From the NCBI GenBank assembly GCA_030431615.1, contig JAUIID010000032.1:1-34373 (forward strand): DNA of 34,373 nt, read 5' to 3'. Position numbers and translations under genes: made by a program. The stretch comes from Alphaproteobacteria bacterium (GTDB lineage: Bacteria > Pseudomonadota > Alphaproteobacteria > Geminicoccales > Geminicoccaceae). The notes beneath the pieces were generated by a model. That model worked only from the letters and a program-made list of their open reading frames with translations. It was not told the origin of the DNA and did no database searches. Shown piece after piece: positions 1 to 34,373 of this stretch. Position 1 is the first letter of the stretch; the number at the start of each line of letters is the position of its first letter.

Positions 1-1320
1 AAGCTCACCGAGAGCATGCAGCGTGACCTCACCGCGGTCCGCAGCCTGGCCGATACCGCCACGGCCAAGTCCGAGGCCAACCACGGCGAGCTCGAGGCGC
101 TCAAGCAGAGCGTGCTCGGCAAGACCGAGGCGCTCGAGAAGACCACCCAGACCCTCGAGGCCACGGTCGGCACCTTCACCGAGCAGCTCGAGAAGATGCA
201 GGCGGCGTTCAAGCGCCCCGGCGGTGGTTCCGCCACCCCCGAGGCCGTGGCCAAGCGTCACCAGGACGCCCTGCAGTTCAAGACCTCGGCCCTGGCCCTC
301 AAGGGCAAGCTCGACATCGACACCGACATCAGCGCCCAGGTCGACATCGACGAGTTCGACTCCTACTGCAAGTCGTTCGGCCTCAGCCTGCGACGCAACA
401 AGGAAATGCTCGACCACGAGGTCCACAAGGCGCTGAGCGTGGGCTCCGACCCCGACGGCGGCTTCCTCGTCACCCCGGCGATGAGCGCGCGGATCATCCA
501 GATCATCCGCGAGACCTCGCCGATCCGCCAGTTCGCCACCATCGAGACCATCGGCTCCGACAAGCTCGAGCTCCCCCGGGATCTCGAGGACGTCGGGGAC
601 GGCTGGGTCGGCGAGCAGGAGGCCCGGACCGAGACCAGCACCCCGCAGGTCGGCATCGCCAACATTCCCGTGCACGAGCAGTACGCGGAACCGCGGGCGA
701 CGCAGAAGTTCCTCGAGGACGCCTCGGTGAACGCCGAGGCCTGGCTGGCCGGCAAGGTCGGTGACCGCTTCGCCCGCCGGGAGGCCACCGCCTTCGTCAG
801 CGGCAACGGCGTCAACAAGCCGCGCGGCCTGCTCAGCTACCCCACCGCGGCCACCGCTGACGCCACCCGGGCCTGGGGCACGTTCGAGCACATCGTCTCG
901 GGCGCCGCCACGGGCATCACGGCCGACGCGCTCGTGCGCCTGCCCCTGATGCTCAAGGAGGGCTACGCGACCGGCGGGCGCTGGCTGATGAACCGCCTGA
1001 CCGTGCTCGCGATCATGCTGCTCAAGGATGGCGAGGGCCGCTACCTCTGGCAGCCCTCGTTCACCCAGGGCGTGCAGCAGCAGCTCTTGGGCTACCCGGT
1101 CAGCATGGCCACGGACATGCCGATCCTCGCCGCCGACAGCCTCTCGATCGGCTTCGGCGACATCGCCCGGACCTACACGGTGGTCGACCGGCTCGGCATC
1201 ACCACCTTGCGCGACCCCTTCACGGCCAAGCCCTTCGTGAAGTTCTACAGCCGCCGCCGCGTCGGTGGCGACGTGGTCCACTTCGAGGCGTTCAAGTTCA
1301 TCAAGACCGCCGCGACCTGA
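1..1320 (+). CDS. Major capsid protein, HK97 family (5' end cut by window)
   Basis: Builds the icosahedral head shell. The frame is open to base 1; the first ATG is at 16, but the true start may lie upstream. Numbering from that ATG, residues 1-70 are a charged heptad-like coiled coil typical of the N-terminal delta (scaffolding) region, followed by a linker. The HK97-fold core begins near residue 139 at ALSVGSDPDGGFLVTP, the usual region of prohead protease cleavage. Further family signatures are the TSPIRQFA and WVGE stretches and the GNGVNKPRG segment near residue 265. The core resembles Phage_capsid proteins of alphaproteobacterial gene transfer agents. Portal, protease and terminase would be expected to the left, outside the window. 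The family is certain; the exact N-terminus is not. Confidence 0.93.
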   Translation, partial: KLTESMQRDLTAVRSLADTATAKSEANHGELEALKQSVLGKTEALEKTTQTLEATVGTFTEQLEKMQAAFKRPGGGSATPEAVAKRHQDALQFKTSALALKGKLDIDTDISAQVDIDEFDSYCKSFGLSLRRNKEMLDHEVHKALSVGSDPDGGFLVTPAMSARIIQIIRETSPIRQFATIETIGSDKLELPRDLEDVGDGWVGEQEARTETSTPQVGIANIPVHEQYAEPRATQKFLEDASVNAEAWLAGKVGDRFARREATAFVSGNGVNKPRGLLSYPTAATADATRAWGTFEHIVSGAATGITADALVRLPLMLKEGYATGGRWLMNRLTVLAIMLLKDGEGRYLWQPSFTQGVQQQLLGYPVSMATDMPILAADSLSIGFGDIARTYTVVDRLGITTLRDPFTAKPFVKFYSRRRVGGDVVHFEAFKFIKTAAT

Positions 1321-1333
1321 GCTTGACCGTCTA

Positions 1334-1360
1334 CCCGGTGGCCGCGCCCTGGCCACCGGG
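1334..1360 (+). other. Perfect hairpin between capsid gene and next gene
   Basis: Two perfect 10-bp arms (CCCGGTGGCC and GGCCACCGGG) enclose a 7-nt loop, starting 14 nt after the capsid stop. No T-run follows, so this is not a classical intrinsic terminator. It could be an attenuator, or a 3' stability or processing element that raises capsid mRNA relative to downstream genes. Confidence 0.6.
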
Positions 1361-1386
1361 CCTCACCTTCCAGGAGCACCATCGCC

Positions 1387-1839
1387 ATGGCTGGCTTGCA
1401 CGAAACCAAGACCTCTTTCCCGAAGTCCCTCGGCTTCGCCCCGATCACGCTCACCAACGCCGATACCGCCCAGGTTTCGGCGATCGTGGACATGCAGGGG
1501 CTGGAGTCGGTCGAATGGGTCATCGCGCTCGGCACCCTCACGGACGCCAACGCCACCTACGCCGTCGTGGTCAGCCACGGCGACGCGGTCGACGATGTCG
1601 ACGCCCCGACCACGATCACCGATACCGCCTCGGCCCCGGACGAGTGCCTGGTCGGCACCGAGGCCGCGGCCGGCGGCACCTACGCGGACGACCTCACGGT
1701 GAAGTCGATCTGCTACACGCCCGGCTATGGCGCGGGGAAGCGCTACGCCAGGCTGACCCTCACGCCCTCGGGCAATGACAGCGGGGCTTTCCCGGTCGCG
1801 TGCATCGCGATCAAGAAGCCCTACAGCGTGGGGGCCTGA
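1387..1839 (+). CDS. Small structural protein downstream of capsid
   Basis: 150 residues, with AGGAG 10 nt before the ATG. No family is recognised. The sequence is rich in Thr, Ala, Val and Asp in alternating beta-like pattern, has no membrane segment, and contains two cysteines (near residues 81 and 102). Its place directly after the major capsid gene suggests a head decoration or cement protein, which is inference from position. The next gene starts one base after its stop, so they are probably co-translated. Confidence 0.75.
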   Translation: MAGLHETKTSFPKSLGFAPITLTNADTAQVSAIVDMQGLESVEWVIALGTLTDANATYAVVVSHGDAVDDVDAPTTITDTASAPDECLVGTEAAAGGTYADDLTVKSICYTPGYGAGKRYARLTLTPSGNDSGAFPVACIAIKKPYSVGA

Positions 1840-1840
1840 C

Positions 1841-2116
1841 ATGGCCAATGTCCTCAACCACATCGAACAGGGCGGCGCCGTCACGCGGGTCGGCGGCACG
1901 CTCATCCTCGAGGCCGGCGCGACGCTGGATGTCGTGGCCGGTGCGGCTGTCAAGGCCGACGGCACTCAGGCCGAAATGGTCTCCGATGTCGGCGAGAACC
2001 TCGCGACCGATGCCGATGGCACGGCGATCGCCAGTGCGGTCAACGGGAACGCCGCGGCCATCAACGACATCCTCGCCGCGCTGCGGGCCATCGGGGTGAT
2101 CGCGCCGAGTCCCTGA
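1841..2116 (+). CDS. Head fibre-like small protein
   Basis: 91 residues from the ATG at 1841, one base after the previous stop; a longer in-frame version would run back into that gene. The order GGAVTRVGGTLILEAGATL followed by repeated Ala/Asp segments and a C-terminal INDILAALRAIGVI helix matches small phage head-fibre proteins (Phage_fiber_2-like), in which a repetitive stretch ends in a helix that numbers and trimerises the fibre. It is followed immediately by an intrinsic terminator, so it closes the capsid transcription unit. The head-fibre assignment is by pattern only. Confidence 0.65.
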   Translation: MANVLNHIEQGGAVTRVGGTLILEAGATLDVVAGAAVKADGTQAEMVSDVGENLATDADGTAIASAVNGNAAAINDILAALRAIGVIAPSP

Positions 2117-2140
2117 TCCCCGGTTTCGGTGGAAGACCAG

Positions 2141-2176
2141 AAGGGCCGGTCGCACGTTGCGCCGGCCCTTTTCGTT
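2141..2176 (+). terminator. Intrinsic terminator after capsid operon
   Basis: Arms AAGGGCCGG (2141-2149) and CCGGCCCTT (2162-2170) form a 9-bp stem that can extend through CGCA/TGCG across a bulge. The T-rich tract TTTTCGTTT follows. It lies 24 nt after the stop at 2116 and just before the Shine-Dalgarno of the next gene, so read-through or a nearby promoter must supply the downstream genes. It probably gives an excess of capsid-region transcript. Confidence 0.88.
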
Positions 2177-2196
2177 TGCCCTCACGGAGACCCCCG

Positions 2197-2631
2197 ATGC
2201 AGCGCCTTCAGGCACTCAAGGCATTTCCGCTCGCCGCCGCCGGCATCAGCGTCCGCATGCTCGAGGCGGGGGAGGAGTTCGCCTGCAGCGACGAGTCGGC
2301 GCCCGGCCTGGTCAGGGAGAAGCTCGCCCGGCTGTGCGGGCTCGACGACGACCAGCCCTTCGGCGATCCGGCATTGATCTCGGAACCTGGCGAGACATTC
2401 CGCGGCGAGGCTGGCGATGACGCGCTCGACGCCGCCGAGGGCGAGGTCGTGTCGGTCACCGACGCCCATGAAGCGCGGCTTGTCGCGGATCCTGAAGCTC
2501 CAGAGGTCGAAGACGACGAAGACGACGCGGACGAAAAGGAGGCCCGCGAGCCCATCGAGAACAAGGACGCCGGCGACCCGGATGGCAACTCGACCGGCAA
2601 GCGCGCCAAGCGGGCCAGCAAGGGAGCCTGA
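2197..2631 (+). CDS. Acidic head-region protein, unknown function
   Basis: 144 residues. The ATG at 2197 is preceded by GGAGA; an in-frame TTG at 2176 lies within the terminator tail and is rejected. The N-terminal 55 residues (FPLAAAGISVRMLEAGEEF and a GLVREKLARL helix) look like the small phage domain that reads as a short beta hairpin plus helix. The rest is a long Asp/Glu-rich tail (residues 65-125) ending in a Lys/Arg-rich patch. Many phages carry such a protein between capsid and connector genes. No enzymatic motif is visible. The stop is 3 nt before the connector ATG. Confidence 0.78.
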   Translation: MQRLQALKAFPLAAAGISVRMLEAGEEFACSDESAPGLVREKLARLCGLDDDQPFGDPALISEPGETFRGEAGDDALDAAEGEVVSVTDAHEARLVADPEAPEVEDDEDDADEKEAREPIENKDAGDPDGNSTGKRAKRASKGA

Positions 2632-2634
2632 TCC

Positions 2635-3321
2635 ATGGCGGTGACCTCGATCGTCACGGCTGCACCGGGCCGGGGCTTCACCTCGGTGGAGTCCCTCAAG
2701 GCCCGGGTCGACACCGGGACCACGCCCGACGCGATCCTCGCCCAGGACATCGAGGCATGGTCGCTGCGCTTCGAGGGCATGGCCGATCGGGTGCTGGCCA
2801 AGGAGCGGGTGATCGAGACCATCTACGGCCGCGGCCTTGCCATCCTGCTCATGCAGCGCCGGCCGATCGTGGAGATCCACTCGATCACCGTCGGGGAGAC
2901 CGTGCTCGAGGAGGCGCTCTACCGGCTGGACGAGCCCGGGTCAGGCATGATCCGCCTCGAGCTGTTCGAGCGCTACGACACCTGGCTGAGCGGCGACGAC
3001 ACCCCGGGGCTGGCGCACAACCCCGCGGACACCCGCTATGTCGTCGACTACACCGGCGGCTACGTGCTGCCGGGCTGGGACGGGGCCTACGGTGCCCGGA
3101 CGCTGCCGATCGACATTGAGCTCGCGGTGATCGGCGCGCTCAAGGTCGGCTATGGCGCTCAGGGCGAGGCCCTGGCCGCGGGGCTGACGGGCGAACGGCT
3201 CGGCGATTATTCGTGGTCGGGTGGGGGCTCATCCTCGAACAGCGGCCGGTCGGGCGTCGCCGTCGACGTTCCCCCGGCCTTCGCCGAGCTTGCCGGGCGG
3301 TATCGCAACCTCCTGCTGTAG
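2635..3321 (+). CDS. Head-tail connector (gp6-like adaptor)
   Basis: 228 residues. The helical N-terminal half (SLKARVDTGTTPDAILAQDI; RFEGMADRVL) followed by VVDYTGGYVLPGW and a helical region around IELAVIGALKVGYG is the layout of HK97 gp6/Ad1-type head-tail connectors, which form a ring beneath the portal. A Gly/Ser-rich stretch (about residues 195-207) precedes a short C-terminal helix. It starts 3 nt after the acidic protein and ends 4 nt before the convergent - strand gene, so the + operon is interrupted here by an antisense island. Confidence 0.82.
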   Translation: MAVTSIVTAAPGRGFTSVESLKARVDTGTTPDAILAQDIEAWSLRFEGMADRVLAKERVIETIYGRGLAILLMQRRPIVEIHSITVGETVLEEALYRLDEPGSGMIRLELFERYDTWLSGDDTPGLAHNPADTRYVVDYTGGYVLPGWDGAYGARTLPIDIELAVIGALKVGYGAQGEALAAGLTGERLGDYSWSGGGSSSNSGRSGVAVDVPPAFAELAGRYRNLLL

Positions 3322-3325
3322 CCGC

Positions 3326-3994
3326 CTACCCGGCCGGCCGCCACTTCCCGGCAGCATTCCAGATCACGACCTCCGCGTCCGCGGGCGGCTCCATCTCGTA
3401 GTAGGAGAACTCGGGCTGCTGCGCGAACCACCGGTACTGCGCCCGAGTGAAGCGCATCTCCAGAAGCAGCCCCTGCATCTCCTGCTGCGTCTCCTGAATG
3501 TTCCGATTGGCCGCGAAGGCCGGGGCGACGAGCTCGATGGTGCGGAAGCCCGGCCCGAACGTCCGGGCGCTGCCGTTGTCGAGCCAGACCTGTTGGCGCA
3601 GGATTGGCCCGAAGGCGTCACGGAGCACCGGGAGTGCGACCGCCTGCCGGAGGCTGATCGCCTGGCGCAGCGCCTCCCGCCGGGCTCGCGTGGCCTCGTC
3701 GAGCGCCAGCTCTGCACCGTCATCGACGACTTGCGAGGCCGCGCGGAAGGCCGCGAGCGCGAGGGCGACCAGGTCCATGCCGGACGTGTAGTCCCCGGCC
3801 TCCAGCGACTCCATTACCCCGAGATGGGCCTCGAGGCGATCGGCATAGTCGGCCTCGACATCAAGGCTTGCGGCGGCCGTCGGCTCCGGGGCGGACTCGC
3901 GCTTGCCCCCGCCCGGGCTCGTCAGCTGCAGGATCGCCATGATCACGCCCGGGGCGACGAAGATCCAGAACAGGATCTGCCAGACAATCCGCAT
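3326..3994 (-). CDS. Membrane-anchored protein of unknown function (moron)
   Basis: 222 residues from the ATG at 3994, preceded by GGGAGGAAG. Residues 2-24 (IVWQILFWIFVAPGVIMAIL) are one strong membrane segment, followed by a Gly/Pro linker and a soluble, mostly helical domain with long Arg/Glu-rich helices (about residues 95-190) and a C-terminal YYEMEPPADAEVVIW segment. No family is recognised. It lies antisense in the middle of the head-tail joining genes and is absent from the standard siphophage plan, so it is probably a lysogenic-conversion or superinfection-exclusion gene. That role is inference. Its start overlaps the upstream - strand gene by about 50 nt, suggesting translational coupling. 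Confidence 0.78.
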   Translation of the reverse strand: MRIVWQILFWIFVAPGVIMAILQLTSPGGGKRESAPEPTAAASLDVEADYADRLEAHLGVMESLEAGDYTSGMDLVALALAAFRAASQVVDDGAELALDEATRARREALRQAISLRQAVALPVLRDAFGPILRQQVWLDNGSARTFGPGFRTIELVAPAFAANRNIQETQQEMQGLLLEMRFTRAQYRWFAQQPEFSYYEMEPPADAEVVIWNAAGKWRPAG

Positions 3995-4209
3995 CCCTCT
4001 TCCTCCCTTGGCCCGCGCAACTCGGACGCTCCGTAGGCCTGGCCGTCCTGCCCGAGATAGGCATAGAGGACCGGCTCGCCGAACAGCTTCACGAGGATGA
4101 CGCGAGCGACCACGGTCCGTTCGCCACTCGCGACGACCACCACCGGGTCGCCCGGCATGTGCAGGGGCTCGAGATAGGCGGGGTCGAATGCAGGCGGGGG
4201 CGGGGCCAT
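3943..4209 (-). CDS. Small SH3-like protein paired with the membrane protein
   Basis: 88 residues if started at the ATG at 4209; an ATG at 4275 is also in frame but the extra residues look non-coding. The core GDPVVVVASGERTVVARVIL followed by YAYLGQDGQAYGASELRG has the beta-strand pattern of a small barrel. The last 20 residues overlap the start of the membrane-protein gene and are low-complexity. No good Shine-Dalgarno is seen. Function is unknown; it may act with the downstream membrane protein. Confidence 0.55.
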   Translation of the reverse strand: MAPPPPAFDPAYLEPLHMPGDPVVVVASGERTVVARVILVKLFGEPVLYAYLGQDGQAYGASELRGPREEEGCGLSGRSCSGSSSPRA

Positions 4210-4276
4210 GCCGCACGGTGCTTCGCCGGCGGGCCCGCGTCTACCAAACAGATCGTGCGACTCCCCGGCCCGCAAT

Positions 4277-4306
4277 TCGGACGCCGGCGGCTGGGGCGGC
4301 GCGCTA
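4277..4306 (+). promoter_or_regulatory. Late promoter-like motif copy 1
   Basis: TCGGACG at 4277-4283 and GCTA at 4303-4306, separated by 19 nt, with the ATG of the head closure gene 10 nt after GCTA. It is one of five copies with nearly fixed spacing. The gene that follows has no Shine-Dalgarno. Confidence 0.6.
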
Positions 4307-4316
4307 CTCGCTGGCC

Positions 4317-4637
4317 ATGTCGATAGCCCATCTTTTGCCGAACACCGCGGCCGTCTACCGGCCGGCCACCACGCTCAGCGAGGGCGCCGTCTTGTCCGCC
4401 GAAGCCCTGGTGGCGTCTGGCGTGAAGTGCCGGATCAGCAGCCCGCGCTCACGAGGCCTGCAGGTCTACGCGGGAGGCGAGGTGCCTACGGTGACGGCCG
4501 TCGCCTATTTCGAGCCCACTGCCGACGTCATGACCGGCGATAGGATCGAGGTGCTGGGGCGATCCTACAGAGTGCTCGCGTCGGAGCCGCAACCAGACGG
4601 GGTCTACCTCATGGCGAGCCTGAACCCGAACGCATAA
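4317..4637 (+). CDS. Head closure / head-tail stopper protein
   Basis: 106 residues. The ATG at 4317 is chosen because it begins the conserved-looking MSIAHLLPNTAAVYRPAT; longer in-frame versions run into the motif region. The C-terminal beta-barrel pattern VTAVAYFEPTADVMTGDRI followed by VLGRSYRVL is typical of siphophage head completion (stopper) proteins that sit below the connector and close the head. No Shine-Dalgarno precedes the ATG; the upstream bipartite motif suggests a leaderless transcript. A hairpin begins at the last base of the stop codon. Confidence 0.8.
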   Translation: MSIAHLLPNTAAVYRPATTLSEGAVLSAEALVASGVKCRISSPRSRGLQVYAGGEVPTVTAVAYFEPTADVMTGDRIEVLGRSYRVLASEPQPDGVYLMASLNPNA

Positions 4638-4662
4638 CGGCGGCGAGTTGCCCCGCCGCCGT
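4637..4662 (+). terminator. Hairpin, probable (bidirectional) terminator
   Basis: Perfect 9-bp arms ACGGCGGCG and CGCCGCCGT around an 8-nt loop, starting at the last base of the head closure stop. The 3' flank CTTCGCCT is only weakly T-rich. It also lies at the far end of the - strand repeat cassette, so it could end transcripts arriving from both sides. Confidence 0.5.
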
Positions 4663-4663
4663 C

Positions 4664-4961
4664 TTCGCCTGTCGTGCCCAACCGGACCATGCCAGCCCAT
4701 GCCGCACCCAGCCCTGGCCTTCCCCGCCAAGCCTGCCTTGCCTAACCACGCCTAGCCAGACCTCACCCGGCCCAACCAGGCCTGCCGCTCCTGACCAAAC
4801 CGGGCCAGTCCACACCGTGCCTCGTCGGCCAAGCCTCACCTGACCGCGCCAGTCCCAGACTCGCCTCGTCTGCCGGACCTTGCCTTACCGCACCCAGCCA
4901 TGCGCCGCCCCGCCTGCCTCACCCCGCCTGGCCAAGCTTCGCCATGCCTCGCCTGCCATGC
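4664..4961 (-). repeat. Degenerate 5-nt GCCNN (GGCNN on - strand) repeat array 1
   Basis: About 300 bp with no credible gene. On the + strand, CC doublets recur mainly every 5 nt (units such as GCCTG, GCCAA, GCCAT, GCCTC); on the - strand the unit reads as GGCNN. Units are degenerate and not copies of one longer consensus. The array abuts the stop codon of the 165-residue gene, so on the - strand it is that gene's 3' region. Arg/Gly/Trp/Ala-rich open frames across it are translation artefacts of the repeat. Confidence 0.82.
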
Positions 4962-5459
4962 CTACGCCGCGACCTTCGCTTCCATCGACGACAGGTCGGC
5001 CCGAAGGTTCTCCAGCCCGTTCAGGTCGGCGCCAACCGCGGCGAGGGGAACCGCATAGCGCCGCATGAGCCATGCCAGCGACGCGGCAGCCTGCCGCCCG
5101 AGCTCGGCAATGTGCTCGGGGTCGTTGGGGTCGGTCATGTGGTAGCCGCCACCACCAGAGCGCTTGCCGATCGGCGATAGCAGGAATGGCGCCGAGCGCT
5201 TGGCCAAGGTGAACGCCTGCGGCTCGCCCGTCCGGACCTCGAACTGCACCGTCAGCCCGCGGGCAAAGTCGCGGGCGAGATCGACATTCCGCTGGTGCCA
5301 CGCCTTGTCCCGATCCCACTCGAACCACTCATAGGCCGGGTGCTCCGGCCCGGTCTTCTCGACGTGAGCGAAGAACTGGCTCGGGTCGAACCAGCCGTTA
5401 TTCGACCGCGCGAAGTCCTCGATGATCTTCTGCCGAAGCGCTCGTGTGAATGCCGCCAT
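4962..5459 (-). CDS. Unknown protein of the repeat cassette (165 aa)
   Basis: 165 residues, with AGGAG upstream of the ATG at 5459. The sequence is normal and globular: an N-terminal helix (TRALRQKIIEDFARSNNGWF), an aromatic-rich segment YEWFEWDRDKAWH near residue 45, a basic Gly-rich loop GKRSGGGGYHMTDPNDPEH near residue 100, and C-terminal helices. No membrane segment, signal peptide or known catalytic motif is seen. It is flanked on both sides by GCCNN arrays and lies downstream of the 251-residue gene in the same direction. I do not recognise the family. The cassette context suggests DNA recombination or a phage-host interaction role, which is speculative. Confidence 0.82.
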   Translation of the reverse strand: MAAFTRALRQKIIEDFARSNNGWFDPSQFFAHVEKTGPEHPAYEWFEWDRDKAWHQRNVDLARDFARGLTVQFEVRTGEPQAFTLAKRSAPFLLSPIGKRSGGGGYHMTDPNDPEHIAELGRQAAASLAWLMRRYAVPLAAVGADLNGLENLRADLSSMEAKVAA

Positions 5460-5480
5460 TCGTCGACTCCTGTGGTTGAT

Positions 5481-5743
5481 GTTGCCTGCCTTGCCGCCCA
5501 GTCCATGCCAATCCCGGCCACGGCACGCCGCGGCTTGCCTGCCTTGCCTCGCCTGGCTTCACCCAGCCAGTCCAAGCCACGCCTGCCTCGCCTTTCCTTG
5601 CCGCGCCAAAGCTCGCGTCGCCTGCCTATCCGCGCCTCGCCATCCCTGGCCGTGCCCCGCCACGACAAGCCTAGCCCCGCCCCGCCTGCCGTGCCATGCC
5701 TCGCCGTGCCACGCCCATCCGCGCCATACCGAACCTGCCGCGG
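5481..5743 (-). repeat. Degenerate 5-nt GCCNN repeat array 2
   Basis: About 260 bp with the same 5-nt periodicity as array 1 (units such as GCCTT, GCCTC, GCCAC, GCCGT). It directly abuts the stop codon of the 251-residue gene and ends about 20 nt before the Shine-Dalgarno of the 165-residue gene. The - strand order is therefore gene, array, gene, array. The two arrays are not copies of each other: the period is shared and the filler bases differ. Confidence 0.82.
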
Positions 5744-6499
5744 CTACTTCCGCCTTTTGACCTCATCGGCGAAGTAATCCATCAGATCGGCCGTATCCTG
5801 ATCGGCGAGCTCGGGCTCATCGAACGCCTGCTGCTGCGCGACGCGCCCGTGGTTCTCGACCAGATCGTCCCACTCGTCGTCCTGCTGATCCGCCGGAATC
5901 GCGCGGAAGCTGCCGAAGGCGCCTTTTCCTTTTTCTTGCCGGAAGTCGCCAACCCCGACGAGCACGCCAGCATTGCAGGCGAGGGTCACGACGGCCGACA
6001 TCGGCAGCTGCGGGAGGATGTGCTGGATCTCGACCTCGGCGCCCCACTTGGGCAGGAACGCACGGGTCCGAACATCGGGCGTTCGATTGATGTCGGCCGA
6101 TCTCACGACGTCCATCCGGAGCTTCGGCGTCCCGTAGAGCGGCACGAGATCGCCCGGCATGAAGAGCAGCCGCTGCGCCGACGTCTTGGTGATCCCGGCG
6201 GTCTCGAGCGCGGCCGTGCACATGGCGGCCTTGACCGCGACGACGCGGAGCCCGAGCACCGTCGGGCTGTCGTCGTCGGCGATCTGCTCCATGGAGTCCT
6301 GGAACTCCTGGAGCGGCGCATGCTTGATATTGACCTTGTCGGCCGCGGTCTTTTTGCGCCCGCCGACCAGGAGCTGCTGCTTGGCCTTGGCGCTCATGCG
6401 GTTCTGGAACATCGGCGTCTCACCGATCAGCCGCAGGCGAATGACGCCCCGGGTGAGCGGCGGAACGAAGATTGTGGTTTCAGCTTTCTTGACGGCCAT
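5744..6499 (-). CDS. Unknown phage protein with GVGDFR motif (251 aa)
   Basis: 251 residues from the ATG at 6499, preceded by AAGGA. Readable landmarks are VIRLRLIGETPMFQNRMS (residues 18-35) followed by a Lys-rich stretch; a helical centre including AAMCTAALETAGI; LVPLYGTPKLRMDVVR; AFLPKWGAEVEIQ; and GVLVGVGDFRQEKGKGAFG near residue 190. An acidic tail ends in YFADEVKRRK. From memory, similar unannotated phage proteins share the order GETP, aromatic-W-A-E, and G-V-G-D/E-F/W-R-x-E-x-G, but I cannot name the family or a function. It is the promoter-proximal gene of the repeat cassette. Confidence 0.83.
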   Translation of the reverse strand: MAVKKAETTIFVPPLTRGVIRLRLIGETPMFQNRMSAKAKQQLLVGGRKKTAADKVNIKHAPLQEFQDSMEQIADDDSPTVLGLRVVAVKAAMCTAALETAGITKTSAQRLLFMPGDLVPLYGTPKLRMDVVRSADINRTPDVRTRAFLPKWGAEVEIQHILPQLPMSAVVTLACNAGVLVGVGDFRQEKGKGAFGSFRAIPADQQDDEWDDLVENHGRVAQQQAFDEPELADQDTADLMDYFADEVKRRK

Positions 6500-6604
6500 C
6501 GTTTGCGTCCTTGATTGGGACGCTGGCTTGAGGCAAGGCATTGCCTGTGCCTGACCGGCCAGCACCGGTTGCGGTAGAGCGAGGTTGCCGTTTGCGGCGG
6601 CGCC

Positions 6605-6680
6605 TCGCTCATCCATATATGCACAGTATGTGTTACAGAGAAATACATTTTTCTGGCATGCCCTAATATTTTTCTAGGGT
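6605..6680 (-). promoter_or_regulatory. AT-rich control region of the repeat cassette
   Basis: A sharply AT-rich island in GC-rich DNA. It holds two direct copies of ATTTTTCT (6647-6654 and 6668-6675) exactly 21 bp apart, a near-perfect palindrome CAGAGAAATACATTTTTCTG (6636-6655), and a CCCTA/TAGGG inverted repeat (6661-6679). A weak - strand promoter may end at the CATATAT near 6616, giving a leader of about 100 nt before the ATG at 6499. The remaining bases from 6500 to 6604 show no gene. Confidence 0.5.
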
Positions 6681-6715
6681 AGCGCCGCACGCTCTGTACG
6701 CGACTGGCGCCGATC

Positions 6716-6744
6716 TCGGACGCGCCCCGCGAGGCCGCCCGCTA
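6716..6744 (+). promoter_or_regulatory. Late promoter-like motif copy 2
   Basis: TCGGACG at 6716-6722 and GCTA at 6741-6744 with an 18-nt spacer; the ATG of the neck protein is 10 nt after GCTA. Same arrangement as copies 1 and 3. Confidence 0.62.
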
Positions 6745-6754
6745 TCCCGCCGGC

Positions 6755-7183
6755 ATGACAGTCCGGATCACCGACGAAGCATTCAAGCGCCGCCTCATGG
6801 GCGCGGTCGAGCGTGGCCTCGGCCAGCAGGGCGCGTACACCCAGGGAGCGATCCAGCAGAAGATCGGCCGCTCGCAGCCGGTCGGGCGCTCGAAGAGCGG
6901 GCGCACCTGGGGCAAGAACCCCTCGCTGCCGGGCGAGCCGCCGAAGAAGGTCACGGGCGAGCTGCAGCGCTCGATCGCCTGGGCGACGGAAAGCGACACG
7001 AGCTCGGTGGCGCTGCAGGTCGGGATGAACCTCCCCTACGGCCGCTACCTCGAGGAGGGCACGTCGAAGGACGGCAAGCCACTTATGGCGCCACGCCCGT
7101 ACCTCAGGGTCACGCTCATCGAGCGGCTGAAACGGATCCAGGCCGGCGTCGCCGCAGCCGTCCGGGCGGAGTTCAAGCTCTGA
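6755..7183 (+). CDS. Neck / tail completion protein, HK97 gp10-like
   Basis: 142 residues. GEPPKKVTGELQRSIAW, then VGMNLPYGRYLEEGT and PRPYLRVTLIERL, are the hallmark order of HK97-gp10-like proteins at the head-tail neck, which help join tails to heads. The ATG lacks a Shine-Dalgarno and follows the late motif by a short fixed distance. The stop overlaps the next start (TGATG), so the tail terminator is translationally coupled. Confidence 0.88.
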   Translation: MTVRITDEAFKRRLMGAVERGLGQQGAYTQGAIQQKIGRSQPVGRSKSGRTWGKNPSLPGEPPKKVTGELQRSIAWATESDTSSVALQVGMNLPYGRYLEEGTSKDGKPLMAPRPYLRVTLIERLKRIQAGVAAAVRAEFKL

Positions 7184-7608
7184 TGTCCACGCTCCTCCAG
7201 GCGGTGGCGACCCGGCTCAAGGCGAATACCGAGCTCGCCGCCCTGGTCACGACCTATGCGGGCCAGCCCGCGATCTTCGCCGACGAGCTCGCCCCGGCCG
7301 ACGCGGTCCTGCCCTACGTGCTCGTCCGGGCGCCGATCGCGACCTCGTGGAACACGCTCAGGGAGAAGGGCCAGGACGTCAGCTTCAACGTCCACGTCTT
7401 CGCCCGCGACGGCCAGCGCGAGGACAGCCTGCAGGCCTTCGAGCAGCCGATCCGGGTTGCGCTCGACGAGCCCGGCGCGTGGTCGCCGGCGGTGACCGGC
7501 TTCGCGATGATTTCGATTTCGGTGGAGGCCGCGGCACCCGGTCCATACGAACCCGGCATCACCTCACGGCTCGTTTCGGTGCGAGCGCTCTTGCGAAGGA
7601 CGGATTGA
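7183..7608 (+). CDS. Tail terminator protein (DUF3168-like)
   Basis: 141 residues. STLLQAVATRLKANTELAAL, then LPYVLVRAP, then VSFNVHVFARDG, with C-terminal YEPGITSRLVSVRALLRR, matches the small alpha/beta fold of DUF3168/lambda gpU-like tail terminators, which cap the tail tube and bind the neck. It overlaps the neck gene by one base and is followed 4 nt later by a small structural gene. Confidence 0.85.
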   Translation: MSTLLQAVATRLKANTELAALVTTYAGQPAIFADELAPADAVLPYVLVRAPIATSWNTLREKGQDVSFNVHVFARDGQREDSLQAFEQPIRVALDEPGAWSPAVTGFAMISISVEAAAPGPYEPGITSRLVSVRALLRRTD

Positions 7609-7612
7609 CCCG

Positions 7613-7954
7613 ATGGCGGCCATCACCCCTCAGACGATCACCCGCGCGGGCCTCGAGGCGACCTATGAGGCCGCTGCTGCCGAGGACACCTTCGTCGACG
7701 ACGGGACCAAGCGGACGTTCTTCCACGTCAAGAACGGCAGCGGCGCGGACGTCGAGGTCACGTTCACCTCGCACGCGGCCCCGGCGGCCAACTCCGGTCA
7801 GGCGGCGGAAGACCTCGTGGTCGACGTCACGGCCGGCGAGGAGCGGATGATCGGCCCCTTCGGCCCGAACTTCATCTCCGGTGGCGTGGTCAGCGTCGCC
7901 TACGAGGCCACGACCAGCGTGACCGTCGCGGCCCTCGTCCTCACCACTGCCTGA
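7613..7954 (+). CDS. Small beta-rich structural protein
   Basis: 113 residues. The sequence alternates as in an Ig-like or jelly-roll sandwich (RTFFHVKNGSGADVEVTF; ERMIGPFGPNFI; VSVAYEATTSVTVAALVL), with no membrane segment or catalytic motif. It sits between the tail terminator and tail tube genes. A decoration protein of the virion is plausible, but nothing specific is recognised. Confidence 0.75.
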   Translation: MAAITPQTITRAGLEATYEAAAAEDTFVDDGTKRTFFHVKNGSGADVEVTFTSHAAPAANSGQAAEDLVVDVTAGEERMIGPFGPNFISGGVVSVAYEATTSVTVAALVLTTA

Positions 7955-7969
7955 TCGGGAGAACATCAG

Positions 7970-8392
7970 ATGACCAGCGCCATTCTCCCGACCAAGGGTA
8001 CGGGCACGATCCTGACCATCGACAGCAACGAGATCGGCGAGGTCGTGACCATGCCGAGCGCTGGCGGTGGCGAGACCGGGCAGATCGATGTCACGCATCT
8101 GCGCTCGGCGGCCAAGGAGTACCTGGCCGATCTCCCGGACAACGGCGAGCTCTCGATGACGCTCAACCTCGTCCCGGGCGACGACGGTCAGCGCCGGCTC
8201 TGGGCTGCCCGCAACGCCCAGACCTCGCACACCTTCGGGGTGACCTTCCCCTTCACGCCGCCGCTAGCGCTGACCATGACCGGCACGGTGACGCAGTTCG
8301 CGATCACCGCCTCGAACAGCGAGGCCGTCAGGGCCAATGTGAGCGTGCGCGTGTCCGGCGCGATCTCGGGCTTCCCGGCCGTCGGCGCCTGA
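7970..8392 (+). CDS. Major tail tube protein
   Basis: 140 residues, with GGGAG before the ATG. The N-terminal ILPTKGTGTILTIDSNEIGE, then GQIDVTHLRSAAKEYLADL, then ELSMTLNLVPGD and the F-TPPLALTMTGTVTQF pattern are typical of lambda gpV/gene-transfer-agent-type tail tube subunits (beta sandwich with a central helix). Position just before the chaperone pair supports this. It forms the stacked rings of the tail tube around the tape measure. Confidence 0.88.
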   Translation: MTSAILPTKGTGTILTIDSNEIGEVVTMPSAGGGETGQIDVTHLRSAAKEYLADLPDNGELSMTLNLVPGDDGQRRLWAARNAQTSHTFGVTFPFTPPLALTMTGTVTQFAITASNSEAVRANVSVRVSGAISGFPAVGA

Positions 8393-8396
8393 TCGG

Positions 8397-8795
8397 ATGG
8401 CGAAGGGCGAGTTCAACCCCGGCCAAGGCGACGTCGAGATCACGATCGGCGGCGAGCGGTTCATCCTCCGCTACACCATGCGGGCGCTGCAGGTGCTGCA
8501 GCACAAGATCGGGCGCGAGCGCTTCGGCGCGCTCCTCGAGGGCTCCGAGGAGATCTTCACGGACTTCGACGTGCTCGAGGCCATGCTCATGGCGGGCCTT
8601 CGCTACCACCACGGCGAGACCCCCTCGGTCGGCAGCAGCGACATCATGGACGCGCTCAACCTCAAGGGCATGAGCGAGATCTCCGCGAAGATGGGCGAGG
8701 CCATTGCCGCATCGTTCCCCGCCGCCCCGGAGGGCGGCCCCGCGGGCCCTCTGACGCCGACAGCCGCGAGCCCGGGCTCGACTTCGACGAGCTGA
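8397..8795 (+). CDS. Tail assembly chaperone, G-like
   Basis: 132 residues. The core EITIGGERFILRYTMRALQV, then LLEGSEEIFTDFDVLEAML and MSEISAKMGEAIAASF, is the small N-terminal domain of siphophage tail assembly chaperones that coat the tape measure during tail growth. The last ~15 residues after the slip site are low-complexity Pro/Ser/Thr, as expected when the main product simply runs on in frame to the next stop. The longer form made by frameshifting is listed separately. Confidence 0.86.
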   Translation: MAKGEFNPGQGDVEITIGGERFILRYTMRALQVLQHKIGRERFGALLEGSEEIFTDFDVLEAMLMAGLRYHHGETPSVGSSDIMDALNLKGMSEISAKMGEAIAASFPAAPEGGPAGPLTPTAASPGSTSTS

Positions 8796-9097
8796 TCGGC
8801 ATCGGCTACGGCGTCCTGGGGTTCGCCCCGGACGTCTTCTGGTCCCTGACCCCGAAGGAACTGAGCCTGGCCGGCACGGCGCGGATGCGCGACCAGCGCG
8901 GCTGGCGCCTCGCCCAGGCCTACCACACGGCCAGGCTGAGCCTCACCGACCCCAAGCATTTCCCGCCCACGCTCGAGGCGTTCATGGACGGCGGCAAGGA
9001 AACGGTCGATCCGCGAAACGAGGTCGCGCAGATGATGCTCGCGCGCTTGCAGCAGCTCAACGAACGGAATCAGCAGCGCGCCGGCGGGAGCGAGTAG
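8397..9097 (+). CDS. Frameshifted tail assembly chaperone, GT-like
   Basis: A probable -1 frameshift at GGGCCCT (8744-8750, read G GGC CCT in the G frame) joins the first 118 codons of G to a frame that continues to 9097, giving about 233 residues. The second frame is open well upstream of its first ATG (8885). It encodes LIGIGYGVLGFAPDVFWSL and TPKELSLAGTARM, the conserved core of the gene-transfer-agent tail chaperone (rcc01693/TIGR02216-like). A start at 8885 would lose that core. A palindrome CGAGCCCGGGCTCG (8767-8780), 16 nt after the slip site, could stimulate shifting. The T part recruits the tape measure and tail tube in lambda. Confidence 0.8.
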
Positions 9098-9101
9098 GAG
9101 C

Positions 9102-11717
9102 ATGACCGACAACCGGATCGCCGAGGCCTTCGTCGAAGTCCGCTATGGCTTCGACAAGCTCCGCTCGGACCTCACCCAGGCCACGGGCACGATCGACCGG
9201 CAGCTGGCGGGTGTCGAGCAGGCGACGCGCGGCCGGTTCGCCCGCATTGCCTCGGCGATCGGCGCACCCTTCGCCGCCCTGAGCCGCAGCCTGCAGAGCG
9301 TGCAGGGCCAGGTCGCGACCCTCGGCGGCGTGCTCGCGACGGCGCTGGTCACGCGCGCCGTGGTCAACACCAACATCGAGTTCGAGAAGCTCAGCGGCAG
9401 CCTCGAGACCGTGACGGGCTCGGCCGAGGCCGGGCAGGCGGCGTTCGCGGCGCTGACGAAGTTTGCCCAGCAGACCCCGTTCGCGCTCGAGGAGTCCGTG
9501 ACGGCGTTCGTGCGCCTGCAGTCGCTTGGCATCGCCCCGACCGAGGAGCGCCTCAAGAGCTTCGGCAACACCGCGGCCGCCTTCGGCAAGAGCCTCACGC
9601 AGTTCATCGAGGCCACCGCCGACGCCGCCACGGGCGAGTTCGAGCGACTCAAGGAGTTCGGCATCCGGGCGAAGCAACAGGGCGACGAGGTCAGCTTCAC
9701 CTTTCAGGGCGTGACCACGACCGTCGGGAAGAACAGCGCGGAGATCGTCGAGTATCTGGAGTCCATCGGCAACGTCAATTTCGGCGACGCCATGGCGAAC
9801 CAGATGAACCGCCTGCCCGGCCTGGTCTCCAACCTCGGGGACGTCTTCTCGGGTCTCGCCCGCGCGGTAGGCACCGGCGGGCTCAACGACGGGCTGAAGG
9901 ATCTGGCCCGGACCCTGATCGACGTCGCGGAGGAAACCGAGGGCGTGGCGTCCGAGATCGGGGCGCTCATCGGGGGTGCGCTGGAAAGCCTCGCGAGTGG
10001 AATCCGCTCGCTGGCCGGGTGGTTCGCCGACCTCAGCCCGGAGATGAAGACGTTCTCGGTCACGCTCGCGGCGGTCGGGGCATCCATCGCCGCGGCCCTG
10101 CCCGTGCTGGCGATCTTCGCGGTCTCGATCGGCGCGCTACTCAGCCCGGTAGGTCTGGTGGTCACGGCGATTGCGGCGGCCACGGCGGCGATCCTCACCT
10201 TCCGGAGTTCGACCGTAGACGTCCTCGGGGTCACGGTCAGCGTTGGCGGCGTCCTCAACGCGGTCTGGACGACGGTCAGCCAGAGCATCGCCGGGACGGT
10301 CGAGTGGGCCTACCGGCTGCTCGTCGCGCTCGGCCGGCTGGCGACGCTCGACTTCGCCGGCGCGCTCGCCGGCTTGGGTGAGGCCGGGCAGGCGCTGAGG
10401 CAGTCCGGGGACGAGATCGCCCAGGCGTGGGCCGACGCCTTCGTGCGGGCCGAGGACGAGGTCTCGGACACCTTCGCGCGCATCGAGCAGGCGGCTGCCG
10501 ATGCCGTCGGCCTGCCCGAGGCGGATCTCGGCAATGCGTCCAGCGAGGCGGCTGCAGCGGCAGCGAGCGTCCGCACGATCGGCGACGCGATCCGGGATGC
10601 GAAGTTCGGGACCATGATCGCGGGGCTCGGCGCGGCCGGCGAGGAGGCCCTGGAGACCGCGCGGGCCCTCGGGCTGATCCGGGACATCGCGGGCGATCTC
10701 GACACGGCCGATCCGGGGTCGCTCTTCTCCGTGGCGCCCGGAGCGAGCGAGGACGTCCTGGTCCTGCAGCGTGCTCTGCAGGGCCTGAACGCGGCGCGCG
10801 AAGCCGCGGCAGCGGCGGCGGCCAAGGAGACGGAGCTCGATCAGCGGGCGGTGGCGGTCAAGGAGGACATCCTCACGGCAGCGCAGCGCTACAGCGTGGC
10901 GCTTGCCGAGCTCGACACCCTGCAATCGTCGGGCCGGCTCTCGGCCGAGCAGTACGCGCTCGCGGTGGCGAAGCTGAACAAGGAGTTCCAGAAGACCGAG
11001 ACGGCCGCCGACCACATGGCGAAGCTCAAAGAGAGCACGGCGGCACTCGGCGCGCAGATGAAGGGCGTGACCGCAACAACTGCGGATTTCTTCATCGGCT
11101 TCGCCCAGGGAATGGCCGACTATGCGCTCACCGCTGGCAATATGTACGAGCAGGCAGCCCAGCTCGGGAAGAAGGCCATGAAGGGGCTCGAGGACGCCTT
11201 GGTGGAGTTCGCCACCACGGGCAAGCTCGAGGTCAAGGACATGGTCGCGAGCATCCTCGCCGACCTGTCCAGGCTGGCGATCCAGCAGGGCTTGAGCAGC
11301 GCCATCGGACAGCTTCTCCCGATCGCGACCAGCGCGCTCACCGCGTACTTCGGCGGAGGCACCGGCACTGCCCAGCAGAGCGGCAGATTCCCGTCCTCGC
11401 CGAACGCGCCACGCACTACCGGCTTCGCCATGGGCGGCACCTTCAAGGTCGGGGGCGGGGGCGGCATCGACAGCCAGCTCGTGCAGTTCCGCGCGACGCC
11501 CGGCGAGATCGTGGACGTGCACCGCGGCGAGGGCAGCATCCGGTCCGGCTCCCGCGGCGTGAGCGTCTCGCAGAGCTTCCAGATCGACGCCCGGGGTGCG
11601 GATGTCGGGGTCGAGGCGAGGATCCGGCAGGCGATGATGGAGACGGTCGAGCTGACCAAGGCGGCGGTCCGCGACGAGGCCACGCGCAGTGGCCGCTATG
11701 GGAGTGCGTTTGGATGA
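9102..11717 (+). CDS. Tape measure protein
   Basis: 871 residues, preceded by AGGAG. It sets tail length and is ejected with DNA. Residues about 90-290 hold the conserved tape-measure domain (FEKLSGSLETVTGSAEAGQA; FALEESVTAFVRLQSLGIAP; FGNTAAAFGKSLTQFIEATA). Hydrophobic, possibly membrane-active stretches lie near 310-370. Ala-rich coiled coils occupy 430-640, and the C-terminal part (QLGKKAMKGLEDALVEFATTG then a Gly-rich region and VDVHRGEGSIRS) resembles lambda H-type ends. The stop overlaps the next start (ATGA). Confidence 0.93.
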   Translation: MTDNRIAEAFVEVRYGFDKLRSDLTQATGTIDRQLAGVEQATRGRFARIASAIGAPFAALSRSLQSVQGQVATLGGVLATALVTRAVVNTNIEFEKLSGSLETVTGSAEAGQAAFAALTKFAQQTPFALEESVTAFVRLQSLGIAPTEERLKSFGNTAAAFGKSLTQFIEATADAATGEFERLKEFGIRAKQQGDEVSFTFQGVTTTVGKNSAEIVEYLESIGNVNFGDAMANQMNRLPGLVSNLGDVFSGLARAVGTGGLNDGLKDLARTLIDVAEETEGVASEIGALIGGALESLASGIRSLAGWFADLSPEMKTFSVTLAAVGASIAAALPVLAIFAVSIGALLSPVGLVVTAIAAATAAILTFRSSTVDVLGVTVSVGGVLNAVWTTVSQSIAGTVEWAYRLLVALGRLATLDFAGALAGLGEAGQALRQSGDEIAQAWADAFVRAEDEVSDTFARIEQAAADAVGLPEADLGNASSEAAAAAASVRTIGDAIRDAKFGTMIAGLGAAGEEALETARALGLIRDIAGDLDTADPGSLFSVAPGASEDVLVLQRALQGLNAAREAAAAAAAKETELDQRAVAVKEDILTAAQRYSVALAELDTLQSSGRLSAEQYALAVAKLNKEFQKTETAADHMAKLKESTAALGAQMKGVTATTADFFIGFAQGMADYALTAGNMYEQAAQLGKKAMKGLEDALVEFATTGKLEVKDMVASILADLSRLAIQQGLSSAIGQLLPIATSALTAYFGGGTGTAQQSGRFPSSPNAPRTTGFAMGGTFKVGGGGGIDSQLVQFRATPGEIVDVHRGEGSIRSGSRGVSVSQSFQIDARGADVGVEARIRQAMMETVELTKAAVRDEATRSGRYGSAFG

Positions 11718-11935
11718 GCGATAGGCACCGGTTCAGCTTCAGCATCAACGGCAGCGGGCACGGCGAGGTGCTCATGGACGGCAAGCCCGTGAACGTCACG
11801 GCGATTGAAGTGCGGGCGGCAGCCGGAGAGGCGACGCGAGTCGTCCTGACCTTCAACGGCGTGGACATCGACACTGACGTCGAGGCCGAGCTGATGAAGC
11901 ACCACGCGGCGAGCGAGGAAGGCGACCTTGCCTGA
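11714..11935 (+). CDS. Small distal-tail protein
   Basis: 73 residues starting at the ATG that overlaps the tape-measure stop (ATGA). The sequence is strand-rich (FSFSINGSGHGEVLMDGK; TAIEVRAAAGEATRVVLTF) and ends in a short acidic helix. It is too small for a tail-tip enzyme. By position, after the tape measure, it is a minor tail or assembly factor. No family is recognised. Confidence 0.72.
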   Translation: MSDRHRFSFSINGSGHGEVLMDGKPVNVTAIEVRAAAGEATRVVLTFNGVDIDTDVEAELMKHHAASEEGDLA

Positions 11936-12521
11936 GACCTGGCCGGCGACCCTGATCCCGAACGAAATGCCCTCGTGGGGCATCGAGTCGAACACGCTCG
12001 AGCTGGGCAGCCCGTGGACGCGCGGCCGACAGGCGTTCGAGCTCCAGGGTGCGCGCTGGCTGTGCGACATGACCTTCCGCAACCTCACGGAGACGCAGCA
12101 GCGGGAGCTCGTGGGCTTCCTCGATCATCTGCGGGGACCGGTCGGGGTGGTGGACCTCCCGACCTTCGTCAACAGCTCGTTCGCGGGCTCGGCCGGCGGG
12201 ACCATCACGGCGACGGCGGCGGCGCATGCGAAGACGGTGACCATGGCGGGGGTGACGGGCTCGGGCTCGGCGTTCAAGCGCGGCGACCTGATCGGGATTG
12301 CCGGCCGGCTCTACAGGGTGACCGAAGACGCCACGCAGACGTCCGGGGCGGCCACGGTATCGATCGCACCACCCCTGCGGGCGGCGGCCTCGTCAGCTGC
12401 GGTCAGTCTCGCGGATCTGGTCTGCCCCATGAGCCTGATGGACGACCGGCAGGGCATGGCGAGCTTCCGGCCGAAGCCGGTCGCGGGCCTCAGCCTGCGG
12501 TTCGTGGAGAGCTTGCCCTAA
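11928..12521 (+). CDS. Minor tail protein (distal-tail-like), TTG start
   Basis: 197 residues from a TTG at 11928 with GAGGAAGG just upstream, overlapping the previous stop by 8 nt. An internal ATG at 11967 would remove the N-terminal PETWPATLIPNEMPSWG, which looks conserved. Blocks RGRQAFELQGARWLCDMTF, LTETQQRELVGFLDHLRGP and an inserted beta domain (residues ~80-150) fit small distal tail or hub-adjacent proteins of siphophages. The gene overlaps a convergent - strand gene by 4 bases at its end. Confidence 0.75.
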   Translation: MPETWPATLIPNEMPSWGIESNTLELGSPWTRGRQAFELQGARWLCDMTFRNLTETQQRELVGFLDHLRGPVGVVDLPTFVNSSFAGSAGGTITATAAAHAKTVTMAGVTGSGSAFKRGDLIGIAGRLYRVTEDATQTSGAATVSIAPPLRAAASSAAVSLADLVCPMSLMDDRQGMASFRPKPVAGLSLRFVESLP

Positions 12522-12895
12522 GCTGGCGGCTCTTCATCTGACTTGGTGTTTTTGCGCAGAGGTTCGAGTTTTCGCACCACGCCGCTGGCGACCGCAACTT
12601 CGGCTTGCGCAGGGTAGGCCAGCCAGAAGCCGTAGAGCAGCCAACGGCCGGTCAGTGCTTGGCCGAGAGCCGGCGCGAGCGTGAGAAATGGCAGCTCGTA
12701 CTCGCCGGGGTGGATTTCTGATGGAACGGCCGGCACGTCGCAGAGTATCGGGATGTTGATGATCAGCCCAATATTGTCCTCGGCAAGGGCAAACCTTTGT
12801 CGGATGGAGCCGAGCGCCTTGGTAGCCAGGAAGCCGATCGCATCATCGCGGGTCCGCCACACGAGGCGGCCCAGATATGGCGGCTCTGCGGTCAC
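12518..12895 (-). CDS. Last gene of island III, unknown function, GTG start
   Basis: 125 residues from a GTG at 12895 that overlaps the stop of the 30-residue peptide (GTGA) and follows GGAGGGG. Further in-frame sequence upstream looks non-coding. The product has a hydrophobic middle (GLIINIPILCDVPAVPSE; RWLLYGFWLAYP) and a Lys/Glu-rich tail. It is not clearly membrane-spanning. Function is unknown. Translational coupling to the tiny membrane peptide suggests the two act together. Confidence 0.7.
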   Translation of the reverse strand: MTAEPPYLGRLVWRTRDDAIGFLATKALGSIRQRFALAEDNIGLIINIPILCDVPAVPSEIHPGEYELPFLTLAPALGQALTGRWLLYGFWLAYPAQAEVAVASGVVRKLEPLRKNTKSDEEPPA

Positions 12896-12984
12896 CCCCT
12901 CCACCAATGGGCGATGGCGACCACGACAGTCCCGGCGAGCAGGCCGAGCACGACGTAAATCGCGAGTGCGTTCTCTACGGGCAT
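12892..12984 (-). CDS. 30-residue single-span membrane peptide
   Basis: Reads MPVENALAIYVVLGLLAGTV, then VVAIAHWWRG and a TGA. GGAG lies 9 nt upstream of the ATG. Residues 7-26 are one membrane helix, capped by a basic aromatic end (HWWRG). The start lies within the previous gene's end (10-nt overlap) and the stop overlaps the next gene's GTG. It resembles regulatory or toxin-like membrane microproteins in form only. Confidence 0.68.
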   Translation of the reverse strand: MPVENALAIYVVLGLLAGTVVVAIAHWWRG

Positions 12985-13181
12985 GGTGTGGTCTCCTCCA
13001 TTGTGGCCTCATATGCTGCGATTGCAGCGTCCACGATCTCGCGCGGTGAGCCGCCGATTTCCAGCGCTTTGGCCGCGGCGAGATGCGCGTTGTCCGCCGC
13101 CTGCCGCCGGCGAGCGGTCTCGAGGTGCTTGGCGTCGCTCAAGGCGATGAGCATTCCAAGCGGACGTCCTGCCTTCATCAT
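12975..13181 (-). CDS. Small Ala-rich helical protein of island III
   Basis: 68 residues starting MMKAGRPLGMLIALSDAKHL; a second ATG is the next codon. GGGAG precedes it and the start overlaps the regulator's stop (ATGA). Predicted mostly helical (ARRRQAADNAHLAAAKALEI). No family is recognised. Confidence 0.65.
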   Translation of the reverse strand: MMKAGRPLGMLIALSDAKHLETARRRQAADNAHLAAAKALEIGGSPREIVDAAIAAYEATMEETTPCP

Positions 13182-13408
13182 GGTGTATCTCCCTTCTCAG
13201 ACTTCGCCGCCACGGCCCCCAGGAGCGCGCTGAGCGCGTTGTCCGGCTTCTGCGGCTCCAGGCGCCGGCATGCCTCGAGGAGCGCGAGCACGGCCAGCGG
13301 GGCGCCGTCCCGGACCCAATTGCCGACGGTGCGGTGCCCGGCCTGCATCTGATCGGCGAACTGCGCCTGCGTCATGCCGGTGGCGGTGAGGAAATCGCGA
13401 AGGTTCAT
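13178..13408 (-). CDS. Cro/CI-type HTH regulator of island III
   Basis: 76 residues. LRDFLTATGMTQAQFADQM followed by QAGHRTVGNWVRDGAP is a helix-turn-helix of the XRE/Cro type (residues about 3-40; recognition helix around HRTVGNW). There is no C-terminal protease or oligomerisation domain of the LexA/CI type, so it is Cro-sized. It is inside the operon it may control. The palindrome in the operon promoter at 15761-15775 is its most obvious candidate target, by inference. Start and stop both overlap neighbours. Confidence 0.82.
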   Translation of the reverse strand: MNLRDFLTATGMTQAQFADQMQAGHRTVGNWVRDGAPLAVLALLEACRRLEPQKPDNALSALLGAVAAKSEKGDTP

Positions 13409-13677
13409 CAGCCGTCATCCTCGTCGGGCTTGAACCCGACAAGCTGGACGAACACGGCTTCGACGCCGAAGGCCTCGACGAGGCTGGTGGCTATAGCCTC
13501 GGCGTTCCATTCGCGCTTGCATTCGAGGTCACCACGCCAAACAGGCAGGGTCACAGACAGCGGGGCAGCGCAGTCGCCGGGCAAGCGGCACAGAATGACG
13601 ATCGTCTGTATGTCCCCGTCGGCAGCATCGAGGCCACACCGGATCGCCTCGGCCATCTGGGTCGCACGGTAGCTCAT
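13408..13677 (-). CDS. Small protein of island III, unknown
   Basis: 89 residues, coupled on both sides by overlaps. Contains IQTIVILCRLPGD and VTLPVWRGDLECKREWNAEA, a compact alpha/beta pattern, with an acidic tail DEDDG. No recognised family. Confidence 0.68.
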   Translation of the reverse strand: MSYRATQMAEAIRCGLDAADGDIQTIVILCRLPGDCAAPLSVTLPVWRGDLECKREWNAEAIATSLVEAFGVEAVFVQLVGFKPDEDDG

Positions 13678-13868
13678 TCCGCTGCCTCGCTAGTCTCGAG
13701 GCCGAGCTGCTGCCCGGCATCCTCCTCGTCCTTCCGGACGGTCACCTTGTAGCCGGCGAGCCGGTAGGCCTGGGTCACCATCGCGGCGATCCGCTCGTTG
13801 TCGGTCGTGGTCACGCTCGCGGCATGGCGCACGCGGGAGTCCACGGCGGTGATCGTGTGCTGGGTCAT
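13674..13868 (-). CDS. Small protein of island III, unknown
   Basis: 64 residues if started at the ATG at 13868, two nt after the previous stop; an upstream ATG at 13889 would overlap that gene. Contains NERIAAMVTQAYRLAGYKV then VTVRKDEEDAG. The stop overlaps the next start (ATGA). No recognised family. Confidence 0.62.
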   Translation of the reverse strand: MTQHTITAVDSRVRHAASVTTTDNERIAAMVTQAYRLAGYKVTVRKDEEDAGQQLGLETSEAAE

Positions 13869-13870
13869 CG

Positions 13871-14119
13871 TCAGCACCTCACCGTGCAAGGCTTCAGGAG
13901 CTCGTCGAGGCCTTCGCTGATGCGGTTCAGGCTGACGGTCTGCTCCCGGCTGATCTCTGTCACGAGATAGCCGAGGAGGCGGCCGTCATCTCCAGCGTCT
14001 TCGACACGATACCGTCCGGGCTTCGCTGGGTCCGGCGTCATCCGGGCGTTGCCGAAAATGAGCGGCGACGCCCAATGCGCCCGCTTCTTGCCGGTGGTCT
14101 CGAGGTCAATGGTGGTCAT
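13871..14119 (-). CDS. Small protein of island III, unknown
   Basis: 82 residues, starting inside the stop of the previous gene (ATGA). Begins MTTIDLETTGKKRAHWASPL; the centre has the strand pattern GRYRVEDAGDDGRLLGYLV, followed by a helix ISEGLDELLKPC. No recognised family or catalytic motif. Confidence 0.66.
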   Translation of the reverse strand: MTTIDLETTGKKRAHWASPLIFGNARMTPDPAKPGRYRVEDAGDDGRLLGYLVTEISREQTVSLNRISEGLDELLKPCTVRC

Positions 14120-14379
14120 GCTGCTTCCTTCGGGCTCGGGGCGGCGACCTCAATGCGAGCGCACGCCGGATTGAAGACAGCCCAGATGGCGGCCTTTGGC
14201 GACGCTGCCAGAATGGCACCCATCAGCGACTCGGCTCGCTTCTGGCGTGGCTCGTCCGGCTGAACGGCACTGACCGCTGCGGCGAGCCGCCACGAGGAAA
14301 GGAACACGTTGCTGCCGGCGTCATACTCGGCGACGCCGAGGCCGGCGACGACGTGGCGCATGGGGTGGCGGGCCGTCAC
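14116..14379 (-). CDS. Small protein of island III, unknown
   Basis: 87 residues, linked by 4-nt overlaps to both neighbours. MRHVVAGLGVAEYDAGSNVF, then QKRAESLMGAILAASPKAAI, then WAVFNPACARIEV suggests a small alpha/beta domain. No recognised family. Confidence 0.66.
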   Translation of the reverse strand: MTARHPMRHVVAGLGVAEYDAGSNVFLSSWRLAAAVSAVQPDEPRQKRAESLMGAILAASPKAAIWAVFNPACARIEVAAPSPKEAA

Positions 14380-14714
14380 GCCGCTTCCTTCCCGCTGTCG
14401 GGTCCGCCGAACGCCCAGGGGATCGGGCGGCGGGCTCCGGTGAGGTCGGCAATGTCGGTGATGACGGGCAAGTCCAGCGCCTCGGCGATGTTGGCCGCGA
14501 TCTCGTCGTCGGGCAGGTCGTGCCAGTCGTCGTCCTCGTCCTCGCCGAGCGCGGTCAGGTCGAGGGCGTAGCTGTCGCGGTCCCCTATGGGCGTCAGGTA
14601 GACGTCAATCGGGTAGAGGTAGGCGTGAACCGCCGCGTTGTTGTGGAGGATCGAGAGCATGTAGCTCGCGCCATCATGCTCGATCGCGAAATTGCCGTGT
14701 TCATCTGGTTGCAT
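14376..14714 (-). CDS. Acidic small protein of island III
   Basis: 112 residues from the ATG at 14714, preceded by GGGAGA; the long in-frame extension upstream is Arg-rich shadow sequence. The beta-rich N-terminal half (NFAIEHDGASYMLSILHNNA; YLYPIDVYLTPIG) leads to a strongly acidic stretch (LGEDEDDDWHDLPDDEI). A high negative charge is common in phage DNA mimics and anti-defence proteins, but that role here is only a possibility. Confidence 0.7.
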   Translation of the reverse strand: MQPDEHGNFAIEHDGASYMLSILHNNAAVHAYLYPIDVYLTPIGDRDSYALDLTALGEDEDDDWHDLPDDEIAANIAEALDLPVITDIADLTGARRPIPWAFGGPDSGKEAA

Positions 14715-14725
14715 CTGTCGTCTCC

Positions 14726-15145
14726 CTAGGTGTTCAGGCCAGCGCTCCAACCGCGCTCGCCAGTTCGGATCAGGTCGCGGGCCAGCGCGAAGTCGGCCTC
14801 GTTGGGCCGCTGCCACCCGTCGGCGTCGTCGGGTTCGGACGGGCCGGACAGCACACAATTGTCGGGCTCCTCGCCCTCGACGTGGATCGACCAGCCGCCG
14901 TCGCCCTGATCGGAGCGGACGACCTCGAGCGAGGGGTTGAGCGAGACGAGCTCGGTGCCGTCGAGCGCCCACACGCGCCCGTTGTAGGAGATGCGGGCGA
15001 TGGCCTCGCCGTCGCGCGTGACATCCACGCCATTCCCGAGCGTCGATACACCCTCGCCGGTGCGATCGCGGAACTCCACCCAGAGGCGTCTTGCCTCCGC
15101 AAGGTCGGGAACTTCGCAAACCGTGCCGCGCAGATTGATCTGCAT
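14726..15145 (-). CDS. Acidic protein of island III, unknown
   Basis: 139 residues from the ATG at 15145, with GGGAGAAACGACG immediately upstream. The order DLAEARRLWVEFRDRTG, then a strand-rich part (DGEAIARISYNGRVWALDG) and acidic GEEPDNCVLSGPSEPDDADG is globular; the EARRLWVEFRD segment looks like a small phage domain that pairs a helix with a beta sheet. No catalytic motif. The same initiation sequence precedes two other genes of the operon. Confidence 0.72.
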   Translation of the reverse strand: MQINLRGTVCEVPDLAEARRLWVEFRDRTGEGVSTLGNGVDVTRDGEAIARISYNGRVWALDGTELVSLNPSLEVVRSDQGDGGWSIHVEGEEPDNCVLSGPSEPDDADGWQRPNEADFALARDLIRTGERGWSAGLNT

Positions 15146-15187
15146 CGTCGTTTCTCCCATGCGCCGGGCGGGCCGGCTGGTTGGTGG

Positions 15188-15715
15188 TCAGGCCGCTCTG
15201 GCCTTCTGCTCGGCGGATTGAATGCGGGCGAGATTGGTGAGGTAGTAGACGGCGGCCTCGATCTCGTCGGGCGTCAACTCGCGCGACTCCCGGCGGCGAA
15301 CCTCGCCGGTGAGCCCGACCGCGAAGACTGTGCTGCCGTGGCGCGGCCCGTATCCATAGGGATGGTCAGAGCGCTGACCGGACCAACGGTCGTAGTCCTT
15401 GGTGCCAAAGGCCGTCAGCCACAAATCGCTGTACGTCGGCCGGATCGGAACACCGGTCACGAGTTGCTTGATCGCGTCCGAGATGACGGAGTCGCGATCG
15501 GCACCGCCGCGCTCGTAAAGGCCGGCGACGCCGATGATGACCTTGCCCGCCTGGATCTTCTCGAGGTCGAGGCCCGCTGTCGCGGTCTCTGCGATCAGCG
15601 CCATGTCCCGGATCTTGCGGCGGAGTTCGTCGCCGCGCTTTTTCGCGGCCACCTCGTGCTCGGCGAGGAGCGCCTTTGTCGCGTGCATTTCGCGGTAGGC
15701 GTCGGTCAGGTTCAT
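15188..15715 (-). CDS. First gene of island III operon, unknown
   Basis: 175 residues from the ATG at 15715, with GGGAGACGACG upstream. Residues 1-45 form a basic coiled coil (MHATKALLAEHEVAAKKRGD then ELRRKIRDMALIAE). The middle has GKVIIGVAGLYERGGADRDS and the end is helical (TPDEIEAAVYYLTNLARIQ). It is the promoter-proximal gene, about 40 nt from the -10 element. Function is unknown. Being transcribed from a strong-looking, operator-bearing promoter, it may be expressed early or in the lysogen. Confidence 0.74.
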   Translation of the reverse strand: MNLTDAYREMHATKALLAEHEVAAKKRGDELRRKIRDMALIAETATAGLDLEKIQAGKVIIGVAGLYERGGADRDSVISDAIKQLVTGVPIRPTYSDLWLTAFGTKDYDRWSGQRSDHPYGYGPRHGSTVFAVGLTGEVRRRESRELTPDEIEAAVYYLTNLARIQSAEQKARAA

Positions 15716-15755
15716 CGTCGTCTCCCTCTGGGCATTGCCCTTTGTTGATAGGGAG

Positions 15756-15784
15756 ATTATCGGCAATTATTGCCGACAGGGCAA
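15756..15784 (-). promoter_or_regulatory. Promoter with 15-bp palindromic operator (island III)
   Basis: On the - strand: TTGCCC (15779-15784), 17-bp spacer, GATAAT (15756-15761). The spacer is filled by the perfect palindrome CGGCAATAATTGCCG (15761-15775), so a dimer bound there would block RNA polymerase. The first transcribed bases, CTCCCTATCAACAAAGGG, resemble the leader of the other - strand operon at 33.6 kb. Confidence 0.8.
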
Positions 15785-15828
15785 GAGGAATAACACAGAT
15801 CGTGCAATTATTTCCGCCGCCACCCGAG

Positions 15829-15858
15829 TCGGACGACCGCGCCGCCCGCCCCCTGCTA
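15829..15858 (+). promoter_or_regulatory. Late promoter-like motif copy 3
   Basis: TCGGACG at 15829-15835 and GCTA at 15855-15858 with a 19-nt spacer; the ATG follows GCTA by 10 nt and has no Shine-Dalgarno. Confidence 0.62.
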
Positions 15859-15868
15859 TCGCCGCGCC

Positions 15869-16456
15869 ATGACGAGGTCAGCCAGCACCGCCTTCATCGA
15901 AGAGCTCGAGCGCCAGCTCGGGGCCCGGCCGTTCCTGCTCATCGAGGGCATGTTCGACTATGACCCCTGGCGGACCTGGACGGGCATCGGCGAGATCACC
16001 TGGGACGGCAAGACCTGGCTCGGCACCGGTGACATCATCTCGGTGAGTCCGCCCGTCGAGAGCAGCGACGGCCGGGCCAACGGCATGACGCTCCGACTGA
16101 ACAGCGGCCGCGGCGTCGATCCCTCGAAGTTCATCGCCTCGGTACTGGCCACGCACGTCCAGGGCCGGGCCGTCCGGATCTGGTGGGGCTTCATGACCGA
16201 CGCCGGCGAGATCGTCGCCGACCCCATGCTGATCTACTCGGGCTTCATGGACCAACCCCGGATCGTCGACGCCGGCGGGGCCTGCACGATTGACCTTGCG
16301 TGCGAGCAGGAGCTGATCGACCAGAACCGCGCGGTCCGGTTCCGGCTCACGCCCGGCCGCCTGCAGGAGACCAGTCCAGGCGACAAGGGCTTCGACCACG
16401 CGCCTGGCATCGAGGACGTCAATGTCCCCTGGCCGCGCGCCGGCTACATCCCGTGA
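15869..16456 (+). CDS. Minor tail protein (tail-tip, hub-adjacent)
   Basis: 195 residues. Readable blocks are ARPFLLIEGMFDYDPWRTWT, then GIGEITWDGKTWLGTGDIIS, VESSDGRANGMTLRLNSG, WWGFMTDAG and RFRLTPGRLQETSPGDKGF. This order is typical of the siphophage minor tail proteins that lie between tape measure and tail hub (DUF2163/DUF1833-like in position; the exact family is not certain). The ATG follows the late motif without a Shine-Dalgarno. The stop overlaps the next GTG (GTGA). Confidence 0.8.
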   Translation: MTRSASTAFIEELERQLGARPFLLIEGMFDYDPWRTWTGIGEITWDGKTWLGTGDIISVSPPVESSDGRANGMTLRLNSGRGVDPSKFIASVLATHVQGRAVRIWWGFMTDAGEIVADPMLIYSGFMDQPRIVDAGGACTIDLACEQELIDQNRAVRFRLTPGRLQETSPGDKGFDHAPGIEDVNVPWPRAGYIP

Positions 16457-16878
16457 CGGCGGAGCGATTCCCCGATTGGGAGGAGCGGCTCGGCGCGTTC
16501 ATCGCCGGGCACCTCGGTACTTCATTCACCTGGGGCCAGCGCGACTGCTGCCTCTTCGCGGCCGATTGGGTCCGGACGTGCACGGGCGAGGATCCGGCGC
16601 AGGGACTGCGCGGCACCTATGCGGACGAGGCCGGTGCGCTTGCGGTCATTCGCCGCTCGGGCGGCTTCTACCGCTTCGTCACCATCCGGCTCGCCCAGCC
16701 GATGATGCGTGAGCCGCTCCGCGCGGGCCGCGGCGACCTCGCTGCTCTGGCCGGGGAGAGCGAGGACATGCCAGCCCTGGGCATCGTGCTCGGCGCCCGG
16801 GTGGCGGTCCTGACGCCGCGTCACGACCTCGTGCAACTGCCGGTGACCTCGATCATCGCTGCCTGGAGGATCGGCTAG
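16453..16878 (+). CDS. Tail-tip assembly protein, DUF6950-like
   Basis: 141 residues from a GTG overlapping the previous stop. FTWGQRDCCLFAADWVRTCT (Cys near residue 34), then GTYADEAGALAVIRRSGGF, then GLGARVAVLTPRHD-like strands match the DUF6950 family, which occupies the slot where other siphophages encode an NlpC/P60 tail peptidase. The Cys after the aromatic-GxxD motif is retained. A clear second-site His of a peptidase is not obvious, so hydrolase activity is uncertain. It is coupled to the hub gene (TAGTG). Confidence 0.82.
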   Translation: MTAERFPDWEERLGAFIAGHLGTSFTWGQRDCCLFAADWVRTCTGEDPAQGLRGTYADEAGALAVIRRSGGFYRFVTIRLAQPMMREPLRAGRGDLAALAGESEDMPALGIVLGARVAVLTPRHDLVQLPVTSIIAAWRIG

Positions 16879-18737
16879 TGGGGAACGCCGCCGCCCTGCA
16901 GATCGCCGGCGGTGCCGGGCTCGTCGCGATCGGCGTGGCGACCGGCCAACCCTGGCTTGTCGCCACGGGCATCGGCATCGGCCTCGGGGGCGTCACGGCC
17001 GCCCTGACCCCGACGCCGGCGAAGACCGAGGCCGCCGAGATCGGGCGGACGGTCCGCTCGGCCACCGCCTTCGAGCAGATCGTCTACGGCGAGGCCCGGG
17101 TCGGCGGCAGCATCGTCGCGATCGACCGGCACACGATCCAGATGTCCGGCACCGATCCCGACTATCTCGACCTCGTGATCGTGCTCTGCGCGAGGCCCGT
17201 CGAGGACTTCCTCGGCGTCTATATCGGCGAGGACTTCGTCGAGCTCCAGGTGCACACCGGCGACAAGTTCTATCCCGCGGGCATGCTGGTTCCCGCGCCG
17301 GGCAGCAAGTACCGGACGTTCCTCGGGGTCGAGTTCTACGACGGCAACCAGGTCGCGGCCTCGCAGTTCATGATCGACCGCAGGGAGAACCAGACCTCGG
17401 GGTTCTGGACCGCCGACCACAAACTCATCGGCTATGCCTATGCGATCGTCTCGCTCCGGTGGAAGCAGGAGATTTATCCCGCGGGCATCCCGAATGTCTC
17501 GTTCCTCCTCAAGGGCGTGGCGGTCTACGACCCCCGGACCGAGCTCACCGCCTACTCGGACAACGCCGCGCTCTGCATCGCCGACTACATGGCGAGCGGC
17601 TACGGCCCGCCCGGGACGACCTATGCGGAACTCGACACCGCGGCGTTGATCGCGGCCGCCAACATCTGCGACGAGGAGGTCGAGCACGAGCTCGACGGGC
17701 TCGAGATACCAGGGCTGGCCGAGGACGCCACGACGGTCACCGAGGCCCGCTACCGGATCAGCGCGCAGATCAGCGCGGGCGACGACTGGCGCCAGATCGC
17801 GCCGAAGCTCGCCATGTGCATGGCCGGCGGCATCTTCCGCGTCGGTGCCGGCTGGGTAATCCTCGCGGGTGCTGCATCGTCGGCCGTCATGGACCTCGAC
17901 GAGTCCGACATGGCCGGCGACCTCCAGGTCCTGCCCAGGCGGAGCCGGCGCGAGCTCTACAACCGCATCCAGGTGCTCTGCCGGAACGAGCACGACCGCT
18001 ACCAGCCCTTCGACGCGCCGCCGCTCGAGCCCATCCGCTACCTCACCGAGGACAACCTCGTCGTGCTGATCAACGAGATCGACATGACGACCACGGTGGC
18101 GTCGCCGACCCAGGCCGTGCGGATTGCCTCGATCGAGCTCGAGCAGAACCGCCAGCAGATCCAGGTCACCGGCCACTTCATGTGGCGCGCGATGAGCCTC
18201 AAGGTCGGCGACGTGCTCAGGCTGTCGAGCGGGCGCATGGGCTGGGCGCTCAAGCCCTTCCGGGTGTTGCGCTGGGAGCTCGACCCCCGCGAGGGCATCC
18301 GGCTCGAGCTCAGCGAGTATTGCGACGCCATCTACGCCTTCCCCGCGACCGAGGATCTCCTCGACTGCGCGCCCGATACGAGCTTCTCCGCCCCGGTCTC
18401 GGACGGCCAGGCGAGCGCACTCACGGTCACGCGCAACGACGCTGGCGATTCGACGATCGACTGGACTGCCGCGGCTGGGGCGATCGACGGCTACGAGCTG
18501 CGCCACATCCCGGTCGGCGAGGTGGCCGGCGATGGCTGGGGCTTCGGCAACGGCAGCTGGATCGAGCTCGAGCTGGACCCGGCGCCCGAATGGACGGTGG
18601 TCGAGCTCGGCGAGGTCGAGACATACGACGTCAGCTTCGATCACACGCTCGTCTATCGGGTCGAAATCCGCACGGACCTCGGCGGCGGGCTCTACGGGGA
18701 TTGGGTCGGCGTGACCAGCTTCCCCGAGGCGGGCTGA
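16878..18737 (+). CDS. Tail hub / tip attachment protein (J-like)
   Basis: 619 residues from a GTG overlapping the previous stop, with GGAGGA 7 nt upstream. The hydrophobic Gly-rich N-terminus (residues 5-50) is usual for such hubs. It is followed by FEQIVYGEARVGGSIVAID (start of the J-like hub), FYPAGMLVP, VSLRWKQEIYPAG, YDPRTE and the INEIDMTTTVASPTQAVRI region. The C-terminal 120 residues form a fibronectin-III-like module (STIDWTAAAGAIDGYELRH). It anchors the fibres encoded downstream. Complete length for a compact hub. Confidence 0.88.
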   Translation: MGNAAALQIAGGAGLVAIGVATGQPWLVATGIGIGLGGVTAALTPTPAKTEAAEIGRTVRSATAFEQIVYGEARVGGSIVAIDRHTIQMSGTDPDYLDLVIVLCARPVEDFLGVYIGEDFVELQVHTGDKFYPAGMLVPAPGSKYRTFLGVEFYDGNQVAASQFMIDRRENQTSGFWTADHKLIGYAYAIVSLRWKQEIYPAGIPNVSFLLKGVAVYDPRTELTAYSDNAALCIADYMASGYGPPGTTYAELDTAALIAAANICDEEVEHELDGLEIPGLAEDATTVTEARYRISAQISAGDDWRQIAPKLAMCMAGGIFRVGAGWVILAGAASSAVMDLDESDMAGDLQVLPRRSRRELYNRIQVLCRNEHDRYQPFDAPPLEPIRYLTEDNLVVLINEIDMTTTVASPTQAVRIASIELEQNRQQIQVTGHFMWRAMSLKVGDVLRLSSGRMGWALKPFRVLRWELDPREGIRLELSEYCDAIYAFPATEDLLDCAPDTSFSAPVSDGQASALTVTRNDAGDSTIDWTAAAGAIDGYELRHIPVGEVAGDGWGFGNGSWIELELDPAPEWTVVELGEVETYDVSFDHTLVYRVEIRTDLGGGLYGDWVGVTSFPEAG

Positions 18738-18746
18738 GCAGGGCTT

Positions 18747-18775
18747 TCGGACGCATCGCCGCCGGCCACTCGGTA
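18747..18775 (+). promoter_or_regulatory. Late promoter-like motif copy 4
   Basis: TCGGACG at 18747-18753 and GGTA at 18772-18775 with an 18-nt spacer, upstream of the fibre genes. Unlike copies 1-3, the start codon is 33 nt further on and has a Shine-Dalgarno (GAAAGG). The bases GGCTT before the motif are shared with copy 5. Confidence 0.55.
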
Positions 18776-18808
18776 AGGGGCATTCGACCCTGACCGAAAG
18801 GCCCGATC

Positions 18809-21800
18809 GTGACCGTGCCGAGTCCCTACCGCACCGCCTGGCCCGTCAATGCCCCGAAGGTGCCCGCCAACCTCCGCCTGGTCCTCGACGACATCGAGAG
18901 CCGGCTCGATGCGGGATCGACCAGCGCCTACCGCTTCGGCTCGAAATACGGCCTACTCATGGACGGCTCGACCGATGAGACAGCCTCGGTCCTCGAGAAG
19001 ATCCAGGCGGCGATGGATGACGGCCTCGACCGGATCATCTTCTCCGGCGAGGGCTCCGACGAGCTGGTCATCGACGGCTTCCTCAAGATCCCCAACCCGC
19101 CGCGCAAGTTCAAGGTCGTCTTCGACGTCAAGCTCGCCTTCGGCAAGGGCGGGGAAATCCGCACCGACGCGGACATCGCCGAGTTCCCCACGAGCGATCT
19201 CTATCGACTCTACGAGGACGTCGACACCAGCGGGGGCACGGTCGACACCATCCCCCTGGAGTCCAGCCCGCAGAGTGGCGACGTCAGCGAGATCACGGTC
19301 GGGCGGACGATCATCATCCGCGGCGAGACCGACGCCAACGGTGAGGTCCTGGACAACCACCGGCACGAAGCCATCGTGGTCTCGAAGACCCAGGTCGGCG
19401 CCGGGACCGGCTGGGACGTCGTCATCGACCCGCCGCTTCCCCAGGGCTTCGCCGACGGTCTGCTGCAGATCGAGTACGAGGCGAGCGAGCAGCCGACCAC
19501 CGACCGGACGCTGATCACCTTTGCGGTCGAGGCGGCGCTCACGAGCTCGATCACCGACAGCCATGTGATCCCGATCGGCTCCGGCGGCGTCGCGCTCTTC
19601 TCGGCCGGCGACTACGTCCTGGTCGAGGACACCACGACCGGTACGGACCTCGAGGTCATCGCGGGCTCGTCGATCTACGGGACGAGCAACGAACCCCTGC
19701 AGCGCCAGCCGGCGCGCGTCCTCAGCAAGGACTCGACCAACCTCTACCTGGACAGGCCGATCCTCGGCACGGTCGACCACACCGAGCGTGGCCGCGTCAC
19801 GCTGCTCGAGCCGGTCAAGGACCTGAGCATCATCGGGCCGGGCCGCGGGCGGGTCAGGGCGACCGAGGCCGCGGACGCCTCGCCGGCCAGCCGGATCCAC
19901 TTCGTCAACGCCCGCTACCTGGTCGGCGACTGGACGATCTCGGGCTGGTTTCACGATGCCGATGTCGCGGGCTACGACAAGCGCGGCGCCATGGTCAGGA
20001 CCCACTACTGCCTCGACGGCGTGGTCGAGGGGAACGGGCGCGCGAACGGGATCTATTACGACGAGGGCGGCAGCGCCAACGGCATCTGGGACAAGGGCTC
20101 GAACGGCACGACCTTCCGGCTCAACGACGTCCACCGGGTACGGCACGGCCTGACCTTCGGGGGCTCGACCGCCATCGTCTGCGAGCTCAACCGGTGCTTC
20201 GGCTGCATGGAGTCCGCGCTCGACAGCCACGGCGAGGGCGGGCGTCAGATCGCGATCCGCAACAACCTGGTGATCGCTGGCGGCCCCGACCCCGACCGGG
20301 ACCGTGCCGGCGGCATCGTGATCGGCAACCCCACTCACTGCGCGGGCGATGTCGACGTGCTCGTCGAGGGCAACGTCCTCCTGGGGTTCACCGGCGACGA
20401 CGACTTCGCCATCCGGGTCTGGTCGGGCAGCCGCCGGTGGCAGATCAAGGGGAACTTCGCCCCGCTCGCCGCCCGGCTGTTCGACGTGCAGGCGGACCGC
20501 CGGGTCCCGGCGATGGCGATCGAGGAAGGCCTCATCGACCACCACGGCGCCGGCGGCATCGGCGAGGCCGTGGTCATCGACGGCAGCATGCCCTCCTGGG
20601 CGTCGGAGACGGACTTCGCGGGCTCGGCCACGCGCCCGACCTGCATGGAAACCACAGAGGGTGCTGTCTGGTCGACCCCGGACAGCGGCACTTCCTCGAC
20701 CACCGAGCCCGTTATCGGCGAGTCCCCGGTGGTCGGGACCACCACCTATTCGGACGGCGACCTCACCTGGACGCTGCGATCGCTCACCGTCTACACGCCG
20801 ATCGACGGCATCGTGATCACCGGCGACCTCAGCGGGGCTGATACCCCAATCACCCAGACCCGGGCGGACAACGTCAAGCGGGGCGCTGCTGTCATCTGGG
20901 CCGACGACGACAACGGGCTGACGTCTTCGACAGTCCAGGGGCAGCTCGACGAGCTCGCCCAGGGCGTTTCCCCCGTGCCCGGCATCGTCGAGAGCGTTGC
21001 CGGCACCTTCGTGCTGGATTGGGACGATGATTTCGGCGGCCCGCGCACGGTCACGCTGGCCCGCGCCGACGCCGACGAGAGCGAGAGCCTGCTCGCGACG
21101 CTGCCCGAGATCCCGAGCGGCCATTGGGCCACCATCCGTATCACCGAGGCGATGTCCTTCCAGGCGCGGAGCCGCACGTTCGCGGTCGCGGCGAGCTGGA
21201 CGGATGACGAGGGTGCCGGGCAGTTCACGATCACCGAGAGCGGGGTCACGACCACCACACTCGGGCTCGCGGTCGGCGACGCCGTGTCGGGTGGCCCGCT
21301 CGGCTCGCCGACGACCATCTCGGAGATCGTGTCCGCCGAGGTGTTTAAGACGGTGGCCGCGGCCGGCGAGACCGACAGCGGCACGATCAGCATCGTGGCC
21401 CCCGCCTACAGCATCGATGGCAGCCGACAGTTCGGCTCCCCGGCCCTCGGCCCGGTCGGTGCCTTCGTGCAGTTCACGGTCATCACGGCGAGCACCGCGA
21501 CCACGCGCGGGCTGATCCAGTCGGCGGAGCGGCCGGCGAGCGATGGCGCCGGCATCTCGAGCGTCACGACCACGCCCTTCGACCCCAAGACCACGAGCTT
21601 TGTGCTCGACGCATCGAACACCTCCGACGGCGTGACCAGCGGCGCCCTTCGCTCTGACCGGATGATCCCCGTCGACAGCAGCGGCGGCGCGATCAATGCC
21701 ACGCTCGACAGCGACCTCCTGCTGGAGGGGTCGAAATGGGCCGTCTACGTCCGGGGCAGCAACCCCGTGACGCTCGTGCGCCCGGCCACCTGGTACTTCG

Positions 21801-22456
21801 AGCGCACCGGCACGCTGACCCTGGATAGCGCGATCATCACCGCCATCGACATCGAGAACGTGCTCGACGGGATGGGCGTCGATGACCTCGGTGACGACAG
21901 CATCCCAGCCGCCACGACCGTCGCCGACGCCGACTATGACACCGACGAAATCCAGATGTCGGCTGATGCCGACGCGAGCGCCACGGCGACGACCATTCGC
22001 TTCGATGCCGGCAAGGTCGGCACCATCGACGGCGTTTCCGCCGACACCGTGCTCCAGCCCGGCCTCAACATCATCCACCTCGTCGGCTACGGCGAGACGA
22101 CCGGCTGGATCGTCGAGACCAGCGTTCGTCGGCAGTTGATCATTTACGGCACGCCGATCGAGGCTTCCAGGGTCGCTGCCCTGTCGGACGGGTTCAAGTC
22201 CACCGACTGCGAGCATGGCTCCACGCCGATCGTCATCACGGTCGACGATGCCCTCCACGCGGCGGCGGCCGTCGGGTTCTGGGCCGAATACACCTGGGAA
22301 GGCGTCGCCGCCGTTTCCTTCGCGGTGAGCGGGTCGGTGCCGGCTCTTCAGAAACGCGCCTCGCGCGGCGTCGGCATTGCCGAGCGCTACGGGTCGGTGC
22401 TGCTGCGCAAGAGGGACGACGGCTGGCGGATCGAGGGCAACCTGGCTGACGCATGA
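18809..22456 (+). CDS. Large tailspike/fibre with beta-helix domain
   Basis: 1215 residues from a GTG with GAAAGG 7 nt upstream. Residues 1-45 are a probable virion-binding cap. Residues ~47-75 (SKYGLLMDGSTDETASVLEK) have the G-x-x-x-D-G-x-T-D-x-T pattern that opens pectate-lyase-like beta-helix spikes. Short repeating strands with Asn/Gly turns run to about residue 580 (NGRANGIYYDEGGSANGIWD). The remaining 600 residues are several beta-sandwich-like modules rich in Thr, Ser and Asp. A receptor-binding and possibly polysaccharide-cleaving role is likely; no active site is assigned. The stop overlaps the next ATG. Confidence 0.82.
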   Translation: MTVPSPYRTAWPVNAPKVPANLRLVLDDIESRLDAGSTSAYRFGSKYGLLMDGSTDETASVLEKIQAAMDDGLDRIIFSGEGSDELVIDGFLKIPNPPRKFKVVFDVKLAFGKGGEIRTDADIAEFPTSDLYRLYEDVDTSGGTVDTIPLESSPQSGDVSEITVGRTIIIRGETDANGEVLDNHRHEAIVVSKTQVGAGTGWDVVIDPPLPQGFADGLLQIEYEASEQPTTDRTLITFAVEAALTSSITDSHVIPIGSGGVALFSAGDYVLVEDTTTGTDLEVIAGSSIYGTSNEPLQRQPARVLSKDSTNLYLDRPILGTVDHTERGRVTLLEPVKDLSIIGPGRGRVRATEAADASPASRIHFVNARYLVGDWTISGWFHDADVAGYDKRGAMVRTHYCLDGVVEGNGRANGIYYDEGGSANGIWDKGSNGTTFRLNDVHRVRHGLTFGGSTAIVCELNRCFGCMESALDSHGEGGRQIAIRNNLVIAGGPDPDRDRAGGIVIGNPTHCAGDVDVLVEGNVLLGFTGDDDFAIRVWSGSRRWQIKGNFAPLAARLFDVQADRRVPAMAIEEGLIDHHGAGGIGEAVVIDGSMPSWASETDFAGSATRPTCMETTEGAVWSTPDSGTSSTTEPVIGESPVVGTTTYSDGDLTWTLRSLTVYTPIDGIVITGDLSGADTPITQTRADNVKRGAAVIWADDDNGLTSSTVQGQLDELAQGVSPVPGIVESVAGTFVLDWDDDFGGPRTVTLARADADESESLLATLPEIPSGHWATIRITEAMSFQARSRTFAVAASWTDDEGAGQFTITESGVTTTTLGLAVGDAVSGGPLGSPTTISEIVSAEVFKTVAAAGETDSGTISIVAPAYSIDGSRQFGSPALGPVGAFVQFTVITASTATTRGLIQSAERPASDGAGISSVTTTPFDPKTTSFVLDASNTSDGVTSGALRSDRMIPVDSSGGAINATLDSDLLLEGSKWAVYVRGSNPVTLVRPATWYFERTGTLTLDSAIITAIDIENVLDGMGVDDLGDDSIPAATTVADADYDTDEIQMSADADASATATTIRFDAGKVGTIDGVSADTVLQPGLNIIHLVGYGETTGWIVETSVRRQLIIYGTPIEASRVAALSDGFKSTDCEHGSTPIVITVDDALHAAAAVGFWAEYTWEGVAAVSFAVSGSVPALQKRASRGVGIAERYGSVLLRKRDDGWRIEGNLADA

Positions 22457-24504
22457 TGTTCTGCGAAACCTCCCTCCGCAAAGGCCCGGTCACGCCCATC
22501 GCGTCGGCGCCGCCGTCGAGCAACTGGACGCCCGATACCTCTGACGCGCTGACCGCGTTCGAGTCGTTGAGCAGCGGGGTCGAGCGCTTTCTCTACATCT
22601 TCGATGGCGCCAGTTGCCAGCGCACGTCGGTCCAGGCCGGCGGCATCGCCTCGGGGCTCATTGGCGCTGCCCGATCGTGGGTGGACCCGACCGTCGATGC
22701 GGCCATGGCCACCACGGTTGCGGGGAACGACCCGGAAAACGACCCGCGCCCGACGCTCGGGACGACTGCCTCGATCGTCGGCGCCGTGTTCGATGGCGAC
22801 CGCACCAGCGACCTCTACAACAGCCGGCTGACCCTCCCCTACCTGACGGCCCAGCGCGGCATCATCGGGGTGGTCTACTACCTCAACCGGGAGGACTCCG
22901 GGGCGGCCGAGGCGTTCATCGAGACGCCGCTATTCCGTGGCCAAGCCTATTGGGGGGCTCAAGGGACTACCGCCCCGCATGCGAGGGCGGGCAGCACGGT
23001 TCTGACCTCGGCCGGCGGCTCGTCACCCTATCAGGCGTGGGATATTGCCTGGTTCAAATATGACCAGAACGTGCCCTATCTCGCGGTCCGCCGGAAAGAC
23101 GGCGAGTGGGTCGAGGCGTCGCTAAACGGGGGGACTCCGTGGATTGATGGGGCCAAGCTCCTCGGCCGTGGCAGCTACTCCGGCACCGCTGGGCCGCCGT
23201 TCTTGGGGACGATCCGCTCGGTCATCTACATGGGCGAGCTGCCGGCCGACGATGATGAAGAGCAGATTGTCGTCGACGCCGCGCTGATCGGCACGGCCAT
23301 CACGGACACGGCGCCGGAAGACGGTGGCGAAGAGCCTCCTCCTCCTGGCGGTGGTGTGGGGACGCCGCTGACGACGGCACTCCGCACGGTCAACGTCAGC
23401 AATCGCACCCAGCTTCTCGCTGCCCTGGACGTCGGCGAAGTGCAGCCCGGCGACCATATCGTGCTGGCCAATGGCACCTATTCCGGCGACTACACGACGG
23501 AGAAGGCCGGCGCCGATGGTGCTGAAATTGTCATCCGGGCCGCCAACCCGCAGATGGCAGTCATCAGCGGCCGGATCATTCTGAACCACAACTATTATAC
23601 GACCTATCAACTGAGCTTGCCGAATATCAACAGCTACGACGGCAATGTCTATGTCGATGCCGACTATTGCCGCGTGCTGCGCTGCAAGTTCGATGGCGCC
23701 GGTCGAGGGGTCAAGCTCGCCCGCACTTCGCCCAGATACACCGAGATCGCCTATAACTATTTCGAGGATAACCTGAACGCCATTCAGGTTCTGATCGCTA
23801 CAAGCGGCAGCGTCCGGCAGTACACGCACATCCATCACAACCACGTTAAGGGCGGGTCAAGGACTCAGATGGAGCACGGCTCCAATGAGAGCCATTCGGA
23901 CACGCCGTCAGCCTCGACGATCGAGTATAATTTCTTCGAGGACAATTCCAGCGCCGGGTCATATGTGTTGGGCCTGAAGTCCAGCGAGCACATTGTCCGC
24001 TTCAATACGATCAAGAACGCGGGCACGACCTATTGCCAGCAGCGGCACGGCCGGGACTGCCAGTGGATCGCCAACGCCTTCATCAACTCCGCGGGCTGCC
24101 TGATCCGGGGCGTCGGCCATCTCGTGATGGGCAACTACAAGTCTCCGGGCTCGCCGACCGGCCGCTTCGCCGACATCGGCCCGCAGGCCGGCAGCATTCG
24201 GCAGGCCGAGTTCGAGAGCCGCCCCGTGACCGGCGAGACGGATTGGCCGGCTTGCGACGACAGCACCTTCATCGGCAACCTGCCGCTGGTCAGGATCGGC
24301 GGCGGCGGCAGCGATTCGACCTACAACAACGCCGGCACCCTCTGCAAGCCGCGCAACATCCGCGTCGAGAGCGCAGAGGGCGCATGGCTGATCGACCGCG
24401 AGGACGGCAGCTACCCGTCCGTCCGCACGACGACAGAGAGCCAGACGGTGCCGCTGTACGTGGTCCTCACGGCAGCCGACGTCGGGCTGGAGGCCGACCT
24501 GTGA
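22453..24504 (+). CDS. Tailspike with family-6 polysaccharide lyase domain
   Basis: 683 residues. Residues ~45-290 look like a concanavalin/LamG-type sandwich, followed by a linker EEPPPPGGG near 300. From residue ~312 the sequence matches the PL6 (chondroitinase B/alginate lyase) beta-helix: VNVSNRTQLLAALDVGEVQP, then GDHIVLANGTYSGDY, then NHVKGGSRTQMEHGSNES. The PL6 catalytic pair is recognisable as Lys509 in LGLKSSEHIVRFNTI and Arg531 in QQRHGRDCQWIANAF, 22 residues apart as in the family. It probably cleaves uronate-containing host exopolysaccharide during adsorption. Substrate (alginate-like or chondroitin-like) is unknown. Starts ATGATG at the previous stop. Confidence 0.87.
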   Translation: MMFCETSLRKGPVTPIASAPPSSNWTPDTSDALTAFESLSSGVERFLYIFDGASCQRTSVQAGGIASGLIGAARSWVDPTVDAAMATTVAGNDPENDPRPTLGTTASIVGAVFDGDRTSDLYNSRLTLPYLTAQRGIIGVVYYLNREDSGAAEAFIETPLFRGQAYWGAQGTTAPHARAGSTVLTSAGGSSPYQAWDIAWFKYDQNVPYLAVRRKDGEWVEASLNGGTPWIDGAKLLGRGSYSGTAGPPFLGTIRSVIYMGELPADDDEEQIVVDAALIGTAITDTAPEDGGEEPPPPGGGVGTPLTTALRTVNVSNRTQLLAALDVGEVQPGDHIVLANGTYSGDYTTEKAGADGAEIVIRAANPQMAVISGRIILNHNYYTTYQLSLPNINSYDGNVYVDADYCRVLRCKFDGAGRGVKLARTSPRYTEIAYNYFEDNLNAIQVLIATSGSVRQYTHIHHNHVKGGSRTQMEHGSNESHSDTPSASTIEYNFFEDNSSAGSYVLGLKSSEHIVRFNTIKNAGTTYCQQRHGRDCQWIANAFINSAGCLIRGVGHLVMGNYKSPGSPTGRFADIGPQAGSIRQAEFESRPVTGETDWPACDDSTFIGNLPLVRIGGGGSDSTYNNAGTLCKPRNIRVESAEGAWLIDREDGSYPSVRTTTESQTVPLYVVLTAADVGLEADL

Positions 24505-25238
24505 GCCTGCTCCCCGCACTGATCTCGTCGACGAATGCCAAGGTTGGCGCCGCCCCCGAGCCCGTCACCCCCACCCTCGGCACGGGCGTCTTCTACACGA
24601 GCAACGGCACGGCCACCGACATGGACTGGTCGAGCGACATCACACTGACTGAGGGCCAGGGCGTGTTGATCGCAGCCGCCTTTCGGAACAACGGCAATCC
24701 CGGCGCCACGATCAGCGCCATGTCGCTCGATGCCGGGTCGGTCGCTCTGACCCTCGGCCCGGTCGGCTACCTGGCCGGGTCCGGTCGGACTGTCGTCGCG
24801 GTCGGCGTCGCGCGAGGCGTATCGGCCGGCACCTATACGCCTCGGGTAACGGCAGACGACGCGAACAACCGCGATTTCGTGGGCTATGCCTTCCCGATCG
24901 ACGGCCTGCCTGCTGCCGGGAGCTTCATCGGCTCGACGCCGGCTGGCAGCAGCGTCAATTCGTCAGCGTCCTCGATCACTGGCGCCATCACGGCGACGAA
25001 CGCGGCGTCGCTATTGGTCGGGGTCGGCGCGTTCGGCATCGGCAGCGGCGCCGATCTGACGGCGAACAATTCGACGCTGAAAGTGGCAAACGCCAGCGGT
25101 GCCGGTGCGACAGGCTTCGATGTCTCGTTCGCCATCGTCTCGAGGGCTTCGTCGCTGTCGGAGCTGACCCTTGGCGTGGACTCGGACACGGCCGACGATG
25201 ACCGGGCGCTGGTCTTGATCGAGCTGTTGCCGTCATGA
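24501..25238 (+). CDS. Beta-rich tail fibre accessory protein
   Basis: 245 residues from a GTG that overlaps the spike stop (GTGA). A low-complexity Ala/Gly/Ser/Thr-rich, strand-only sequence (GVLIAAAFRNNGNPGATISA; SLLVGVGAFGIGSGADLTAN) suggests an Ig-like or jelly-roll structural domain. This kind of small sandwich protein often sits beside fibre genes and decorates or adapts the fibre. No recognised family. The stop overlaps the next fibre's ATG. Confidence 0.76.
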   Translation: MSLLPALISSTNAKVGAAPEPVTPTLGTGVFYTSNGTATDMDWSSDITLTEGQGVLIAAAFRNNGNPGATISAMSLDAGSVALTLGPVGYLAGSGRTVVAVGVARGVSAGTYTPRVTADDANNRDFVGYAFPIDGLPAAGSFIGSTPAGSSVNSSASSITGAITATNAASLLVGVGAFGIGSGADLTANNSTLKVANASGAGATGFDVSFAIVSRASSLSELTLGVDSDTADDDRALVLIELLPS

Positions 25239-27490
25239 GCATCCGCCCCCTCGCCGGATCGTCCTGGGCCGGCTCTGGCGTGGCCGCGGTTGTCCCGCCG
25301 ACGCCTCCGCCGCCGGACCCAGACCCGCCACCGGACACGCCGCCGCCCACCGAGCCATCTGAGGATGGCCTCGTCGATCGCCTGGACGGGCGCACGCTCG
25401 CGATCTGGCACCACGGCGCGGAGGACGGGGCGACGGTCACGGATCTGGTCGGCGAGCTCGATGGCGCGGTGACGACGGGCACGGTCGTGGCCCTGCAGCC
25501 GGCGCTCACCGTCGACGACGAATACAACTCGATGCTCTACACGGGCGACGCCTACGCGACCGTTCCGGCGAATGCGGCCCTGGCGGCGTCGGGCGGCGGT
25601 GTCCTGGCGGTGTTCCAGATGCAGCCGGGCTCGACCTGGATGACGCTGGTCAATCGCTTCGGCGATAGCTGGGCCAATCCCGGCGGCTTCGCCATCGCGG
25701 TCGTCCCCGTCGAGGGCACCTATCGGGTCCGCGCGCAGCTCAACAACGGCACCGAGAACGTCGTCCTGCAGCCGACAGACGTCGAGGTCGAGCCGGGCGT
25801 CGCCTATGGCGTAGCCCTGACCTGGGGGGCGGCGGGGCTCAAGCTCTATCTGGGCAATGCGGACTCCGCGGCCGAGATCGAGACGGATACCGACACGGCC
25901 GGGGCTCAAGGCAGCTATCCGATCAACATCGGCGCGGACCGGGCAGGCAGCGCCAGGTTCTTCGGCGCGATCGACATCGTGGCGCTCTATGACGGCCAGC
26001 CGAGCGGGGCCAGCGTGCTGCTGGACCTCGCCGAGGTGAAGGACGCGGGCGTCGTCTGGGCCAATGACGGCTCGGTCACCGTGCAGGCCGACGAGACCGT
26101 TGTCTTCGACCCGCGCCCGAGGGCGCTCGTCGACAGTACCTCGCCCACGGCGGTCGTGACGGTGCAGCCGAGCAACGCAACGGCCACGGCCGAGACCGAT
26201 GGGACGATCACCATCGAGGCCGGCTCGACGCCCGGCGCCAGCACCAACGGGCGCTACACGCTGGACGGCTCGCCGGCGGCCATGCTGTCGGTGTCGGTGA
26301 CCGCGGTCGACGTGACGCCGGCACAGCTCTTTCTCAACCCGTACAACGACGAGAGCGCACACCACCGCAGGATCGGTGGTGATGCTGAATATGCCGCCGC
26401 GATCAGCTCGCAGTCCGGCTACGAAGGCGACAACGTCTTCGTGGAGTGGAGCACTCAGGGCGTCGGCGCGATCAACGGGGCCAACGGCAACGTCTACGGG
26501 TGCGACTTCGAGATCAGCGAGGATGCCGACCCCGAGCGGACGATCACTCACAACGGCTCTGGTGCCGGCACGGGCCTGCCGTTCACGGCCAAGATGCCGA
26601 ACACGTTCCCGTTTTACGAGAGCGCGATCGGCGAGGCGACAAATCTCCTCGTCGACTACACAGTCAACGACATCTACGCGCATTTCCGCGAGAGCGATGG
26701 CACTGACCGCGAGGCGTTCCTTCGCCGCAGCCACGACATCCGCGGCGCCGGGCATTCGGCCACCTTCGCCGACACTACCCGCTATGGTAGTTCGGCATCC
26801 GGGTGCTCGACCGTTCTCGGGCTCATGCGGAAATTCGAGATCGAGACGCCGGGGCTGGTTATCGGGCATGCCCATCAGATCATCCTGCCGCGTGGTGCCA
26901 GCGGGCACATCAACCCGCAGGGCCTGAGCAAGCGGGTGGTGAAGCCTGCCCGTTATGTCGACGGCACGGCGCACAACGTCGGCGAGAACCTGGGGCCGAT
27001 CGACTACGGTGATCTCGTGGCGATCCCGCCCGACGACCTGGCCGGGGTCATCGCCGCCATCGAGGCGATCCCGGGCTCGGCATTCTCGGGATCGAGCTTC
27101 GGCAATATCTCCTCGGCGGAAGGGGCGGCGAAAGAGGCGATGATCCGGTTCGCCACGGCCTGCTGCCATCATGGCTGCTATGCCATCGACGGCGGCAATG
27201 TCCCGCAGTTCCGGGCAGACCGACCGTTCGCCGGCTGGCTCGCCCAAGCCATGATGGTGATCATGCGCCGGCCGTTCTGGTGGGCGGCGTTCAAGGTGGT
27301 CACGAACAGCACCACGGGCGCCAATGTCGGCGTGAACACCAGCGGCAGCTTGATCAACGTCAATTCGGGCACGCCCTCCGGTGCGGGCTGGTCCGGCGGC
27401 AATGCGACCAACGCCAGCATCGGGACATTCGTCGGCGGCGACATCGCGGGTGGCGGGGCGCCCCTGGCAACGAACACGGCTATCGTCTGA
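25235..27490 (+). CDS. Fibre protein: Pro-rich linker, LamG-like and C-terminal domain
   Basis: 751 residues. Residues ~22-42 are a Pro/Asp linker (TPPPPDPDPPPDTPPPTEP). Residues ~45-270 read as a LamG/concanavalin-like module (DGRTLAIWHHGAEDG; YATVPANAALAASGGGVLAV; SGASVLLDLAEVK). A small Ig-like region follows (about 275-355). The C-terminal half, with SHDIRGAGHSATFADTTRYG, SASGCSTVLGLMRKFEI and IGHAHQIILPRG, recalls a conserved domain of secreted bacterial proteins containing a G-L-x-R then H-A pattern, but I cannot name it. Probably binds or cleaves a surface glycan. Confidence 0.8.
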   Translation: MSIRPLAGSSWAGSGVAAVVPPTPPPPDPDPPPDTPPPTEPSEDGLVDRLDGRTLAIWHHGAEDGATVTDLVGELDGAVTTGTVVALQPALTVDDEYNSMLYTGDAYATVPANAALAASGGGVLAVFQMQPGSTWMTLVNRFGDSWANPGGFAIAVVPVEGTYRVRAQLNNGTENVVLQPTDVEVEPGVAYGVALTWGAAGLKLYLGNADSAAEIETDTDTAGAQGSYPINIGADRAGSARFFGAIDIVALYDGQPSGASVLLDLAEVKDAGVVWANDGSVTVQADETVVFDPRPRALVDSTSPTAVVTVQPSNATATAETDGTITIEAGSTPGASTNGRYTLDGSPAAMLSVSVTAVDVTPAQLFLNPYNDESAHHRRIGGDAEYAAAISSQSGYEGDNVFVEWSTQGVGAINGANGNVYGCDFEISEDADPERTITHNGSGAGTGLPFTAKMPNTFPFYESAIGEATNLLVDYTVNDIYAHFRESDGTDREAFLRRSHDIRGAGHSATFADTTRYGSSASGCSTVLGLMRKFEIETPGLVIGHAHQIILPRGASGHINPQGLSKRVVKPARYVDGTAHNVGENLGPIDYGDLVAIPPDDLAGVIAAIEAIPGSAFSGSSFGNISSAEGAAKEAMIRFATACCHHGCYAIDGGNVPQFRADRPFAGWLAQAMMVIMRRPFWWAAFKVVTNSTTGANVGVNTSGSLINVNSGTPSGAGWSGGNATNASIGTFVGGDIAGGGAPLATNTAIV

Positions 27491-27501
27491 CCTCCCGGCT
27501 T

Positions 27502-27530
27502 TCGGAAGCGCGCCGCAAACACCCTCGCTA
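27502..27530 (+). promoter_or_regulatory. Late promoter-like motif copy 5
   Basis: TCGGAAG at 27502-27508 (one mismatch to the other copies) and GCTA at 27527-27530 with an 18-nt spacer, 31 nt before the ATG of the first gene of the lysis region, which has GGAG. Confidence 0.55.
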
Positions 27531-27561
27531 GGCCAGCCGCACACCATCGCGGAGTGCGGAC

Positions 27562-27930
27562 ATGGCTGTCGTGAATATCTCCTGGCACACCGGCAAGGCT
27601 GCCCTGAACACGGTCGGTGAGCCCAACCATATCACGACCGTCGGTTCCGCCGAGAGCTGGGGACCGGTGGTCCTCGACAGCGAGGGTGCCCCGGAGGTCT
27701 TCAACGACGACATCACGACGGCGGAAAAGCTCACCATTCCGGAAGGCGCCCAGATCGGGCGGGTGGTCGTGATCAGCGGCACGCTCTACGCGATCAGCGG
27801 CGACAGCGGGGACGACAACATCGCCGCCGGTGGCGGCCTTGCCTACCTCGCCGGCTTCATGGACGTGATCCCGATCGGCTTCAACGCCGACGGCACCCGC
27901 CACGGCACGCTCCTGGTGGTCGGGGCGTGA
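27562..27930 (+). CDS. Small protein upstream of endolysin, unknown
   Basis: 122 residues with GGAG before the ATG. Begins MAVVNISWHTGKAALNTVGE; strand-rich and Gly/Asp-rich with no membrane segment, so it is not a holin. It may be a structural or fibre-tip protein that happens to lead the lysis operon. The stop overlaps the endolysin start (TGATG). Confidence 0.74.
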   Translation: MAVVNISWHTGKAALNTVGEPNHITTVGSAESWGPVVLDSEGAPEVFNDDITTAEKLTIPEGAQIGRVVVISGTLYAISGDSGDDNIAAGGGLAYLAGFMDVIPIGFNADGTRHGTLLVVGA

Positions 27931-28424
27931 TGCTGAGCGGGCTCAAGTATCGCGAGCTCGCCGCCCGGCTGATCCGCGACGGCGAGGGCAAGCGGCTCCG
28001 CGTCTACGACGACGAGAACGGCAATCCGGTTGTCGCCGGCTACACGATGGTCGGGCACCCCACCATCGGCTACGGGCGCAACCTCGCCGGCAAGGGCATC
28101 GACGACGAAGAGGCCGACGCTCTCCTGGCGGCTGATCTCGTTGACGTCGAGGAGGCCGCCCGCGGCTTCATCGGTGGCCCGACCTGGGCGGCGCTGAATG
28201 ACGCCCGTCGGGCCGTCCTGATGGACATGGCCATGATGGGGGCGGCGAAACTATACGGCTTCGTCAGGCTCCGCGCTGCGATCCAGCGGCAGGACTGGCG
28301 GGCCGCCGCCGCCGAGATCGAGGACTCCGCCTACTTCCGCCAGGTCAAGGGCAGGGGCGTCCGCAACCGCGACATCATGTTGAGCGGCCGCATCACTGTG
28401 GCTGGCCTACCGGTCGAGGAGTGA
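27930..28424 (+). CDS. Endolysin, glycoside hydrolase family 24 (T4 lysozyme-like)
   Basis: 164 residues from the ATG at 27930 (a GTG at 27927 is also possible). Degrades peptidoglycan at lysis. The GH24 signature is RDGEGKRLRVYDDENGNP (Glu19 as catalytic acid, Asp28 in the nucleophile region), then HPTIGYGRNL, ARRAVLMDMAMMGAAKLYGF and the C-terminal VRNRDIMLSG. No signal peptide or SAR segment is visible, so release should depend on a separate holin. The next gene's GTG/ATG region begins at its stop. Confidence 0.92.
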   Translation: MLSGLKYRELAARLIRDGEGKRLRVYDDENGNPVVAGYTMVGHPTIGYGRNLAGKGIDDEEADALLAADLVDVEEAARGFIGGPTWAALNDARRAVLMDMAMMGAAKLYGFVRLRAAIQRQDWRAAAAEIEDSAYFRQVKGRGVRNRDIMLSGRITVAGLPVEE

Positions 28425-28429
28425 TCGAA

Positions 28430-28714
28430 ATGAAGCTGATCGCCGTTCTGGCCCTCGTCGCCCCGCTTGCTGTGCTGGTGGCGGGCTGCTCGGACCTCCA
28501 GGCCATCGGGGCCACGGCCGCCGAGCATCGGCGCGTCATGAACGATATGCAGGCGAGGGCCACGGTGGCCGCGGTCTGCGACATCTCGCTCGGCGCCTAT
28601 CTGCGGGAATTGAACGAGATCGAGCGGACCTATGCCGGGCTCGTGTGCGGGGATGCCGAGGCGATGCGTGAGGCCAGCATGAACCGCCTCGTGGCTCCCG
28701 GCGCTCTGCAATGA
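28430..28714 (+). CDS. Small lipoprotein (possible outer-membrane spanin)
   Basis: 94 residues from the ATG at 28430 with GAGGAG 9 nt upstream. MKLIAVLALVAPLAVLVAGC is a signal peptide with lipobox LVAGC (Cys20), so the mature protein would be lipid-anchored in the outer or inner membrane. The rest is helical and charged (EHRRVMNDMQARATVAAV; YLRELNEIERTYAGL). Within a Gram-negative lysis cassette this fits an Rz1/o-spanin-like role, though the mature chain is longer and less Pro-rich than typical Rz1. The stop overlaps the lipase start. Confidence 0.78.
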   Translation: MKLIAVLALVAPLAVLVAGCSDLQAIGATAAEHRRVMNDMQARATVAAVCDISLGAYLRELNEIERTYAGLVCGDAEAMREASMNRLVAPGALQ

Positions 28715-29316
28715 CCCTCCGCCACGCCACCGCCTGCGCGCTGATCGAGGCCGACTACGCGGGTGGCCGAACCTATGGGCCCTGGCACCGCGGCGCCGTG
28801 CTCGAGCTCGACGGCTTCAGCGCCTCGCAGTGGCTGTGTGGCGACTTCAACGTCTGTGCCTGCACCGGAACGAACGATCGATGGGATTGGCTGCGCAACC
28901 TGCTGTTCATCCCCGCGTGGTCGACGATCGGCGTCAAGCCAGGGGCCGGCGACAGCGGCGCCCTCTACCATTACGGGTTCATCACCACCGCCCGGCTGAT
29001 CTACGCCTGGGCCGACGGCCGGGGCTTTACCCATCTGACCGGCCACAGCCTCGGCGCCGCCGCCGGCGGCATCGTCGGGGGCAGCCTCGGCATCCCCACG
29101 CTCACTTATTCCGCGCCCCGCGTGCTCTGGCCCTGGCAGGAGCAGCCGGAAGGCGCGAAGCACGTCGTCAACAGGACCATGCCCGGCGACCCGATCAATC
29201 GCGTGGTGCCCGGCTACGACTACTACGGGGCCTGCGTCGAGATCGAGCCCACCACCGGTGTCTGGGGCTTTCGCCATGGCATCCGGCACAGCGCCACGGC
29301 CAAGGGAGTCCGCTGA
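28711..29316 (+). CDS. Class-3-lipase-like alpha/beta hydrolase
   Basis: 201 residues. FTHLTGHSLGAAAGGIVGG carries the nucleophile elbow G-H-S-L-G (Ser113). RTMPGDPINRVVPG gives a candidate Asp160, and GFRHGIRHS a candidate His189 or His193. The order Ser-Asp-His and the spacing match fungal-type class 3 lipases (Lipase_3), in compact form. There is no signal peptide, so it would act after holin opening or during infection. It lies between a lipoprotein and a membrane gene of the lysis cassette, which suggests it cleaves envelope lipids during lysis, by analogy with mycobacteriophage LysB esterase. That role is inference. Confidence 0.85.
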   Translation: MTLRHATACALIEADYAGGRTYGPWHRGAVLELDGFSASQWLCGDFNVCACTGTNDRWDWLRNLLFIPAWSTIGVKPGAGDSGALYHYGFITTARLIYAWADGRGFTHLTGHSLGAAAGGIVGGSLGIPTLTYSAPRVLWPWQEQPEGAKHVVNRTMPGDPINRVVPGYDYYGACVEIEPTTGVWGFRHGIRHSATAKGVR

Positions 29317-29618
29317 TGGGCGAGCAGATGAAGGACGCGCTCGAGGAGAAGCGCTTCACCCTCAAGGGCGCCACCCTGCTCGCCCTCATCAGCGCCCTCA
29401 TCGGAATCGTGGTCTCCTCCATGACCGTCTACGCGGACATCGACCGGCGGATCACCGGCGGCGAGACCAGGAACGCGACGCAGGACGACCGGCTGCTGCG
29501 GATCGAGGCCGAGCTCGTCGCCTACCGGAAGATCGACGGCCGCCTCGCGACGATCGAGGCAAACCTCGGGTGGATCAAGCAATTCATGAAGGCCGGGCAG
29601 GTCGGGGGAAACGAATGA
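29316..29618 (+). CDS. Single-span membrane protein with coiled coil (holin or inner spanin)
   Basis: 100 residues, start overlapping the lipase stop (TGATG). A charged N-terminus (MGEQMKDALEEKRFTLKG) precedes one membrane segment (TLLALISALIGIVVSSMTVY, residues ~20-39). A coiled coil (residues 50-95, LLRIEAELVAYRKIDGRLAT) follows. This layout fits an inner-membrane spanin (Rz-like) or a class III-like holin. With the upstream lipoprotein it could form a two-component spanin, but gene order is unusual. Confidence 0.76.
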   Translation: MGEQMKDALEEKRFTLKGATLLALISALIGIVVSSMTVYADIDRRITGGETRNATQDDRLLRIEAELVAYRKIDGRLATIEANLGWIKQFMKAGQVGGNE

Positions 29619-29722
29619 CCGCCGGGGCCGCGGTGACGCCGGATCTGGTCTCGATCGCGTCGGCGCTGGTGCTGCTGACGTGCTTCCGGCTGGCGCGGCC
29701 GGCAGATGAGGATGGTGGGTGA
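29615..29722 (+). CDS. 35-residue membrane peptide of lysis cassette
   Basis: Reads MTAGAAVTPDLVSIASALVL then LTCFRLARPADEDGG. One hydrophobic helix (about residues 8-25) and a charged C-terminus. The start overlaps the previous stop (ATGA) and the stop overlaps the next ATG (TGATG). Could be a small holin or antiholin. Confidence 0.6.
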   Translation: MTAGAAVTPDLVSIASALVLLTCFRLARPADEDGG

Positions 29723-31311
29723 TGGCGTTTGGGATGAGTCCGTTTCCGTTTCGGTTTGGGTCGCGGGGTGGAGGTGGCGACCCGACCGCGCTGACGGCCG
29801 CCCTTCTGACGACGCTCGGCTTTGCCACCACCAGGACCGGCACGGCCCTCTCCCAGAAGAAGGGGACGCAGCCGAGTTACGAGCTTGTAGCGGCGAACGC
29901 GCCCACCTTCAGGCGCTCGCTGATCGATGGCGTGGCGTACCTGTCGAGCTACGCCTACAACTCTGCGGTGCCATTGGTCAGCTATTCCAACGACCTGACA
30001 AATGCGGCGTGGACCAAGACGAATGTAACTCCAGTACTCGTTGCCGGTGGCGGTATCGCAGGGGAGGATCGCACCGATCTCACCTTCGATGAAGATAACG
30101 GAACAGTCACCCGCACGCTCACCCGTTCGCCCGCCAACCGTGCCAGCCTGTTTCGCATCGAGGCGCCATCTACCAATGTCGGGGATGTTTTGGTTAGTGA
30201 TGGGACGCCTGACACGACGATTTTAGACGATGATTTTAGCAGCTATGCCGACACAACGGCACTTCTGGTAGCCTGGCCGTCCAATCAAGGGGCGACTGTC
30301 GCATTGGAAACCGCGCAGATCAGTGTGACCCGCACTTCGTCGACCAATGACGTAGCCGTATATTCATTTGCCTCTATGCTTGGCAAATTATACAAAGTGA
30401 CGTGTGATGCAATAACTAACAATTGCCGGCTTCGTGTATCGTCGGCGGCTGGAGGTGGGTTCGAGGCATTGCTAATTTCAAATATGGCCGAGGGCTCTGC
30501 TGGTGGAACGCTAGTCGCATACTTTATAGGTACAGGGAGCACGGTTTACGTCGGAGTTGGTGGAGCGCCAGGGGCGCCCACAAAAACAACATACGATAAT
30601 GTGGTTATCTCCGAAGTCGCTGAAACCACCGTCACCCCCGGATCATTCTTGGAGATCGAAACCGACGCCTACACGGCCGCCAACCCGCAGCTCGCCATTC
30701 GTGGGGATACCTCAGGTGACACGGCGAAGGTCTACGACATGCAGCACTTTGAGCCGCCTGCCTCTACTCCTGTTCCTCTGCATGTCCCGCCACAGGGTGC
30801 TACGCCTGCGAGCTTGGGTGCGACGCTTTACCAAAAGGCTCTGTCAGTGCCTCCAGCCGAAATCGATGTAAGTGTGCTGGCATTCGCACACCCATCTGCG
30901 ACAGTGCGAAATGAAACACTATTTGAGATATATCTTGATGGATCGAATAGGGCTTACGCATATGATGGGAGTACAGGTCTAGAAACTGTTGCTCATCGCG
31001 TAACGGCAGGCTCTACGTTTATCACTATGGCAGAGCAGCCGGTGAACGGTAGCCTGTTTCAAATGGACATTCAAATATCTGGATCAGTATGCCGAGCGCG
31101 AGTGAACGGGGCTGCTTGGGAAACGGGAACCGTCCGCGCGTTGGCTGCATACGTGAAGTTGACCCTTGGCTCCTTGCAAGCAGCAATCGACCATTGGAAT
31201 GAACCTATCATCGCCCTCCGCGACAACAACGGCCAGTTGCTCGGAACAGCAGGTGCCGGCTTCAACCTCAAAGCCATCGACCGATACATCGCGAATGGAT
31301 ACTCGGCATGA
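29722..31311 (+). CDS. Tail/fibre protein with beta-sandwich modules, AT-richer core
   Basis: 529 residues from the ATG at 29722 (a GTG lies at 29719). Residues 1-60 are a Gly/Thr-rich start. The SNDLTNAAWTKTNVTPV block near residue 90 is typical of phage proteins with N-terminal jelly-roll carbohydrate-binding modules. More sandwich-like modules follow, then HWNEPIIALRDNNGQLLGTA at the end. Codons from about 30,150 to 31,200 are visibly AT-richer than the flanks (for example TTTTAG-like runs and TTA/ATA codons), suggesting a segment acquired by recombination. Probably a receptor-binding or decoration protein. Overlaps the next ATG by 4 nt. Confidence 0.78.
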   Translation: MAFGMSPFPFRFGSRGGGGDPTALTAALLTTLGFATTRTGTALSQKKGTQPSYELVAANAPTFRRSLIDGVAYLSSYAYNSAVPLVSYSNDLTNAAWTKTNVTPVLVAGGGIAGEDRTDLTFDEDNGTVTRTLTRSPANRASLFRIEAPSTNVGDVLVSDGTPDTTILDDDFSSYADTTALLVAWPSNQGATVALETAQISVTRTSSTNDVAVYSFASMLGKLYKVTCDAITNNCRLRVSSAAGGGFEALLISNMAEGSAGGTLVAYFIGTGSTVYVGVGGAPGAPTKTTYDNVVISEVAETTVTPGSFLEIETDAYTAANPQLAIRGDTSGDTAKVYDMQHFEPPASTPVPLHVPPQGATPASLGATLYQKALSVPPAEIDVSVLAFAHPSATVRNETLFEIYLDGSNRAYAYDGSTGLETVAHRVTAGSTFITMAEQPVNGSLFQMDIQISGSVCRARVNGAAWETGTVRALAAYVKLTLGSLQAAIDHWNEPIIALRDNNGQLLGTAGAGFNLKAIDRYIANGYSA

Positions 31312-32279
31312 GTGTGATACAGCTTGTCGGCCCGAGCACCGGCACCGCGCAGCCTTACCTAGCCAGCGTCATCGCTCACCTCGAAAGCCTCGAACTGCCG
31401 ACCACGGTGGCCGAGGCCCTCGCCGAACAGGCAGAGACGCTGCACGGGACGCATAGGTCCGGCACGGTGCGGGAGGGTGAGCGCGTCTGGACTTTCCTCG
31501 ATCTCCTCGACGACAACGGCACCCGCTGGCTGATGAACATGGCAGTCCCGGACGACGAGGTGCAGCTCTGGCAGGTGCCGCTGACCAGCCCGGGCACGGC
31601 CTCGATCACGGCGACCCGAGGCGTGCTGACGGTGCCGGCGAAGGACGGTGTGGCGATCGTTACGGCGCGCACTCCGAGGATGAATATCTCCGGACATGAA
31701 GCACCGCCGGTGGCCGAGGACGCACCGGATGCGCCAGTCGCAGCCGATTGGGAACAGAGAACCCCTGGGGTGGCCAACGGCTACGCGCTCGCCGAGTTCG
31801 TCATGAAGGACGGCGCCCGATGGTATCAGACGCTCGATCTGCCGTTGAACGAGGCGAACAACGGCGGATCGTACTTCGTGCCTGGCACGCTCAACAGCGG
31901 GTGGGTCATGGCCTATGACGAAGGTGTCGAGCCGGATTGGACGCCTGACACGCAATACCTGGCCGGCCGGGTCGTGCAGCGGCCGACCAACGGCCAGCGT
32001 TATCGCGCCTTGGTCGACGAGTACGCTCAGGTGGGTCGTGAGCCCGAGAACCCTGGCATGTGGGCAGTCTGGGAGGACATCGGCGCGATCGACGGATGGG
32101 AGGAGCCAGAGGAGCCGGGAGGGCCAGCGGCCTGGCAGGCTGGCGTGGCAGTCGCCGTCAACGATGAGATCACCTATGGCGGCCGGCTCTATCGCGTCCT
32201 GCAGGCCCACACGACGCAGGCGGGCTGGACGCCGCCGGCGGTGCCGGCGCTGTTCCAGGACATCGGCCCAACTCCGTAG
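31308..32279 (+). CDS. Tail protein with tandem chitin-binding-like modules
   Basis: 323 residues. After an N-terminal part with helix LPTTVAEALAEQAETLHGTH and two beta domains, the last ~120 residues hold two modules like CBM5/12. The first is DWTPDTQYLAGRVVQRP near residue 205, ending WAVWEDIG. The second is WQAGVAVAVNDEITYGGRLY followed by HTTQAGWTPPAVPALFQDIG at the C-terminus. The W-x-x-x-x-Y/V-x-x-G-D/N-x-V/I pattern with H-T-x-Q-x-x-W-x-P is the hallmark. It probably binds a GlcNAc-containing surface glycan as the last fibre gene. Confidence 0.84.
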   Translation: MSVIQLVGPSTGTAQPYLASVIAHLESLELPTTVAEALAEQAETLHGTHRSGTVREGERVWTFLDLLDDNGTRWLMNMAVPDDEVQLWQVPLTSPGTASITATRGVLTVPAKDGVAIVTARTPRMNISGHEAPPVAEDAPDAPVAADWEQRTPGVANGYALAEFVMKDGARWYQTLDLPLNEANNGGSYFVPGTLNSGWVMAYDEGVEPDWTPDTQYLAGRVVQRPTNGQRYRALVDEYAQVGREPENPGMWAVWEDIGAIDGWEEPEEPGGPAAWQAGVAVAVNDEITYGGRLYRVLQAHTTQAGWTPPAVPALFQDIGPTP

Positions 32280-32302
32280 CCTGTGCCGCCTCCCGTCCGG
32301 CG

Positions 32303-32554
32303 CTATCGCTCACCGTCGCCGCCTAGCCTCAGCACTCCAGCGTAGTGGCGCGACCTGGCAGCATGAGGTGGCAGGCCGCGCCCCACCTTCCAGTGCCTGA
32401 GTCTCCATAGGAGAGCTGAGAGTCGGAACGCCAGCCGGGCGCGCAAATTGTCTGCAGATCGACCACCCGCAACGCTGCTGTCGTGTGCCATCTTCGCGGT
32501 CGCCAACGCAGCCCATTCGGACTCGCGCCCGATGTATTCAGGGTCGTCCATCAT
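32303..32554 (-). CDS. Small - strand protein beside attachment site
   Basis: 83 residues from the ATG at 32554 (second ATG at 32551) with GGAGGAGG just upstream. Begins MMDDPEYIGRESEWAALATA; the C-terminal half is strongly basic (LWRLRHWKVGRGLPPHAARS). Convergent with the last fibre gene. No recognised family; basic charge would suit nucleic-acid binding such as an excisionase, but no HTH is clear. Confidence 0.6.
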   Translation of the reverse strand: MMDDPEYIGRESEWAALATAKMAHDSSVAGGRSADNLRARLAFRLSALLWRLRHWKVGRGLPPHAARSRHYAGVLRLGGDGER

Positions 32555-32594
32555 GTCCTCCTCCTGTGCCGGCTCGCGTCCGGCGTGCATGTGC

Positions 32595-32623
32595 ATTCTA
32601 TTCGCCTATGGCGCGAATGTCGC
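32595..32623 (-). promoter_or_regulatory. Promoter with inverted repeat in spacer
   Basis: On the - strand GCGACA (32618-32623), 17-bp spacer, TAGAAT (32595-32600). The spacer contains arms ATTCGC and GCGAAT (32600-32605 and 32613-32618). It is placed 40 nt before the ATG at 32554. Same general design as the two operator-bearing promoters elsewhere, with a looser repeat. Confidence 0.55.
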
Positions 32624-32692
32624 CGCCGTTAAGCCGCTGAATTCCCGGCATTCCGGGCATCCTCTGGCGATCTCGGCCGGGGCGGCGAGGAA

Positions 32693-32753
32693 TTGCTAAA
32701 CCGTTGCACGGTTCGACACCGTGCCGAGGGTTCGAATCCCTCCGTCTCCGCCA
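32693..32753 (+). other. attP core candidate: 3' half of tRNA-Ser(GCU)
   Basis: From the anticodon loop (TTGCTAA, anticodon GCT at 32695-32697) onward, every 3' element of a class II serine tRNA is present: anticodon 3' stem, long variable arm (GCACGG/CCGTGC, 32706-32724), T arm (GAGGG-TTCGAAT-CCCTC, 32726-32742), acceptor strand CGTCTCC and encoded CCA (32751-32753). The 5' half is missing: no GGAGACG acceptor or D arm lies upstream. This is what an integrating element carries to rebuild the host tRNA gene. The bases 32624-32692 show no other gene. Confidence 0.85.
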
Positions 32754-32791
32754 TCCCCAGCAACTACGCGGGTTTCGTGCGCTGGGGATGG
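32751..32791. repeat. Perfect 11-bp inverted repeat overlapping tRNA CCA end
   Basis: CCATCCCCAGC (32751-32761) and GCTGGGGATGG (32781-32791) are exact reverse complements around a 19-nt loop. The left arm begins with the tRNA CCA. No T-run follows. It may be a terminator-like hairpin or a binding site for the integration machinery. Confidence 0.6.
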
Positions 32792-32813
32792 GAATTCAAC
32801 CTGATGCAAACCT

Positions 32814-33050
32814 CTATACATGTGCCGGGAAACGTGCGGCCGCGGACAGTTCCCGCAGCACCGCCTCGGGCGACTTCTTCGACCGCTTCGCCATGCTCGC
32901 CACCACGACAAGGATGATCTCCACCGGCTGCGGCGCCTTCCCAGCCGCGCACCACTTCTGCACCGCCCTCGTCGTCACGCCCATCAGCTCGGCGAGGGCG
33001 GTCTGCGACAGGTCGAGTGACCGGAGTCGGGCGCGGAGGTCAGGCTTCAA
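32814..33050 (-). CDS. Cro/XRE-type HTH regulator, TTG start
   Basis: 78 residues from a TTG at 33050 that overlaps the previous stop (TTGA), with GGAG 11 nt upstream. DLSQTALAELMGVTTRAVQK followed by WCAAGKAPQPVEIILVVVAS is a clear helix-turn-helix of the XRE/YdaS-like type, with Trp33 after the recognition helix. It is Cro-sized. As the last gene of an operon driven by a palindromic promoter (33631-33659), it is a likely autoregulator, by inference. Confidence 0.84.
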   Translation of the reverse strand: MKPDLRARLRSLDLSQTALAELMGVTTRAVQKWCAAGKAPQPVEIILVVVASMAKRSKKSPEAVLRELSAAARFPAHV

Positions 33051-33325
33051 CTAGGCAACTCCGGGCGCGTTTCCACCTCGAACACGTCTCGGTGGTTGCC
33101 GGCCGGGGTGACGCGGTGCCACCGCTCGCCAGATGGGCGCTTTGTGTCGTAGTCCCATAGCCCGGTAACGCGGCAATCATCCGTTCGCGGCTCGCCTTCG
33201 AAGCGCGTCAGGGAACCGCTGCCGGCGGCCTCGACAGCCTCCTTGCCACGAATGAGGTGCTCGCCGAACTCGAAGGAGTCGAAGACGCCATCCTCGCCGT
33301 GGAAATGCCCCAGATAGAACGTCAT
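33047..33325 (-). CDS. Small acidic protein, unknown
   Basis: 92 residues. The start follows the previous stop closely (TGAGATG) and the stop overlaps the regulator's TTG. Sequence such as FYLGHFHGEDGVFDSFEFGE and RVTGLWDYDTKRPSGERWHR is strand-rich with many aromatics, as in a small beta barrel. No recognised family. Confidence 0.7.
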   Translation of the reverse strand: MTFYLGHFHGEDGVFDSFEFGEHLIRGKEAVEAAGSGSLTRFEGEPRTDDCRVTGLWDYDTKRPSGERWHRVTPAGNHRDVFEVETRPELPS

Positions 33326-33326
33326 C

Positions 33327-33605
33327 TCACTTCTCCAGCGGCTCGACGGCGAGCGACTTCCTGCCGGTCTGGCGGCGGCGGAGATTGAGCATCAGCGTCG
33401 ATTGCATATAGCCGCGGAAATCCGCCGACGTGCCTTGGAACATCAGGTTGAGCACCGCTTCGGCGCACTCCCTGTCCGGCGGCACCATGTGCGCAGCCGG
33501 ATTGCCGGGTGTCAGATCGCCCTCGTATTCGAGGCGCAGGAACTGCTCAAGCCTCGGGTCGTTCGGGTCGAGCGGGATACCGTCTGCCATCATCATCTTC
33601 TGCAT
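33327..33605 (-). CDS. First gene of the immunity-side operon, unknown
   Basis: 92 residues from the ATG at 33605 with GGGAGA upstream. Begins MQKMMMADGIPLDPNDPRLE; contains VPPDRECAEAVLNLMFQGTS and a basic end LRRRQTGRKSLAVEPLEK. No recognised family. It is 25 nt from the -10 element of the operator-bearing promoter. Confidence 0.72.
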   Translation of the reverse strand: MQKMMMADGIPLDPNDPRLEQFLRLEYEGDLTPGNPAAHMVPPDRECAEAVLNLMFQGTSADFRGYMQSTLMLNLRRRQTGRKSLAVEPLEK

Positions 33606-33630
33606 CTCTATCTCCCTTGCTGATAAGGAG

Positions 33631-33659
33631 ATACTGCGAACTTAGTTCGCCACCGTCAA
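33631..33659 (-). promoter_or_regulatory. Promoter with 15-bp palindromic operator (att-side operon)
   Basis: On the - strand TTGACG (33654-33659), 17-bp spacer, CAGTAT (33631-33636). The perfect palindrome GCGAACTAAGTTCGC (33636-33650) fills the spacer at exactly the same offset as the operator of island III. The leader CTCCTTATCAGCAAGGGAG resembles that operon's leader. The -35 element overlaps the integrase stop codon. Confidence 0.76.
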
Positions 33660-34373
33660 GAACTTTTTGCACCTATTCGCTGCGCCGCGATCTGCTCGTC
33701 CGGGGTCAAAAAATCGAGGTATCCCTCTGTGGTGCGCAGGCTCTTATGCCCGAGTATCTTCTGCAGGTCGTAGATTGAACCTCCGCCACGCAGATATTCG
33801 ACAGCATAGAGATGGCGAAGATCATGCAGCTTGTTCTTGTAGCCAGCCTGAGACGCCAGCACAGCGAGCCGACTGCTCAAATTCAGATACCGCGACCCCA
33901 CTGCCCCATGCCAGAACACCCACGGAACATCGAGCCGCCTCGGCAGCTTCCTGAGTGTGCCGACTGCTGTGCCGGTCAGAGGCACCACCCGGAGGCGGTT
34001 CCGCTTCGTCACCGGTAGGCTGATCGCCATTCGCGCGAGGTCCACCTGCGCCCATGTTAGACCGCCGGCCTCTTCCAGCCTGACGCCCGTCTGACGTAGC
34101 AGCATGACGAGATGGTGGAGCATGCCGCCCGTCGCGGCGCAGCGGGCGACGAGGCGATCGACCTCGGCCGATGTCGGCAGCACGATCGGAGTGCGGCGCT
34201 CCCTGGCGCGCGGCGCGGTCGGTATGTCGGCGATCCATCCCCACTGCTCGCAGGCTTTCAACACGCTCATGACGGCGGTTACGTCGCGGTTGCAGGTGGA
34301 GGGCGACACGCCGGGCCGGCGGGCGATGGTGGAGAGGGCGCGCTTGTCGACGGCGTGGACCTCGAGGTGATCG
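33656..34373 (-). CDS. int: Tyrosine integrase (N-terminus beyond window)
   Basis: At least 238 residues visible; the frame stays open to the right edge, so the N-terminal arm-binding domain is missing from view. Catalyses site-specific recombination between phage and host attachment sites. Catalytic landmarks are TGVRLEEAGGLTWAQVDL (first Arg), the Lys region PVTKRNRLRVVPL, HDLRHLYAVEYL (His-x-x-Arg), LGHKSLRTTEGYLDF (His and the nucleophile Tyr). The tRNA-Ser fragment 0.9 kb to the left is its likely attachment site. Its 3' end overlaps the -35 of the neighbouring operon. Confidence 0.9.
   Translation of the reverse strand, partial: DHLEVHAVDKRALSTIARRPGVSPSTCNRDVTAVMSVLKACEQWGWIADIPTAPRARERRTPIVLPTSAEVDRLVARCAATGGMLHHLVMLLRQTGVRLEEAGGLTWAQVDLARMAISLPVTKRNRLRVVPLTGTAVGTLRKLPRRLDVPWVFWHGAVGSRYLNLSSRLAVLASQAGYKNKLHDLRHLYAVEYLRGGGSIYDLQKILGHKSLRTTEGYLDFLTPDEQIAAQRIGAKSS

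Follow-up and report, generated by a model that had tools for sequence, protein, structure and literature searches.

A probable VIPR locus with packed guide arrays, antisense in the head-tail genes of an alphaproteobacterial temperate phage

Viral Interference Programmable Repeat (VIPR) systems were first described in a preprint of April 2026, which tested a few of them in E. coli (bioRxiv 2026.04.26.720920, PMC13142463; not peer reviewed). According to this preprint they consist of a Vipr protein and an accessory gene together with vrRNAs built from GGY/NN repeats; the NN pairs of these repeats read DNA while skipping one base, and the systems studied there target satellites and prophages (PMC13142463). 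Type II encodes separate vrRNAs of about 100 nt, each with 9–16 repeats and an invariant structured 3' tail. Other types, of seven in all, differ, and the preprint's account of them includes "staggered arrays with overlapping vrRNAs" (PMC13142463). Where does a locus fit in that carries two tightly packed arrays and, beside its vipr-like gene, a second small gene? We analysed a stretch of 34,373 nt from a member of the Geminicoccaceae (contig JAUIID010000032.1, assembly GCA_030431615.1), here called the window. It very probably holds a VIPR locus, antisense in the head-tail block of a temperate phage, with a 251-residue protein as its Vipr protein and two stutter arrays as vrRNA arrays of 11 guide modules. 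We base this assignment on the predicted RAMP fold of the protein, on its relation to a Vipr protein of known structure and on the presence of an array beside the gene in most homologous loci.

The cassette lies antisense, with a head-tail connector gene on one side and a tail-completion gene on the other (Table 1). Genes for capsid, head, tail, tape-measure, tail-fibre, endolysin and integrase functions are present in the window, so that carriage by a phage or prophage, one of the VIPR traits, is found here as well. The initial annotation of this DNA had described two minus-strand genes, of 251 and 165 residues, each followed at its stop codon by an array, and we find them exactly so: both arrays begin directly at the TAG stop of the preceding gene, in gaps of about 290 nt each (5460-5743 and 4664-4961), and the last ~20 nt of the first gap are upstream region of the 165-residue gene, not array. 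A search for a sigma-70 promoter or terminator of the cassette brought up nothing convincing. Among 31 genomes searched in the window's bacterial family, vipr occurs in this one only. GC content falls to 54% at positions 30001-31000 of the window, the rest of the contig being mostly at 61–72%, and an integrase-like gene stands at the contig end (33656-34309); the contig looks as if it were a cut prophage.

Table 1. Features of the cassette (positions in the window).
Feature	Position	Strand	Basis
vipr gene, 251-residue protein with predicted RAMP fold (P0001)	5744..6499	-	36pp profile match, AlphaFold2 model, invariant glycine-rich loop
Putative guide (vrRNA) array A2, from vipr stop	5482..5743	-	period 5 (z 8.0), unit parse
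AGGAG, likely ribosome-binding site of accessory gene, between array A2 and ATG	5467..5471	-	sequence reading
Putative accessory (vap-like) gene, 165-residue protein (P0002), weakly winged-helix-like	4962..5459	-	family beside vipr, model, weak fold matches
Putative guide (vrRNA) array A1, from vap stop	4667..4961	-	period 5 (z 7.2), unit parse
Array A2 modules	5691-5735, 5627-5686, 5588-5622, 5544-5583, 5500-5539	-	separated by 4-nt GGCA units
Array A1 modules	4919-4953, 4875-4914, 4831-4870, 4787-4826, 4738-4782, 4674-4733 (last one with ambiguous parse)	-	mostly GGCA separators, once GGCC

Autocorrelation of the two arrays gives a clear peak at 5 nt. The lag-5 self-match is 0.52 in 5460-5743, against a dinucleotide-shuffle mean of 0.32 (z = 8.0), and 0.50 in 4664-4961, against 0.33 (z = 7.2); in neither array did any of 500 shuffles reach the observed value. 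GCC recurs at exact 5-nt spacing 17 times in the former (1.5 expected) and eight times in the latter (1.3 expected), and nothing elsewhere in the 34-kb window comes near such a period. Read on the gene (minus) strand, the unit is GGYNN, in which GGY is constant and both N vary almost without restriction. In the window's clade (1478 units), G occupies position 1 in 92% and position 2 in 86%, position 3 is C or T in 87%, and the entropies at positions 4 and 5 are 1.95 and 1.98 bits. The further VIPR trait of tandem GGY/NN units in the intergenic DNA next to vipr is thus present, whereas conserved direct repeats with unique spacers, as in a CRISPR-type array, are not; the arrays consist of 5-nt GGYNN units. 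Rfam returned no match over 4000-7000, and no known hammerhead was recognised there. The initial annotation had rightly seen the 5-nt period and had held that the arrays share this period and not their sequence, which agrees with a constant GGY and an NN close to maximum entropy; it had missed the GGYNN unit on the gene strand, the 4-nt resets described below and the occurrence of such arrays throughout the family.

A profile built from 68 family members of the 251-residue protein has one match in the PDB, 36pp ("SUSP1 Vipr protein", E = 1.1e-4), and the same profile detects the type II-like Viprs of LESphi2 (1e-15), VSe11 (1e-9), MakoManhole (6e-9) and Medea1 (1e-6). The initial annotation had looked to a structure prediction for this protein. 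In our AlphaFold2 model (pLDDT 89.8), Csm3/Cas7-type CRISPR backbone proteins are the first to match (best Z 10.4, rmsd 3.9, 138 aligned). The family is most conserved in an invariant glycine-rich loop, residues 182-196, which connects a helix to the following strand; RAMP proteins usually have their G-loop at this place. The protein is accordingly predicted to be a small RAMP protein of the Csm3/Cas7 fold; together with 36pp and the type II-like relatives, these features make up the VIPR trait of a RAMP-fold protein, with RRM core and G-loop, related to known Viprs. It falls into PHROG 4652, of unknown function. Neither Pfam nor PADLOC gave a match for the 251- or the 165-residue protein, and Pfam gave none for any member of set A1. 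The predicted fold and the glycine-rich loop are shared with the Csm3/Cas7 RAMP proteins of class 1 CRISPR effectors, from which the locus differs in its 5-nt period, in its phage-borne Vipr and in having neither CRISPR direct repeats nor cas neighbours in the window.

Nearly every locus, including those of Gordonia and Mycobacterium phages, has a member of the 165-residue protein family next to vipr (90 ORFs), so that the VIPR trait of an adjacent vap gene is also found. The 165-residue protein has no detectable relation to accessory proteins from type II-like loci. The model of the protein is of high confidence (pLDDT 91.8); its structural matches are weak, the better ones being winged-helix-like (Z 5.4 or less). 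We infer that it is the accessory protein of the system, and our guess is that it probably binds DNA, in line with the preprint's description of several vap proteins as DNA-binding (PMC13142463).

Are gene and array linked beyond this genome? In IMG/VR we kept 80 homologous loci, with protein identities of 42–77%, and a lag-5 detector found an array adjoining vipr in 75 of them; run at lags 4 and 7 as a control, it picked up only a few stray segments. In four of the five exceptions (L012, L048, L049 and L080), the contig stops at the gene or no more than ~600 nt from it. The sole untruncated one, L031 (IMGVR_UViG_3300042370_000001), has vipr and the accessory gene and no detectable array near them. 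A contrast of GGY density near to and far from the gene was discarded, as the far set is contaminated by long arrays. Hence homologues regularly have the adjacent arrays whose consistent absence would have spoken against a cassette, and the suggestion of the initial annotation that gene and array form one unit is borne out across the family. Further vipr homologues come from Gordonia, Mycobacterium and Pseudomonas phages and from genome contigs of genera that include Bradyrhizobium, Methylobacterium, Microvirga and Aureimonas. In Gordonia phage Ecliptus (L005, ~2980-4281), vipr and the accessory gene lie within the structural genes, between the tail assembly chaperone and the tape measure. In Mycobacterium phage Donkeykong (L006, NC_051648), the annotated CDS gp48 (hypothetical protein, 2489-2875) lies almost wholly over a GGYNN array (2508-2866) and is probably noncoding; its vipr, gp49, is probably annotated with a start too far upstream. 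A guide array of ~2.4 kb, several times longer than those of the window, occupies 5450-7892 of L071.

Within the window arrays the 5-nt period is reset by a 4-nt unit every ~7–12 units, which divides array A2 into five modules and array A1 into six, of 7–12 NN each. In the window's clade the divider is GGCA, in a second clade GGCG with GTC after it, and the NN adjacent to a divider are A-biased. Distances between dividers peak at 9 units and are more regular than expected at random (mean 10.2 and sd 4.8 over 408 intervals; average sd of 8.4 under random placement). These period-breaking units may mark the boundaries between successive guides. Of the relatives, L014 and L015 have some modules in common and others different, and length differences that start and end at dividers were seen in L053 (48 nt) and L059 (83 nt, to within 1 nt); many other length differences between relatives do not start or end there. 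In near-identical modules, substitutions were not significantly commoner in NN than in GG. It is conceivable, although we consider it rather doubtful, that the clade keeps a packed, CRISPR-like guide bank in which only the 4-nt GGCA/GGCG separates the guides and whole modules are gained, lost or swapped between close relatives.

How does the locus relate to the type II systems of Escherichia phage SUSP1 and a Pseudomonas fulva prophage? Like these, it is phage-borne and combines a Vipr RAMP protein with an adjacent accessory gene and tandem GGY/NN units. Unlike them, it has two packed arrays of 7–12-NN modules with 4-nt separators, and an accessory protein without detectable relation to the type II-like ones. 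We saw in the window arrays no conserved 3' tail of the kind that type II vrRNAs have; the layout of separate vrRNAs is found in the type II-like locus L105. The "staggered arrays with overlapping vrRNAs" named in the preprint are possibly the divider layout of the window. The locus is a further member of a kind of system already described, with an accessory gene and an array layout unlike those of the experimentally studied type II. The initial annotation had suspected an undescribed recombination, RNA-structure or anti-defence system; its suspicion of an RNA-based or anti-phage role was worthwhile, while the system itself is already described as VIPR and no recombination gene adjoins it.

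By analogy with the published type II work, Vipr subunits would coat the guide RNA, presumably one per 5-nt unit, and would grip the fixed GGY of each, leaving the two variable N to pair with double-stranded DNA with every third base skipped. The bound complex would then silence genes of competing phages or prophages, with the 165-residue neighbour as a probably DNA-binding accessory.

Searches with 1-nt-skip patterns yielded no convincing natural target of the window guides. Four exact 9-NN patterns gave 0, 1, 0 and 0 matches in IMG/VR, and the single match, in a tail gene on a contig of 34% GC, was rejected as chance. Of two patterns taken from a mycobacteriophage array, one matched twice and the other not at all; the match in L102 was taken as chance, given a mismatch in the flanking NN, and the second match is in L103. 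Searches in the window's family, in Bradyrhizobium (one related guide) and in related records were negative or at background. Under the 1-nt-skip rule, related guides showed no excess of matches in ~0.8 Mb of related loci, and the window itself was likewise not above background. As a 1-nt-skip pattern, guide 5691-5735 had 35 near-matches at 3 mismatches, against one for the reversed control; we claim none of these as a target, many of them resembling, on a reading of the translations, the common VTHD motif of ABC transporters. Compared with phage coding dinucleotides, NN usage agrees best, among six phases, with sense-oriented codon positions 1+2 (r 0.73 in one of the two clades and 0.90 in the other). 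A mixture fitted at module level assigns ~45% to this phase and ~50% to a uniform background, and is ~70 log units better than the uniform background alone. Such a fit is what a 1-nt skip over wobble bases would lead one to expect, yet it is suggestive only, because most of the support at module level disappears on within-array shuffling and the NN positions, by their moderate GC alone, would favour the same phase.

Might a VIPR-derived complex do another job here, regulating the phage's own genes or acting on RNA instead of silencing competitors? The failed search for a competitor target of the window guides, the antisense position inside structural genes and the mostly sense-oriented NN usage are compatible with this. 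We nevertheless consider it unlikely: no module matches the window or related loci above background, the studied VIPRs target satellites and prophages according to the preprint (PMC13142463), and missing targets are to be expected because the host group is poorly sampled. Far less credible is an array that serves as loading DNA for an annealing recombination protein with a 5-nt footprint per subunit, like some single-strand annealing proteins. A filament protein would suit the 5-nt period and the G-rich strand, on general knowledge, but the adjacent protein is a predicted RAMP and not an annealing protein, no recombination gene was recognised among the head-tail genes next to the cassette, and the hypervariable NN would be left unexplained. 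Equally improbable is a low-complexity, slippage-derived or coding repeat without guide function: long ORFs do cross the arrays, and phages with coding repeats exist, but slippage yields near-identical copies, whereas here GGY is fixed and NN near-random in ~75 loci at 42–77% protein identity, and a 5-nt unit keeps no reading frame. For the same reason, GGY being held while NN is near maximum entropy, slippage or mere composition, as raised in the initial annotation, does not account for the arrays. The repeats of Tweety gp54, our first candidate for a known counterpart, are also GC-rich tandem repeats of a temperate phage that vary between relatives; the identification was rejected, since theirs is a 12-bp repeat inside a coding gene (PMC2884959) and ours a 5-nt noncoding array.

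As a VIPR system, the locus and its ~90 relatives display an architecture richer than that of the VIPR type studied most closely: a locus carries numerous guides, 4-nt dividers interrupt its arrays, and its accessory protein is a different one. The GC-rich stutter DNA of several phage genomes, which in at least one case has been annotated as a protein gene, is likewise explained by VIPR arrays. If the window guides act against competitors, as the type II work would suggest, such guide banks could show which phages are competitors in nature, and in what way guides evolve when no CRISPR adaptation is at work. A turnover of whole guide modules, if true, would imply a process of guide exchange or acquisition outside CRISPR.
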